Origin: Lysinibacillus sphaericus
GTDB taxonomy: Bacteria; Bacillota; Bacilli; Bacillales_A; Planococcaceae
DNA length: 64,000 nt
Direction: 5' to 3'
Assembly: GCF_006864135.1 (NCBI RefSeq)
Contig: NZ_SADV01000009.1
Location: 124,001-188,000, forward strand
The notes under the pieces were generated by a model, which was not told the DNA's origin, made no database searches, and saw nothing but the letters and a program-made list of their open reading frames with translations. Of this stretch, positions 1-64,000 are shown in pieces. The position numbers were made by a program, and so were the translations under genes. Position 1 is the stretch's first letter. Every line of letters begins with the position of its first letter.

Positions 1-34
1 CCCACTAGCTATACATTTTGAAAGGAGTGAGGTT

Positions 35-1609
35 ATGGCATTGTCTATTGCCCAATTAGCTAAGGAACACCAAGAATTTATCCTTACCAAATTACAGGAA
101 GCTGAACAGGCGTTACATCCTTCCTCTACTGAAGACGAAGAGCTAGTGCGTCGTGCTGTTTTTTCAGTGCGAAATAAATCAGTTGTCTTTGAACGTTTTA
201 ATGGAGCAAGTTCTACATTATATGCAAGCGTACAGGATGTCAGACCTGCTACTGTAGAAATTGATTTTGCTAAAGAGGAGCTGCACTGTAACTGTCCTCA
301 GCTGAAATGGTGTAGACATCAGGTTGGCTCATTGCTTGCTCTTTATCAGTATTTTGATTCGGTGCAAAATTGGTCAAGTGCATGGCGCGCTCAAAAATCA
401 GTGCAATTAAAATCATTAGCAGATGAACGAAGTCCAGAAAGCTGGAGATTGATGGTCGATGAAGTCATGAAACGCTTATTGCCACCTGGGCGAATTCTAG
501 AAGGATATGGCCTTTCAGCTATACGAACAGATGCATTGGAGCGACTTCAACGGCATATGCCTTTCGAGCGTGAGTGGCAGCCACTTTATAAGCTTTTTAT
601 GGAGCTATCGATCTTTAATACAATATGGCGTCATTTAAATGAAACAAAAGGACATTCTTTGGATTCTCCTTATATGAAATATTATATTGATCAAAGTGTC
701 CAATCATTCGAAAGTACATTGACGGAGCTAACGGGACGATCACGACTTTTTGCCACTGATCCATTTTATGATGCGATTCAGGAGTTAGTTCGAGAACTTT
801 TATTGGAACGACAAGGATTATTTGCTGATCGACTACAAATATATATGCTACTTTGGGCAATGCTTTTTTATGAAAAGCCTCGTCGTGAACAGGAATTAGC
901 ACTTATAAATAACCTTGAGAATCCTTCACCTGAGATTTCCTTGCAGTCATTAAAACTGCTATTTTATGTGCTGCTACAAAAAGAAAGTTTATTACAGGAA
1001 AGCATTGCACATATTGATGGACAACATATGCAGGACCTATTTGAGCTGGCTACTTTTGCAAAACGTGCTGGCGAATCACATGCACAGTCCATTATTTTAC
1101 GTGCAATGCTACCATTTACCGAAGTCTTTTTACAGCAAACAGTACCAGTTGTAAAACGTGCTCAATATGTAAGGCAATTTCAGCTTTTATACGAGGACAT
1201 ACAGCTTACGGAAGAACAGGAAGTTACATTATATAGTGCATTTGGTGTTTATGGGCTTCAACCGTTTTCGTTCCTTCTTATTAAAAAAGGACGTTATCGT
1301 GAATGGGCAGCCCTCCATCAGTTAAATCTCTCCTCCCTTTCTTATTTAGAAATGTGTGGATTAAAAGATGTACTTCAGGTTGCGCCTGCAACAGTATTGC
1401 CCTTATATCATCTATATGCCATGGCTGAAATTACACAAAAATCACGTATGAACTATAAGCAGGCTGTACGAATCTGGAAAAGTATGCGCAGTGCAGCAAA
1501 GCGTGCTGGTAAAACTGCTTATTTCGAGACATATATGCAAACAATTCGTGCAGAGTATAAACGACTTCGTGCATTACAAGAAGAAATTGAGAAAGGAAAC
1601 TTAGTATGA
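35..1609 (+). CDS. ywqB: SWIM zinc-finger protein, YwqB-like
   Basis: This 524-residue protein carries a SWIM-type zinc-finger signature near residues 87-98 (Cys-x-Cys, then Cys-x-His, in the stretch HCNCPQLKWCRH). SWIM fingers bind DNA or protein partners. The remainder is helical with no motif I recognise. The ATG at 35 has the Shine-Dalgarno AAAGGAG at 21-27. The stop overlaps the start of the SNF2 helicase (ATGA arrangement at 1606-1609), so the two are translationally coupled. SWIM proteins paired with SNF2 helicases are a known bacterial arrangement (ywqB-ywqA in B. subtilis). The molecular role is not established; acting as an accessory of the helicase is inference. Confidence 0.85.
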   Translation: MALSIAQLAKEHQEFILTKLQEAEQALHPSSTEDEELVRRAVFSVRNKSVVFERFNGASSTLYASVQDVRPATVEIDFAKEELHCNCPQLKWCRHQVGSLLALYQYFDSVQNWSSAWRAQKSVQLKSLADERSPESWRLMVDEVMKRLLPPGRILEGYGLSAIRTDALERLQRHMPFEREWQPLYKLFMELSIFNTIWRHLNETKGHSLDSPYMKYYIDQSVQSFESTLTELTGRSRLFATDPFYDAIQELVRELLLERQGLFADRLQIYMLLWAMLFYEKPRREQELALINNLENPSPEISLQSLKLLFYVLLQKESLLQESIAHIDGQHMQDLFELATFAKRAGESHAQSIILRAMLPFTEVFLQQTVPVVKRAQYVRQFQLLYEDIQLTEEQEVTLYSAFGVYGLQPFSFLLIKKGRYREWAALHQLNLSSLSYLEMCGLKDVLQVAPATVLPLYHLYAMAEITQKSRMNYKQAVRIWKSMRSAAKRAGKTAYFETYMQTIRAEYKRLRALQEEIEKGNLV

Positions 1610-4368
1610 TGACTATAAATGCTCCTTCCCCGTTTTCAAAAAAGCAACAGCTTCGTATTCATGCAGCACAGGAAGGATATTTTACGTTACAGGGATATAC
1701 TGCTGATGGTGCAGCAATGGAAGCAGACTCACTCATTTCTTCATTATTTTTTAACTATGAAGCGAATGTCTATGGTTTATTAACCAATCGCTCAGAACGT
1801 ACGATTGAAGTTTCAACCTCTGAGCTCCTTGATATTTTTTCACGGCGCTATCTGCATCCTTTTATTGACTGGCAAGGTACGAACACAGAAAGTCAGGTTT
1901 GGCTAGAAAAAGTGTCTGCTTTACAAACGTATTGGCAGGAGCCCTCGCTCTGGTCACACGCAGTAATTGCAGATGATTTTTCCACGCTAACATTCCCTAT
2001 AGAAGGTGAAGATACAGCTTTATTAGAAACGGCAGTGCAGCAAAAACTAGCTCAAGTAGGTCTTATACTGTCTGATTTACCAAAACTAATGCCATTTTTC
2101 TTGCGTGGTGGTTGGCCACTAGAGCAAGAACGACAGGCAGGTGCAGTTACTGTCTCCCTACGCTTAGGTGAGCCTGAGGAAGATTCAGATGTTTGGCTTT
2201 TAGAAACAGTACTAAGTACGCCTACAGCCAAAAACTACTGGACGCCAGCTATGCGAAAGCAGTCACTACCAATTGCTGATGCTCTACCGGCAAAATGGCA
2301 AATGTATGCTGATGCTATTGAACAACAACAAAGACAAATTGTAGATCTTCTTTCTATTGAAGATTTACGTAGCGATATTTTCATCCGCATTATGCTTGAC
2401 GATTTACAAGTTCGAACATTTTTACGTGAAGATTTAGCAAGATTACAAGCACTCGGCTTTGACGTTGTACTACCGGCTTGGCTAAAAGATTTAAAACAGT
2501 CAAAAATGCGTGTTCGCGTAAGTACTGGCAATGTAGCGACAAAAAAGGTTGCTGGACTAGATGATATTTTAACGTTTAAATGGCAGTTTTCTATGAATGG
2601 CCAGTCCATTTCACCTGAGCAATTTAAAAAGCTTGTAGATGAGAAACGCGAATTCATTCGTATTGGTACAGAATGGTTCCGAGTCGATGCGAACTGGATG
2701 CAAGAAATGCGTGCATTGATGCAGCAAGCAGAAGATGAAAGCTGGACCGTTCGCGAATTACTATTCCGTGAACTACCAGAGGATTTATCCTTACCTCTTG
2801 AAGAAGAAGATGCCGATGATGCAATGCGAGATGACCCGATTTTTGCATTTGAATTGCAAAAATCGCTGAAATCCTATATGGAGCAGCTTCAGGAGAAAAA
2901 AGGACTCCCTACTGTACAGGTTCCTACATCTTTGCAGGCAGAATTACGTCCTTATCAGCATGAGGGCTTTGAATGGCTTGTCTTTATGCGAGAACAAAGC
3001 TTTGGTGCATGCCTAGCTGATGATATGGGTCTTGGTAAAACAGTTCAGCTTATTTCATATTTACTTCATCTTTATGATACAACTGAGGATTCAAAACCAT
3101 CCATCATTATTTGCCCTACGTCTGTACTAGGCAACTGGCAAAAGGAACTTGCTCGTTTTGCTCCTTCCTTGAGTGTGCATACGCATTATCAGGCGAATCG
3201 AGCAAAGGAAGACGCTTTTAAACAGCTAGTAGGAAGAGAAAAACCACATGTGATTTTATCTACCTATGGCACGGTATCACAGGATGCAGAGTTTTTACAG
3301 GAAGTAGAATGGGCAACCGTTGTGCTAGACGAGGCTCAAAATATTAAAAATATGCAAACGCTACAATCAAGGGCTATTCGTAAATTACAAGGGACGCATC
3401 ATATTGCTTTAACGGGTACGCCAGTAGAAAACCGTTTGTCGGAGCTATGGGCAATTTTTGACTTTATCCATAAGGGCTATTTAGGTAGCTTCGGTCGCTT
3501 TAATGAAGAATTTATTTTACCGATAGAACGAGATGAGTCTGAGTCACATAAACAGAAGTTACGTGCAAAAATTCAAGCATTTTTACTTCGTCGTACAAAG
3601 CGTGACCCACACTTACAGCTTAACTTACCAGATAAACAAGAGTCTCATGAATACTGCCCATTAACAACTGAGCAAGCATCTCTATACGAAGGATATATAT
3701 TAGAGACGCTCGATCAGCTGGAGCAATTAACAGGCTTTCAAAAGAAGGGACGCGTCTTAAAGATGCTCAGTAAGTTAAAGCAATTATGTAATCATCCTGC
3801 CTTGTATTTAAAAGAACCTTTCGAGGATGCCGAATCAATGCTTACTCGTTCTACGAAATTAGAACGTATCGTGCAAATGGCTACAGAAATCGTGGACAAC
3901 GGCGAGCAGTGCCTCATTTTCACACAATATATTGGAATGGGGCAATTACTACAGCATTGTTTTAGTGAACTATATAATATTGATGCACCTTTCTTAACAG
4001 GTGCAATGCCTAAGCAGCAGCGTGACCGCTTAGTTGAGACTTTCCAGGCAGGAGATTTTCCTATATTTATCCTTTCCTTAAAAGCGGGTGGAACAGGGCT
4101 CAATTTAACAGCAGCAAATCATGTATTACACGCAGATCGTTGGTGGAATCCTGCCGTTGAAAATCAAGCGACAGACCGTGCATATCGAATTGGCCAAACA
4201 CAATTTGTACAAGTGCATAAGTTTGTTACAATTGGTACTATCGAAGAGAAAATTGATAAAATGCTAGCCCAAAAATCTGCACTATCAGAAGAACTAATTC
4301 AATCAAGCCAGTGGTTAACTGAATTAGAAGATGACGAACTTCGTGATTTAATGAAACTCGATTTTTAA
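1606..4368 (+). CDS. ywqA: SNF2-family DNA helicase/ATPase, YwqA-like
   Basis: A 920-residue Swi2/Snf2 ATPase. The N-terminal 450 residues are a bacterial SNF2-associated region. The motor follows: motif I DDMGLGKT, motif II DEAQ (VVLDEAQNIKN), motif III ALTGTPVENR, and the C-terminal lobe with motif V (AGGTGLNLTAANHV) and motif VI (QATDRAYRIGQ). Enzymes of this kind translocate on duplex DNA and displace or remodel bound proteins, for example RNA polymerase; the target here is unknown. The length matches B. subtilis YwqA. It begins inside the stop codon of the upstream SWIM gene and ends before a clear intrinsic terminator, so the pair forms a two-gene operon. Confidence 0.93.
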   Translation: MMTINAPSPFSKKQQLRIHAAQEGYFTLQGYTADGAAMEADSLISSLFFNYEANVYGLLTNRSERTIEVSTSELLDIFSRRYLHPFIDWQGTNTESQVWLEKVSALQTYWQEPSLWSHAVIADDFSTLTFPIEGEDTALLETAVQQKLAQVGLILSDLPKLMPFFLRGGWPLEQERQAGAVTVSLRLGEPEEDSDVWLLETVLSTPTAKNYWTPAMRKQSLPIADALPAKWQMYADAIEQQQRQIVDLLSIEDLRSDIFIRIMLDDLQVRTFLREDLARLQALGFDVVLPAWLKDLKQSKMRVRVSTGNVATKKVAGLDDILTFKWQFSMNGQSISPEQFKKLVDEKREFIRIGTEWFRVDANWMQEMRALMQQAEDESWTVRELLFRELPEDLSLPLEEEDADDAMRDDPIFAFELQKSLKSYMEQLQEKKGLPTVQVPTSLQAELRPYQHEGFEWLVFMREQSFGACLADDMGLGKTVQLISYLLHLYDTTEDSKPSIIICPTSVLGNWQKELARFAPSLSVHTHYQANRAKEDAFKQLVGREKPHVILSTYGTVSQDAEFLQEVEWATVVLDEAQNIKNMQTLQSRAIRKLQGTHHIALTGTPVENRLSELWAIFDFIHKGYLGSFGRFNEEFILPIERDESESHKQKLRAKIQAFLLRRTKRDPHLQLNLPDKQESHEYCPLTTEQASLYEGYILETLDQLEQLTGFQKKGRVLKMLSKLKQLCNHPALYLKEPFEDAESMLTRSTKLERIVQMATEIVDNGEQCLIFTQYIGMGQLLQHCFSELYNIDAPFLTGAMPKQQRDRLVETFQAGDFPIFILSLKAGGTGLNLTAANHVLHADRWWNPAVENQATDRAYRIGQTQFVQVHKFVTIGTIEEKIDKMLAQKSALSEELIQSSQWLTELEDDELRDLMKLDF

Positions 4369-4379
4369 AGATGCGAGAT

Positions 4380-4412
4380 GCGCCAAGAGCACAACGTTCT
4401 TGGCGCTCTTTT
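4380..4412 (+). terminator. Intrinsic terminator after ywqA
   Basis: A 9-bp stem (GCGCCAAGA at 4380-4388 pairing with TCTTGGCGC at 4398-4406) is followed by CTCTTTTATTT. It starts 11 nt after the ywqA stop codon. Confidence 0.8.
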
Positions 4413-4625
4413 ATTTCAGTGGATCTTACTGTTACTTCTTCCCCTACTTACTTCATATATATATTTAGTTGTGTTTAATATGCTCATTGCTGTGCGGTCT
4501 TCAGCAATGAACTTCGTTATGAAATGTAGACATCATCCTTTCTAAATCGATTACGGCGCAAGAATAGAAGGAGAATGGCGGATCAGACAACTTGTCCCTT
4601 GCCCCGTATGTAACAATTAGAGCTG

Positions 4626-5048
4626 CTATATTGCTGGCAATTGTACTTCTGCCTCAGGTAGCACAAAATCCTTTAAGCCTTCCTGCTCTTCTGGTGGCTT
4701 TGGAGGCACAATTGCCCCTTCGCTATCCCTTTGCTTAAGCCGATAAAATCGGACATCTTCTACGACTACTTCTGTTATAAAAACCTTTGTGCTTTCTTCA
4801 TTTAAAAATGATCTTGATTGAATTCGACCATTCACTCCAATTAATGAGCCTTTTCCGCAATATTTGACGATATGCTCTGCAAGCCTTCCCCATACTGTAC
4901 AGAGAATAAAGTCAGCATCCACTTCCCCACGACTGTTTTTGTAATTGCGATTAATGGCTAGAGTAAAATGTGCTTGCACGCGATTTCCAGATAAGTGTCG
5001 TAACACTGGATCCTTTGTTAACCTTCCGACCAGTCCGACTTGATTCAT
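4626..5048 (-). CDS. ssbB: Single-stranded DNA-binding protein (second SSB, SsbB-like)
   Basis: A 140-residue OB-fold SSB starting MNQVGLVGRL. The ATG at 5048 is preceded by a strong AAAGGAGG; the open frame runs 26 codons further upstream but has no ribosome site there. SSB coats single-stranded DNA as an oligomer. The body is short, there is no long acidic linker, and the C-terminus (QLPAI) lacks the DDDLPF-type tip of replicative SSBs. That agrees with the competence-linked SsbB (YwpH) of B. subtilis, which is also a neighbour of ywpF. It is somewhat longer than the B. subtilis protein (113 residues). A role in DNA uptake is inference from the family and context. Confidence 0.85.
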   Translation of the reverse strand: MNQVGLVGRLTKDPVLRHLSGNRVQAHFTLAINRNYKNSRGEVDADFILCTVWGRLAEHIVKYCGKGSLIGVNGRIQSRSFLNEESTKVFITEVVVEDVRFYRLKQRDSEGAIVPPKPPEEQEGLKDFVLPEAEVQLPAI

Positions 5049-5289
5049 TGATTCACCTCCTTTGCTTTTGATTGCTCTCATCTTACAAAAATTAATCCAA
5101 CGTTGGCAAAAGTCGATTTTTATCATTTCCCTTAATTTTTAATCATAAATTGGATATATTGAGCATTTTACTTTTCATGTATTGAAAGATTTTTTGGGCA
5201 GAATGCTTTTCGCTGTAATAGCAAATGCTAATTGTTGAAATATGCAATTTCGCTGTTTTTGCAGATTGTGCGAAAACACAGCATTAATC

Positions 5290-5512
5290 CTATCATCAAT
5301 GATGCATCGGCATAATTGATGCTGACACTTTGCTTTCGCTACAGAATACATTTGCCGTTGTCGCGCAGATATACAATGCGTCTGGAATCGGTGAAAGCGC
5401 AAGGCTAACTTAGCGGCAGCAACATGAGGTCCGACACGATGTCGGCCATTACGGTAATGCCACGTGAGCACCTCTATTTCAGCGGATGTTGAAAAGTGAC
5501 TTAATACCGCTT
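5290..5512 (-). repeat. Hairpin-rich interspersed repeat, copy 1
   Basis: This occupies the gene-free stretch between ssbB and ywpF. Recognisable modules are the hairpin CCGAC-ACGAT-GTCGG (5431-5445), the palindrome CATTACGGTAATG (5447-5459), CTCTATTTCAGCGGATGTT near 5472-5490, and a conserved end hairpin around GATGCATCGGCATAATTGATG (5307-5327). The same modules recur near 54.4, 44.5, 39.1 and 7.9 kb. The surrounding bases 5127-5289 and 5513-5580 hold nothing else that I can identify. Confidence 0.65.
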
Positions 5513-5623
5513 CACCTCCCCCCTTTACCTGTCGCTACCAAAACACTTGCGGAATGAAGTAAAACAGAGCTAATTGAATATGTTATACTAAAAAGGATGA
5601 CCGACTTAGGAGGATTTTACATA

Positions 5624-6049
5624 ATGAAAACATTTAAGATGCTTTCCTTTGACCTTGTCACAAAAGACGGCATGCAACCTTTCCCTTTAGTCGATGGTAT
5701 TATTATTAACCAGGAGAATAGCCATCAATCTTGGATTCTCGAACTGTTTATGGACCGTCAATATCGTTCAATTTTTGATGAACTTTTAGCAAATGCTACT
5801 GTCTTTAATGTACGTGCGGTTATTTCATTTCCAGATAATGAGCCTGCCCCTTTCCAGGTTGTCGTACATACAGTTCAAGAAATCGGCGAGCACATCTCTG
5901 TCCTTTTAAAAGGGACACTAAAGACAAAACGCTCGAAATATGCTGAGCAATTACTAGCCGAATTACTAGTTGAGGGAGTTACGTTAGATAAGCTATTGGA
6001 CCGTTTCTCACACGGTATGAAAGAACGACCAAAACTCAAAAATGATTGA
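5624..6049 (+). CDS. ywpF: YwpF-like family protein
   Basis: A 141-residue protein starting MKTFKMLSFDLVTKDG, similar in start and length to B. subtilis YwpF (136 residues). I see no signal peptide, membrane segment or catalytic motif. The ATG at 5624 follows TAGGAGG (5607-5613); an in-frame ATG at 5597 lies upstream of that ribosome site and is rejected. It lies divergent to ssbB, the same association as ywpF/ywpH in B. subtilis, and ends at a strong terminator. The function is unknown. Confidence 0.75.
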   Translation: MKTFKMLSFDLVTKDGMQPFPLVDGIIINQENSHQSWILELFMDRQYRSIFDELLANATVFNVRAVISFPDNEPAPFQVVVHTVQEIGEHISVLLKGTLKTKRSKYAEQLLAELLVEGVTLDKLLDRFSHGMKERPKLKND

Positions 6050-6057
6050 TCTCGATT

Positions 6058-6090
6058 TAACGATGCAAAAATTTGCATCGTTATTTTTTT
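6058..6090 (+). terminator. Intrinsic terminator after ywpF
   Basis: A 12-bp perfect stem (TAACGATGCAAA at 6058-6069, TTTGCATCGTTA at 6072-6083) is followed by a run of T residues. It starts 9 nt after the ywpF stop. Confidence 0.9.
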
Positions 6091-6231
6091 ATTGGACAGG
6101 TAGACTTTTAAGATAAAATATACAAATATCGTGTTTTCCAATTACCTGAAAACGCTCTTCCTAAGAATATTAGTAGTTCTTCGCGAGTGTTCACTTCTCT
6201 CCCGCGAGTATTGCTCTCCCACATTAAATGA

Positions 6232-6273
6232 AAAAAAGAGTGTTTTCCATTGGATGGAAACACTCTTTTTTAT
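6232..6273 (-). terminator. Terminator of the lipoprotein gene (symmetrical, probably bidirectional)
   Basis: An inverted repeat AAAAAAGAGTGTTTTCCAT / ATGGAAACACTCTTTTTT lies just beyond the stop codon at 6275. It has A and T runs on both sides, so it can act on both strands. Confidence 0.85.
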
Positions 6274-6274
6274 A

Positions 6275-6667
6275 TTATCGCGTTACTTTTTCTTCGACGA
6301 CCTTTTCTTTAACAACACCGTTTGCATTTGGTACATTGTTATAGCCATTTGTACTATTTAAATCAGCATTTGTACCTGGTGTTGTTGTACCTGGTACTGT
6401 TGTTGTACCTGGTGTTGTTGTACCCGGAGTTGTAGTTCTTGGACCAGTAGTGCCTGGTGTTGTAGCTTCAGGTAGAACAGTGTTACGGTTAACACCATTA
6501 ACGTCACGATTGTAAACGTCATTTCTTTCTTCTACTTTCTCAACACCTCGGCGAACGTCGTGTTTAACATTCTCCGCTGGTCTTGTTTCAACAGCTCTGT
6601 TTCCCCAGTTACAACCTCCAAGGAATAAAGCAGCAAGAATAATTGCCAAAAATGACATTCTCCACAT
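6275..6667 (-). CDS. Putative lipoprotein with Thr/Pro/Gly-rich repeat region
   Basis: A 130-residue protein with a lipoprotein signal: a short positively charged start, a hydrophobic stretch and the lipobox LGGC with Cys19. It is therefore probably a membrane-anchored, surface-exposed protein. Residues 20-65 are charged (VEKVEERNDVYNRDVNGVNR). Residues 68-100 are low complexity with repeated PGTTT units, and the tail is rich in Lys, Glu and Val. The ATG at 6667 follows AGAAAGGAGG. I do not recognise a family. The PGTTT codons form a short tandem DNA repeat (about 6370-6460) that could vary in length between strains. Confidence 0.7.
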   Translation of the reverse strand: MWRMSFLAIILAALFLGGCNWGNRAVETRPAENVKHDVRRGVEKVEERNDVYNRDVNGVNRNTVLPEATTPGTTGPRTTTPGTTTPGTTTVPGTTTPGTNADLNSTNGYNNVPNANGVVKEKVVEEKVTR

Positions 6668-6774
6668 AGAAAAATCCTCCTTTCTCGATGCTATGTCAAC
6701 AAATACAATGTGTGTATTTGTGATCCTACATAGATTGCCCGGGAAAGGAGGGAACTATCCGATTTTTTTACAAA

Positions 6775-7158
6775 CTATTTTTGTTTTTCTTTTAACAGTT
6801 GTTCAACGTATGCTGCTTCTGCTTTACAGTTGTAGCTATAATTTGTACCTAGCTCTTTTTGCATGGCCTCGATTGTTTCAATTTGCTTAGCTGTTGGTTC
6901 TTCATTTAAAATTTTTGCAATTACTTCATCAATTTTTTGCGCCATCTCTTCATGGAATTCAGTACTCATCAAAACATCTGCTGGGATTTTTTCGATCCAT
7001 GCGGCATTATCTTGAAAATAAGTTTGCCAGCTAGCAATAAAGTCTTCCATAGAAAAACGCTCTTCTTTCCAATCAATACTTGCTAAGTATGATTCAAAAG
7101 ATGTTGAAATCGAACGCGTAATGCTAATTTTAACACCTGAAGACAATTCCTTATACAT
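6775..7158 (-). CDS. Conserved hypothetical protein, 127 residues
   Basis: I do not recognise this protein. It is soluble and acidic (for example WIEKIPADVLMSTEFHEEMAQKIDEVIAKIL), mostly predicted helical, with no signal peptide or membrane segment and a single Cys. The ATG at 7158 follows TAGGAGGATTATATAG, a good ribosome site. It stands alone between the lipoprotein gene and fabZ, all on the minus strand. The start signal and normal composition support a real gene. Confidence 0.6.
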   Translation of the reverse strand: MYKELSSGVKISITRSISTSFESYLASIDWKEERFSMEDFIASWQTYFQDNAAWIEKIPADVLMSTEFHEEMAQKIDEVIAKILNEEPTAKQIETIEAMQKELGTNYSYNCKAEAAYVEQLLKEKQK

Positions 7159-7383
7159 CTATATAATCCTCCTACGTTTTAAAAACAAAACTAAAATTAC
7201 ATGTATTTCAATTTACAATCACATATACGCCATTGCATTTTTATAAAACATTTAAATAATCGTGATATCTTTAACTGCATTCACATCACTAAAAGTACGG
7301 AATGTCATAAACTATTAAAAAGATTAACAGTAAAGACATTACTCGACATAATTATTTTATATCTTTTAGCCTATAATTGCAAA

Positions 7384-7827
7384 TTAAGCCTGTTTTGGCT
7401 GTTCAGGCCCAATAGCAAATAAAATATCCGCTTCACATACTAGTTCTCCATCGACTGTGGCCACACCGTGACCTTTGCCCATTGCTCCACGTAGTTTCAC
7501 GAACTCTACTTCTAATCGAAGTTGATCTCCCGGTACTACTTGGCGCTTGAAACGACAATTATCAATACCCGTCAAGAAAGCTAGACGACCTTTGAATTCA
7601 TCTGCATTTAATAATGCTACACCACCAACTTGTGCTAGCGCCTCTACAATTAAAACCCCAGGCATTACTGGATAGCCAGGGAAATGCCCATTAAAAAAGT
7701 CTTCGTTCATAGAGACATTTTTTAAACCAACTGCACGCTTGCCTTCTTCTAATTCAACGATACGATCAACGAATAAAAAAGGATAACGATGCGGTAAAAT
7801 TGCTTGAATTTGTTCTGCTGTTAACAT
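7384..7827 (-). CDS. fabZ: (3R)-hydroxyacyl-ACP dehydratase FabZ
   Basis: FabZ dehydrates 3-hydroxyacyl-ACP to trans-2-enoyl-ACP in type II fatty acid synthesis. The 147-residue hot-dog protein has the [12 protein letters not shown] start motif and the active-site segment [13 protein letters not shown], with His48 and Glu62 as the catalytic pair. I place the start at 7827 ([17 protein letters not shown]) after GGGGGAAAAG. The frame continues 21 codons upstream, but those codons lie in a repeat element and do not resemble FabZ. The position near flhP, flhO and mbl matches B. subtilis, where fabZ is ywpB. Confidence 0.93.
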
Positions 7828-7844
7828 TTTCTTTTCCCCCTTAA

Positions 7845-7940
7845 TATCAATTTCGCCTTGGCGTAATGCGTTGAATAGAATCCGTGACATCCGCCGGAGG
7901 CTACATCTTTATTCATTAGGTGTTTGACACCTAATGAATG
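7845..7940 (-). repeat. Hairpin-rich interspersed repeat, copy 2 (directly upstream of fabZ)
   Basis: Reading the minus strand, a perfect 12-bp hairpin (TTCATTAGGTGT with 3-nt loop, 7912-7938) is followed by the module GCCTCCGGCGGATGTCACGG and by the hairpin ATTACGCC-AA-GGCGAAAT, which ends about 20 nt from the fabZ start codon. This is the compact form of the element that also lies between cbiZ and the adenosyltransferase gene. Confidence 0.7.
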
Positions 7941-7981
7941 AAAATATTTTATGTAAACACAAAGCATGGTAAAGAATAATT

Positions 7982-8266
7982 TTATTCTTTACCATTCATA
8001 ATATCAAATATATGCTGCCATGTTTCTGGTTTAAAAACGTCCATGGCTTTACCTTGTCCAATTACACTATAGCCAAACATTGCACCTACAACTGCAGCAA
8101 TAACAACTAAGATGATAATAAGTACAACGCGAAGCCAAATCGGAATCAGCCGTATTTGCACCCAGCGAACCTCTCGTTGCTCTCCATTTGAGCGGTGTTC
8201 CTTCTCTTCTGGTGGCGTATCGGTTTCTTTTGTTTGCATAGAACCTCGACTTGAATCGTTTGTCAT
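7982..8266 (-). CDS. epuA: EpuA-like small membrane protein (often called 'RNA polymerase subunit beta')
   Basis: A 94-residue protein with a charged N-terminal third, then RWVQIRLIPIWLR, one membrane helix (about residues 46-68) and a short tail VFKPETWQHIFDIMNGK. This matches the EpuA/DUF family seen between flhP and fabZ in Bacilli, which is routinely annotated as a DNA-directed RNA polymerase beta subunit although nothing in it resembles RpoB. The ATG at 8266 follows GAGGAG with 9-nt spacing. The function is not known; by topology it is a membrane protein with a cytoplasmic N-terminus. Confidence 0.75.
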   Translation of the reverse strand: MTNDSSRGSMQTKETDTPPEEKEHRSNGEQREVRWVQIRLIPIWLRVVLIIILVVIAAVVGAMFGYSVIGQGKAMDVFKPETWQHIFDIMNGKE

Positions 8267-8313
8267 AGATTGTACTCCTCTTCATTACTTACTAAACAGT
8301 AATAACGGATTTA

Positions 8314-9159
8314 CTATCGAATACCATTAATGAGCCCAAGCATTTGGTCGGCTAAAGTTACAGCTCTTGCATTAAATTGATAAGAACGCTGCGTCTGAAT
8401 TAAATCCGTCATTTCTTTTGAAAGATTTACATTCGACATTTCTAGCGAACCGCTCTGCATGCCAATTTGCTGACGATTTGCTCCTCGTAATTCAGTGACA
8501 ACTTCAGCTTGTGTATATCCAAGCTGAGCTAGGTTATTCGGCAATCCAACATAGGCGCCAGAAATTTTCTCCATTAGCTGTGGCTTTTGGAACTCTGTCA
8601 CTGCTACATCAGTACGAATAACATCTCCATTAGGATATGATGCTTCTAATACGCCTCCATCACGGATCGCGAAACTTTTTACATTATCCGGTAATGTAAT
8701 AGCTTGTCCTGTTGAGTTTGCCAATGGATATCCATCTGCAGTTACAACCATTACTGTTCCATTATTTAATGGTGATAAATAAAAGTCACCTTGACGAGTA
8801 TACACTGTTTTTGCGCCATTTTCACCATCTGGCATTAAAATATTGAAATATTGCTTTGGTTTTGTAAAGGCTAAATCAAGGTCACGATTTGTTGTTTGGA
8901 GAGAGCCTTGCTTTTGATTTGATTGAATTTGTCCAAGCATTGCACCTGATCCATAACGGATGCCAACAGGTGATTGTCGGTCAGCTCGGTCTTGCTTGTC
9001 ATTATTATATTGCTGATAAAGCAATTCATTAAATGTAGCTTCTTGGGATTTATAGCCGAGTGTGCTGCTATTGGCAATGTTATTACTAATAGTATCTAGT
9101 TTATTTTGTAATTGCCCCATTGTGTTTGTTGCAGTCATCATTGTACGTAACATGTTCAA
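8314..9159 (-). CDS. flhP: Flagellar hook-basal body protein FlhP (FlgG/FlgF-like)
   Basis: A 281-residue rod-type flagellar protein. The N-terminus (TMGQLQNKLDTISNNIANSS) is the flagellar basal-body rod motif, and the C-terminus (NVNLSKEMTDLIQTQRSYQFNAR) is the matching C-terminal rod domain; both form the coiled coil of the distal rod. The ATG at 9159 follows GGAGGCG. It lies 18 nt after flhO, and the pair follows mbl as in B. subtilis. In B. subtilis FlhO and FlhP are distal rod components needed for hook assembly. Confidence 0.9.
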   Translation of the reverse strand: MNMLRTMMTATNTMGQLQNKLDTISNNIANSSTLGYKSQEATFNELLYQQYNNDKQDRADRQSPVGIRYGSGAMLGQIQSNQKQGSLQTTNRDLDLAFTKPKQYFNILMPDGENGAKTVYTRQGDFYLSPLNNGTVMVVTADGYPLANSTGQAITLPDNVKSFAIRDGGVLEASYPNGDVIRTDVAVTEFQKPQLMEKISGAYVGLPNNLAQLGYTQAEVVTELRGANRQQIGMQSGSLEMSNVNLSKEMTDLIQTQRSYQFNARAVTLADQMLGLINGIR

Positions 9160-9177
9160 ACGCCTCCAGTTTGCCTA

Positions 9178-10011
9178 TTATACTTTCCCGATTTCATTTG
9201 CAGCCTTTTCCATACTGCGATCGTAAGCCTGTAACACTTTTTGGTTAGCTTCGAAAGCGCGATATGCTGTCATTAAATCAGTCATTGTACGACTAGAGTC
9301 TACGTTTGAGCCCTCTAGATAATTTTGACGCAGTGTAAAGGCTACGCCATTGGCACCGTAAGCTGTCGGTAAGTTCCCACCATCTTCTGTTCGAATTAAA
9401 CCATTATCCTGCTTACGTAGCATGTTCGGATTCGCTGAAAATGATACTCCAACACGAGCTACTTGCTGATTATTAACATAAATTGCCCCGTTCTCATCTA
9501 GACGAAAATCATCATTCGGCAGCTGGATGCGTTGACCTCTGTCTGATAGCACATACAGTCCCTGTGGATTTACTAAATAGCCTTGGCCATCTAATGTAAA
9601 ATTCCCGTTGCGTGTATATGCTTCGCCCCCATTTGGATGTGCTAAACGGAAGAAAATAGATCCAGAAGTGCCATCTTCATTTTGCGGTAAGTTTCCATCG
9701 ATCAAAGCCATATCTGTCGTGAAATCAGTGCTATAGATTTGGCCTTGTATGTAATTTGGTAATGTTTCTTGCATATAAATCCCTGTATTTAATGCGCCAA
9801 CTTGGCTCATATATTGAGAGCCTGCTTGCTGGTTAGCAGGTGCATTCGTTTTTCCTACACTCGACATGAGCATGTCAGGAAATGAGCGGATTGTTGATTG
9901 GTCTGCTTTAAATCCAGGTGTATTTGCATTTGATAAATTGTTGGTAAGTAATTCTGTTCGTCTTTGTTGTGCAATCATACCAGTTGCAACTGTATAAAAC
10001 CCTTTAAACAA
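9178..10011 (-). CDS. flhO: Flagellar hook-basal body protein FlhO (FlgF/FlgG-like)
   Basis: A distal-rod protein with the N-terminal motif KGFYTVATGMIAQQ...LTNNLSNANTPGFK and the C-terminal motif SSRTMTDLMTAYRAFEANQKVLQ. I choose a TTG start at 10011 (277 residues) because the ribosome site GAGGTG lies 6 nt in front of it; an in-frame GTG at 10020 lies inside that site. It sits 21 nt downstream of mbl and 18 nt upstream of flhP, so the three genes probably share one transcript linking cell-shape and rod genes. Confidence 0.88.
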   Translation of the reverse strand: MFKGFYTVATGMIAQQRRTELLTNNLSNANTPGFKADQSTIRSFPDMLMSSVGKTNAPANQQAGSQYMSQVGALNTGIYMQETLPNYIQGQIYSTDFTTDMALIDGNLPQNEDGTSGSIFFRLAHPNGGEAYTRNGNFTLDGQGYLVNPQGLYVLSDRGQRIQLPNDDFRLDENGAIYVNNQQVARVGVSFSANPNMLRKQDNGLIRTEDGGNLPTAYGANGVAFTLRQNYLEGSNVDSSRTMTDLMTAYRAFEANQKVLQAYDRSMEKAANEIGKV

Positions 10012-10032
10012 AGGAATCACCTCATTAAATTT

Positions 10033-11028
10033 TTATAAGGATGCGGGCACTCGATCAATGTTTTCAAGCATAATGCCTGTACCAATTGCTACACAATCCA
10101 TAGGTTGATCTGCAATGAACACAGGTACTTTTAGCTCTTCGATTAATAGCTGGTCCATACCATGTAATAATGCACCACCGCCAGTAATAATAACCCCACG
10201 ATCAATTATATCTGCTGATAGCTCTGGTGGTGTTTTTTCTAATACATTTTTTGCAGATTGAACAATCATAGCAACCGATTCATGTAATGCACGTTCAATC
10301 TCCTCTGAGTGAATCGTTATTGTACGCGGTAGACCTGTCACCATATCTCGACCACGAATGTCCATTGAATCATTTCGGCTACCTTTAAAGACTGTACCAA
10401 TTGTAATTTTTATGGCTTCTGCAGTACGTTCACCTATTAGCAATTTATATTCTTTTTTAATATATTGTAAAATATCATTATCAAAAATATCTCCTGCCAC
10501 TTTAATGGACTCACTCGTTACAATATCACCCATTGATAGGACTGCAATATCAGTTGTCCCGCCGCCAATATCAACTACCATATTGCCGCTAGGTTGGAAT
10601 ATATCCATACCTGCTCCAATAGCTGCAACTTTTGGTTCTTCTTCTAAGTATACTTTTTTTCCACCAGATTTTTCTGCAGCTTCACGAATCGCTTTTTGTT
10701 CAACACTAGTAATGTTTGTTGGACAGCAAATTAAAATACGTGGCTTAGCTAAAAATCCTTTGACGTTTAATTTGTTGATGAAATGTTTTAGCATCGCTTC
10801 TGTAACATCAAAATCTGCAATGACACCATCTCGTAGTGGACGAATTGCAGTAATATTCCCCGGTGTACGCCCTACCATTTGGCGAGCCTCTTCTCCTACC
10901 GCTAACACTTTATTTGTTTTTTTATCAATCGCCACAACTGATGGTTCATTTAAGACGATTCCTTTGCCTTTAACGTGAATTAATACGTTCGCAGTTCCTA
11001 AGTCAATGCCTATATCTTTCGAAAACAT
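10033..11028 (-). CDS. mbl: Rod-shape-determining protein Mbl (MreB-like actin)
   Basis: A 331-residue bacterial actin that polymerises under the membrane and guides elongation-phase wall synthesis. Motifs visible: phosphate 1 IGIDLGTANVL, connect 1 and phosphate 2 (VVDIGGGTTDIAV), and the adenosine motif GVIITGGGALL. It is nearly identical to B. subtilis Mbl over its whole length and starts MFSKDIGIDLG. The ATG at 11028 follows GGAAGGAG; the frame extends 10 codons upstream without a ribosome site. It heads the mbl-flhO-flhP group. spoIIID is the next gene upstream, after a repeat-filled gap. Confidence 0.95.
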   Translation of the reverse strand: MFSKDIGIDLGTANVLIHVKGKGIVLNEPSVVAIDKKTNKVLAVGEEARQMVGRTPGNITAIRPLRDGVIADFDVTEAMLKHFINKLNVKGFLAKPRILICCPTNITSVEQKAIREAAEKSGGKKVYLEEEPKVAAIGAGMDIFQPSGNMVVDIGGGTTDIAVLSMGDIVTSESIKVAGDIFDNDILQYIKKEYKLLIGERTAEAIKITIGTVFKGSRNDSMDIRGRDMVTGLPRTITIHSEEIERALHESVAMIVQSAKNVLEKTPPELSADIIDRGVIITGGGALLHGMDQLLIEELKVPVFIADQPMDCVAIGTGIMLENIDRVPASL

Positions 11029-11189
11029 TTTATAATTTCTCCTTCCCGCCATTTCCAACTACATAACGTTCGTTTTTATCTGTTTATCTAGAATATTTTA
11101 TCATACTCAACTGGTAATTACACCTAATTTTAGTTAACTGACCTGCATTCTTTCAATTATATGAACACTTCTTGAAAAGAAGAAATCGT

Positions 11190-11560
11190 TTCAGCACTTT
11201 TTTGACTCATCGCCTATCATGCGGTTGTTTTCCGTTCCGAATGAGCGCTTTGTGTTGCTGCCGCTTCGTTATACTGCGCTTTCGCACAGTTAAAACATTT
11301 GTTGCTGCCGCTTCGTTACACTGCGCTTTCGCACAGTTAAAACATTTGTTGCTGACGCCTCGCTTTCGCGAAGAGCAATGCTTCTTGGGGCGTCGGGGCA
11401 ACAGGCGTTTTTTGTGCGAAAGCGTAGCGGCAGCAGGATGTTGGTCACGAAGCCGTTATCCTAGGACGTAATGCTTTTAGTCTTTTTACCCCTACACGCT
11501 TCGCTCTAGGGTCTCATCTATGACACTGTGATCTAAAAGGAATCGCCCATTATCCACTAC
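11190..11560 (+). repeat. Interspersed repeat, copy 3, with a 47-bp tandem array
   Basis: The mbl-spoIIID gap is filled by a diverged type A element. A left arm (TTTTCCGTTCCGAATGAGCG near 11228-11247) leads into 47-bp direct repeats starting at 11252, 11299 and 11346 (the third diverges). They contain TTGCTGCCGCTTCG and GCTTTCGCACAG. An inverted unit (GTGCGAAAGCGTAGCGGCAG near 11416-11435) follows, then a right arm with GATGTTGGTCACGAAG and ATCGCCCATT. Bases 11561-11633 hold nothing recognisable. Confidence 0.65.
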
Positions 11561-11633
11561 AACCAACTAATATACACAATGTTTATCCCAATTTCGTACT
11601 CAGTCGATTTTATGTAAGGAAGCTTGTCCTTTG

Positions 11634-11671
11634 CATCAAAAAAAGAACGAATCAATCTTGACTCGTTCTTT
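11634..11671 (-). terminator. Terminator overlapping the 3' end of spoIIID
   Basis: The stem AAAGAACGA (11642-11650) / TCGTTCTTT (11663-11671) has one arm inside the last codons of spoIIID. On the minus strand a run of seven T residues follows. Confidence 0.75.
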
Positions 11672-11912
11672 CCTTCCACTTGTTTTTCGTTGCCTCTCCT
11701 CCACGAATATGACGTACGGCCTTATGGTAGGCGAGTATTTCCTTTACTTGCTCAGCTAATCCTTCATGAATTGTTGGCAGTCGCTCTGTTAAATCTTTGT
11801 GCACCGTACTTTTTGAATAACCTGTCATTTTCGCGAGGACACGCACAGTTTCACGCGTCTCAATCAATAATTCACCGAGGCGTATGCAGCGCTTCCGAAT
11901 GTGCTCGTGCAC
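11652..11912 (-). CDS. spoIIID: Sporulation transcriptional regulator SpoIIID
   Basis: An 86-residue mother-cell DNA-binding protein that activates or represses many sigma-E genes during sporulation. The helix-turn-helix is VRVLAKMTGYSKSTVHKDLTERLP and the C-terminal basic region is AVRHIRGGEATKNKWK; both closely follow B. subtilis SpoIIID. I prefer the GTG at 11912 (VHEHIRKR) because AAAGGA stands 8 nt in front of it. An in-frame GTG at 11930 has no ribosome site. It lies between mbl and spoIIQ as in B. subtilis, but no usd leader gene was seen. Confidence 0.93.
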   Translation of the reverse strand: MHEHIRKRCIRLGELLIETRETVRVLAKMTGYSKSTVHKDLTERLPTIHEGLAEQVKEILAYHKAVRHIRGGEATKNKWKERTSQD

Positions 11913-12129
11913 GTTCTTCGTCCTTTCCACACAATTTCACAAATGGCATCAGATGCACGTCTGCGCATTTCTTCACCTTATGTGAGGACAAAGCTATTCA
12001 GAACACGTTTTACATTTTCACGATAAAATTCCGATTTTTTATGCATTTTTTAGTATTTATTTCTTTCAATGTAAAATTATTATTTACTATAGTTAAAATC
12101 TACGAATTTTCCTATCATCAATTATGCTA

Positions 12130-12187
12130 ACGCTGAAAAGTGACTTAAACTAGCAGAAGTCTCCCACCTATAAAGGTGAGAGACTTC
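12130..12187 (-). terminator. Hairpin after spoIIQ (terminator-like, repeat-derived)
   Basis: GAAGTCTCCCACCT (12156-12169) pairs with AGGTGAGAGACTTC (12174-12187), 13 of 14 positions, directly after the spoIIQ stop. On the minus strand there is no good T run, so termination is uncertain. The adjoining CTGAAAAGTGACTTAA recurs near 5494, and AGTCTCCCACCT recurs near 38948, so this is another repeat module. Confidence 0.5.
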
Positions 12188-12189
12188 AA

Positions 12190-12855
12190 TTAAAAGGCTA
12201 GTAATTTTTTCGGATTCATATATTTTCCGTTTTCTAGTACTTCAAAATGCAAGTTAACGCCAGCTGCTTGGTTCCACTCATTGTCAGTCGCTTTTCCAAG
12301 TAATTGACCTTGTGTTACCTCATCGCCTTCCTTGACAGCAATGTCTTTTACAGAGCTATAATGTGTTTCCTTACCATCTGCATGCTCAATAACAATTTTA
12401 TTGCCTGTAAATGCGTCAAGTTTAACTTGTTTTACCTTACCACTTAGAGCTGCAAGTACTTCAAATTCTTCACCATTCATAGAAAGAGTAATACCGGAAG
12501 ATGTCGTAAATGTTTGATTAAATACCATTAGTGCTTTTTCACGCGACTCTGCATTAGCTTCTACTTCATAAAACTCTTGTGAAACTTGCATCTTACTAAG
12601 ATTCGCTTCCTTGAATGGGTACTTCATTGTTTCTGTTTTTGCATTTGTTTCAACTACAGGACCTGAATCTACCTCAGCTACGTTTGGTGACGGAGCTTCT
12701 TCTACTTTGGATACAAGACTATTGTAACCAAGTAGCAAACCTGCTAGCATTAGAGCACCACCAGCGTAAACTGCTGGCCAAAACCATGGTTTCTTCTGTA
12801 ATTGAACTTTTTCATCTTGATTTTGAGAAGTTTTACTATTTTTATCCTCTCTCAT
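12190..12855 (-). CDS. spoIIQ: Stage II sporulation protein SpoIIQ (degenerate M23/LytM domain)
   Basis: A 221-residue forespore membrane protein that bridges to SpoIIIAH of the mother cell and is needed for engulfment and the feeding-tube channel. A basic N-terminus is followed by one membrane helix (PAVYAGGALMLAGLLLGY) and an extracellular LytM-like domain. The zinc ligands of active M23 peptidases are lost: the HxGxD position reads SSGIT, and the HxH motif reads NLH. This is expected for SpoIIQ and argues for a binding role. I start at 12855 (MREDKNSK), 6 nt from AGAGGTG. It lies between spoIID and spoIIID. Confidence 0.9.
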   Translation of the reverse strand: MREDKNSKTSQNQDEKVQLQKKPWFWPAVYAGGALMLAGLLLGYNSLVSKVEEAPSPNVAEVDSGPVVETNAKTETMKYPFKEANLSKMQVSQEFYEVEANAESREKALMVFNQTFTTSSGITLSMNGEEFEVLAALSGKVKQVKLDAFTGNKIVIEHADGKETHYSSVKDIAVKEGDEVTQGQLLGKATDNEWNQAAGVNLHFEVLENGKYMNPKKLLAF

Positions 12856-12892
12856 TTTCATCACCTCTAGTGGCAGTGTGAACAACTAGAAG

Positions 12893-13828
12893 TTATTTTA
12901 AACATGCATCTATCTTTTTTATTTCAATATCTTGATAATAATAGTGTAAAATTTCGTCAGCAGTTTTCCCATCGCTAGCCATAGCCTCTGCTCCATATTG
13001 ACTCATTCCTACCCCATGCCCGTATCCTTTCGTACTTACTTGCACTTTTCCAGCGGCAGAATTATAGGCAATTTTAAAATCCGTTGATGGTATTTCTAAA
13101 AGTGTTCGCACTTCTCGTCCTGACCACACATTCTTACCTAACTGCATGCGCTCAACACGTCCTGAATCATTTACAAATAACTGTACACGGTTGAAGTCAC
13201 TTACCTGCCATTTCACAGGCCACAGTGCATTCCATTCAGCTAATGTCCATTCTTTCATCGCTGAAAACTTTGGGGATGATAAATCCGAATTACTAGTAAC
13301 ACTTTGTAAATAAGGGACATCATTGCCACTAAAATCGTAGGCACTTTCTGTTTTTCCATTGCTCGTAGAATGAAACATTGCCGTAATTAATTCATTATTA
13401 TATTGAAGAACTTGTCCTTTCGTTTCATTAATAGCCTCGACAATTTTCTTTTCATTCCCCGGGAAATTGCTAGTCCAATTCTCTTTTCTTTGCTCCTTAT
13501 TGTAAAAAACTTGTCTAGCAACAGTAGGAGCGATAGCTATTTTACCGTAATTTGTCGATTTCAACGCGTAAGTCCGTGCTGCAATAGCTTGTGCCTTTAA
13601 AGCTTCTTTTTTAAATGAAACAGGCATTTCGGCAGCTACCACACCAGTTACGTAAGTTTCTAAAGGGATTTTCTCCTGTTGTCCCTCCACTTCTATGAAT
13701 ATTTCACAAGCTTGCTCTGTTGTTGCAGGCGAATCCTTAACCTTAAGTCTCTCACCAAATGCCACAGGAAGCATATATAATGCTCCAATCAAACAAATTA
13801 TGCCTATACTCATTATCCATTTTTTCAT
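12893..13828 (-). CDS. spoIID: Stage II sporulation protein SpoIID (lytic transglycosylase)
   Basis: SpoIID is the septal peptidoglycan transglycosylase that works with SpoIIP and SpoIIM to drive engulfment. This 311-residue protein has an N-terminal membrane anchor (SIGIICLIGALYMLPVAF), the signature VVAAEMP with catalytic Glu67, the AIAARTYAL motif, and the C-terminal SpoIID/LytB motif KGYGHGVGMSQYGA. The start is uncertain: the ATG at 13828 and a TTG at 13855 both lack a clear ribosome site. I prefer 13828 because it places the anchor at the terminus. It lies downstream of murA as in B. subtilis. Confidence 0.9.
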   Translation of the reverse strand: MKKWIMSIGIICLIGALYMLPVAFGERLKVKDSPATTEQACEIFIEVEGQQEKIPLETYVTGVVAAEMPVSFKKEALKAQAIAARTYALKSTNYGKIAIAPTVARQVFYNKEQRKENWTSNFPGNEKKIVEAINETKGQVLQYNNELITAMFHSTSNGKTESAYDFSGNDVPYLQSVTSNSDLSSPKFSAMKEWTLAEWNALWPVKWQVSDFNRVQLFVNDSGRVERMQLGKNVWSGREVRTLLEIPSTDFKIAYNSAAGKVQVSTKGYGHGVGMSQYGAEAMASDGKTADEILHYYYQDIEIKKIDACLK

Positions 13829-13989
13829 AAGGAATAATATGCTAAAACTCTTCAAAATATGTGACCGTTGGTGAAGGGAACTTCAATATAGGATGGTAAA
13901 CGGACTGAGGGCTGTATATGTAAAGGATGCTGAAAAGAAGCGTATTTCCGTCATATAAGAGGCTGTTAATTCCTATTTATTAGAGTTTT

Positions 13990-14200
13990 TAAAACGTATG
14001 CCATGCTATTAGTTGATTGGAGTGGAGGCTGGGCGACTCCTTGGGGATCAGCGATAGAGGAACGAATGCTAAAAGCATCACATCCTGTGATAACGCCTTC
14101 GTGACCAACATCGTGTTGGCCCGATACCCTGCAGCGCAGCGCGAAGCGGCAGCGGCAAAGCGCCCAGCTGGAACGGAAATCAACCTCACGTTATGAAGAT
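13990..14200 (-). repeat. Type A interspersed repeat, copy 4 (full-length, inverted relative to 53.9-54.2 kb)
   Basis: The element has imperfect terminal inverted repeats: GTTGATT at 14012-14018 and GGCTGGGCG at 14027-14035 on one side, CGCCCAGC at 14161-14168 and AATCAAC at 14178-14184 on the other. Internal hairpins include CCAACATCGTGTTGG (14105-14119) and ATCACATCCTGTGAT. Its reverse complement matches 53860-54238 nearly base for base, except that it carries only a stub of the 35-bp array. It fills most of the spoIID-murA gap. Bases 13860-13985 show no other feature. Confidence 0.75.
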
Positions 14201-14239
14201 AACCAATTATAAAACTCTCCCTAGCATGGATTAAACTAA

Positions 14240-14274
14240 TAAGAAAAAACCCTCTGCTCGTAAGCAAAGGGTTT
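14240..14274 (-). terminator. Terminator after murA
   Basis: On the minus strand AAACCCTTTGCT pairs with AGCAGAGGGTTT around a TACG loop, followed by TTTCTTATT, about 10 nt after the murA stop. Confidence 0.8.
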
Positions 14275-14284
14275 ATAAATTTAT

Positions 14285-15598
14285 TTACTTTGTTGGTAAT
14301 TCAACAGTTGTTTTCTCTTTAATGATAACTTCCTCAACTGGTACACGTTCAATTTGTGCGCCAAGTGCAGCCAGCTTGCCATGGAAGTCGACATAACCGC
14401 GATCTAAATGATGAAGCTTTGTCACTCTAGTCACACCTTCAGATACAAGACCTGCTAAAATTAATGCAGCCGCAGCTCGTAAATCAGTCGCCATTACTTC
14501 AGCACCCTGAAGATTTACAGGCCCTTCGATAAACACAGAACGTCCTTCTATTTTAGCACCGGCATTCATGCGACGGAACTCCTCAACATGCATAAAACGA
14601 TTTTCAAATACCGTTTCCGTAATAATACTCGTACCTTCAGCAGTTAACATTAAGGCCATCATTTGAGATTGCATATCTGTCGGAAAGCCTGGATGTGGCA
14701 TAGTTTTAATATCAACAGCTTTTAATGTTTTAGGAGCACGTACACGTATTCCTTCATCAAGCTCAGTTATTTCTACACCCATTTCACGCATCTTTGCAAT
14801 TAATGCTGTCATATGTTCGGGAACAGCATTTTCAATCGTTACATCCCCTTTTGTAATTGCTGCTGCAACCATAAATGTGCCAGCTTCAATACGGTCAGGA
14901 ATAATATGATGTTCTGTTCCATATAATGTATCGACTCCTTCGATACGAATCGTATTCGTACCTGCACCGATGACACGCCCCCCCATACTATTAATGAAGT
15001 TTGCAAGATCAACAATTTCAGGTTCTTTTGCAGCATTTTCAATTACAGTTGTTCCTTGCGCTAAGGCTGCAGCTGTCATAATATTTTCAGTTGCCCCAAC
15101 GCTAGGGAAGTCCAAATACACATTTGCGCCTTTTAAACGTCCTTCCGCCTTCGCCTCTACATATCCATGACCAAAAGAAATTTTTGCTCCCATAGCTTCA
15201 AAGCCCTTTAAATGTAACTCAATTGGACGTGACCCGATTGCACAGCCCCCTGGTAAAGCAACACGAGCATAGCCATTTCGAGCAAGTAAGGAACCCATCA
15301 CTAAAATTGATGCACGCATTTTACTGACAAATTCAAATTGGGCTTCACTAGAAAGTTCTTTTGTTGTATCTATATATACTGTATTATCCTCAGGTATATA
15401 TGTAACTGCCGCATTTAGACTTTTAAGTACTTCATTTATAGTAAAGACATCTGCTAAGTTAGGGACTTCTTTAATTACATTTTCTCCTTTAGAAGCAAGT
15501 AAAGCCGCTGCTAGGATTGGTAACACCGCATTTTTTGCGCCCTCTACGCGCACTTTTCCCTGTAGCTTTTGGCCGCCAGTCACTATTATTTTTTCCAC
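14285..15598 (-). CDS. murA: UDP-N-acetylglucosamine 1-carboxyvinyltransferase MurA
   Basis: MurA transfers enolpyruvate from PEP to UDP-GlcNAc, the first committed step of peptidoglycan synthesis. The 437-residue protein has the loop [11 protein letters not shown] with the catalytic Cys119 (the residue attacked by fosfomycin), and the KNAVLP and [13 protein letters not shown] motifs. It corresponds to MurAA, the main enzyme of B. subtilis; a second paralogue lies at 42.3 kb. The GTG start at 15598 follows GGAGGGA with 7-nt spacing; an upstream ATG lies before that site. The next minus-strand gene is spoIID. Confidence 0.94.
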
Positions 15599-15653
15599 CC
15601 TATGTCCCTCCGAATTCAATCTATTAATCTATCAAAACTTTATTTTAAAAAGA

Positions 15654-15683
15654 AGTATAATGTCATAATCAGTAAACAAACAA
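15654..15683 (-). promoter_or_regulatory. Candidate sigma-A promoter of murA
   Basis: On the minus strand TTGTTT (15678-15683) and TATACT (15654-15659) are separated by 18 bp, about 56 nt before the murA start. Confidence 0.45.
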
Positions 15684-15889
15684 CTCTATAGTACAACTTT
15701 TCTTACGCTCGTTCAAGCTTCCAAATCACTATTTTACGTCATTTATTGATATTTTGCTATTTATTTATTGTACGCATGATTTTTTTTTTTGTGAATGACC
15801 AATAACACGGAAGAAAGGCGTTAATTTCTAATATCTACCCAAGTATTTGTGAACAAAAACCAAATCTAATGGATTTATATCAATTATTT

Positions 15890-16035
15890 CGAAGAATAAT
15901 TGCGTCCGAATTCATCTCATCACCTTAAGAGATGGGAGACTTCTGTACCTGTCGCTACGACTGTTTTCGGTACAAAAAACATCTGTAGCTGGTGTTTCAC
16001 TTTCGCTAAGAAAACACTTGTTGGAAAAAATTAAC
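15890..16035. repeat. Degenerate repeat fragments in the murA-DUF1146 gap
   Basis: The 536-bp gap upstream of murA holds a run of 13 T residues near 15779-15791 and decayed pieces of the interspersed family: GAGATGGGAGACTTC near 15920-15935, ACCTGTCGCTAC near 15946-15957 (also near 5528) and CTTTCGCTAAGAAAACACTTG near 16001-16021. There is no ywmB gene here, although B. subtilis has one at this position. Confidence 0.45.
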
Positions 16036-16134
16036 TAATTTTTACATATTTCAAAGGACCACATAAATTATATTATAAAGCCCTGTGAAACATGTAAATT
16101 TAATTACTAACGTATAGATAGTAATAAGGGGCTA

Positions 16135-16374
16135 TTAAAATAAATATGGCAGCTTCCCTGACCAATTTGAAATTTGCAGAAAGAAATTCGAAACGACTGA
16201 ACCTATCGCAATACTCAATAAAATATAAATTAATTGGATTTGAAAAACATTATTCTTCTTAAAGATTTTTTCTAGCATAAACGCTTGTAGCGCATAAAAA
16301 GTTATAGCGATAAAAAATATATGCGATAAAATCCCTATTAAAGCTTCCTGTCCTATTGCCTCATAAATTTCCAT
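16135..16374 (-). CDS. ywzB: DUF1146 small membrane protein (YwzB-like)
   Basis: A 79-residue protein with two membrane helices (about residues 10-32 and 45-67) linked by a basic loop (EKIFKKNN). It corresponds in size, topology and position to YwzB, which follows the atp operon in B. subtilis. The ATG at 16374 follows GGAGGAACC. Function unknown. It lies about 100 nt after atpC on the same strand and may be read through from the atp operon. Confidence 0.8.
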   Translation of the reverse strand: MEIYEAIGQEALIGILSHIFFIAITFYALQAFMLEKIFKKNNVFQIQLIYILLSIAIGSVVSNFFLQISNWSGKLPYLF

Positions 16375-16471
16375 GTTGGTTCCTCCAAATTAATTCCTCT
16401 AGCGTTACTCTCAAACGATAGCACAATGTTAAAAAACGGACAGATGTTGAATCTGCCCGTTAAAATTTGAA

Positions 16472-16897
<426 letters not shown>

Positions 16898-16903
16898 CTA
16901 GTA

Positions 16904-19250
<2,347 letters not shown>

Positions 19251-19273
19251 TTAATCAAGTGACTAGCTCGAAC

Positions 19274-20794
<1,521 letters not shown>

Positions 20795-20810
20795 TCACAT
20801 TTCTAAATTA

Positions 20811-21347
20811 TTAACCGATTAATTCACGTTTTAGGCGCTCAAGCTTGTTCGCTACTGAGCTATCATAAATATGATTACCGATTTGAACACGAATACCACC
20901 AAGAAGTGATGGATCAATTTCGTTTGTAATGTTTAATGTTTGTTTCCCTACAAGTTTCGCAAATGTTGTAGAAATATTAGCGCTTTCTTCAGCAGAAAGT
21001 GCACGAGTAGAGAATACTGTTGCATCTGCAGAACCTTGTGCCTGTGCAGCAAGCTCAGCATATGCGTTCGCAATAAGCTTCACTTCGTTTACACGTTTTT
21101 TCTCAACAAGTAGTTGAACTGTGTGTAAAACCTCTGGCGTTGCACTTGCAAAGATTTCAGCTACCATTTGTTTCTTACGTTCGATAGAGAACTTAGGAGC
21201 ATTTAAAAGTGTTAAAAAATCAGGAGATTCTTTGACAACCTTTGTTAGCTCATTTAAGTCTGCTCCAACTTCAGCAAGAATGTTTTTTTGTTGCGCTAAT
21301 TCAAAAAGCGCTTGTGCGTAACGTTTTGCTACAGTTGAATTACTCAT
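20811..21347 (-). CDS. atpH: F1Fo ATP synthase subunit delta
   Basis: Delta joins the peripheral stalk to the top of F1. The 178-residue protein shows the helical N-terminal domain ([16 protein letters not shown]) and the C-terminal OSCP signature [22 protein letters not shown]. Its ATG at 21347 overlaps the atpF stop by 4 nt, giving translational coupling of the two stalk subunits. Confidence 0.95.
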
Positions 21348-21865
21348 CGAGCTTCCCCTGCCTTCGCAATCGTCTCTTCAATTAGAGCACGGTTGTCTGC
21401 CTCAGAAATCTCTTTGCTAAGGACTTTAGATGCTGCAAGTACAGATAATGAAACGACTTCATCACGTACAGCCGCAATAGCTTTTTCTTTTTCAGACTCA
21501 ATTTCACGTAAAGCCGATTCTTTTAAGCGGTTTGCTTCATTGCGAGCTGCAGTAAGAATTTCTTCTTTTTGCATTTCGCCTTGCTTCTTAGCGCCTTCAA
21601 CAATCGATTGTGCTTCCGTACGAGCTTCTTTAAGAAGGCTCTTTTGTTCTTCTAAATATTGATGCGAATCTTTGCGCGCTTTTTCAGCTGCTTCGATTTC
21701 ACTAGCTACTAATTCTTCACGTTGTTGCATGATGCCCATAAGTGGACCCCAAGCGAACTTTTTAAGTAATAGCATTAGTAATAAGAAGATAACTAATGTT
21801 GCGGCGATATCACCACTATTGAAACCAGGACTAGCATTGCCTAGTACAAGATTATCTAAAAACAC
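21344..21865 (-). CDS. atpF: F1Fo ATP synthase subunit b
   Basis: The peripheral stalk subunit, 173 residues. One membrane helix near residues 15-35 ([20 protein letters not shown]) is followed by a long charged coiled coil rich in Glu, Lys and Ala. A GTG start at 21865 follows GGGAGTG. It is separated from atpE by a 176-nt spacer with a hairpin, wider than the other spacers of this operon. Confidence 0.95.
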
Positions 21866-21981
21866 GATTGTTTCACTCCCTTCAAGAGCTTTAACTTCAA
21901 CATAATAATTTAATTACTTGAAAAACTACCTATTTTAAAAAGCTATATTTACACATAGCTTTTATCAGTTCCAAAATGAAG

Positions 21982-22014
21982 GGCGAAGTTTCATCTGGAG
22001 ATTCCTGCTTCGCC
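21982..22014 (-). other. Hairpin in the atpE-atpF spacer
   Basis: GGCGAAG (21982-21988) pairs with CTTCGCC (22008-22014) inside the 176-nt spacer. There is no T run, so it is not an intrinsic terminator. It could be an mRNA processing or stability site that keeps subunit c abundant; that is inference. Confidence 0.4.
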
Positions 22015-22041
22015 ACCACTAAAATTCAGTGTACAACTGAA

Positions 22042-23049
<1,008 letters not shown>

Positions 23050-23076
23050 TCACCTCTCTTTCTAATTTAAAGCACA

Positions 23077-23448
23077 TTAGCGGTTCCTTACATGTGACAC
23101 AATTCTCTCGACAAAGAGAAAAACGTACGGAATCATTAGCCCTATGACCGTGCTAATTAAGTGAAAATAGTTTGGCAACGAAATGGCTAGAGCGACTGCC
23201 GCTACACCTGATCCAAAGCGAAACATTGTACCAAGCGAGCCTATTTTCTTCCCTTCACTAATGGATCGATCAAACTTCTCCATACGGCGAACTAAAATCC
23301 AAAAATTATACGTACCAAAGAATGCACCGATTGCGATGCCCGCAAAAAACGTCTGATAGGGCGTAAATCCCCAGCCTAATGCACAGAGTGCGAGCAAAAA
23401 AAATAACGCTCTCTTCTGCACAGCAAAAATGTGATGCAAATCTAGCAT
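23077..23448 (-). CDS. atpI: ATP synthase protein I (AtpI)
   Basis: A 123-residue membrane protein with four helices. AtpI helps assemble the c-ring or stabilise it. The start at 23448 (MLDLHHIFAVQKRALFFLL) follows CAGGAGAT; the frame continues 18 codons further without a ribosome site. It shares the motif LVRRMEKFDRSI with B. subtilis AtpI (LVRRMNAFDRAV). It is the first gene of the operon, about 290 nt downstream of the promoter. Confidence 0.88.
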   Translation of the reverse strand: MLDLHHIFAVQKRALFFLLALCALGWGFTPYQTFFAGIAIGAFFGTYNFWILVRRMEKFDRSISEGKKIGSLGTMFRFGSGVAAVALAISLPNYFHLISTVIGLMIPYVFLFVERIVSHVRNR

Positions 23449-23738
23449 TGGTTTATAATCTCCTGAATCAATTTTTCGAGTAAAGAAACGTTTGCTGACC
23501 ACTATGTGAAATCAGAAAAGAGCAGTGAAAAACACTACTCACAGCGGAATAGTAACGGGAGAGCGTCATTTTGAAATTACAGGTGTAAATCCCAAAAAAT
23601 ATCTTACACCCCGAAACGCACAAAACGTTGCAAATCGACAGTTGTTGGTTTGAACTGTCAATTTAGTAGAAACTTGATGTAACAAGTGTTTCAACCACTA
23701 TTTACGATTTGAAACCCTTATCATTATTACCCTTTGTA
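23449..23738 (-). promoter_or_regulatory. Structured leader of the atp operon
   Basis: The transcript from the promoter at 23739-23767 would have about 280 nt before atpI. It contains the hairpins GACAGTT/AACTGTC (near 23639-23661), GGTGTAA/TTACACC (near 23583-23611) and a third near 23520-23545. No ORF with a ribosome site and no known riboswitch was recognised. Confidence 0.4.
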
Positions 23739-23767
23739 AGCATACAATAGGAGATATTTGAAGTCAA
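23739..23767 (-). promoter_or_regulatory. Sigma-A promoter of the atp operon
   Basis: On the minus strand TTGACT (23762-23767) is followed after exactly 17 bp by TATGCT (23739-23744), upstream of atpI. Confidence 0.65.
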
Positions 23768-23869
23768 TTAGTAAAGGAGAAAAACTTCACAGCCACTATA
23801 CTCTTGTCAAATTGTTGACAAATTTGTGTATGAAAATTCATAGCTTCAAAATCAATGTTCACGTTTGTG

Positions 23870-23914
23870 CAAAAAAAAGCTAATCTACGACACAATTATG
23901 CTCGCAAATTAGCT
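23870..23914 (-). terminator. Terminator after mnaA
   Basis: A 13-bp stem with two G-T wobbles (23878-23890 with 23902-23914, outer part AGCTAAT/ATTAGCT) is followed on the minus strand by eight T residues. Confidence 0.8.
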
Positions 23915-23966
23915 CACCTATGACAATTAGTACATTAGACTTATTTTTTGATTTCAAAAAGGGATA

Positions 23967-25088
23967 TTACTTGCTTTTTTGTAAAAATTCCAGAAGCGCC
24001 TTCACAATACGTTCAGAAGCATGTCCATCACCATAAGGATTTGATGCTTTTGCCATTACTTCATAGGCATTTTTATCTTCTATTAATTGCTTAGCTAGAG
24101 AGTAGATTGTTTCTTCTTCCGTGCCTGCTAGCTTTAGAGTCCCTGCTGCAATACCTTCTGGGCGCTCTGTTGTATCTCTAAGTACTAAAACTGGTTTACC
24201 TAATGAAGGGGCTTCTTCTTGGACGCCACCAGAATCAGTTAAAATCATATAAGAATTAGCCGCAAAGTTATGGAAATCGAAGACCTCTAGAGGTTCAATT
24301 AAATGTACACGCGGATGATCTCCTAAAATTTCATTAGCTATTTCTCTTACAGCTGGGTTCATATGAACTGGGTAAACAACTTGTACATCCTCATGCTCTG
24401 CTAAAATTCTAGTAATCGCTCTAAACATATGACGCATAGGCTCACCTAGATTTTCACGACGATGTGCTGTCAATAGAATCATACGATCTGACCCTATTTT
24501 TTCTAACACAGGGTGTGTGTAATGTTCATTTACTGTTGTAGCTAATGCGTCGATAGCAGTGTTACCAGTAACAAAAATTGTTTCTGGGTTTTTATTTTCA
24601 TCTAAAAGGTTTTTCTTAGATACTTCCGTTGGAGCGAAATGAAGGTCTGCCATAACACCTGTTAACTGGCGGTTCATTTCCTCTGGGTATGGTGAATACT
24701 TATTCCAAGTTCGAAGACCTGCTTCTACATGTCCGATTGCAATTTGGTTATAAAATGCAGCTAGACTTGCAATGAAAGTTGTTGCTGTATCACCATGCAC
24801 TAAAACAATATCCGGTTTTGCTTCTTTCATGACTTTGTCTAAGCCTTGTAATGCATTAGTCGTCACGTCAATTAATGTTTGACGATCCTTCATAATATTT
24901 AAATCGTAGTCTGGTGTAATTTTAAATGTTTCTAAAACTTGATCGAGCATTTGGCGATGTTGTGCTGTTACCGTCACAATCGATTCTATTTGCTCAGGAT
25001 ACTTTTGTAATTCCAATACAAGTGGAGCCATTTTAATAGCCTCTGGTCTCGTACCGAAAATCGTCATTACTTTCCATTTTTTCGTCAA
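23967..25088 (-). CDS. mnaA: UDP-N-acetylglucosamine 2-epimerase (non-hydrolysing)
   Basis: MnaA interconverts UDP-GlcNAc and UDP-ManNAc, the donor for wall teichoic acid linkage units and other surface glycans. The protein shows the family motifs FGTRPEAIKMAPL, VHGDTATT, GHVEAGLRTWNKYSPYPEE, LTAHRRENLG and LTDSGGVQEEAP. I favour a TTG start at 25088 (MTKKWKVMTIFGTRPEA, 373 residues), which matches family N-termini; a GTG at 25100 is possible but sits only 2 nt behind the sequence AAAGGACG. It lies between upp and atp as in B. subtilis. Confidence 0.9.
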   Translation of the reverse strand: MTKKWKVMTIFGTRPEAIKMAPLVLELQKYPEQIESIVTVTAQHRQMLDQVLETFKITPDYDLNIMKDRQTLIDVTTNALQGLDKVMKEAKPDIVLVHGDTATTFIASLAAFYNQIAIGHVEAGLRTWNKYSPYPEEMNRQLTGVMADLHFAPTEVSKKNLLDENKNPETIFVTGNTAIDALATTVNEHYTHPVLEKIGSDRMILLTAHRRENLGEPMRHMFRAITRILAEHEDVQVVYPVHMNPAVREIANEILGDHPRVHLIEPLEVFDFHNFAANSYMILTDSGGVQEEAPSLGKPVLVLRDTTERPEGIAAGTLKLAGTEEETIYSLAKQLIEDKNAYEVMAKASNPYGDGHASERIVKALLEFLQKSK

Positions 25089-25206
25089 AACGATTTGCAC
25101 CGTCCTTTGTTTTATTTGTATGAAAAGTGCTTACCTCCATTGAACGTCATCATATGAAGCAAGTGTCGGACTTCAAGAGAAGTAATTCGCCTAACATACT
25201 ATGAAA

Positions 25207-25228
25207 CGTCCTTCAATATTGAAGGACG
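25207..25228. other. Perfect 22-bp palindrome downstream of upp
   Basis: CGTCCTTCAAT followed by ATTGAAGGACG is an 11-bp perfect inverted repeat with no loop, between upp and mnaA. It has no T run and could be a weak terminator of upp or a protein-binding site. Confidence 0.4.
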
Positions 25229-25337
25229 CTCCCAAAAGTTATAAGTTTCCTAAAAATTACATACTAAATCTATTTTTCATTGGTTTTCATCATAACTTGA
25301 GGTGAACCTTGTTATTACCGTTGAAAATTGTTCAGTA

Positions 25338-25967
25338 TTATTTCGTACCGAATAAGCGGTCGCCTGCATCACCTAAACCAGGGACAATGTAGCCATGGTC
25401 ATTTAGTTTTTCATCAAGTGCAGCAATATAAATATCTACATCTGGATGATGTTCTTGAATTTCTTTTACACCCTCTGGCGCAGCGATTAAGCACATAAAT
25501 TTAATGCTCTTCGCACCACGTTTTTTCAGTGAGTTGATCGCTTCCACTGCTGATCCACCCGTTGCAAGCATTGGGTCTACAATGATGAAATCACGTTCTT
25601 CTACATCTGCTGGAAGTTTTGCATAGTATTCTACAGGTTTTAAAGTTTCTGGATCACGATAAAGACCGATATGACCAACTTTAGCCGCTGGAATTAAATT
25701 TAATACACCATCTACCATGCCAATACCTGCACGTAAAATCGGTACAATCGCAATTTTCTTACCAGAAAGTACTTTTGTTTTAGCAACTGTAACAGGTGTC
25801 TCAATTTCAATTTCCTCTACTGGCATATCACGTGTAATTTCGAATGCCATTAATGTTGCAACTTCGTCTACAAGCTCACGAAATTCTTTTGTTCCTGTAT
25901 TCTTATCACGAATATAAGTTAACTTATGTTGGATTAGTGGATGATCAAATACGTATACTTTGCTCAA
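25338..25967 (-). CDS. upp: Uracil phosphoribosyltransferase
   Basis: Upp converts uracil and PRPP to UMP in pyrimidine salvage. At 209 residues it has the same length as the B. subtilis enzyme. The PRPP-binding loop is [18 protein letters not shown] and the uracil-binding end is [19 protein letters not shown]. The start is TTG at 25967, 9 nt after AGGAGAG. It lies between the EAL protein and mnaA; glyA, its neighbour in B. subtilis, is displaced by that EAL gene. Confidence 0.95.
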
Positions 25968-26014
25968 AGGGATTCTCTCCTAACAGTTCGGATTCATTTT
26001 TATCTCACCTAGTA

Positions 26015-26059
26015 TAACAGAAAAAATGAGTCGTCTCAAAAATAAATTTGGGACAACTC
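26015..26059 (-). terminator. Terminator after the GGDEF/EAL gene
   Basis: A 13-bp stem with two wobble or mismatch positions (26028-26040 with 26047-26059) is followed on the minus strand by ATTTTTTC, 6 nt after the stop codon. Confidence 0.8.
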
Positions 26060-26064
26060 CTTGA

Positions 26065-28218
26065 TTATTTATCGAGTATTGCATCTAACTGTTCTATTGT
26101 CATCGGCTTGTAATAGAAATAACCTTGTCCTACTGTACAGCCGAGTGCACGTAAAATCTCAACCTGCTCTTTATTTTCAATGCCTTCTGCGACGGAAGTC
26201 ATTCCTAAGTTTAATGCTAACTGAATAATGGATCGGACAATAGCAAGTGTCGCAGCATCATTAATATCATTAATAAAGCTTCGATCTATTTTTAATTCAG
26301 TAAACGGCAGTCTTTGTAAATAACTTAGTGATGAAAAACCTGTTCCAAAATCGTCCACCGAAGTTTTAAAGCCGTACTCCTTTAATTCCTGGATAATAGA
26401 AAAAGCAGTCTGAAAATCAACTAATCCAATATTTTCTGTTACTTCTAAAATGATGTATCTTGGTTCAATATCGTATTTCTGAACGAGCGCCAGTGTATCC
26501 TGTACAAAATTTTCATAGTAAAAATGATTAGGCGAAATATTTACTGCTACCTTCACTAATTTTTTCCCTAATCTTTTGCGCTCTGCTAGCCACGAAAGGG
26601 CTATCTCTAATATTTGAATATCGATTTCGCGTACCTTTCCTGCACTTTCAGCCACTGGAATAAAAATTGCGGGAGACACGAAACCGAGTTTTGGAGAAAT
26701 CCAGCGGGCAAGCGCTTCAATACTTTGAATTTCACCTGTCTGTAAATCAACCTTTGGCTGTAAATTCACCGAGATTTCTTTATTTTTTATTGCTTGTGCC
26801 AAATGGTTTAATACAGTCATTTGCTGCTCAAGCACATCATTTCTTTCTTGTGTGAATATTTCCATATGAGTACCTGGTTTATTGGCCGCGAAGGATACAG
26901 CATTATCTGCAAAGCGAATCGCATCAGCAATTTTTATGTCATGGTTATAAAAAGCAATTCCAGTCTTCAGTGTAATATAAATTTGCTTTCCACCCACAAT
27001 AAAGGGCTGACGAATAATCTCTTTTATCCGCCTTTTATAATAGAAAAAGTCTTCATCCGATGTCGCATTTGTAATGATTAAACTAGAGCTTGTAAATCTA
27101 GCAATATATTCGTTTTGATCATACTTCTCTTCATTTAGACGTTTAGCAATTTGTCTTAAAAGTTCATCTCCCGCTTCACGACCATATAACTCGACAATTT
27201 GATGGAATTCGCTTGGCTTTAAGATTTTGATATTACCCTTTTGGCTGTATTCTTTTTCTACCTTGTTTAAAAAACCATGTCGATTAGGCAGCCCTGTTGT
27301 GATATCGATATAGACTAAGTCCCATATCTTTTTTTGTGTTCTTGCATATGAGTTTGCCAATGCAACAAGTGCACCGATTTTTCGGAGCATGCTTTCAAAA
27401 GTCTTTTGATCAGTACTAGAATGTTGCCTTAAAAATATCGCGAACAATCCAATTGCTTGATGTTGTTGATTGTATATTGGCATAAACAAACCAAATGGCA
27501 TTTCAGATGAATTAGCAAACATTTTATGTTCTATTGGAATATCAATTTCATCCAACCTCTTAACTAGAATAGATGTCTCCTCTTGCATAACTCTCTTGAA
27601 AAATTTTTTGTTATCACAACGCTCCGGCAAATCTTTTAGTTTGTCGTTCCCTTTAAAAATTCGTAATTGATCTGCCTCTGTTTTAACAAGTACCATACTT
27701 GAAATTTTCTGCATAAAAAATTGATCTAGACTACTGCAAATAACGCTCATCTTTTTATCGAAGGAATAGTCCTTTTCAATCGCTTCGTACATCGTTTTCT
27801 CAAGGCGCATTAAAAATTCTTCGGTCTGATAGTAAGTAACTTTCTTAACAACTACTAGCACAAATAATGTTTCATTTTTATTATTTTGAAACGGGAGTGC
27901 TTGTATCTCTGCCCAAAAAGGAGATTTATCGAAGCAACTATGATGCAACTTTTCTTGTACTATCGCTCCGCTATGTATTTTATTTTTAATCATTTCAATA
28001 GTTGTCTGTTCTTCGTTTGACATCAATGAAAAATAATCGATATTTATTATTTGCGAATGAGTAGTATTTGTAAGTGTACAAAAAGAATCATTACATTCTA
28101 ATATGCAATTGTTATTTGTTGCATCAAAAATAACGTAACTTTCTTTAGAATTATCACCTAACCTACGAATTGTATTTAAAAGCATTTCATGTTCTATGAT
28201 CATTGTATTAGTAACCAT
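26065..28218 (-). CDS. PAS/GAF/degenerate-GGDEF/EAL protein, probable c-di-GMP phosphodiesterase
   Basis: A 717-residue cytoplasmic sensor protein. Order: PAS-like domain (about 15-125), GAF-like domain (about 140-290), GGDEF domain (about 300-450), EAL domain (about 465-710). The GGDEF active site is destroyed: its position reads ARFTSSSLIITNA. The EAL domain keeps its signature residues: QPKV, EALARW, NISP, EVTEN, SVDDFGTGFSSL, LKIDRSF, AEGIEN and GYFYYKP. It is therefore expected to hydrolyse c-di-GMP, with GGDEF as a regulatory or GTP-binding module. The ATG at 28218 follows GGGAGGAGGGG. It is a single-gene unit inserted between upp and glyA. Confidence 0.88.
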   Translation of the reverse strand: MVTNTMIIEHEMLLNTIRRLGDNSKESYVIFDATNNNCILECNDSFCTLTNTTHSQIINIDYFSLMSNEEQTTIEMIKNKIHSGAIVQEKLHHSCFDKSPFWAEIQALPFQNNKNETLFVLVVVKKVTYYQTEEFLMRLEKTMYEAIEKDYSFDKKMSVICSSLDQFFMQKISSMVLVKTEADQLRIFKGNDKLKDLPERCDNKKFFKRVMQEETSILVKRLDEIDIPIEHKMFANSSEMPFGLFMPIYNQQHQAIGLFAIFLRQHSSTDQKTFESMLRKIGALVALANSYARTQKKIWDLVYIDITTGLPNRHGFLNKVEKEYSQKGNIKILKPSEFHQIVELYGREAGDELLRQIAKRLNEEKYDQNEYIARFTSSSLIITNATSDEDFFYYKRRIKEIIRQPFIVGGKQIYITLKTGIAFYNHDIKIADAIRFADNAVSFAANKPGTHMEIFTQERNDVLEQQMTVLNHLAQAIKNKEISVNLQPKVDLQTGEIQSIEALARWISPKLGFVSPAIFIPVAESAGKVREIDIQILEIALSWLAERKRLGKKLVKVAVNISPNHFYYENFVQDTLALVQKYDIEPRYIILEVTENIGLVDFQTAFSIIQELKEYGFKTSVDDFGTGFSSLSYLQRLPFTELKIDRSFINDINDAATLAIVRSIIQLALNLGMTSVAEGIENKEQVEILRALGCTVGQGYFYYKPMTIEQLDAILDK

Positions 28219-28492
28219 TCAGCCCCTCCTCCCTTTATCTCCATCAATATACCTCGACATAATCGCTGAAAGAAGTTAAATCTCTCTACATTGTATATAA
28301 ATATTCAATAAATTGTCACTTTTTTGAACATAGTTCTGGACATTATTTGTCTCTCTCTATTATATAATATATCCTTTCCTACTAAGTTTATGTAAATAAA
28401 TTCAAAAATTAGAGTATTTTATTTCCAAATCAGCAAAAACAGCTCACCACCGAAACGTATCGTCAATTCCATTCCACTTTAGATAACATATT

Positions 28493-28700
28493 TCTGTGCG
28501 AAAGCGAAGCGACAGCCACAAGATGTTTTGTCTGTGCGAAAGCGAAGCGACAGCCACAAGATGTTTTGTCTGTGCGAAAGCGAAGCGACAGCCACAATAA
28601 GAAGTGGGTCACGAGGAATCCTTAAAGGATATCACCCCCACTCTATGGCTCATCCGTGACGCAATCCTCAATAAATCGCCCAACCTTCACTAAAGACAAT
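28493..28700 (+). repeat. Interspersed repeat, copy 5, with a 38-bp tandem array
   Basis: Three units of 38 bp start at 28493, 28531 and 28569 (the third is partial, ending near 28598). They contain TGCGAAAGCGAAGCGACAGC, the reverse complement of the 53.9 kb array unit. A diverged right arm follows in the opposite sense (GTGGGTCACGAGG, ATCGCCCAACCTTCACT). The array is thus inverted relative to its arm. Bases 28219-28440 of the gap hold no recognisable feature. Confidence 0.7.
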
Positions 28701-28702
28701 TG

Positions 28703-28750
28703 CAAAAAAAGCTGGGTTAAAGTGCATTTACCACTTTAACCACAGCTTTA
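28703..28750 (-). terminator. Terminator after glyA
   Basis: A long stem (AAAGCTGGGTTAAAGTG with CACTTTAACCACAGCTTT, one bulge) is followed on the minus strand by seven T residues. It lies 70 nt past the glyA stop, with a repeat module in between. Confidence 0.85.
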
Positions 28751-28755
28751 TCTAA

Positions 28756-28815
28756 TCAATTATGCACCGGCATAACTACGTCCGGAGGCTTTAATTCTTT
28801 CAGCATGCTGAAAGA
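28756..28815 (-). repeat. Compact repeat module at the 3' end of glyA
   Basis: On the minus strand, a palindrome TCTTTCAGCA/TGCTGAAAGA (28796-28815) lies 7 nt after the stop codon. It is followed by GCCTCCGGACG and the hairpin TTATGCC-GGTGCATAA. The same layout follows rpoE and cbiZ. Confidence 0.7.
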
Positions 28816-28822
28816 GTTTAAA

Positions 28823-30064
28823 TTAAACGTATAATGGATGTTTATCAGTTAATGCTTTTACGCGAGCTTTTGCTTCAGCTTTTACTGCTTCATCTTCCGG
28901 ATTTTTAAGAACCGTAGCAATAATACCACCTACTTCTTTCATGTCTTCTTCATTGAAGCCACGAGATGTTACTGCCGGTGTACCAATACGGATACCAGAA
29001 GTTACGAATGGAGATTCTGTATCGTAAGGAATTGTATTTTTATTTGTTGTAATGCCTACTTCATCAAGTACGTGCTCTGCTACTTTTCCTGTTAGACCAA
29101 GAGATTTCACATTAAGAAGTAACAAGTGGTTATCTGTACCACCAGATACAATTTCAACACCTTCTGCAATTAATACTTCTGCTAAAGCTTTTGCATTCGC
29201 TTTAATTTGTTTTGCATACTCTTTGAATTCTGGTTGTAATGCTTCACCGAATGCTACAGCTTTTGCTGCGATTACGTGCATTAATGGTCCACCTTGGATA
29301 CCTGGGAATACAGATTTATTAAGCTTTTGTTCCCATTCTTTCGAGGCAAGGATTAAACCACCACGTGGGCCACGTAATGTTTTATGTGTTGTAGATGTTA
29401 CAAAATCAGCGTATGGCACTGGTGATTGGTGCTCACCAGCAGCTACAAGACCAGCGATATGTGCCATATCCACCATGAAATATGCTCCTACTTCATCAGC
29501 GATTTCACGGAATTTAGCAAAATCGATTTCTCGTGGGTACGCAGATGCACCTGCAACAATTAGTTTTGGCTTATGTTCTAACGCTTTTTGGCGTACATCT
29601 TCATAATCGATTACTTGAGTATCTTTTGTTACGCCATATTCAACGAAGTTATATAGAATACCTGAGAAGTTTACAGGAGATCCATGTGTTAAGTGACCGC
29701 CATGAGAAAGATTCATCCCAAGTACAGTATCACCCGGTTCTAAAATAGTGTGGTATACAGCCATGTTTGCTTGTGCACCAGAGTGTGGTTGTACGTTTGC
29801 ATACTCTGCTCCAAAGATTTCTTTCACACGATCACGTGCGATATCTTCCACAACATCTACGTGTTCACAGCCGCCATAGTAGCGTTTACCTGGATAACCT
29901 TCAGCATATTTATTTGTTAGAACAGAACCTTGTGCTTCCATTACTGCTTCAGATACAAAGTTTTCTGATGCGATTAACTCAATATTTGCTTGTTGACGTT
30001 TTTTTTCCGCAAGAATTCCGTCTAATACTGCTTTGTCTTGTACTGCTAATTTTTCGTATGCCAT
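28823..30064 (-). CDS. glyA: Serine hydroxymethyltransferase
   Basis: GlyA interconverts serine and glycine with tetrahydrofolate as one-carbon carrier, using PLP. The 413-residue protein binds PLP through Lys228 in [15 protein letters not shown]. The motifs [25 protein letters not shown] and [11 protein letters not shown] are also typical. The ATG at 30064 follows TAGGAGG. It is preceded by ywlG and rpiB on the same strand as in B. subtilis. Confidence 0.96.
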
Positions 30065-30124
30065 GTTTGAAAAAGCCTCCTAAGTATAATCGTTCTTTGT
30101 ATACCACTGATTTCAGAGGTAATT

Positions 30125-30667
30125 TTATTTATATACTGCACGCTCTCCGCCAATCAGCTTTGGACGTGTTGTTGCAATTGTCACAACCGCTTCTCCTACC
30201 ATTCGCACAGAAGTACGAACTGGAACAGCTACTGCCTTTAAATGCATACCTATGAGTGTTTGACCAATGTCAATACCTGCATTTGCTTGCACAGCTTCCA
30301 CAACAACTGGATTTGTAAATTGCGTAAACGCATAAGCAGACATCGAGCCACCTGCTGTACGAACTGGTACAACTGTTACTGGTTCATAACCAAATTGGTC
30401 TGCCGTTGTTACTTCCATTGTAATAGCACGATTAATATGCTCACATCCTTGGAACGCTAGATGTAGTTGATGTTTCTTTGCAAATGCCTGCAACGGCTCA
30501 AAAATCGCCTCTCCAATTTCAAGCGCGCCTGCTGTGCCAATTTTCTGACCAATCACTTCAGATGTCGAGCAGCCTACAACAAAAATAGTATTTGGTCGTA
30601 GGGTTACCTGCTCTTCAAATTCACTGAGTAACTGAGTCAAATGTGTTCGTATTTGTTGAACAACCAC
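30125..30667 (-). CDS. ywlG: UPF0340 family protein YwlG
   Basis: A 180-residue member of the UPF0340/TIGR01440 family (B. subtilis YwlG). Visible features are the motifs FVVGCSTSEVIGQKIG, FQGCEHINRA and VPVRTAGGSMSAYAF. The function is unknown. The GTG start at 30667 lies behind AAGGGGCT. It sits in the rpiB-ywlG-glyA row found in many Bacilli. Confidence 0.85.
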   Translation of the reverse strand: MVVQQIRTHLTQLLSEFEEQVTLRPNTIFVVGCSTSEVIGQKIGTAGALEIGEAIFEPLQAFAKKHQLHLAFQGCEHINRAITMEVTTADQFGYEPVTVVPVRTAGGSMSAYAFTQFTNPVVVEAVQANAGIDIGQTLIGMHLKAVAVPVRTSVRMVGEAVVTIATTRPKLIGGERAVYK

Positions 30668-30783
30668 TATGCTCAGCCCCTTTATTTCTAAATTTATTTA
30701 TGTCACATAGCTTAAAATTCTCAAATTTCTTTGATGACACTTTTTAGCTTAGGACATATGTTAAACAAACTTAATTGCTTTTC

Positions 30784-31221
30784 TTACTGCTCAAGCTCTG
30801 CGATTTTTTCAATGCGGCGCGTATGACGGCCACCTTCAAAATCTGTTTCAAGCCATACTTTAGCGATTTCACGTGCAAGGCCTGGCCCAATAACACGCTC
30901 ACCCATTGCTAAAATGTTGGAATCATTGTGGCAACGCGTTGCTTTTGCGCTAAATAAATCATGCACTAAAGCACAACGAATCCCCTTAATTTTATTTGCA
31001 GCAATGGACATACCAATGCCTGTACCACAAATTAAAATACCTTTATCAAATTCCCCGCTAGCAACACCTTCAGTAACTGGTTTTGCATAATCAGGATAGT
31101 CTACTGAATCCGCAGATTGTGGACCAAAATCTTCGTAGCTAATATGTAGCTCATCTAACAGCTGCATAATCTCACGACGTAAGTTATTGCCTCCGTGATC
31201 AGAAGAAATTGCTATTCTCAC
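30784..31221 (-). CDS. rpiB: Ribose-5-phosphate isomerase B / RpiB-LacA-LacB family
   Basis: Interconverts ribose-5-phosphate and ribulose-5-phosphate in the pentose phosphate pathway. The 145-residue protein has SSDHGGNNLR at the N-terminus, the catalytic Cys65 in ICGTGIGMSIAANK, and the HNDSNILAMGERV and EGGRHTRRI motifs. B. subtilis YwlF is the counterpart. The GTG start at 31221 follows GAGGGAAC. It is the first gene of the rpiB-ywlG-glyA group. Confidence 0.92.
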   Translation of the reverse strand: MRIAISSDHGGNNLRREIMQLLDELHISYEDFGPQSADSVDYPDYAKPVTEGVASGEFDKGILICGTGIGMSIAANKIKGIRCALVHDLFSAKATRCHNDSNILAMGERVIGPGLAREIAKVWLETDFEGGRHTRRIEKIAELEQ

Positions 31222-31700
31222 TGGGTTCCCTCATTTCGAAATTATAGTCAACACTAGTGTACCACTTCTATCTCAAGAATAACATGATTTTTCTTGCATT
31301 TTTATGCTGATTTCCCCTAAAAGACGAACGTTTCTTGTAATCATACATAAAAACATTCACTTTTAAAGTTATTTTCCTGTGGATAATGTGAATATCATGT
31401 TGATAAATTCGGATAACGGTCTTTTGTCGTAATATTCTATCTTCTAAAGTTTTTTTACCTTTGCAATTGCAGTGGACATGCTATATCAATATTTTCTCTA
31501 TGTATTGCCAGTAGTATGCAAAATGCGAGTGTGGCGTAATAGATGAGAAGCTTTTTTAGTTTGATGTACCATCCGTCGCTTCGCCTGTTCTTTCCGTCGT
31601 TGCTGTTCTTCTTTCCGTCACTTTACGGGCTATCCTTCACTTTGCCTCTTCTATCTGCCACTATCATCTATGCGGGCACCAAATACAAACCTTCATACAA
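31222..31700. other. Long intergenic region upstream of rpiB
   Basis: No gene was found here. The first half must hold the rpiB promoter, but I could not fix one. Bases 31560-31670 are strongly biased, with repeated pyrimidine-rich motifs (TTCTTTCCGTC twice, GTCGCTTCGCC, CTTTGCCTCTTC), possibly a decayed repeat. Confidence 0.35.
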
Positions 31701-31703
31701 CAT

Positions 31704-31752
31704 ATAAAAAAACTGTAGTAAACTCGAACTTTACTCGAGTTTATCTACAGTC
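31704..31752 (-). terminator. Terminator after the chemoreceptor gene
   Basis: ACTGTAG-AAACTCGA pairs with TCGAGTTT-CTACAGT; on the minus strand a T run (TTTTTTTA) follows, 14 nt past the stop codon. Confidence 0.85.
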
Positions 31753-31766
31753 TAAATTCTTCACAT

Positions 31767-33050
31767 TTATGCTTGTCTATCAAATTGTTGAATCATTTTA
31801 TGCAGCTCTTCAGATTGTTTCTTTAAACCTTCTGCTAGTTTTTCTACTTGCTCAATTGCGTATGCTTGTTCTTCTGCTGCACTGCGAACTTCTTGTGCAC
31901 CCGCTGATGTTTCTTGAGCAATGGCTGCAACTTCTTGAGATTGACGAGCAGTTGTTTCAATATTATGCATTTGCTGCTCAATAAGTGTAGAAATTTCTAC
32001 AATCGCTGTCGCCATTTCGTGTACACTTGAAGACATCCCTTCTACTGCTGTCGTTGTTTCTGATACACGTGCAGCTTCTTTTGTCGCAAATGTCACCTGT
32101 TGATTCATTTGTTTTACAACAATTTCAACGTTTTGTTGCATGGATTGAATAAGGGAAGTAATGCCCTGTACCGCTTTCGCACTTTCATCCGCTAAACTAC
32201 GAACTTCTTCAGCTACAACGGCAAAACCTTTCCCATGTTCTCCAGCACGCGCTGCTTCAATCGAAGCGTTTAAAGCTAGTAAATTTGTTTGTGCTGCAAT
32301 ATCGCCAACTAAGCTAATGATGCGCTCTACCTGTCCGGCATTTTCCTCTAATAGACGAATGCTTTCTAATGCCTCAGTATTGCCAGCCGCGATTTGCTGA
32401 ATACTATTCACTAATGTTTCGATCGCTTTTGTTGTTGTCGTTAAATTATGTAAAATCTCTTTAGATTGCGTTGCCGATGCCTCTGCTCTACTATTAACTT
32501 CTGTCGCGAGAGCTCGTACATCTTCAATAGCTTCAGCTGTATCTTGGACTGCCGTTGCAGATGTCTCTGCACCAGAAGAAATATGCTTTACTGTAGAAGC
32601 AATATTCTCTGCTTTTTTTGTTGCAACAGCTGCTTCATCAGATAGTTGGATAATGGATTGATTGGTTTGCTGGAAGTTATTATCTATACTTTCCACCATT
32701 CCTCTTAAATTCAACACCATTTGTTGGAATGCCTCTGCAACAGAGCGAATCTCATCACTTGTTTTCGGCATTTCTACATCTTGACCAATTTTTCCTTCTG
32801 CTACCCGGGAAGCTGAATTTTCCAGTTTTTGTAAAGGTTTAATTAAGATCACACTGAAAATTCCAGCCAAAATGCATGACCATGCAATCCCCGACAGATA
32901 AGTAAAAATTTCAAATAGTTTACGATCAATTTCTGGGAAGAAGGTAGGTTGTAAATATTCGATAAATATAAAACTAATACTGTACGTGATCAGTGCAAGA
33001 ATACCGACAAATAATACTAGTTTAAGTCGTAAGCCAAACTGTTTTTTCAT
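31767..33050 (-). CDS. Methyl-accepting chemotaxis protein without a large sensor domain
   Basis: A 427-residue transducer. Two membrane helices (about residues 10-32 and 49-71) are separated by only about 20 residues, so there is no Cache or other ligand domain outside. A HAMP segment (about 70-122) follows, and then the signalling coiled coil with the conserved hairpin tip [21 protein letters not shown]. It may sense membrane or cytoplasmic signals; that is inference. The ATG at 33050 follows GAGGGT; a TTG four codons upstream lies in the ribosome site. It starts 8 nt after ywlE and is not found there in B. subtilis. Confidence 0.9.
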
Positions 33051-33058
33051 AGAGACCC

Positions 33059-33499
33059 TCAATTCTCTTCAATTTTTTTTACTAATCGTTCTACCAATTC
33101 CATTAATTCTACAAATGTTTCTTTATATATTTCTTTACTACCACCGTAAGGATCGACAACATTTCCTTCGCTACCTTCGCTTGTATACTCTTTTAAAGTA
33201 AAAACTTTTTGTTCTGCATTTGGATAATTAGCAATAATTGTAGCTTTGTGAGCTGTTGTCATTGTTAAAATTAAATCAGCCCACTCCGTTTCAGTTATTG
33301 ATAATTGCGTTGCTAAATGCTGATGCGTCATATTTGCTTCATATAATACTTGTTGTGCATGCGCAGACATTTCCGCATTTGGCATGGCATAAATGCCCGC
33401 TGAACGGACCTCAACATTGTCAGTTTGTTTATGTTTTAAAATAACTTCTGCCATGGGACTGCGACAAGTATTTCCTGTGCAAACAAATAGTATTTTCAT
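33059..33499 (-). CDS. ywlE: Protein-arginine phosphatase YwlE (LMW-PTP family)
   Basis: YwlE removes phosphate from arginine residues placed by the kinase McsB, countering Clp-directed degradation marking. The 146-residue protein has the P-loop CTGNTCRSP with nucleophile Cys7, arginine-phosphatase marker Thr11 and Arg13, and the general-acid Asp116 in DPYGGS. The start at 33499 ([10 protein letters not shown]) follows GGAGGGTGAT. It is followed by the chemoreceptor and preceded by mntP, matching the ywlD-ywlE row of B. subtilis apart from the inserted receptor gene. Confidence 0.92.
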
Positions 33500-33523
33500 A
33501 CTTATCACCCTCCATTGTTTTCT

Positions 33524-34021
33524 CTATTGCCGGATGGCTAGTACACTCATAATGATAAAAAAAACCCCTGTAATGATTTGGAATTTATCGCCAAGTAAGA
33601 CCTGACTTCTTCGTGCAATGACTAATGACCCATAAGAGCAAATAAGCGCGCTTACACCTGCACTTATAATAAATACTGATTTCTCTAAGTGTAGCATACC
33701 AAAAGAAATACTTACTGAAAAGGTATCTAGGCTTGCAGTCACAGCTAAAAGTATTGGTGAAATAGTAACCTTTTCATCTTTTCGCGTAAATAATAGTAAA
33801 TGTAAGCCCATGCAAAATAATAAAATACTTGAAATCCATTGTCCCCACTCTAAGAAGAAATGCACTAAAAAGTGTCCTAATTCGAAACCTAATAACGGGA
33901 ACAGCATATGCAAAGCAGCTGTCCAAACGGATAAAAAAAATCGATATCTAACATTTGGTATTAATACATATAAACCAATCACATCTACAGACGTTAATAT
34001 ACCTGCAAGAATCCCCTGCAA
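33524..34021 (-). CDS. mntP: Putative manganese efflux pump MntP
   Basis: A 165-residue protein with six predicted membrane helices. The two half-repeats carry the family Asp residues in SVDVIGLYVL and SLDTFSVSISFG. MntP exports Mn2+. Both motifs are somewhat diverged from the DAFAVSLA consensus, and the protein is a little short for the family. The TTG start at 34021 has AAGGAG 7 nt in front. It is the counterpart of B. subtilis ywlD, lying between ywlC and ywlE. Confidence 0.8.
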   Translation of the reverse strand: MQGILAGILTSVDVIGLYVLIPNVRYRFFLSVWTAALHMLFPLLGFELGHFLVHFFLEWGQWISSILLFCMGLHLLLFTRKDEKVTISPILLAVTASLDTFSVSISFGMLHLEKSVFIISAGVSALICSYGSLVIARRSQVLLGDKFQIITGVFFIIMSVLAIRQ

Positions 34022-34205
34022 GAAAGCACTCCTTCGCTCTCTAATATTTTATCATTTTATGCTCGAAAATACAGTATTATCATAATACATTTTCCTTACG
34101 ACTAAGTGTTAAAAGTCACTCCAACAATGAACAATACCTTCATTTATAGAAAAAACTTGCTACGTTTTCAACAGCTATAGATCAAGTATAAAAGTCTAAG
34201 CAGCT

Positions 34206-34315
34206 TTTTATCCCGCATTAACGGGCAGTAATTGATCTGTACTAGAAAGCGAAGCATCAGTACATACAGAGAGATTTACTGCCCGTAAAAGCCCGATTGG
34301 TGAAGACTAATAATC
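34206..34315. repeat. Large stem-loop element between mntP and ywlC
   Basis: ACGGGCAGTAA (34221-34231) pairs with TTACTGCCCGT (near 34276-34286), and inside it CTGTACT pairs with AGTACA-ACAG around GAAAGCGAAGC. Flanks carry TTATCCCGCATTA and AAAGCCCGATTGG. It has no ORF and no T run. It looks like a second type of interspersed palindromic element. The rest of the 385-bp gap (34022-34205) holds nothing recognisable. Confidence 0.55.
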
Positions 34316-34353
34316 AGTGGGATGATGTTAAAGTTTCACGTTATCTTGAATAC

Positions 34354-34395
34354 AAAAATAGCATGCCAGAAGTTACTTCTAGCATACTATTTTTA
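34354..34395 (-). terminator. Terminator after ywlC
   Basis: A nearly perfect 19-bp inverted repeat (outer AAAAATAG/CTATTTTT, inner AGAAGT/ACTTCT) lies 12 nt after the ywlC stop, with a T run on the minus strand. Confidence 0.88.
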
Positions 34396-34406
34396 TAGGT
34401 ATTTTA

Positions 34407-35444
34407 TTAACGAGTATACCATTTTCCTCCGGCTGCTTTTTCAAGACGATTCATAATTGCAGCCCCTACCCCTTCAGTCGATGTAGTAGTCGCCAGGATA
34501 ATTGTAGCTGTTGTTTTATCGCAAGCTCTTAGCGCATGATACAATGTCGCACCCATTTCTTCTTTACTACCGGCCTCTCCTACTGAGAAATAAAAATCAG
34601 CCTTGCTGTCAGCAAAGCTAACTGGTGCAAGTAACGCTACCTTATGCCCTTGTTTTTGTAATTGATATACAGCCCCATGAACTTTCTCTAAATCACAGTC
34701 AATTAATAGCACAGGGGCGTTAGGCGCATAGTGTGTATATTTCATACCAGGGGCTTTTGGAGTAGCCTCTAATTTTTGCTCTATTTTTGAAGGTTGCAGT
34801 ACTTGACCAATCTTAGCCTCTAACATTTCCTTTGTAATTCCGCCTGGACGCAAAATTACTGGAGGTTCGTGTGTAACATCTAACACTGTGGATTCGAGTC
34901 CAATCCCAGTAGAGCCTCCATCTAAAATATAAGGTATGTACCCTCCCAAATCATCCTGAACATGTATTGCTTCTGTAGGACTTGGCTTTCCACTACGATT
35001 AGCACTCGGCGCAGCAAGTGGCTTTTTTAATTGTTGAAGTAAGGCAAGTGCAACCGGATGATCCGGCATACGAATGCCTACAGTCGATAGACCAGCTGTC
35101 ACACTGTCCGCCAGCACATTTGGCTTAACGGGCATTACAAGTGTCAGTGGACCCGGCCAAAATAAATCCATGCATTTTTTGGCAACTTCAGAAATATGCT
35201 CAATATAAAGTTCAACTTCCTCTTTCGTGCCAATGTGGACAATTAGCGGATTGTCAGAAGGACGACCTTTTGCTTCAAATATCTTTTTTACTGCCGTGTC
35301 ATTTGTTGCAACAGCTCCTAGGCCATAAACCGTTTCTGTTGGAAATGCCACGACCTCACCTGCATTTAAGATATCCATAGCTTGTGTATAATTTATCTGA
35401 CTATTCACATTACTGTCCACAATCTTGCAAACGGTTTCCATCAT
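34407..35444 (-). CDS. ywlC: L-threonylcarbamoyladenylate synthase (Sua5/YwlC type)
   Basis: Makes threonylcarbamoyl-AMP from threonine, bicarbonate and ATP, for the t6A37 modification of ANN-decoding tRNAs. The 345-residue protein has the two-domain Sua5 form: a YrdC domain (FPTETVYGLGA, KGRPSDNPLIVH, PSANRSGKPSPT) and a C-terminal SUA5 domain (APGMKYTHYAP onward). B. subtilis YwlC is 346 residues. Two adjacent ATG codons (35444, 35441) follow GAAGGAAGG. It is followed by mntP and preceded by spoIIR. Confidence 0.93.
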   Translation of the reverse strand: MMETVCKIVDSNVNSQINYTQAMDILNAGEVVAFPTETVYGLGAVATNDTAVKKIFEAKGRPSDNPLIVHIGTKEEVELYIEHISEVAKKCMDLFWPGPLTLVMPVKPNVLADSVTAGLSTVGIRMPDHPVALALLQQLKKPLAAPSANRSGKPSPTEAIHVQDDLGGYIPYILDGGSTGIGLESTVLDVTHEPPVILRPGGITKEMLEAKIGQVLQPSKIEQKLEATPKAPGMKYTHYAPNAPVLLIDCDLEKVHGAVYQLQKQGHKVALLAPVSFADSKADFYFSVGEAGSKEEMGATLYHALRACDKTTATIILATTTSTEGVGAAIMNRLEKAAGGKWYTR

Positions 35445-35542
35445 TAAAACCTTCCTTCAATTATTCGTTTTTACTGAATTATCCACATAATGTTTATAAC
35501 TTATTAAAAATTGTGCATAAGTTGTCTGAATTTGTGAACAAT

Positions 35543-36142
35543 TCATTCAAAAAAACCTTTAATCCATTCCCATATAAAAAATGTAACGTGTTCCTTCTCT
35601 TCTTTTACTTCTTCTTTTACTTCTTCTTTCGCAGGCTCACAAATTGATGGGAATATGCTACACCACCAGTTATCACCACGTGCATCACCGATTTTCACGA
35701 CAATCGAATGATATAAATTTTGTGGATAAAGCACAGCATTCTGTCTCTTCGGTGGAAATAAGTTATCCCCAATTACAACTTGTGTCTGAAGCTGTGGATA
35801 ATTTTCTTTTATTTCCGCTTCAATTTCTTGTTTTAATAAAAGTATTTGCTCGTTATCCACAGTTTTAGCTCCAGCACTAGCTACTACTTGCGTAAAATAG
35901 GGCTTTAAATTTTTGACAAGCTCCTCTTTTTCAAGCTGATCCGAATTCGTATTGCTATTGGCAATAACGCGTATACGAAAATCATTTTCTTGCTCATGAT
36001 AGATAGACGCTTTTGCGAAACCTACTAATGTTGGAATATATAAAACACATAATTGTAAAGCAATCGCAATAAATACTAATCTTGCAAAAGCTAGAATGAT
36101 ATTTCGTTTAGGTAATCTAATAATCTTGTATTCGTTTAACAT
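35543..36142 (-). CDS. spoIIR: Stage II sporulation protein R
   Basis: SpoIIR is made in the forespore and secreted to activate SpoIIGA, which processes pro-sigma-E in the mother cell. The 199-residue protein has an N-terminal membrane/signal segment (about residues 14-38) and the family motifs FRIRVIANSNTNSDQLEKE and GDARGDNWWCSIFPSIC. A Glu/Lys repeat (EEVKEEVKEEKE) near the C-terminus is less usual. The ATG at 36142 follows AAGGAGGG. Confidence 0.93.
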   Translation of the reverse strand: MLNEYKIIRLPKRNIILAFARLVFIAIALQLCVLYIPTLVGFAKASIYHEQENDFRIRVIANSNTNSDQLEKEELVKNLKPYFTQVVASAGAKTVDNEQILLLKQEIEAEIKENYPQLQTQVVIGDNLFPPKRQNAVLYPQNLYHSIVVKIGDARGDNWWCSIFPSICEPAKEEVKEEVKEEKEHVTFFIWEWIKGFFE

Positions 36143-36186
36143 AAAAATCCCTCCTTGCTCAACATTGTTGGCAAGAAGTAGATACT

Positions 36187-37047
36187 TTATACATGAATTT
36201 CACAAAAAATCATTCGAGGCTTACCATTTATATCTTTTTCTATCGAAATTGTCGCCTGCGGAAAACTATTTTTAAAGAATTGAGCCACCTGCTCCCCTTG
36301 TGTATAACCGATTTCAAGACCAATGAACGCAGGTTTACTCATAAGGGGCGGAAGCTGCTCAGCCAACTTTCTATATAAAATAAGTCCGTCTTCTTCTGCA
36401 AAAAGAGCACTATGCGGTTCATGCTCTAGCACGGTACTCGACATCTCTTTCGCCTCATCAAAAGCAATATACGGTGGATTCGATAACACGATATCAAATT
36501 TCTCACCTGCCAGAGGCTTCGCTAAATCCCCTAGTCGAAAATCAATATCCGCAGCTAATCTTTGAGCATTTCTTTGTGCTGTAGTTAAAGCTGCTTCGGA
36601 TAAATCAGTGGCAACGACTGTTAGCTCTGGACATTCTAGCTTCATAGAAATAGCAATTGCACCACTACCAGTTCCGATGTCTGCAAGCTTCACTGCTTGA
36701 TCATTAAACATTTTTTTCATACGATTAATTGTTCCAAGCACTAATTCCTCGGTCTCAGGTCTAGGAATAAGTACTGACTCATCGACAATAAATGAACGGC
36801 CATAAAATTCTTCACTACCGAGGCAATACTGTACAGGTCTTCCACTCGCATGCTCTTTGATGAGTTCTTTAAATTTTTCTTTTTGTTCAGCCGTTAATTC
36901 ATCTTGAAGGTGTAACATTACTTCTGAATAGCTAGTGCCAAGTATATGCTGCATGACAATACGTGCTGCCGTGTCCTCACGATCATTATCCACTAAAAAA
37001 GAAGAAGCCCATTGAAGGGCCTCCAATACACTATTATAGGTCATCAT
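36187..37047 (-). CDS. prmC: Release factor glutamine methyltransferase PrmC
   Basis: Methylates the glutamine of the GGQ motif in release factors using S-adenosylmethionine. The 286-residue protein has an N-terminal helical domain, the [10 protein letters not shown] motif, the SAM site [13 protein letters not shown] and the catalytic NPPY. Its start lies 14 nt inside the 3' end of prfA, whose product is its substrate, so both are translationally coupled. Confidence 0.95.
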
Positions 37048-38110
37048 TTAATCGCTCTAACTTTGATGCTTGCTCCTCTAAAATGAGCGCATCAATAATT
37101 TCGCCTAGTCTACCTTCGACGATTTGATCTAGTTTTTGAATCGTTAAACCAATACGGTGGTCTGTTACACGGTTTTGTGGATAATTGTATGTGCGAATAC
37201 GCTCAGAGCGATCGCCTGAACCTACAGCTGATTTACGTGTGGCATCGATTTCCTTTTGTGCTTCTTGCAAATACATATCAGCAACACGAGCACGCAGAAT
37301 TTTCATTGCCTTTTCACGGTTTTTAATTTGTGATCGTTCATCCTGCATCGAAACAACAACACCTGTCGGTAAGTGAGTCATACGAACAGCTGACATCGTA
37401 GTATTTACCGATTGACCACCGGCACCAGAAGATGCAAATGTATCAACTCGGATATCTTTTTCATGGATTTCAACATCCACTTCTTCGACCTCAGGTAAGC
37501 AAGCTACTGTCGCTGTCGATGTATGAATACGCCCTTGAGATTCTGTCGCAGGTACACGTTGTACACGGTGCGCACCATTTTCAAATTTAAATTTTGAATA
37601 TGCACCTTGACCGTTAATCATAAAAATAACTTCTTTATAGCCGCCCATTGCGTTTGGCGTCGCTTCCATTATGTCAATTTTCCAGCCTTGTGTCTCTGCG
37701 TAACGAGAGTACATACGGAACAAATCTCCAGCGAAAATATTCGCCTCGTCTCCACCAGCTGCTCCGCGAATCTCCATAATAACGTTTTTATTATCATTAG
37801 GATCTTTTGGAATTAATAAGATGCGTAAACGTTCTTCTAACTCTTCTTGCTGTTCTTTTAGTAGGTTGAATTCTTCTTTCACCATCTCGTGCATATCAGG
37901 ATCTTTTTCACTATCTAGCATTTCACGTGTTTCAACTAATTGCTCTTTTACACTTTTATATTCACGATAAGCATCAACAGTTTCCTGGATATCTGATTGT
38001 TCTTTGGAATATTCACGTAATTTTTTACTATCATTCACAATATCGGGATCACTTAAAAGTTCTGTTAGCCTTTCATAACGATCCTCCACTGCTTGTAATC
38101 GATCGAACAT
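37034..38110 (-). CDS. prfA: Peptide chain release factor 1
   Basis: RF1 recognises UAA and UAG and triggers hydrolysis of peptidyl-tRNA. The 358-residue protein has the GGQ loop in [12 protein letters not shown] and the surrounding [10 protein letters not shown] and [10 protein letters not shown] motifs. The ATG at 38110 follows GAGGTG. It overlaps prmC and follows tdk on the same strand. Confidence 0.96.
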
Positions 38111-38295
38111 GGATTTTCACCTCTATTAAGTTTTTATGAAGTTTGCTCTTTTGTATTTGCAGAGAAACTTTAAATTTGAATTACGCTAAGCGCGTAAGAA
38201 TATTTTTGAACATTTTTCATTTCCACTACTTAGTATAAGGAAATTTCCGCATGTATGCTACTTTTTATTAGTTCTATCAACTGAATCAGTTTGCA

Positions 38296-38868
38296 TTATA
38301 GCGGCGGATGCACGTGACATTTTCGACAAACCGGATAGTAGGAATCATTTCCTCCAATTTGAATTTGATCACCTGTATAAACAGGCTTTCCACTTTCATC
38401 AACACGCAAATTCATTGTCGCTTTTTTATGACAGAACCAGCAAATCGTTTTCATTTCCTCAATTTTATCTGCATATGTAAGCATGTACTGACTGCCTTCA
38501 AATAGCTCATTTTGGAAATCATTTTTTAGACCGAAGCCCATGACTGGAATATCTAACTCATCCACGATATTTGCCAACTGTAAAACATGTTCTTTTTTTA
38601 GGAATTGTACTTCATCAACAAGTACACAATATGGTTTTACAGTATTATTTTTTACTAGTTCAAAAATATTTGTATCATCATAAACAGGAATGGCTTGTTG
38701 ACGTAAGCCTACTCGACTTGAGATAAAACCTACTTCATCTCGCGTATCTAAGCCTGATGTAAACATCATTACAGGTTTTTGTTGTTCTTCATAGTTATGC
38801 GCAACTTTTAAAATTTCTATGGATTTACCACTGTTCATTGCACCGTGTTTAAAATATAGCTGTGCCAT
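38296..38868 (-). CDS. tdk: Thymidine kinase
   Basis: Phosphorylates thymidine to dTMP in the salvage pathway. The 190-residue type II enzyme has the P-loop GAMNSGKS (residues 9-15), the DEVQFL motif and a C-terminal zinc site from CWFC and CRKC. The ATG at 38868 follows GGGAGAAG. It lies between rpmE and prfA as in B. subtilis. Confidence 0.95.
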
Positions 38869-38899
38869 TTTGTCTTCTCCCTTTCTTCATGTCGATCTG

Positions 38900-39215
38900 G
38901 ATACTGAAAAGACTCGCATTAGGCATTTAACTTCTTTCAGCTACAGCAGTCTCCCACCTCTATAGCTGGTGAGGTGAATGCGGATTTAAGCTACTTTTCA
39001 GCTGTCTCCAAACACCCACTGAAAGAAGTTAGGCCTCCGGCGGATGTCACGGAATCGGAAAGGAGTTCTTAGAGGATGTTCACCTAAAATCATCGCATCC
39101 ATGCGATAACGGCTAACTGACCTGCATCGTGCCGCAGACGCTACGCTTTGGCGCAAAAAACATTTGCAGTCCTAAGCACAAAGCCGATTCCGGACGCAAT
39201 TATACCGAGGCATAA
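38900..39215 (+). repeat. Interspersed repeat, copy 6 (composite)
   Basis: This fills the tdk-rpmE gap. In order: CAGTCTCCCACCTC with a hairpin, CTTTTCAGCTG...CACTGAAAG, GCCTCCGGCGGATGTCACGGAATC, the hairpin ATCGCAT-CC-ATGCGAT (39102-39117), GCTACGCTTTGGCGCAAAA, GATTCCGGACGC, and the end hairpin AATTATACCGAGGCATAATT. The modules and their order match other copies, with an insertion between GCCTCCGG and CCGGACG. Confidence 0.7.
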
Positions 39216-39224
39216 TTGATTATA

Positions 39225-39264
39225 CTGAAAAAAATACCTGCCAAGCACATGCTTGGCAGGTATT
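39225..39264 (-). terminator. Terminator after rpmE
   Basis: A 15-bp perfect stem (AATACCTGCCAAGCA, 39233-39247, with its complement at 39250-39264) is followed by a T run on the minus strand. Confidence 0.93.
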
Positions 39265-39273
39265 AAACTAACA

Positions 39274-39477
39274 TTAGTTTTTAAGACCGTATTTTTTGTT
39301 GAAACGATCCACGCGACCATCAGCAGACGCGAATTTTTGACGGCCAGTATAGAATGGGTGACAGTCGTTGCAGAACTCGACAACGATGTTTTCTTTTACT
39401 GAACCAGTTTTGAAAGAGTTACCACAAGAGCAAGTTACTGTTGCTTCTTTGTAATCTGGATGAATTCCTTGTTTCAT
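39274..39477 (-). CDS. rpmE: 50S ribosomal protein L31 (zinc-binding type)
   Basis: A 67-residue ribosomal protein of the large-subunit central protuberance. The zinc ligands Cys16, Cys18, Cys36 and Cys39 (CSC and CNDC) show this is the C+ type A form, the one released under zinc starvation when a Cys-less paralogue replaces it. The ATG at 39477 is preceded by GAGAGGAG. It lies between rho and tdk as in B. subtilis. Confidence 0.96.
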
Positions 39478-39585
39478 ATTCGTTTTCTCCTCTCGCCCTG
39501 AACCATCTGGAACAGAGTATTATCGAACTGTACCTTACATAGCCCGAATATGTCGGCTACATATGTACACGTTGCATACATTGCT

Positions 39586-39615
39586 ATAGTACCATACAAA
39601 ATATACATTTGACAA
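39586..39615 (-). promoter_or_regulatory. Candidate sigma-A promoter of rpmE
   Basis: On the minus strand TTGTCA (39610-39615) and TACTAT (39586-39591) are separated by 18 bp, about 110 nt before rpmE. Confidence 0.5.
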
Positions 39616-39654
39616 TAGTTGATGATTAGTTATTTATAACAAAAGATTAAAATA

Positions 39655-39695
39655 AATAAAAAAATCACCATCGACTAATGCTAGTCAACGGTGAT
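39655..39695 (-). terminator. Terminator after rho
   Basis: ATCACCATCGACTA (39664-39677) pairs with TAGTCAACGGTGAT (39682-39695), one mismatch, followed by a T run on the minus strand, 8 nt past the rho stop. Confidence 0.88.
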
Positions 39696-39702
39696 CCATG
39701 TT

Positions 39703-40986
39703 TTATAGTAAGCCTTTACCTTTAGTAGCTTTTTTCATATCTTCATTTAATTTTTCAAAGAATTCTTCATTTGAATTTGTCGTACGTAATTTTTTCATGA
39801 AGCGCTCCGCGAAATCAGATGCGTCCGAGAATGTTTTACGAATTGCCCATAGCTTTTCAAGTTGCTCAGGCTCAAGCAGAAGCTCTTCCTTACGTGTACC
39901 TGAACGGCGGATATCAAGCGCAGGGAAAATACGACGCTCTGCTAATTGGCGATCAAGATGAAGCTCTAAATTACCTGTTCCTTTAAATTCCTCATAAATG
40001 ACCTCATCCATACGAGATCCAGTATCCACTAAAGCTGTCGCTAAAATTGTTAAGCTACCGCCTTCTTCAATATTACGTGCAGAACCGAAGAATCGTTTTG
40101 GTCTATGGAATGCAGCAGGATCAATACCGCCTGAAAGCGTACGACCGCTCGGAGGAATAACTAAGTTATACGCTCGTGCTAAACGTGTAATAGAGTCCAT
40201 TAAAATAATAACATCACGCTTATGCTCAACTAAGCGGCGTGCACGTTCTAATACAATTTCTGCAACTTTCACATGATTTTCTGGAACCTCATCGAAAGTC
40301 GAGCTCACTACATCTGCATTCACAGAACGTTCGATATCAGTTACTTCCTCAGGGCGTTCGTCAATAAGTAAGACAATTAACTCTGCATCCGGATAATTTG
40401 TTGTAATAGCATTCGCGATTTCTTTTAATAATGAAGTTTTCCCTGCCTTTGGTGGTGCAACAATCAATCCACGTTGCCCAAAGCCTACAGGTGCCACTAA
40501 ATCCATAATACGAGTCGATAAATTACGTTGTGTTGTTTCAAGCTTAATTTGACGATCAGGATATAAAGGCGTTAATGCTGGAAAATGCACACGTTCCTTT
40601 GCTACTTCTGGGTCTTCGCCGTTAACAGCATCCACCTGTAGTAGTCCATAATAGCGTTCGTTTTCTTTAGGTGGACGTACTTTACCAGATACCTTGTCCC
40701 CATTTCGTAAGTCAAAGCGACGAATCTGAGACGCAGAAATATAAATATCTTCTTTACTTGGTGAATAGTTAATTGGTCGAAGGAAGCCAAAGCCCTCTTG
40801 CGAAACAATTTCTAGTACACCTTCCATAAAGAAATAACCCTCTTGCTCTGAACGTGTTTTCAAAATAGCAAATATTAATTCTTTTTTCGTTAGCTTGCTA
40901 TAATATGAAATTTTGTATTGGCGTGCAAGGGCGTAAAGCTCTTTTAACGTCATGTTTTCTAATTGAGCGATTGTCAATGTAGACAT
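39703..40986 (-). CDS. rho: Transcription termination factor Rho
   Basis: Rho is a ring-shaped RNA translocase that ends transcription of untranslated RNA. The 427-residue protein has the N-terminal Rho domain, the cold-shock-like RNA site (GFGFLRPINYSPSKEDIYIS), the P-loop APPKAGKT (178-185), the Q-loop and R-loop region (SGGIDPAAFHRPKRFF) and strong identity with B. subtilis Rho. The start at 40986 (MSTLTIAQLEN) follows CTGGAG; a further upstream frame extension is not supported. Confidence 0.96.
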   Translation of the reverse strand: MSTLTIAQLENMTLKELYALARQYKISYYSKLTKKELIFAILKTRSEQEGYFFMEGVLEIVSQEGFGFLRPINYSPSKEDIYISASQIRRFDLRNGDKVSGKVRPPKENERYYGLLQVDAVNGEDPEVAKERVHFPALTPLYPDRQIKLETTQRNLSTRIMDLVAPVGFGQRGLIVAPPKAGKTSLLKEIANAITTNYPDAELIVLLIDERPEEVTDIERSVNADVVSSTFDEVPENHVKVAEIVLERARRLVEHKRDVIILMDSITRLARAYNLVIPPSGRTLSGGIDPAAFHRPKRFFGSARNIEEGGSLTILATALVDTGSRMDEVIYEEFKGTGNLELHLDRQLAERRIFPALDIRRSGTRKEELLLEPEQLEKLWAIRKTFSDASDFAERFMKKLRTTNSNEEFFEKLNEDMKKATKGKGLL

Positions 40987-41172
40987 ATGCACAACTCCAG
41001 TCTTTTTCAAAATATAATTGCTGTTTTTGGGGTTAACAAAGAAGTTTTTTTACGATAGGCTACCTATCAGCTTGAAGCAGAGCGATAGGTATTTGAATTA
41101 ACTATGCAAAACAATGAAGAAGCATAATATAGCCTTATAAAACTATGGGATGGTTGAAAATTTAGAAGAAGG

Positions 41173-41201
41173 TACCTAGCGCAAAAAAGATGCACTAGGT
41201 A
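41173..41201 (-). terminator. Weak hairpin after glpX
   Basis: TACCTAG-GCA pairs with TGC-CTAGGTA around an A-rich loop, 20 nt after the glpX stop. No good T run follows on the minus strand, so termination is doubtful. Confidence 0.4.
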
Positions 41202-41221
41202 TATTTTAGAAGAAATTTTTA

Positions 41222-42178
41222 TTAATAGCTAGGTTTTTTATCAAGAGCGTGTCGACCTTCTACAAAACGCACAGTTCCAGATTTCGCTCGCATAACAACT
41301 GAATGTGTTAATGCATAAGCTCCTTTATACTGCACACCTTTTAAAAGCTCACAATCTGTTACAGCAGTCGCTGCAAAAATAGCATCGTCACCTTTAACTA
41401 GGTCATCTAAATAAAGAACTTTATCTACATCTACACCCATTTTTTTGCAACGTTCTAACTGTTCTTCATCTTCTGGGACTAGCTTCGCTTGGAAGTCTCC
41501 ACCTAGACATTTTAATGCAACAGCTGAAATTACACCCTCTGGTGCACCACCTGTACCAAACATAATATCAATGCCAGTTTCATCAAAAGCAGTATTGATA
41601 GCTGCTCCAACGTCGCCGTCTTGAATAAATTTAATACGTGCCCCAGCTTCTCGGATTTCATCAACAATTGCTTGGTGACGTGGTCGATCTAAAAGTGTAG
41701 CTACTACATCTGAAATATCTTTATTTTTAGCTTTTGCTACCTGTAATAAATTATACGTAACAGAAGCGTTAATATCTACCTTACCTGCTGCTTCCGGTCC
41801 TACTGCAATTTTCTCCATGTACATATCAGGTGCGTTTAACAGATTACCTTTATCTGCAATAGCAAGAACTGTCATTGCACCATTTGTACCCTTCGCTACA
41901 ATATTTGTACCTTCTAATGGGTCAACGGCGATATCTACTTGAGGACCTCCATTACGTAGGCCAAGCTCTTCACCAATATAAAGCATTGGTGCTTCATCCA
42001 TTTCGCCTTCACCAATCACTACTGTAGCATGCATTGGAATTGTATCGAACATCACGCGCATCGCTGTCGTCGCTGCATCATCTGCCTCAATTTTCAAACC
42101 ACGACCCATCCATTTCCCGGATGCGATTGCTGCTGCCTCTGTTACTCGTACTACTTCCATCGATAAACTACGTTCCAT
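41222..42178 (-). CDS. glpX: Class II fructose-1,6-bisphosphatase
   Basis: Hydrolyses fructose-1,6-bisphosphate to fructose-6-phosphate in gluconeogenesis. The 318-residue protein carries the GlpX motifs [27 protein letters not shown] and [13 protein letters not shown]. The ATG at 42178 follows GGGAGGC. In the rho-glpX-murZ-tal-fba row it sits with other central-carbon genes, the order seen in B. subtilis (ywjI). Confidence 0.94.
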
Positions 42179-42273
42179 TGTTTTATTTGCCTCCCGTTAT
42201 CGGCATATTTCTTCGCCGAAACATTCAAATTACCTCTATTGTAACATAGTTAGTTCAAAACTTTTAGCTCTCA

Positions 42274-43560
42274 TTATTCCTTTGCCTCTGCTACACGGGC
42301 CATTATTGTTTCACGTCGAATATCAGCGCCTAAATCACGTAATTTCTCAATAAGTGAGCTATAACCACGCTCAATATGATAGATATCATGAATTTCCGTT
42401 TCGCCTTCAGCTAAAAGGCCTGCTAATACTAATGCGGCACCAGCACGAAGATCTGTAGCTGTTACAGTTGAACCATGTAATTTGCTAGGACCTGTAATAA
42501 TAGCTGTATTTCCTTCAACACGTGCATTGGAATTCATACGACGAAGTTCATCAATATGCTTAAATCGAGCTGTATAGATTGTATCTGTTATCTTTGAGGA
42601 ACCAAATGCTTGAGACATTAAAACAGAAAGTGGTTGCTGAATATCAGTTGGGAATCCAGGATACACTAATGTTTTCACATCAACGGCGTGCAATGTGGAG
42701 AGATCCGTTTTTGGCACAAAAATACTTTCTTCACCGATTTCAATTTTTACACCCATTTCACGAAGCTTTGCAATAATAGCCTCTAAATGCAATGGGATAA
42801 CATTATCAATTGTAATGCCTTCACCTAAAGCGGCAGCCATAATCATAAATGTAGCAGCTTCAATACGATCCGGAATAATCGTATGCTCCGTACCATGAAG
42901 TTCCTCTACGCCTTCAATACGGATAACACTTGTACCTGCACCTTTAATATTAGCTCCCATGTTAGTGAGAAGAGTAGCTACATCAATAATTTCCGGTTCT
43001 TTTGCTGCATTTTCAATAACCGTACGTCCCTTTGCAAGGACTGCAGCTAACATAATATTAATTGTTGCGCCAACACTGGCAACGTCTAAATATATTTTTG
43101 CGCCAATTAATTCATCAGCACGTAAATAAATTGCTCCATGCTCATTAGTGATTTTCGCACCTAATGCCTCAAAGCCTTTTATATGTTGGTCAATAGGACG
43201 TGGCCCTAAGAAACAGCCTCCTGGTAAACCAATCACAGCTTTTTTAAAGCGGCCAAGCATTGCTCCCATTAAATAATAGGAGGCACGAAGCTTTTTCACG
43301 TTGCCGTTTGGTAATGGCAAAGCAATCATTTCTGTCGGATCAATGGTCATTATGCCATCCTCAAATGAAACCTCTCCACCAATTTCTTCTAATAATGCCT
43401 TTAACGTCCATGCATCAGAAATTTCCGGTATCCCTCCAATTGTCACTGGAGAGTTCGCCAAAATTGATGCTGGAATTAAGGCGACTGCACTATTTTTTGC
43501 ACCACTAACTTTTATTGTACCCTTTAGACGATTTTCGCCTGTAATTTTATAAACATCCAT
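42274..43560 (-). CDS. murZ: UDP-N-acetylglucosamine 1-carboxyvinyltransferase, second paralogue (MurZ/MurAB)
   Basis: The second MurA enzyme, 428 residues, with catalytic Cys116 in [11 protein letters not shown] and motifs [10 protein letters not shown] and [16 protein letters not shown]. Its closest match in memory is B. subtilis MurAB, also located between glpX and tal. Gram-positives often keep two MurA enzymes, the second being a backup regulated through stability. The start at 43560 ([14 protein letters not shown]) follows GAGGGAGA; the frame extends 17 codons upstream without support. Confidence 0.93.
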
Positions 43561-43623
43561 TTCGCGTTCTCCCTCATGATTGGAAAGTAATTTTTTCTGC
43601 AATTGGCTCACTATATAATCTTA

Positions 43624-44274
43624 TTATTTGCCTTTTCTCTTATTCCAATCCGTTAAAAATCCTTCAATTCCTTTTTCCGTTAATGGATGATGGAAAAGTT
43701 GCTTTAATACTTTAAAAGGAGTAGTTGCAATATGTGCACCAGCAAGTGCTGCCGCTGTTACATGCTGCGGATGACGAATAGATGCAGCGATAATTTGCGT
43801 ATCGATATTATGAATTGTGAAAATATCTGCAATCGTTTCAATTAGTTCTACACCGTTTTGACCTATATCATCTAGACGACCGATAAATGGTGATACATAT
43901 GTAGCACCCGCACGAGCAGCCATTAATGCTTGGTTGGCACTGAAGATTAATGTTACGTTCGTTTTAATACCTTTGTCTGCAAAGAAGCGACATGCCTCTA
44001 ATCCAGCTGGAGTCATTGGCAATTTAACTGTAATATTCGGAGCAATTGCTGCCAATTCTAAGCCTTCTTTAATCATACCTTCCGCATCTAGAGCAATTAC
44101 TTCCCCACTCACTGAGCCATCTACAAGCTCTGTGATTTCACGAAGTCGATCATGGAAAGAAACGTTCTCTTCTTTAGCAACTAACGATGGGTTTGTCGTA
44201 ACACCTGATAAAATACCCCATGCGTGTGCTTCTTTAATCTCTTCAAAGTTTGCTGTATCAATGAAAAATTTCAT
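43624..44274 (-). CDS. tal: Transaldolase (fructose-6-phosphate aldolase/TalB-like)
   Basis: A 216-residue transaldolase of the small type, moving dihydroxyacetone units between sugar phosphates in the non-oxidative pentose phosphate pathway. The Schiff-base lysine is Lys84 in NITVKLPMT; the N-terminal motif [21 protein letters not shown] is cited in part and TTNPSL follows. It matches B. subtilis YwjH. The ATG at 44274 follows CAGGAGGG. It is separated from fba by a repeat-filled 424-bp gap. Confidence 0.93.
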
Positions 44275-44307
44275 TATATTCCCTCCTGATCATTGTTTGG
44301 CTTATTG

Positions 44308-44435
44308 CCATAACGTAGAGTTGATTTCCGTTCCACCTGGGCGCTTTCCTATGGCCGTTCAGTTGGATTGAAAATCAACTACTATACATTACATTCGTTT
44401 TCACACAAATGCCATCCCCAACTTTTGGTGATGAA
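44308..44435 (+). repeat. Type A interspersed repeat, copy 7 (internally deleted)
   Basis: The left arm (CATAACGTAGAGTTGATTTC, 44309-44328, then CCGTTCCACCTGGGCGCTTT) and the right end (CATCCCCAACTTTTGGTGATG near 44412) match the arms of the 53.9-54.3 kb copy. The array and central hairpins are missing. Confidence 0.65.
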
Positions 44436-44454
44436 CCTTATATTTACTTCTTTC

Positions 44455-44605
44455 AACGAGTAAACACCCGCTGAAATAAAGGAACTCAGTCTTAGAACGC
44501 CACGTCCTGTGGCAATTTATCTGTACGAAAGCGTAGCGTCAGCACTACGCTTTCGCGCAATAAATATTTGTTGACCTAAAGCCTCCGGGGAATTCACGGA
44601 ATTTA
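44455..44605 (-). repeat. Type B interspersed repeat, copy 8, with inserted palindrome
   Basis: Contains AAACACCCGCTGAAATAAAG, GGAACTCAGTCTTAGAACGC and the hairpin GCCAC-GTCCT-GTGGC (44499-44513). Where the 54.4 kb copy continues, this one has a different 60-bp palindrome (CGAAAGCGTAG...CTACGCTTTCG) and then CCTAAAGCCTCCGG. Confidence 0.7.
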
Positions 44606-44612
44606 TCATTTC

Positions 44613-44653
44613 AAAAACAAGAGAAGGTCGATAACAGCATCAACACTTCTCTT
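44613..44653 (-). terminator. Terminator after fba
   Basis: AAGAGAAG (44619-44626) pairs with CTTCTCTT (44646-44653) with partial inner pairing. On the minus strand TTGTTTTTG follows. It lies 46 nt past the fba stop. Confidence 0.6.
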
Positions 44654-44698
44654 ATTTGTGTATTCATCTGTGCTTTTGTAGCATTTTAGATACAAAAA

Positions 44699-45553
44699 TT
44701 ATGCTTTTTGCGCACTACCAAATTCACGAATTTTCCCGATAACTGTTGATTTAATCGCTTCACGTGCTGGAGCAAGGAATTTACGAGGATCATAAACAAC
44801 TTTATCATTATCAAGAACTTCACGGATTACTTTAGTAGCAGCAATTTGATTTTCAGTATTGACGTTAATTTTTGCTGTACCTAATGAAATCGAGCGTTGG
44901 ATATCTTTTGTTGGAATTCCTGTACCACCATGTAATACTAATGGTAAATCTGCTAATTTAGAGATTTCTTCCATTTCTTTAAAACCTAAATTTGGTTCTC
45001 CTTTGTAAGGACCATGTACAGAGCCAAGTGCTGGTGCTAAGCAATCGATATCTGTTAGCTCAACCATTTTACGGCATTCCTCTGGATCAGCGTACATAAT
45101 ACCACCAATAACGCCATCCTCGTCGCCACCCACTGTGCCAAGCTCAGCTTCAACAGAAACACCTTTCGCATGAGCGTACTCAACTACTTTTGAAGTAGTC
45201 GCAACATTTTCCTCAAATGGATAATGAGAAGCATCAATCATAACCGAAGTAAATCCTGCATCAATTGCTTCTTTACATTTTTCAAAGCTTGAACCATGGT
45301 CAAGATGAATAGCTACAGGTACTGTAGTGCCATAAGATTCCATCAAACCTTTTACCATGTGTACAACGGAGATGAATCCGCCCATATATTTACCTGCGCC
45401 TTCAGAAACGCCTAGAATAACTGGAGATTTTTCTTCTTCTGCTGCTTGTAAAATTGCTTGAGTCCACTCAAGATTGTTGATGTTGAACTGACCAACCGCA
45501 TAACCTTCTGCTTTTGCTTTAATTAACATCTCTTTCATAGATACTAATGCCAT
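44699..45553 (-). CDS. fba: Class II fructose-bisphosphate aldolase
   Basis: Cleaves fructose-1,6-bisphosphate to two triose phosphates in glycolysis, using a divalent metal. The 284-residue protein has the metal-binding HLDHGSSFE region, [26 protein letters not shown] and the [10 protein letters not shown] motif. The ATG at 45553 follows AGAGGAGG. It lies in the glpX-murZ-tal-fba-spo0F row as in B. subtilis, though a tandem array separates it from spo0F. Confidence 0.95.
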
Positions 45554-45612
45554 ACTAAAAATCCTCCTCTTAGGACTATTCTTTTACATAGATATGCTAT
45601 TTAATCATAGCA

Positions 45613-45654
45613 AAAACAAAGTAACCTGAAAAGCATTTCAGGTTACTTTGTTTT
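45613..45654 (-). terminator. Perfect 19-bp hairpin between the tandem array and fba
   Basis: The arms 45613-45631 and 45636-45654 are exact inverted copies around an AGCA loop, with A/T-rich ends (AAAAC and GTTTT). It can act as a terminator on both strands. It lies 60 nt before the fba ATG, so it could insulate fba from spo0F read-through or act as a leader element. Confidence 0.75.
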
Positions 45655-46076
45655 CTGCACGTAAGCGAAGTAGAACGCAGCGGCAGTGCATAACCGTAGT
45701 GTAATGTAACGGAACGAAGGTTTCAGCCTCTGAAAAGCAGAGGCTGTTATTTTCTACGCGAAAGCGGAGTGCAACGTTAGCGACAGCGCCTTCTTTTCTG
45801 CACGTAAGCGAAGTAGAACGCAGCGGCAGTGCACAACCGTAGTGTAATGTAACGGAACGAAGGTTTCAGCCTCTGAAAAGCAGAGGCTGTTATTTTCTAC
45901 GCGAAAGCGGAGTGCAACGTAGCGACAGCGCCTTCTTTTCTGCACGTAAGCGAAGTAGAACGCAGCGGCAGTGCACAACCGTAGTGTAGTGTAACGGAAC
46001 GAAGGTTTCAGCCTCTGAAAAGCAGAGGCTGTTATTTTCTACGCGACAGCGTCTTCTTTTCTGCACGTAAGCGAAT
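45655..46076. repeat. 142-bp tandem array between fba and spo0F
   Basis: Units start with CTGCACGTAAGCGAA at 45655, 45798, 45940 and 46061 (periods 143, 142 and 121; the fourth is a stub). Each full unit has a perfect hairpin GCCTCTG-AAAA-G-CAGAGGC followed by TTATTTTCT, and blocks resembling the GCGAAAGCG/GCGACAGCG array units elsewhere. Units are almost identical; the third lost about 21 bp near its end. Confidence 0.9.
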
Positions 46077-46157
46077 GTTATGGTGATGACTTATATATTT
46101 TGGCAGCTAGTGAATATAAAACGGTAGAAAATTACTAAAAATCTTATAACAATCATG

Positions 46158-46190
46158 AAAAACAGGCGGTGTTGACCACTGCCTGTTTTT
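46158..46190 (-). terminator. Terminator after spo0F
   Basis: AAAAACAGGC-GTG pairs with CAC-GCCTGTTTTT directly after the spo0F stop codon. Confidence 0.88.
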
Positions 46191-46547
46191 CTATACTTTT
46201 AATGTTTTATTCACTTCATCTCGCACTTCAAAAATATCAAAAGGCTTAGTAAAATATCGGATTGCTCCTAAATCTAATGCCTCCTGTACAACGTCCAATT
46301 CACCATATGCAGTCATCATGAATACTGGAAGTTGTGGCCACTTCTCTTTTAAGCGCTTTAAAATTTCTATGCCATCCATCCCTGGAATTTTCATGTCTAA
46401 TAAGACACAATCCATTTCCTCCTCAGCATATTTCAGCGCTTCCATACCATTTGCAGCTAAATATGTAACATAACCTTCTTTTTTCAACACTTCATTTAAA
46501 AGCAAACGAATTCCTGGTTGATCATCGACAATTAGTAATCGTTTCAC
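46191..46547 (-). CDS. spo0F: Sporulation phosphorelay response regulator Spo0F
   Basis: Spo0F carries phosphate from the sporulation kinases to Spo0B. The 118-residue protein is a lone receiver domain with Asp8, Asp9, phospho-acceptor Asp51 (LLDMKIPGMDG), Thr79 and Lys101. Its DQPGIRLLLNEVLKKEGY helix, which contacts kinases and Spo0B, is close to the B. subtilis protein. The GTG start at 46547 follows GGCGGA. It lies divergent to ywjG. Confidence 0.95.
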   Translation of the reverse strand: MKRLLIVDDQPGIRLLLNEVLKKEGYVTYLAANGMEALKYAEEEMDCVLLDMKIPGMDGIEILKRLKEKWPQLPVFMMTAYGELDVVQEALDLGAIRYFTKPFDIFEVRDEVNKTLKV

Positions 46548-46655
46548 ATTTCATTCCGCCCTTTTTGAGTTATTATTCTTACACAAAACTTCCTATATTA
46601 TGTATTATTCTCCTTTAACCTCTTAATACCTTCTAGTATTATAAATTATCTGCTT

Positions 46656-46684
46656 TTGCTTTATACTCTTATCATACCTATAAT
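46656..46684 (+). promoter_or_regulatory. Candidate sigma-A promoter of ywjG
   Basis: TTGCTT (46656-46661), a 17-bp spacer and TATAAT (46679-46684). The start of transcription would fall right at the GAGGTGGG ribosome site, giving a very short leader. Confidence 0.5.
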
Positions 46685-46702
46685 ATTGATTGAGGTGGGA
46701 TC

Positions 46703-47233
46703 ATGTCAAAAATTCTAACAACACAATTAAGTGGATTGTTACAAAGAATAACACAAACTGAAGAGGAAGCTATTGAAGAAACAGCGCGATTACTTGCACA
46801 AGCGGGTATTGGTGAAGGCAATGTCTATTTCGCATGTTTTGGCGAAATGCAAGTTGTCGAATTAAATGCATGCCAAGCTGTTGAACGTTTTACCAAGTTA
46901 GTCCCTTGGACAAAAGATACAGTGATCACCGAGGCTGATCGTGTATGCATTTTTACACGTAGTGCACACGATGAGGATGCATTAGCCTTAGCACAGCAAT
47001 TAAATAATCAGTTTATTCCATTTGCAGCAGTTGCTAGCGAAGTTGATAACTCTGAAAATCCATTAGCAGATTTAGCGTATACGTATATTTCAACACGCAT
47101 GCGCGGTGGTTTATTACCGAACGATTTAGGCAAGCGCATAGTCGTGCCACATGCTATTGCTGCCCTTTTTGTTTATGAAGCAGTAAAAATTGCGTATGAT
47201 GAAATGCTTGGCCTTGATGACGAAGAGTTGTAA
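46703..47233 (+). CDS. ywjG: DUF2529 family protein YwjG
   Basis: A 176-residue protein of the DUF2529 family, which has a sugar-isomerase-like (SIS) fold. Motifs seen are YFACFGEMQVVE, WTKDTVITEADRVCIFTRS and RIVVPHAIAALFVYEAVKIAYDEM (cited by their ends). The ATG at 46703 follows GAGGTGGG. The gene lies between pyrG and spo0F as in B. subtilis. The function is unknown. Confidence 0.85.
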   Translation: MSKILTTQLSGLLQRITQTEEEAIEETARLLAQAGIGEGNVYFACFGEMQVVELNACQAVERFTKLVPWTKDTVITEADRVCIFTRSAHDEDALALAQQLNNQFIPFAAVASEVDNSENPLADLAYTYISTRMRGGLLPNDLGKRIVVPHAIAALFVYEAVKIAYDEMLGLDDEEL

Positions 47234-47264
47234 AGAATCTAACATTACAGAAATGCTTTGAAGA

Positions 47265-47374
47265 TTTATCGAAACAAAATCGCTCTTTATTGAAACTATT
47301 TGAGCTTTTATGGAAACAAAATCTCATTTTATCGAAACATTTTGGACTTTTATCGAGAAACAAGTTCTCTCTAT
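47265..47374 (+). repeat. 21-bp tandem repeat array behind ywjG
   Basis: Five units start at 47265, 47286, 47307, 47328 and 47349, with a sixth remnant at 47370. The shared start is TTTATCGAAACA; the second half varies. The array lies between the ywjG stop and the shared terminator. A matching array lies at 62656-62724. Confidence 0.85.
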
Positions 47375-47415
47375 CAAAAAAAGAGTTGTCTCAGCACTTG
47401 AGACAACTCTTTTTT
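47375..47415. terminator. Bidirectional terminator between ywjG and pyrG
   Basis: AAAAAAGAGTTGTCTCA and TGAGACAACTCTTTTTT form a 17-bp perfect stem with a 5-nt loop, serving the convergent genes ywjG and pyrG. Confidence 0.93.
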
Positions 47416-47417
47416 CA

Positions 47418-49010
47418 TTATTTAAATGTTGCTCCGATAAAATCACGGAACAATGGCTGTGGACGGTTTGGTCGTGATACCAACTCTGGGTGGAATTGAC
47501 ATGCTACGAAGAAATTATTTTCTGGTAACTCGATAATTTCCACTAATTTACCGTTAGGACTTGTACCTGAGAAGACAAGACCTTCAGCTTCCATCGCCTC
47601 ACGATATTCATTGTTAAATTCATAACGATGGCGGTGACGTTCATAAACAAGTTCTTGACCATAGGCTTGGATTGCCTTTGAGCCTTCTTTTAACTTACAT
47701 GGATATAAACCTAAACGTAATGTACCACCGATGTCTACACTGTCGTTTTGATCTGGTAGGAAATCGATAATAGGATATTCTGTTTCTGGATCAAGCTCTG
47801 TAGAATGTGCTCCTTGTAAACCAAGTACGTTACGAGCAAATTCCACTGTTGCAAGTTGCATACCTAGGCAAATACCTAAGAATGGTACATTATTTTCACG
47901 AGCATATTGTGTCGCTAAAATTTTACCTTCAACTCCACGATCACCGAAGCCGCCTGGAACTAAAATTGCGTCAGCACCTTTTAATAGTGAAACAACATTG
48001 TCAGCATTCACGTGTTCTGCATTGATCCAGTCAATCTCAATATCAGAATTAAATGCATAGCCTGCATGCTTTAATGCCTCTACAACAGAAATGTAAGCAT
48101 CTTGTAGCTCTACATATTTTCCTACTAATGCTACTTTTCGTTTATTTGGTAAGCTCTTCACTTTTGCTACAAGCTCGCGCCATTCTTCCATATCCGCCTC
48201 TGGAGCTTCAATGCCAAAATGGTCAAGCACGATATCATCGATATCTTGTGCATGAAGGTTTAGTGGTACTTCATATAAATGTTCTGCATCACGAGATTCG
48301 ATAATTTCGTGTGGCTGAACATCACAGAATAAAGCTAATTTTTCTTTCATATCCTGTGGCACTTCTTGCTCTGTGCGTACAACGATAATATTTGGTTGAA
48401 TACCTAAAGAACGTAATTCTTTTACAGAATGCTGAGTTGGTTTTGTTTTTAGCTCACCCGCAGCTTTAATATAAGGAATAAGCGTACAGTGAACATACAT
48501 CACATTGTTATGACCTAAATTCGTTTTCATTTGGCGAATTGCTTCAAGGAATGGTAATGACTCAATATCCCCAACTGTTCCGCCTACTTCTGTAATAACT
48601 ACGTCCGCATTTGTTTCGCGACCAGCTCGTTGAATACGATCTTTGATTTCATTTGTAATGTGAGGAATTACTTGTACTGTTCCACCGTTGTAATCACCGC
48701 GGCGTTCTTTTTGTAATACAGACTGATAAACACGTCCTGATGTTACTGTAGAATGTTTTCCTAGGTTAATATCTATGAAACGTTCGTAGTGACCTAAGTC
48801 TAAGTCAGCTTCTGCGCCATCATCTGTTACGAAAACCTCACCATGCTGATAAGGACTCATTGTACCTGGGTCAATATTGATATATGGGTCAAATTTTTGA
48901 ATCGTTACTTCTAATCCACGATTTTTTAATAAACGACCTAGAGATGCTGCTACAATCCCTTTTCCAAGTGAAGACACAACCCCACCTGTTACAAAAATAT
49001 ACTTCGTCAT
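47418..49010 (-). CDS. pyrG: CTP synthase
   Basis: Makes CTP from UTP, ATP and glutamine. The 530-residue protein has the synthase domain ([32 protein letters not shown]) and the class I glutamine amidotransferase domain with the nucleophile in [10 protein letters not shown] and a C-terminal His-Pro-Glu ([10 protein letters not shown]). The ATG at 49010 follows TAAGGAGGAA. Upstream lies a CTP-sensing leader of about 410 nt. Confidence 0.97.
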
Positions 49011-49339
49011 GAAAAAATTCCTCCTTATGTTGTTCTAGAAATTACTAGTAAGAAAAGTGCATTCACGCCCTAAGCTAAGTAATCTTGAGCATTGGTGCAA
49101 ATGTCTCTACGGCCTAAGAAATTGATATTTCTTATCCCTAAAATAAGAAAAGCCGAGAATGCCTACAAAATTGTAGTCGATTCGAAGCTGTAATCGTTTC
49201 TATCTCTTTTCTACTTTCCTTTTAAAAAAATCATCCTAACATATACGCAGTCACCGATTATTATACATCATGAATAATTTAGAGCATTTATATTCATTCC
49301 GTAGCTATAAACATGGGAGAACTTGACTGAATATAGTTA

Positions 49340-49386
49340 AAAAAATAAAAAAACGCTCCTCCTGCATAGGTTTGCAGGGGGAGCGT
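49340..49386 (-). promoter_or_regulatory. pyrG attenuator terminator
   Basis: In the leader transcript ACGCTCCCCCTGCA (49386-49373) pairs with TGCAGGAGGAGCGT (49366-49353) and is followed by seven U residues. The 5' arm is C-rich and can instead pair with an extra-G 5' end made by slippage at GGGC, the mechanism known for B. subtilis pyrG. Bases 49011-49339 of the leader show only a short CTACAA/TTGTAG hairpin. Confidence 0.8.
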
Positions 49387-49420
49387 ATTACATACACGGT
49401 CTTTCTCCTTTAATTAAGGA

Positions 49421-49460
49421 GCCCAAGTAAAAGATTAAACGGAACCGCGATAGAAGTCAA
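49421..49460 (-). promoter_or_regulatory. pyrG promoter with GGGC initiation sequence
   Basis: On the minus strand TTGACT (49455-49460), a 17-bp spacer, TAATCT (49432-49437), then 7 nt to GGGC (49424-49421). GGGCU at +1 is the slippage start needed for CTP-dependent attenuation of pyrG. Confidence 0.8.
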
Positions 49461-49507
49461 GATTTTTTACTACAAGGATAAAAGAAAGAAAATTTCAAAG
49501 AGTAATT

Positions 49508-49577
49508 ATCATCGATTATGCGTCGGCATAATTACGTCCGGAATCGGCTTATTTCAGAAGTTGTTTGCTGAAATAAG
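49508..49577 (-). repeat. Compact repeat module at the 3' end of rpoE
   Basis: On the minus strand the hairpin CTTATTTCAG/CTGAAATAAG (49577-49548) touches the rpoE stop codon. CCGATTCCGGACG and the hairpin ATTATGC-CGAC-GCATAAT follow, as at glyA and cbiZ. No T run; no separate rpoE terminator was found. Confidence 0.7.
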
Positions 49578-50117
49578 TTAGATTTCGTCCTCTTCTTCAA
49601 ATTCTTCTTCATCTTCATCAGTAAAGTCCTCGTCGATTTCTTCATCGATGTCCTCTATATCTTCTTCTTCAAAATCGATATCTTCTTTATCAGCTTCTTC
49701 TTCATCTAGATCATCTTCTTCTTCAACGAATTCTTCATAATCTTCATCGAAGTCAATATCTTCTTCATCTAGATCTTCATCTAAATCATCTTCTTCTTCA
49801 ACGGCAGCTTTAGATTTTTTCTTATGAGTTTTAACAGATGGAGCTGTTTCTTCTTCAATCTGTTCAACTTTATACCATTCACGTAAGCCCCAGCCTGTTT
49901 CTTGATTAAATAAGAAGCGGCCTTCTACATTTAAATCTGTGTAAAATTGTAGTAGGCGGGCTTTCATTTCTTCATCACTATAGCCCACAAGCTCTTGCAT
50001 TATTGTTAATAAATCATTAAAAGACACTGAGGCACGTTTTTCATTTAAAATTGCATAAGCTAAGTTAATTAACGATTCTTCCGCTAATTGTTCTTTTGTC
50101 ATTTCACGAAAATTCAT
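49578..50117 (-). CDS. rpoE: DNA-directed RNA polymerase subunit delta
   Basis: Delta raises transcription specificity and recycling of Gram-positive RNA polymerase. The 179-residue protein has an N-terminal winged-helix (HARE-HTH) domain (about residues 10-90, with ETGWGLREW) and a long, almost purely acidic C-terminal tail (about 110-179) of Asp and Glu. The tail codons are GAA/GAT rich and read as CTTCTT runs on the plus strand. The ATG at 50117 follows AAAGGAAGT. It lies upstream of pyrG as in B. subtilis. Confidence 0.95.
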   Translation of the reverse strand: MNFREMTKEQLAEESLINLAYAILNEKRASVSFNDLLTIMQELVGYSDEEMKARLLQFYTDLNVEGRFLFNQETGWGLREWYKVEQIEEETAPSVKTHKKKSKAAVEEEDDLDEDLDEEDIDFDEDYEEFVEEEDDLDEEEADKEDIDFEEEDIEDIDEEIDEDFTDEDEEEFEEEDEI

Positions 50118-50267
50118 TCGTGCACTTCCTTTCTCTCATCACAATGGACGTTTTAAAATTCATATAGCTTTATTTTCGGAGCGCAGCAAAAAAAGGCCGC
50201 ACAAAAGTAACTTCCCATCATAAGCATAATACCCATTATATACAAAGTATTATCCTCATTGCTAGCT

Positions 50268-50429
50268 TCAATTACTGTTTTTTATATCACGCATTTTTTT
50301 TATCCCCATGTAAAACAAATAGACAGATAATAATAGTAAAGGAACAGCGCCAATTTGCTTATCATACAGGAAAATAACTCCTACCACCAAAGCTAAAATA
50401 ATGATGTAGTTAATTGCCGATTTCATCAT
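50268..50429 (-). CDS. Small membrane protein, 53 residues
   Basis: An ORF too short for usual cut-offs: MMKSAINYIIILALVVGVIF begins it, an acidic/basic turn (LYDKQIGAVP) follows, then a second hydrophobic stretch and a basic tail (GIKKMRDIKNSN). It is predicted to form two membrane helices with both ends in the cytoplasm. The ATG at 50429 follows GGGGAGGCG with 6-nt spacing. It lies between icmF and rpoE. I do not recognise a family. The strong ribosome site and the helix-turn-helix hydropathy support it as a real gene. Confidence 0.6.
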   Translation of the reverse strand: MMKSAINYIIILALVVGVIFLYDKQIGAVPLLLLSVYLFYMGIKKMRDIKNSN

Positions 50430-50471
50430 CTATTGCGCCTCCCCTTTTTTTACATTTCTATTATAACGGAA

Positions 50472-50507
50472 ATAAAAAGAAGTGCCTAATCCTAAGACTA
50501 GACACTT
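50472..50507 (-). terminator. Terminator after icmF
   Basis: AAGTG-CTA (50480-50488) pairs with TAG-CACTT (50499-50507), and CTTTTTATTT follows on the minus strand, about 60 nt past the icmF stop. Confidence 0.65.
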
Positions 50508-50564
50508 ACAACTACACCAACATTTTGTACAAAATGGAATAATTGTTATACAGCAAGAAGATCG

Positions 50565-53500
50565 TTACATATTACGACGATATTGTCCGCCTACCTCGTA
50601 TAAAGCATTTGTGATTTGCCCTAAGCTAGCGACTTTGACAGTTTCCATAAGCTCCGCGAAAATATTACCGTTGTTTACAGCTACTTGTTGTAAACGAGCA
50701 AGAGCCGCTTCGTTCTCTCCTTCATGTTGCTTCCAGAAGGCTTGTAAATTATGAATTTGCGTCTCTTTTTCTTCCGTCGATGCACGCGCAATTTCCATAT
50801 TGTTAATGTCATCTTCTGAAGGTGGATTCGGATTTAAGTATGTGTTTACACCAATGATTGGTAACTCACCTGAATGCTTTAGCATCTCGTAGTGCATAGA
50901 TTCCTCTTGAATTTTACCACGTTGATATTGTGTTTCCATTGCACCTAGTACGCCACCACGATCATTGATACGATCAAACTCTTCAAGTACCGCTTCTTCT
51001 ACAAGGTCTGTTAACTCTTCTACGATAAACGCCCCTTGTAATGGATTTTCGTTTTTCGCTAAGCCATGTTCCTTCGTAATAATCATTTGAATAGCCATTG
51101 CACGACGTACAGATTCTTCCGTAGGCGTAGTAATGGCCTCATCATATGCATTTGTATGCAATGAATTACAGTTATCCTGTAATGCCATTAACGCCTGTAA
51201 CGTTGTGCGGATATCATTAAAATCAATCTCCTGTGCATGCAAACTGCGTCCAGATGTTTGGATATGATATTTTAATTTTTGTGCTCGTTCATTGGCGCCG
51301 TACTTATCACGCATTACAACTGCCCAAATACGACGGGCTACACGTCCAATAACCGTGTACTCTGGATCAAGTCCGTTAGAGAAGAAGAATGATAGATTTG
51401 GCGCAAAGTCGTCAATATTCATTCCTCGACTTAAATAATATTCCACATACGTAAAGCCATTTGCTAATGTGAAGGCCAATTGTGATATTGGGTTCGCACC
51501 AGCTTCGGCAATATGGTACCCAGAAATAGATACTGAGTAATAATTACGAACTTTATGATCGATAAAGTATTGCTGAATATCTCCCATCATTCGTAACGCA
51601 AACTCTGTTGAGAAAATGCATGTATTTTGCCCTTGGTCTTCTTTTAAAATATCTGCTTGCACGGTTCCACGTACAACCTGTAATGTTTTCTCTCGTGTCT
51701 CCGTAAATTCTTCTACTGATAAAGGTCGACCAAGTTCTCCCTCACGTAGTTTCACTTGCTGATCAATAGCCGTGTTCATGAACATCGCCAAAATAACCGG
51801 TGCTGGACCGTTAATTGTCATTGATACTGAAGTTGATGGTGCACATAAATCAAAGCCTGCATAAAGCTTTTTCATATCCTCTAGCGTACAAATTGAAACA
51901 CCCGATTCTCCAACCTTTCCATAAATATCTGGTCGGTAATCTGGATCCTCTCCGTATAACGTTACTGAATCAAATGCTGTTGATAAACGTTTTGCATCAT
52001 CATCTTTCGATAAATAATGGAATCGTTTATTCGTACGCTCAGGCGTTCCTTCACCAGCAAATTGTCGCTTCGGATCTTCACCTTCACGTTTAAATTGGAA
52101 TACCCCCGCTGTATACGGGAATTCACCAGGTACATTTTCTCTATAAACCCAGCGTAAAATTTCACCATAATCTACGAATTTCGGCAAGGCAACTTTAGGT
52201 ATTTTTGTACCTGAAAGGCTTATTGTCTTTAAAATTGTTCGAATTTCTTTATCACGAACTTTCGTGACAAATTCGTCTCCTGCATACGCTTCTTTTAAAG
52301 CATGCCAATTGTCCAATATACGTTTAGACTCAGCCGTTAATTCATCTCTAACGCCTTCTGCTAAAGAAGTGAGAGATGCGATAAGTGCATCATTTGGCGC
52401 TTTTTCCTTAACCGCTGCAATAGCTCCCTCTAATTGGAATAGACGACGAGCAAATTCTACCTGTTGCTCTGATTTTTTATGATAGCCACGCACAGTATCT
52501 GTCAGTTCTCGTAAATAATAACGACGATTGTTTGGAATGATAACATCTTGCTTTTGCGTTTTCGCAAATTGCTCATATCCCGTTTCCCAATTACTTCCTG
52601 TCTTCATATTAATGATATTTATTAATGCAGCAAATAAAGCATTCGTTCCTTTATCATTAAATTGACTGGCAATCGTACCGTACACAGGCATATTATCAAG
52701 TGATTCATCCCAAAGCTCACGTGAACGTTGATATTGCTTCTGCACTTGACGTAGCGCATCCTCAGAGCCTTTGCGTTCAAATTTATTGATGGCGATTACA
52801 TCCGCAAAATCAATCATATCAATTTTCTCAAGCTGTGTTGGAGCACCAAACTCACTTGTCATAACGTACATGGATAGATCCGTGTATTTTGTAATCTCGG
52901 CATCACCTTGGCCAATACCGCTTGTTTCAACAATGATTAAATCATAGCCCGCTACACGCGCTACATCTAGCACGTCCCCAATTGAAGCCGTAAGCTCTGT
53001 ACGAGATCCACGAGTTGCTAAACTACGCATATATACTCGATTATTAAAAATCGCATTCATACGAATTCGGTCACCAAGTAAAGCCCCACCTGTTTTTTGC
53101 TTTGTCGGATCGACAGAAAGAATAGCTACGCGTTTATCCGGAAACTCCTTTAGGAAACGACGAATTAATTCATCCGTTAAGGAAGATTTACCCGCACCAC
53201 CTGTTCCTGTAATACCTAATACAGGTGTTCCTTTTGAGCGTTTGCGAGCTTCTTCTAGCATCTTTTTCGTTTCTTCATCATCATTCGACTCAGCAGCAGT
53301 TATTAAATTTGCTAATATTTCTGGTGTTTCTGTCGTTATGGCATCCAACTTTTCTTGATAGTTACCTGTAGCAGTTGGGAAATCAGTCCCTTTAATTTTC
53401 TCATTAATCATCCCTTGTAACCCTAAGACACGACCATCCTCCGGCGAGAAAATCCCTGCAATCCCGTAAGCATGTAGCTCTTTAATTTCACGTGGTAAAA

Positions 53501-53813
53501 TAACACCACCGCCGCCACCATAAATTTTAATATGTGGCGCCCCTTTTTCACGCAACAAATCATACATATATTTAAAGTATTCCATATGTCCGCCTTGATA
53601 AGAAGATATCGCAATGCCTTGAGCATCCTCTTGTATCGCAGCATTTACGACTTCTTCCACGGAGCGATTATGTCCTAAATGGATTACCTCTACACCGCTT
53701 GATTGTAAAATACGTCGCATAATGTTAACCGAAGCATCATGTCCATCAAAAAGACTCGATGCTGTAACAAAACGTACGTGATTTTTTGGACGATATACTT
53801 CTACCTTTGTCAT
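50565..53813 (-). CDS. icmF: Fused isobutyryl-CoA mutase IcmF
   Basis: IcmF interconverts isobutyryl-CoA and n-butyryl-CoA with adenosylcobalamin. The 1082-residue fusion has a B12-binding domain (about 10-140, with the DGHDAS motif at 23-28 that binds cobalt through His25), a MeaB-like G-protein chaperone domain (about 190-420, P-loop GTGGAGKS at 203-210) and the large mutase domain (about 560-1082). The G domain gates cofactor loading. The ATG at 53813 has only a weak ribosome site (GTGGGGAT). Nearby genes for acyl-CoA oxidation and B12 activation fit a role in branched-chain acyl-CoA use. Confidence 0.94.
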
Positions 53814-53859
53814 ATGAAATCCCCACTTTCTCCCCTTAATGTTCTTTATCTGCTCATCT

Positions 53860-54260
53860 TCATAACGTGGGGTTGATTTCCGTTCCGACTGGGCGCTTTG
53901 TTGCTGTCGCTTCGCTTTCGCACAGAAAACATTTGTTGCTGTCGCTTCGCTTTCGCACAGAAAACATTTGTTGCTGCCGCTTCGCTTTCGCTACAGAAAA
54001 CATTTGTTGCTGTCGCTTCGCTTTCGCACAGTCAAAACATTTGCTGCCGCTACTTTAACACTTCGCTTTCGCACAGAAAACATCCGCAACGCTGCAGGGT
54101 CTAGGGCCAACACGATGTTGATCACGAAGGCGTTATCACAGGATGTGATGCTTTTAGCATTCGTTCCTCTATCGCTGATCCCCGAGAAGTCGCCCAGTCT
54201 CCACTCCAATCAACTTATTTACATCGCATACGTTTTTACCAAAAACTATCCCCTACTTTT
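53860..54260 (+). repeat. Type A interspersed repeat, copy 9, with a 35-bp array
   Basis: Terminal inverted repeats: GTTGATT (53872-53878) and GACTGGGCG (53887-53895) on the left, CGCCCAGTC (54191-54199) and AATCAAC (54208-54214) on the right. Units starting at 53898, 53933, 53968 and 54004, with a fifth diverged one to 54088, share GTCGCTTCGCTTTCGCACAG. Then come the stems CCAAC/GTTG (54107-54120), ACGAAGGC/GCATTCGT (54124-54164) and ATCAC/GTGAT (54135-54149). The element lies between tetR and icmF. Confidence 0.8.
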
Positions 54261-54279
54261 GGTGATGAGCTTTTTTATA

Positions 54280-54470
54280 CATCAATTTCGCCTTGGCGTA
54301 ATTGCGTCCGGATTTTGAAATGTGCGGGCACAAGTCATTCCTTTCAAAATCCGTGCCATCCGCCGGAGGCTTTAGGCCAACATGATGTTGGTCACTCAGT
54401 CGTTGCCATAGGACGTGGCGTTCTTAGACTGAGTTCCTCTATTTCAGTAGGTGTTTGGACACCCAATGAA
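54280..54470 (-). repeat. Type B interspersed repeat, copy 10 (full-length)
   Basis: In plus-strand order: hairpin ATTTCGCC-TT-GGCGTAAT (near 54287), GCGTCCGG, an 11-bp hairpin GGATTTTGAAA/TTTCAAAATCC, GCCGGAGGC, the stems CCAAC/GTTGG (54377-54391), ACTCAGTC/GACTGAGT (54394-54434) and GCCAT/GTGGC (54405-54419), and the end hairpin near GGTGTTTGGACACC. It directly follows the type A copy. Confidence 0.8.
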
Positions 54471-54534
54471 AAGGATCCACATCGGCATTTATCTCCTCAC
54501 CTTCAAAGATCGGCGTCAACTGCTGGATGAAGAT

Positions 54535-54578
54535 AAAAAAAGTCGGTAATTGCAATGTCGCACTATGCAATTACCGAC
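54535..54578 (-). terminator. Terminator after tetR
   Basis: A 13-bp perfect stem (GTCGGTAATTGCA at 54542-54554, complement at 54566-54578) is followed by seven T residues on the minus strand, 17 nt past the tetR stop. Confidence 0.93.
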
Positions 54579-54594
54579 AACCCCTTTACGGAAC

Positions 54595-55230
54595 TTATTT
54601 GAACCCCTTTATGCCTGAAATAAACAATGTTATTTGCATTTCAATAAATTCGTCAATAGAGTGCTGACGATGGAGCGCCCATTTACGGAATGCCCAGCTT
54701 TGTCCAGAAACGACTAAGTTATTTGCTGCCAAGTGAATTTGTTGATCCGTCATCGTTATTTCACCTGATTGCACACAGCGTTGTAGTAATCGCTCAAAAG
54801 TACCAACCATTTCAAACTCTTTACTAAATACATAGCGTTGTGCTTCTTTTGATAATGATTTAGTTTCCTGATACATGATTGTCATCTCATCAACCATACT
54901 ATCAATTTGCAAGAAATACTCTCGAATCATTTCCTTTAACTCTTCTATAGTTCCTGCCTTAATCTCATAACTTGAAAGTCGCTCCATCGCCTGGTGATAA
55001 ATACTATCACATACAAGATAAAGGACATCTTCCTTAGTACGAATATATTCATATAATGTTCCGATACTAAAGCCTGCAGCTTTTGCGATTTCTCTCGTGG
55101 TAGCACGATGAAAACCTTTTTCTTTAAATAATTTAATGGCTCCCTCTATCATTTGTTCTCGACGAATGGCGATGAGATTTTCATCTTTTACCGTCGACTG
55201 TACTTGGGGTCTTTTATCTCTTTCTGTCAT
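54595..55230 (-). CDS. TetR-family regulator, FadR-like
   Basis: A 211-residue TetR/AcrR repressor. The helix-turn-helix (about residues 25-70) includes IEGAIKLFKEKGFHRATTRE and FSIGTLYEYIRTKEDVLY; the C-terminal part is an all-helical ligand domain. It begins 3 nt after the acdA stop without a clear ribosome site, so translation is probably coupled. Its place as last gene of a beta-oxidation operon, and the two FadR-like palindromes at 59934 and 62408, suggest an acyl-CoA-responsive repressor of the B. subtilis FadR type. The ligand is inference. Confidence 0.85.
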   Translation of the reverse strand: MTERDKRPQVQSTVKDENLIAIRREQMIEGAIKLFKEKGFHRATTREIAKAAGFSIGTLYEYIRTKEDVLYLVCDSIYHQAMERLSSYEIKAGTIEELKEMIREYFLQIDSMVDEMTIMYQETKSLSKEAQRYVFSKEFEMVGTFERLLQRCVQSGEITMTDQQIHLAANNLVVSGQSWAFRKWALHRQHSIDEFIEMQITLFISGIKGFK

Positions 55231-55233
55231 ACG

Positions 55234-56370
55234 TTATTTTGTCAACATACGAGAGATAACAAGTCGTTGAATCTCTTGTGTACCTTCATAAATTTGTGTG
55301 ATTTTTGCATCACGCATGAAGCGCTCAACAGGATAATCTTTCGTATATCCATACCCACCAAAGACTTGAACCGCCTCAGTCGTTACATTCATCGCAGTAT
55401 CGCCAGCCATTAATTTTGCCATTGCAGATGCTTTACCATAAGGTAGACCATTTGATTCCAACCAAGCCGCTTGGTATGTAAGCAGTCGAGATGCTTCAAT
55501 TTGAGTTGCCATATCCGCTAGTTTAAAGGAGACACCTTGGTTAGCAGTAATCGGTTTACCAAATTGCACGCGCTCTTTACCGTATTCAACCGCTGCATCC
55601 AATGCGCCTTGTGCAATCCCTACAGCTTGTGCCGCAATACCATTACGTCCTCCATCAAGTGTTGTCATCGCAATTTTAAAGCCTTCTCCCTCAGCTCCAA
55701 GCATGTTTTCTTTCGGAACGCGACAGTTATCAAAAATAATTTCAGTTGTAGGAGATGAACGAATTCCTAGTTTTTTCTCCTTCTTCCCTACCGAGAAACC
55801 TTCAAAGCCAGCTTCAACGATAAAAGCAGTTGTGCCATGTTTAGCTTCTGGATCTGTTACTGCAAATACAACATATGTATCTGCTACTCCACCATTGGTA
55901 ATGAAAATCTTCGAGCCGTTTAAAATATAATCATCACCATCAAGTTTTGCATATGTTCTCATGCCACCAGCATCAGAGCCTGATCCTGGCTCTGTTAAGC
56001 CATATGCACCGATATGTTTACCTTCTGCCATTGGACGAAGATATTTTTGTTTTTGTTCTTCCGTACCGAATTTAAAAATCGGCCATCCAGCAAGTGAAGT
56101 ATGTGCTGATAAAGTTACCCCTGTTGAGGCACATACACGTGATAATTCTTCTACAGCAATGACATATGCAAGATAATCAAAGCCTGCACCACCGTATTCT
56201 TCTGGCCATGGAATACCTGTTAACCCTAGCTCCGCCATTTTATCGAAAATTGCACGGTCAAATTCTTCGTTCTCGTCACGTTCAGCTGCTGTTGGTGCTA
56301 CTTCATTAATAGCGAAATCACGAATCATTTCGCGTAATTGCTCATGCTCTTCTGATAATTGAAAGTTCAT
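55234..56370 (-). CDS. acdA: Acyl-CoA dehydrogenase (AcdA-like)
   Basis: An FAD enzyme that oxidises acyl-CoA to trans-2-enoyl-CoA. The 378-residue protein has the signatures [15 protein letters not shown] and [20 protein letters not shown], with the catalytic base Glu362. The ATG at 56370 follows GGGGAAATG weakly. It sits after mmgC with a 243-nt gap that holds two direct repeats, and is coupled to tetR. Substrate is probably a short or branched acyl-CoA; this cannot be fixed from the sequence alone. Confidence 0.93.
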
Positions 56371-56476
56371 TGTCCATTTCCCCTTTTCGTTAGACTCTAT
56401 TAGTGCTATATTGTTGATTTCAATTTTTGATAATGTTCCTGCTATATTGCTTCGAGAAACTGAGCAAATTTTGGTT

Positions 56477-56550
56477 ACCTGATCCGTTCTTCGAGGTACC
56501 TAGGCGATTCATTGCATGACCTGATCGGTTTTCCAGGTTACCCGAGCGTT
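56477..56550. repeat. Two 42-bp-spaced direct repeats in the mmgC-acdA gap
   Basis: ACCTGATCCGTTCTTCGAGG (from 56477) and ACCTGATCGGTTTTCCAGG (from 56519) each end near a GCG. Each copy can fold through ACCT/AGGT. Spacing is exactly 42 bp, four helical turns. The ends 56371-56476 hold nothing else clear. Confidence 0.5.
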
Positions 56551-56614
56551 TTATTTTAGCAATCGACATCCGACATCATCCTTGAAAAATCAACAATGCA
56601 ACAAACATCAAACC

Positions 56615-57751
56615 TTATTTAAGTAAATGTTTACTAATGACTAGCTTTTGAATTTCACTTGTACCCTCGTATATTTCTGTCACTTTTGCATCTCGGAAAT
56701 AACGCTCTACTGGATAATCTTTTGTATAGCCATAGCCACCAAAAATCTGTATAGCGTCTAGCGCTGTTTGCACTGCTGTACGAGAGGCAAAAAGTTTTGC
56801 CATCGAGGCCTCCGCTCCACACGGTAACCCTTTTGTGCGTAAATCCGCTGCCCGATAGACTAATAATTTCACTGCTTCTACAGCAGTCGCCATATCAGCA
56901 AGCTTGAAGCCAACACCTTGTTGCGCTGCAATAGGCTTTCCAAATTGAACACGTTCTTTGGCATATGCAGTGGCTGCCTCTAGCGCTGCTTCAGCAATAC
57001 CTAGAGCTTGTGCTGCGATTCCAATACGTCCAACATCTAAATTGGCCATTGCAATTTTAAAGCCTTCCCCTTCCTCCCCAAGAAGGTTTGCGGCTGGAAT
57101 GCGACAGTTGTCGAATGTTAGTTGAACTGTACGTGAGCCGTGTAAGCCCATTTTATGTTCATCTTTACCTACGATTAAGCCCTGAGTTCCTTTTTCAACA
57201 ATAAATGCTGAAATACCATGTGTTTTTTCAGTAGGTTTCGTTGAGGCAAAGACAATATAAACATCCGCTTCTCCACCGTTTGTAATAAACACCTTGGAAC
57301 CGTTGATGACATATTCATCTCCATCTCGCACCGCTTTGGATTGTAAAGAGCCAGCATCTGAACCAGCGCTAGGCTCCGTTAAACAAAATGCCCCTAAATA
57401 TTCACCTGCAGCAAGCTTTGGAACATAACGTTTCTTTTGTTCATCGTTGCCGAAATAAATAATGGGATTTGTTCCAACCGAAGTATGCACAGATAAAATA
57501 ACCCCCATTACTGCGCTAACCTTCGATAGTTCATTGATAGCAATTATGTACGATGTAAAATCCATCGCTGAGCCGCCTAATTCCTCAGGCGCCGTAATCC
57601 CCATTAAACCTAATTCTCCCATTTGTGCAAGGAGCTTACGCGGAAACTCTCCTGCCTCCATTCGTTCTACCCACGGTTCGATTTTATCCTGAGCGAAATT
57701 ACGAACCATATCACGCATCATTATTTGTTCATCTGTAAATTGTAAATGCAT
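56615..57751 (-). CDS. mmgC: Acyl-CoA dehydrogenase (MmgC-like)
   Basis: A second FAD acyl-CoA dehydrogenase, 378 residues, with FCLTEPSAGSDAGSL and the catalytic Glu362 in EIYEGTSEIQKLVI. It is about as long as AcdA but clearly distinct in sequence (for example FVRNFAQDKIEPWVERM-type N-terminus). B. subtilis MmgC, in an mmgA-mmgB-mmgC operon, is the counterpart by order: thiolase, hydroxyacyl-CoA dehydrogenase, acyl-CoA dehydrogenase. The ATG at 57751 follows GGGGTG. Confidence 0.92.
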   Translation of the reverse strand: MHLQFTDEQIMMRDMVRNFAQDKIEPWVERMEAGEFPRKLLAQMGELGLMGITAPEELGGSAMDFTSYIIAINELSKVSAVMGVILSVHTSVGTNPIIYFGNDEQKKRYVPKLAAGEYLGAFCLTEPSAGSDAGSLQSKAVRDGDEYVINGSKVFITNGGEADVYIVFASTKPTEKTHGISAFIVEKGTQGLIVGKDEHKMGLHGSRTVQLTFDNCRIPAANLLGEEGEGFKIAMANLDVGRIGIAAQALGIAEAALEAATAYAKERVQFGKPIAAQQGVGFKLADMATAVEAVKLLVYRAADLRTKGLPCGAEASMAKLFASRTAVQTALDAIQIFGGYGYTKDYPVERYFRDAKVTEIYEGTSEIQKLVISKHLLK

Positions 57752-57799
57752 CTATAATGTCACCCCTGTAAGTTGTCCCGTAGCATTACACTTCGTTGT

Positions 57800-57827
57800 G
57801 AATAATCCCATCCCCATAGGATTATTC
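57800..57827 (-). other. Hairpin overlapping the mmgB stop codon
   Basis: GAATAATCC (57800-57808) pairs with GGATTATTC (57819-57827), across the stop codon at 57822. No T run follows. It could modulate read-through or protect the upstream message. Confidence 0.45.
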
Positions 57828-58676
57828 GTAAACGTAAAAGCCTCTTCCAGATTTTTTACCTAGCCATCCTGCTGCCACATATTTACGAAGCAATGGACAA
57901 GGTCTATATTTACTATCACCTAAGCCCTCATGTAAAATCTCCATGATGGATAGACATGTATCAAGACCAATGAAATCTGCTAATGTTAATGGCCCCATCG
58001 GATGATTCATTCCGAGCTTCATTACATCATCAATAGCTTCTTTCGATGCTACACCCTCATACAATGCGTAGATCGCTTCATTAATCATTGGTAATAAAAT
58101 ACGATTCGAAATAAAGCCTGGGAAGTCATTTACTTCCACTGGCGTTTTTGATAATTTTACTGTCATGTCTTCAACCGCTTTGTAGACTTCATCACTTGTA
58201 GCTAACCCTCTAATAATTTCTACTAGCTTCATAACAGGTACCGGATTCATAAAGTGCATACCAATTACTTGCTCTGGACGATTTGTTACAGCTGCAATTT
58301 CCGTAATTGGTAAAGATGATGTATTCGTAGCTAAAATGGCATGTGCCGGTGCTATCTGATCAATTTGCTTAAAGATGGATTGTTTTACTTCCATATTTTC
58401 CACTGCTGCCTCGATGATAATATCTACATCACTAGCATCCTGTAAATCTAGTGACATATTAATACGACCTAGAATGGCTGCCTTCTCTTCCTCAGTTTTA
58501 CGACCCTTTTCGACATCACGTGTCAGGTTTTTCGTAATGACTCCCAAACCACGTTCGAAAAATTCTTGCTTCATGTCGTTCAGTTTGACATCATAACCAG
58601 CTTGTGCACAAACTTGTGCAATGCCGGAGCCCATTTGCCCAGCACCAATAACCATTACTTTTTGAATTCCCATCAT
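57822..58676 (-). CDS. mmgB: 3-hydroxybutyryl-CoA dehydrogenase
   Basis: Oxidises 3-hydroxyacyl-CoA with NAD(P)+. The 284-residue protein has the dinucleotide site [13 protein letters not shown], the catalytic segment [15 protein letters not shown] with its His, and the C-terminal [16 protein letters not shown] motif. It overlaps the thiolase stop by 4 nt. Corresponds to B. subtilis MmgB. Confidence 0.94.
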
Positions 58677-59878
58677 TCATGTCCCCCTGTTTTCGGTACT
58701 TCAATCATAATTGCATCGCCTTGCCCTCCACCTGAGCAGATAGCAGCAATTCCGATACCACCGCCACGGCGCTTTAATTCATGAGCAAGTGTTAAAATAA
58801 TGCGTGCTCCAGATGCTCCGATTGGATGACCTAGTGCAACTGCACCACCGTTAACATTGACCTTTTCAGCATCTAAATCCGCCAACTGCTTGCTAACAAG
58901 AGCTACAGCTGCAAATGCTTCATTGATTTCGATCAAGTCAATGTCAGCTAATGATTTCCCCGTCTTTTTCAGTAATTTGTTAATGACAAGCCCTGGTGTT
59001 TGTGGGAAGTTCTCTGGCTCAATAGCAACCTCTTCATGGCCGATAATAACCGCAAGTGGCTCTCTGCCTTCACGAGTTGCACGTTCCTCACTCATTACTA
59101 CTAAGGCACATGCACCATCGTTAACGCCAGGTGCATTACCTGCTGTAATTGTTCCATCCTTGTCAAAGGCTGGTTTGAGTTTTGCAAGTACCTCCATTGA
59201 TGTACCAGCCCTTGGTGCCTCGTCTGTATCGACTTGAAGCGGTTCTCCCTTACGTTGTGGAATTTCCACAGGCACGATTTCTTCAGCAAAGTAACCTTTT
59301 TCAATTGCTGCTAGTGCACGTTCATGACTGCGAACCGACCAAGCATCCTGCTCCTCACGGCTTAACGAATATTCTTTCGCCGTTGTATTACCGTAGCTTC
59401 CCATATGCGGCCTTGCCTTATTAAAAGCACATGTTAAGCCATCATATAGCATGCCATCCACCATTGTTGAGTCGCCCATGCGTAAGCCTGTTCGACCATT
59501 TTGTAGATAATACGGTGCATTGGACATGGACTCCATACCACCAGCGATCATTACTTCTTCGTCCCCTAATCGAATTAGCTGATCTGCTAGTGTTACAGCA
59601 CGCATCCCTGACGCACAAACCTTGTTAATCGTTTCTGTTTTCACTGCTATTGGTAAATTTGCTTTGATCGCAGCCTGCCTTGAGGGAATTTGGCCCTGTC
59701 CCCCTTGTAAAACGGAGCCTAAAATTACTTCATTCACTTCATCAGGCGAGATATTCGCTTTCTCAAGTGCCCCCTTTATGGCGATTGCACCTAAGTCACT
59801 TGCACTTAATGCTGATAGTGAACCTCCAAACTTACCAAATGCAGTTCTTGCTCCTGCTAAAATTACAGCTCTATTCAA
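58673..59878 (-). CDS. mmgA: Acetyl-CoA C-acyltransferase (thiolase)
   Basis: Thiolytic cleavage (or condensation) of 3-ketoacyl-CoA. The 401-residue protein has catalytic Cys88 ([11 protein letters not shown]), His in [12 protein letters not shown] and Cys in [12 protein letters not shown] prefer a TTG start at 59878 ([19 protein letters not shown]), 8 nt after AAAGGGG; a GTG three codons upstream overlaps that ribosome site. It is the first gene of the mmgA-mmgB-mmgC-acdA-tetR group. Confidence 0.93.
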
Positions 59879-59933
59879 GTAAAACACCCCTTTTGTTTTA
59901 CGTTTCCAGAAGAAGTATTGGAAGCTTCTATGT

Positions 59934-59951
59934 TGACTGAACGCTCGCTCG
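59934..59951 (-). promoter_or_regulatory. Candidate FadR-type operator before mmgA
   Basis: TGACTGAACGCTCGCTCG is an imperfect 18-bp palindrome. On the minus strand a TAGAAG -10-like hexamer lies 5 nt beyond it. It resembles the palindrome before fadF and the B. subtilis FadR box TGAATGAMTANTCATTCA. Confidence 0.55.
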
Positions 59952-59964
59952 ACCTCTAGCTATG

Positions 59965-59994
59965 AAAAATGGGAGTTTATAGTTCAACTCCCAT
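59965..59994 (-). terminator. Terminator after fadF
   Basis: ATGGGAGTT (59969-59977) pairs with AACTCCCAT (59986-59994), then TTTTTCAT on the minus strand, about 85 nt past the fadF stop. Confidence 0.75.
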
Positions 59995-60078
59995 CTCCAT
60001 TTAATCTTATTCTACAAAACAATTATTTATTGTGCAATTTATATTTTTCAGACAACTAAAATATTTCTGCAATAGCCA

Positions 60079-62301
60079 TCATTTTTCTGCGTTCGTTTCT
60101 GTATTTTCGTTTTGTTCGACACTGTCCATAGAAGCTACTACTTCTTCAGCCATTACATCCGCTGCTTCTCCAACAGATTCCTCGACAGCTTTCACTTTTT
60201 CACCAAATACAGAACGCTCTAATAGTTCTGCAACATCGAATGTACCGATTGAATCCTCAACCTCTTTTGCCTTTGTTCCATCCTCAAGCATTGTTAAGCA
60301 GTAAGGACATCCAGAAGAGATAACAGATGCATCAGTTGCTAAAGCTTGTTCTGTTCGTGCTACATTAATACGGTTGCCGACATGCTCTTCCATCCACATT
60401 AAACCGCCACCTGCGCCGCAGCACATTGCCGTTTCACGATTACGCTCCATTTCCACAAGCTTAACGCCCGGGATGCCACGTAATATCTCGCGTGGTGCAT
60501 CATATACATCGTTATAACGGCCTAAATAACAAGAATCGTGGAAAACAATCGTTTCATGAACTTCGTAATTTAACGCAAGACGATTTTCTTCAATCAATTG
60601 ATTCAATAGTTCAGTATGGTGATAGACCTCGCCCTTCCAGCCAAAGTCTTGGTATTCATTTTTAAAGATATTGTAAGCGTGCGGGTCAATCGTAACGATT
60701 TTCTTCACGTCGTTTTTCTCAAATTCATCAATATTTGCTGTTGCCAGCTCTTGGAATAAAAATTCATTTCCTAAACGACGAGGAGTGTCCCCTGAGTTTT
60801 TCTCTTTATTTCCTAAAATTGCAAACTTCACACCCGCCTCGTTTAATAAACGACAGAAGGCTAATGCAATTTTTTGCGAGCGGTTATCAAATGCCCCCAT
60901 GGAACCTACCCAGAATAAATATTCCATTTCCTCGCCTGATTTTTTCAGCTCTTTCACTGTTGGAATATGAATTGTTGGATCGAGATTACGCCAATTTTCT
61001 TTTTCTTTACGATTTAAGCCCCAAGGATTGCCTTGACGCTCGATATTTGTCATCGCGCGTTGCGCATCAGGGTTCACTTTTCCTTCAGTCATCGTTAAGT
61101 AACGGCGTAAATCAATAATTTTATCGACATGCTCGTTCATAACAGGACATTGATCTTCACAGTTACGGCAAGTTGTACATGCCCAAATCTCAGATTCTGT
61201 AATAACATCGCCAATTAAAGAAGGGCTGTAGATATCTTCAATGACTGCCCCCTCAGCACCAGCTGCCATCGCTAGCTGATTCCCCTTTGTATTAGCAAAG
61301 AATTGATAAGGAACCCATGGCTTTTGCTTTGTTACAACAGCACCTGTAAATGTTAAATGATCACGAAGCTTCACGATTAAATCCATTGGAGATAGCATTT
61401 TCCCTGTTCCTGATGCTGGACACATATTTGTACAGCGTCCGCACTCTACACAGGAATATAAATCTAACATTTGTTTTTGTGTAAAATCTTGAATACGTCC
61501 AACACCAATTGCCGGAATATCCTCCTCATCTTCAGCATTTTCTAATGCCTCAAAGTCGATCGGTGTTAAAGTACCTGTACGATCTAAACGATTCATGTAC
61601 ACATTAATCGGGCTTACAATCAAGTGGAAGTGCTTCGATTGTGGTACATACACTAAGAATGTCAAAAGAATTAATAAGTGTGCCCACCACATTACATAGA
61701 AAACAACAGTCGCTGCTGCTGCTGGTAAGAAACTAAAAATAGCAGCAATGCCAGAAGCAACTGGCTCTGTATAAGTTAGTCCTTCACCATGCCAAATTAT
61801 TCCCATACCATTTGCAAGTAATGTGGATACCATTAACCCACCAATGAAAATTAAGACAAGACCATTTTTCCAGCCTCGTTTTAGACGTACTAGCTTTTCT
61901 ACATAGCGTCGGTAAAATGCCCACACAACCGCCACTAAAATCATTAATACCACAAGCTCTTGGAAAAATGTAAACACACTGTAGAAAACACCGAGCGGTA
62001 AATGTGATCCAGGTACTAACCCCTTCCAAATTAAATCAATGGCACCTAGCTGCACCATCAAAAATCCATAGAAGAACATGACATGAATTAAACCACTCTT
62101 TGGATCTTTTAATAGCTTGTTTTGGCCAAGTACATTGACCATAAGATAACGAATTCGTTCTTTAACACTTTCATCAAATTCAATCTTTTTCCCCAATTGT
62201 ACAAACTTATAGCGTGTTTTTAACAGATAGAAGAACAATCCTACTGCATAAAGCACAACCACGACTGTTAGAACAATGTTTGCAATTACTAATGGACTCA
62301 T
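60079..62301 (-). CDS. fadF: Membrane (Fe-S)-binding oxidoreductase FadF
   Basis: A 740-residue protein thought to pass electrons from acyl-CoA dehydrogenases and ETF to menaquinone. About six membrane helices lie in residues 1-230 (a NarI-like cytochrome b domain). Two 4Fe-4S motifs follow (CVECGRCTNMCPASG and CTTCRNCEDQCPVMN), then two CCG domains of the heterodisulfide-reductase type (DSCYLGRYND, AMCCGAGGG, SGCPYC). A C-terminal acidic tail of about 35 residues is extra. B. subtilis FadF (YwjF) is 705 residues and is regulated by FadR. The ATG at 62301 follows AAAGGGGGGG. Confidence 0.92.
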   Translation of the reverse strand: MSPLVIANIVLTVVVVLYAVGLFFYLLKTRYKFVQLGKKIEFDESVKERIRYLMVNVLGQNKLLKDPKSGLIHVMFFYGFLMVQLGAIDLIWKGLVPGSHLPLGVFYSVFTFFQELVVLMILVAVVWAFYRRYVEKLVRLKRGWKNGLVLIFIGGLMVSTLLANGMGIIWHGEGLTYTEPVASGIAAIFSFLPAAAATVVFYVMWWAHLLILLTFLVYVPQSKHFHLIVSPINVYMNRLDRTGTLTPIDFEALENAEDEEDIPAIGVGRIQDFTQKQMLDLYSCVECGRCTNMCPASGTGKMLSPMDLIVKLRDHLTFTGAVVTKQKPWVPYQFFANTKGNQLAMAAGAEGAVIEDIYSPSLIGDVITESEIWACTTCRNCEDQCPVMNEHVDKIIDLRRYLTMTEGKVNPDAQRAMTNIERQGNPWGLNRKEKENWRNLDPTIHIPTVKELKKSGEEMEYLFWVGSMGAFDNRSQKIALAFCRLLNEAGVKFAILGNKEKNSGDTPRRLGNEFLFQELATANIDEFEKNDVKKIVTIDPHAYNIFKNEYQDFGWKGEVYHHTELLNQLIEENRLALNYEVHETIVFHDSCYLGRYNDVYDAPREILRGIPGVKLVEMERNRETAMCCGAGGGLMWMEEHVGNRINVARTEQALATDASVISSGCPYCLTMLEDGTKAKEVEDSIGTFDVAELLERSVFGEKVKAVEESVGEAADVMAEEVVASMDSVEQNENTETNAEK

Positions 62302-62396
62302 GGTTGGTCCCCCCCTTTAGTTTGTCGAACTTTCTCTCTTTGTGATAAATTTGCTAGCTCATACGTAAATGTACGCCATTCCATCATTATATCCCT

Positions 62397-62426
62397 ATTC
62401 TAATAAATGAGTGAGCATTCAGTCAA
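62397..62426 (-). promoter_or_regulatory. fadF promoter with overlapping FadR-type operator
   Basis: On the minus strand TTGACT (62421-62426) and TAGAAT (62397-62402) are spaced by 18 bp. The palindrome TGACTGAATGCTCACTCA (62425-62408) covers the -35 and spacer, and matches the B. subtilis FadR consensus at most of its 18 positions. Confidence 0.65.
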
Positions 62427-62515
62427 CATAAAACAGAAATATTTCTGATAATTTTATATTCTTACATTTTACTAGAAAAAATACCACCCTAAATTTTTAA
62501 TGAGAATATAGATAA

Positions 62516-62564
62516 TCAAAAAGCCGATTTGCATCATGTTTTTGATGACAAATCGACTTTTTTT
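62516..62564. terminator. Bidirectional terminator between fadF and the adenosyltransferase gene
   Basis: AAAAAG-CGATTTG-CATCA pairs with TGATG-CAAATCG-CTTTTTTT, giving T runs on both strands. It lies 217 nt past the adenosyltransferase stop. Confidence 0.8.
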
Positions 62565-62655
62565 AGTGCGCTAGATTTCAAAGTAGTTATTTTATTTCAA
62601 CGTGATGCCTTTAGCCTTTCGTTTCTCTGCTCGTGGTCTCATATCACCCTTAGTT

Positions 62656-62724
62656 GATAAAAACTGAAATTATTCAGATAAAAGTTAAAATTGTTCCGAT
62701 AAAATGAGATTTTGTTCCGATAAA
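62656..62724 (-). repeat. 21-bp tandem repeat array behind the adenosyltransferase gene
   Basis: GATAAA recurs at 62656, 62677, 62698 and 62719, exactly 21 bp apart. On the minus strand the unit begins TTTATCGGAACAAAATCTCA, matching the array at 47265. It lies between stop codon and terminator, in the sense direction. Confidence 0.85.
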
Positions 62725-62780
62725 TCTTCAAAGTACTAATCGAAAAATGAATGCATCTCAATAACCACAACTTTAGGTAA

Positions 62781-63344
62781 TTATTTTTTAAAAACATTGC
62801 CGCTTCGAATATATTCAACATCCGCGACATTTAATCTAAAATTAACAACCCTTGCAGCTGCAAATAAATAGTCAGATAGACGGTTTAAATATTTTTGTAC
62901 AATTGTCGGTACATCTTCAATTTCCTTCATAAGCGTTACCATTTGACGCTCTGCTCGACGTGCTACTGTGCGAGCAATGTGTAAGGTTGCAGCTGCTGGT
63001 GCACCACCTGGTAAAATAAAACGCTGTAACGGCGGTGCTTCATCTGATAATGCATCAATACGCGTTTCCAACACATCGATTGGCTGCTCTGTTAGCTTAT
63101 AATGACGTTCCTTCATGACGTTAGCAAGATCGCCACCCGCATCGAAAAGCTCATGTTGAATTGTTTCTAAATCAATTAAAATATCCTTAAATAATTCACG
63201 ATCTAGTTCACTGACAGCCTTACCAATAAAAGAATTTAATTCATCAATGGCCCCATATGTTTCAACGCGTAAGCTATCCTTATCAACGCGTCCACCGATA
63301 AGACTTGTTTTCCCTGTATCGCCTGTTTTCGTGTAAAGCTTCAT
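62781..63344 (-). CDS. pduO: Cob(I)alamin adenosyltransferase, PduO type
   Basis: Transfers the adenosyl group of ATP to cob(I)alamin, giving the cofactor that IcmF needs. The 187-residue protein has the ATP-binding N-terminus YTKTGDTGKTSLIGG, the ELNSFIG motif and the RTVARRAER helix typical of the family (B. subtilis YvqK). The ATG at 63344 has AGGAGA 8 nt in front; an ATG three codons upstream touches that site. It lies downstream of cbiZ, with a repeat module between. Confidence 0.9.
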   Translation of the reverse strand: MKLYTKTGDTGKTSLIGGRVDKDSLRVETYGAIDELNSFIGKAVSELDRELFKDILIDLETIQHELFDAGGDLANVMKERHYKLTEQPIDVLETRIDALSDEAPPLQRFILPGGAPAAATLHIARTVARRAERQMVTLMKEIEDVPTIVQKYLNRLSDYLFAAARVVNFRLNVADVEYIRSGNVFKK

Positions 63345-63365
63345 TTCTCTCATCTCCTAAAGTTA

Positions 63366-63470
63366 TTTTATAATTTCGCCTTGACGTAATTGCCGCTGTC
63401 GCACAGATAAACAATGCGTTCGGAGGCATTATCTTCATTCAGCAGGAGTATCTGTTGAATGAAGATAATT
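63366..63470 (-). repeat. Compact repeat module between cbiZ and the adenosyltransferase gene
   Basis: On the minus strand the hairpin ATTATCTTCATTCA/TGAATGAAGATAAT spans the cbiZ stop codon. GCCTCCGAACGCATTG, GTGCGACAGCGG and the hairpin AATTACGTCAAGGCGAAATT follow, ending close to the next gene's ribosome site. The layout equals that upstream of fabZ. Confidence 0.7.
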
Positions 63471-64000
63471 TTTTATTGCCTGTACAGTTGTTTCAAAAAC
63501 ACCTTTACCGATAATCTTACCTACATCAGTAATGGGACCTCCATACAGCATTTCTCCCCCTTTTTGTGTAGCTGCAATTAATAAACTATCCGTAGCAGTA
63601 CCTGTCGCAATTGTACCACTAAGTTCATCGCGAATATTTTCCGATTGCAATGCCTTTGTTTTCGCCTCGGTAGCCGTCATCATTGCTTGGAAAAACGCTT
63701 CTTCTGATAAACAACCATTAACAATAACCCATGTATTTATAGTACCAATATGTGGTTCATCTTGTCTGTCATGTGTACGAGACACATCAACTGCATTGCC
63801 AACTCCGGCCGTAACAGCAACAAGGACACTACCAAAGGAAGCTTTAAATTCATTTATAGCTACAAGATTTGTTGGGACAGCTGTTAACATGACGACGGTA
63901 CTTGTAGATGAGAAATGATCTTTTAGTAAAAATCCAGCGACCTCTTTCTTAACATCACTAATGACATAATCTATTGGTACAGAGCGATTTAACAGACAAT
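63435..64000 (-). CDS. cbiZ: Adenosylcobinamide amidohydrolase CbiZ (5' end outside the window)
   Basis: CbiZ opens the amide bond of adenosylcobinamide or pseudo-B12 to give adenosylcobyric acid for corrinoid salvage. Motifs: ATAGVG-type VTAGVGNAVDVSR, INTWVIVNG and GTIATGTATDSLLIAATQKG. The frame stays open from the stop at 63435 to the right edge at 64000 (reading LNRSVPIDYVISDVKKEVAG upstream of the first internal ATG at 63890), so the start lies beyond the window. Family proteins are about 200-230 residues, so only a short piece is missing. It precedes the adenosyltransferase gene. Confidence 0.85.
   Translation of the reverse strand, partial: CLLNRSVPIDYVISDVKKEVAGFLLKDHFSSTSTVVMLTAVPTNLVAINEFKASFGSVLVAVTAGVGNAVDVSRTHDRQDEPHIGTINTWVIVNGCLSEEAFFQAMMTATEAKTKALQSENIRDELSGTIATGTATDSLLIAATQKGGEMLYGGPITDVGKIIGKGVFETTVQAIKNYLHSTDTPAE

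Follow-up and report, generated by a model that had tools for sequence, protein, structure and literature searches.

The folded repeats in the window (the whole 64,000-nucleotide stretch of Lysinibacillus sphaericus DNA that was analysed) are members of the known folded RNA family Bacillaceae-1 (RF01690), the function of which is putative. We consider it highly probable that each element is a 67-nt folded Bacillaceae-1 module carried inside short non-autonomous transposable elements, and that the fold is kept on one strand. The main carrier in the genus would be a miniature inverted-repeat element (MITE) with the inverted ends GG.TCATCACCAAAA, which an ISL3-family transposase would move in trans into A+T-rich sites with duplication of an 8-bp target. 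The module would sit in the middle of the inner palindrome of the carrier and be gained or lost there, and selection would act on the folding of a single strand, the complement of the Rfam-modelled strand being the more probable one. This explanation is based on the element ends, the target duplications, the empty sites and the congener ISL3 genes flanked by these ends; transposition is inferred from them. An earlier sequence-only reading had proposed either selection on a folded RNA or DNA form or a palindromic mobile element. The two alternatives appear to hold together, and the folded molecule may be RNA or DNA. The carriage by ISL3-type MITEs, the gain or loss of the module, the evidence from strand mismatches and the co-occurrence with csrA are new here; no paper linking Bacillaceae-1 to MITEs or ISL3 was found in a literature search that covered few subscription journals.

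Bacillaceae-1 modules in the window and in other genomes

Seven modules or parts of modules were located in the window:

54107..54173, minus strand: Bacillaceae-1 module, type A (RF01690, 67.5 bits)
54377..54443, minus strand: Bacillaceae-1 module, type B (RF01690, 70.7 bits)
14053..14119, plus strand: Bacillaceae-1 module, type A (RF01690, 69.7 bits)
39068..39135, plus strand: Bacillaceae-1 module, diverged (RF01690, 44.4 bits)
44476..44515, plus strand: type-B-like module, 5' part only (nhmmer E 3.5e-5)
11432..11484, minus strand: partial module (nhmmer E 2.5e-10)
5431..5470, plus strand: degenerate remnant with a single clear hairpin, CCGAC/GTCGG (sequence, by eye)

In the Rfam search the four full copies scored 44.4-70.7 bits, above the gathering threshold of 35. 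Bacillaceae-1 has been in the literature since 2010, listed among candidate structured RNAs and marked as not cis-regulatory (PMC2864571), and the view that the repeats match no named family was rejected. The stems named in the sequence-only reading were found at or beside the positions it gave; it had read the plus strand, and the Rfam model corresponds to the minus strand of both 54-kb copies. Its copies at 54.1-54.44, 14.05 and 39.07 kb are full RF01690 modules. The one at 44.5 kb proved to be partial, spanning model positions 2-41 with 24.6 bits against RF01690, below the cut-off, and the one at 5.4 kb is a remnant without an Rfam match; the partial module at 11.4 kb was absent from its list. 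Compared by eye with a relative in locus L003, the 5.4-kb remnant looks like the hairpin CCGAC/GTCGG followed by a deletion, and the CATTAC/GTAATG pair there is probably not homologous to stem 2 of the other copies. Additionally, an L31-Firmicutes ribosomal protein leader (RF03156, 34.4 bits) was detected at window positions 39487-39517.

The genome from which the window comes (5.12 Mb in 71 contigs) contained at least 149 matches, at least 136 of them above the RF01690 cut-off, when the best 150 of 716 candidates were scored. As the 149 matches do not include the 39-kb window copy, the true copy number is higher. Copy number was patchy among 31 congeners under stricter filters, with no copy at E 1e-5 in eight genomes and at least 45 copies in another eight. 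In the class as a whole Bacillaceae-1 was present in 67 of 299 genomes and in 31 of 118 genera, and eight further copies are annotated in Bacillus subtilis (PMC8208703). Closely spaced modules were also seen: head-to-tail copies with a 66-bp period at L246 (approx. 4099-4231), reaching the end of the available sequence, and two modules 88 bp apart in the own genome (G000:C22:192884-193038), with equally spaced pairs in G003, G024 and G025.

Covariation of the stems and the strand that folds

GTDB contigs were scanned with a pattern that fixed the loops and joints and left every stem base free. At least 117 stretches from many Bacillales genera were retrieved, giving 123 copies, of which 119 were distinct. 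Single linkage at five differences placed these in 51 clusters, and one representative per cluster was aligned. Among the 867 stem cells 93.9% were paired, versus 67.0% in shuffled alignments, and none of 500 shuffles reached the observed value. Two-sided changes were found in 232 cells versus 62.9 in the shuffles. The shuffles leave relatedness in; the slid controls, which preserve it, paired in only 30-38% of cells. All three stems of Bacillaceae-1 are backed by covariation well beyond chance, and the earlier claims that both arms changed together and that a folded form is under selection were borne out on stems left free in retrieval. The pattern of change suggests that selection preserves the fold of one strand.

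The strand in question was approached through mismatches. On the Rfam strand the 119 sequences contained 82 A-C mismatches versus 14 G-U pairs, a direction in which the shuffled columns leaned likewise (214 versus 145). Counts by cluster were made on 174 distinct sequences from all available loci; clustering ignored the first six bases, which gave 164 clusters at zero differences. A-C exceeded G-U by 72 to 25 in 87 clusters, by 57 to 23 in 53 clusters (sign p 1.8e-4) and by 29 to 18 in 20 clusters (p 0.14), the strand preference dropping on merging. For the 51 representatives pairing was 96.3% on the complement versus 93.9% on the Rfam strand and covariation 0.741 versus 0.689, and the predicted folding energy was lower on the complement in 42. 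A neighbouring pair on the complement was U-G or U-A in 51 of 51, one side of it being fixed by the search pattern. The complement of the Rfam-modelled strand is the likelier folded strand, favoured, not decisively, by mismatches and folding energy.

Variants within the own genome (74 copies) gave a mixed result across the stems and were discarded as a strand test. On the Rfam strand stem 1 held nine G-U pairs versus two A-C mismatches, opposite in direction to the cross-genus counts, stem 2 three versus four, and stem 3 two versus 16, a figure raised by alterations at the ends of the stem. Orientation beside rRNA genes was contradictory and was likewise discarded: next to 16S genes the Rfam strand was antisense in L194 and sense in L151 and L233. 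The L194 copy, from Bacillus haynesii (approx. 201-267), lies directly upstream of the 16S rRNA gene with its complement in the rRNA sense.

These counts bear on the proposal that the product is a small RNA with RUCCU loops, transcribed from the strand that Rfam models and acting by base pairing. The choice of strand in Rfam and the stem-1 variants of the own genome agree with it. The excess of A-C over G-U across genera in the 53 clusters and the lower stability of the Rfam strand in 42 of 51 representatives speak against it, and we regard it as improbable.

Probable carriage by ISL3-type elements

When flanks were compared, the module copies were found to lie inside longer repeats. The carriers in the window are:

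53851..54271, minus strand: carrier A, a 421-bp ISL3-type MITE around the 54107 module, with imperfect terminal repeats TGCTCATCTTCATAAC / GGTGATGAGCT
53897..54047, no strand assigned: 35-bp tandem unit TTTGTTGCTGTCGCTTCGCTTTCGCACAGAAAACA in 4.2 copies, within carrier A (sequence)
14012..14203, plus strand: partial carrier A around the 14053 module, ends approximate, by eye; left terminal repeat not found
54281..54532, minus strand: carrier B around the 54377 module, sharp ends, by eye

Units resembling the 35-bp TTTGTTGCTGTCGCTTCGCTTTCGCACAGAAAACA recur in variable number in other genome copies of the carrier.

At least one terminal repeat, beginning with GG, was present at a lenient score in 62 of 96 distinct own-genome copies, and 32 elements had both at a stricter score. 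The 8-mers flanking these 32 two-ended elements were identical on both sides in 15 and matched at 7/8 or better in 19, compared with a mean of 0.90 and a maximum of 5 for mispaired flanks (2000 shuffles). The remaining 13, including the element at 53851..54271 (6/8), matched at 6/8 or less. Flank identity peaked at a length of 8, and the left target 8-mers were 84% A+T. With one mismatch allowed, the terminal pattern occurred 117 times in the own genome versus once for the reversed control. Some elements had the same ends without the module, the smallest being 136 bp long. Inverted ends starting with GG and 8-bp duplications are typical of ISL3.

A candidate enzyme was found in relatives. Among 28 congener PF01610 (ISL3) loci scanned, 11 were flanked on each side by the end pattern with at most three mismatches (L295, L296, L297, L299, L301, L306-L310 and L313). 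The L296 element is 1316 bp long and contains a 397-codon frame, and no matching 8-mers were seen at its own flanks. The own genome contained ISL3 fragments only; its remnants were rejected as partner, as no end pattern was detected at no more than three mismatches in the two stretches read, L113 and L114. The own-genome copies may therefore be silent, or may rely on an enzyme since lost. Of the earlier mobile-element alternative, the palindromic carrier with target duplications and the matching transposase stand, the latter in relatives.

Orthologues of the 54-kb site were read at 13 congener loci (L275-L287). Ten were empty, one (L281) was a bare remnant, and two (L278 and L275) had the carrier without the module, L275 additionally retaining part of carrier B. 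At the same junction the window reads GGGTCTA, module, GCTGATCCCC and L278 reads GGGTCTCATCTGTGACGCTGATCCCC. Since different species have this carrier insertion either with the module or without it, the comparison indicates that gain or loss of the module took place within a carrier already resident. The 14-kb site was also read at 13 loci: L261 (G028) aligned throughout, L264 (G018) had the module in inverse orientation and L265 contained module pieces; no module was seen in the other ten. At a second own site, L019, with the duplication TTTCGAAT, G024 lacked the element and had a single diverged copy of the target. One and the same bacterial MITE insertion can thus occur with a covarying RNA module or without it.

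Carrier B looks different. Neither a terminal inverted repeat nor a target duplication was seen by eye, and it adjoins ATAA (TTAT on the other strand), to which five of the ten empty sites also align there. In these respects it resembles a Y1-type insertion. A Y1 transposase partner was sought and rejected in the own genome, where no PF01797 match was found. In other genera the module lies, by eye, inside other palindromic repeats. The ISL3 assignment concerns the type-A carriers.

The features of carrier B raise a further alternative, namely that the only role of the hairpins is in single-stranded DNA, during transposition by a Y1 (IS200/IS605) enzyme. It would account for the sharp ends, for the lack of an inverted repeat or duplication by eye and for a start beside TTAT or TTAAC, and PF01797 matches were present in four of the eight congeners with at least 45 copies (G005, G007, G018 and G025). 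However, the other four (G003, G015, G024 and G028) had none, nor did the own genome, and the type-A carriers behave as ISL3 elements. We judge this alternative very unlikely, and retain the MITE-borne module with a fold under selection as the preferred explanation.

Possible role of the module

If the module has a role beyond carriage, it does not appear to act on neighbouring genes. Of 123 copies, 29 had an overlap with a mechanical frame and 16 were situated at the edge of a locus; the 78 that could be placed were oriented ++ in 24 cases, -- in 22, +- in 22 and -+ in ten. A cis-regulator of neighbouring genes was rejected, as no codirectional preference was observed.

The same lack of preference, together with the patchy copy numbers among congeners, would fit an inert sequence that travels with the MITE. 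The strong covariation across genera and carriers argues against inert cargo, as does the lower diversity of the module compared with a carrier arm (0.054 versus 0.138 in 54 copies), a comparison that is biased because copies were found via the module. Inert cargo seems unlikely to us.

Under the preferred explanation transcription of the complement strand would start at its own promoter or result from read-through, and the hairpin loops of that strand, which contain GGA, might bind a host RNA-binding protein, for which CsrA is the best, though tentative, candidate. Gardner and Eldai in 2014 noted that the Bacillaceae-1 reverse complement matches the CsrA-binding motif twice, with the strand uncertain, and proposed CsrA binding (PMC4333381). 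In such a model, which extends the explanation given above rather than excluding it, the GGA loops would face CsrA dimers and the dispersed copies would titrate CsrA.

The better folding of the complement (42 of 51), its better pairing and the G-U pairs it holds agree with this model. The complement-strand loops read AGGAY and A[GC]GAU. The AGGAY of loop 1 was fixed by the search pattern. Loop 2 reads AGGAT in 70 of the 119 named-genome sequences; against the model, it is ACGAT, without GGA, in 34, and 59 of 74 type-A-like own copies have G at position 61 (CGA on the complement) and there no GGA in loop 2. csrA was present in 64 of 67 Bacillaceae-1-positive genomes versus 115 of 232 negative ones (Fisher p 1.5e-13), and within relatives in 50 of 50 positive versus 37 of 51 negative genomes (p 4.3e-5); both comparisons are confounded by phylogeny, which csrA presence tracks. 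G137, G243 and G313 have Bacillaceae-1 copies and no csrA match. The evidence modestly strengthens the older proposal, which we regard as less likely than not and which becomes directly testable in Bacillus subtilis.

A more speculative extension, to which we give little weight, is that Bacillales transposons have spread a putative CsrA-binding hairpin pair to more than 100 sites in one genome, where MITE-borne decoys in many transcripts might buffer CsrA or another GGA-binding protein.

Comparison with known systems

The elements resemble RF01690 in sequence, in the three stems, in the conserved loops and in scoring above the family cut-off. They differ in their MITE carrier, which goes unmentioned in the Rfam model and in the literature consulted on the family, and in strand, since Rfam models one strand and the cross-genus mismatches found here favour the other. 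The present analysis connects this orphan Rfam family with an abundant mobile repeat and adds sequence evidence on which Bacillaceae-1 strand folds.

With ISL3-family insertion sequences and MITEs the elements share the GG-start inverted ends, the 8-bp duplications and, in congeners, PF01610 genes flanked by these ends; they differ by the covarying folded module, which is present or absent within one insertion. TwoAYGGAY (RF01731), which is listed with Bacillaceae-1 among the candidate CsrA-binding families (PMC4333381), is reported from Clostridia and had no match in the window.

The sponge RNAs CsrB, RsmY and RsmZ likewise present GGA in hairpin loops, which here lie on the complement strand. 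The window gave no hit to these RNA families at gathering score. The hairpin loop of CsrB is of the CAGGA type. Unlike these RNAs, Bacillaceae-1 has two hairpin loops per module, one of them often without GGA, and occurs in more than 100 dispersed copies. If the decoy model were true, the MITE-borne modules would be a Gram-positive, transposon-built counterpart of CsrB.
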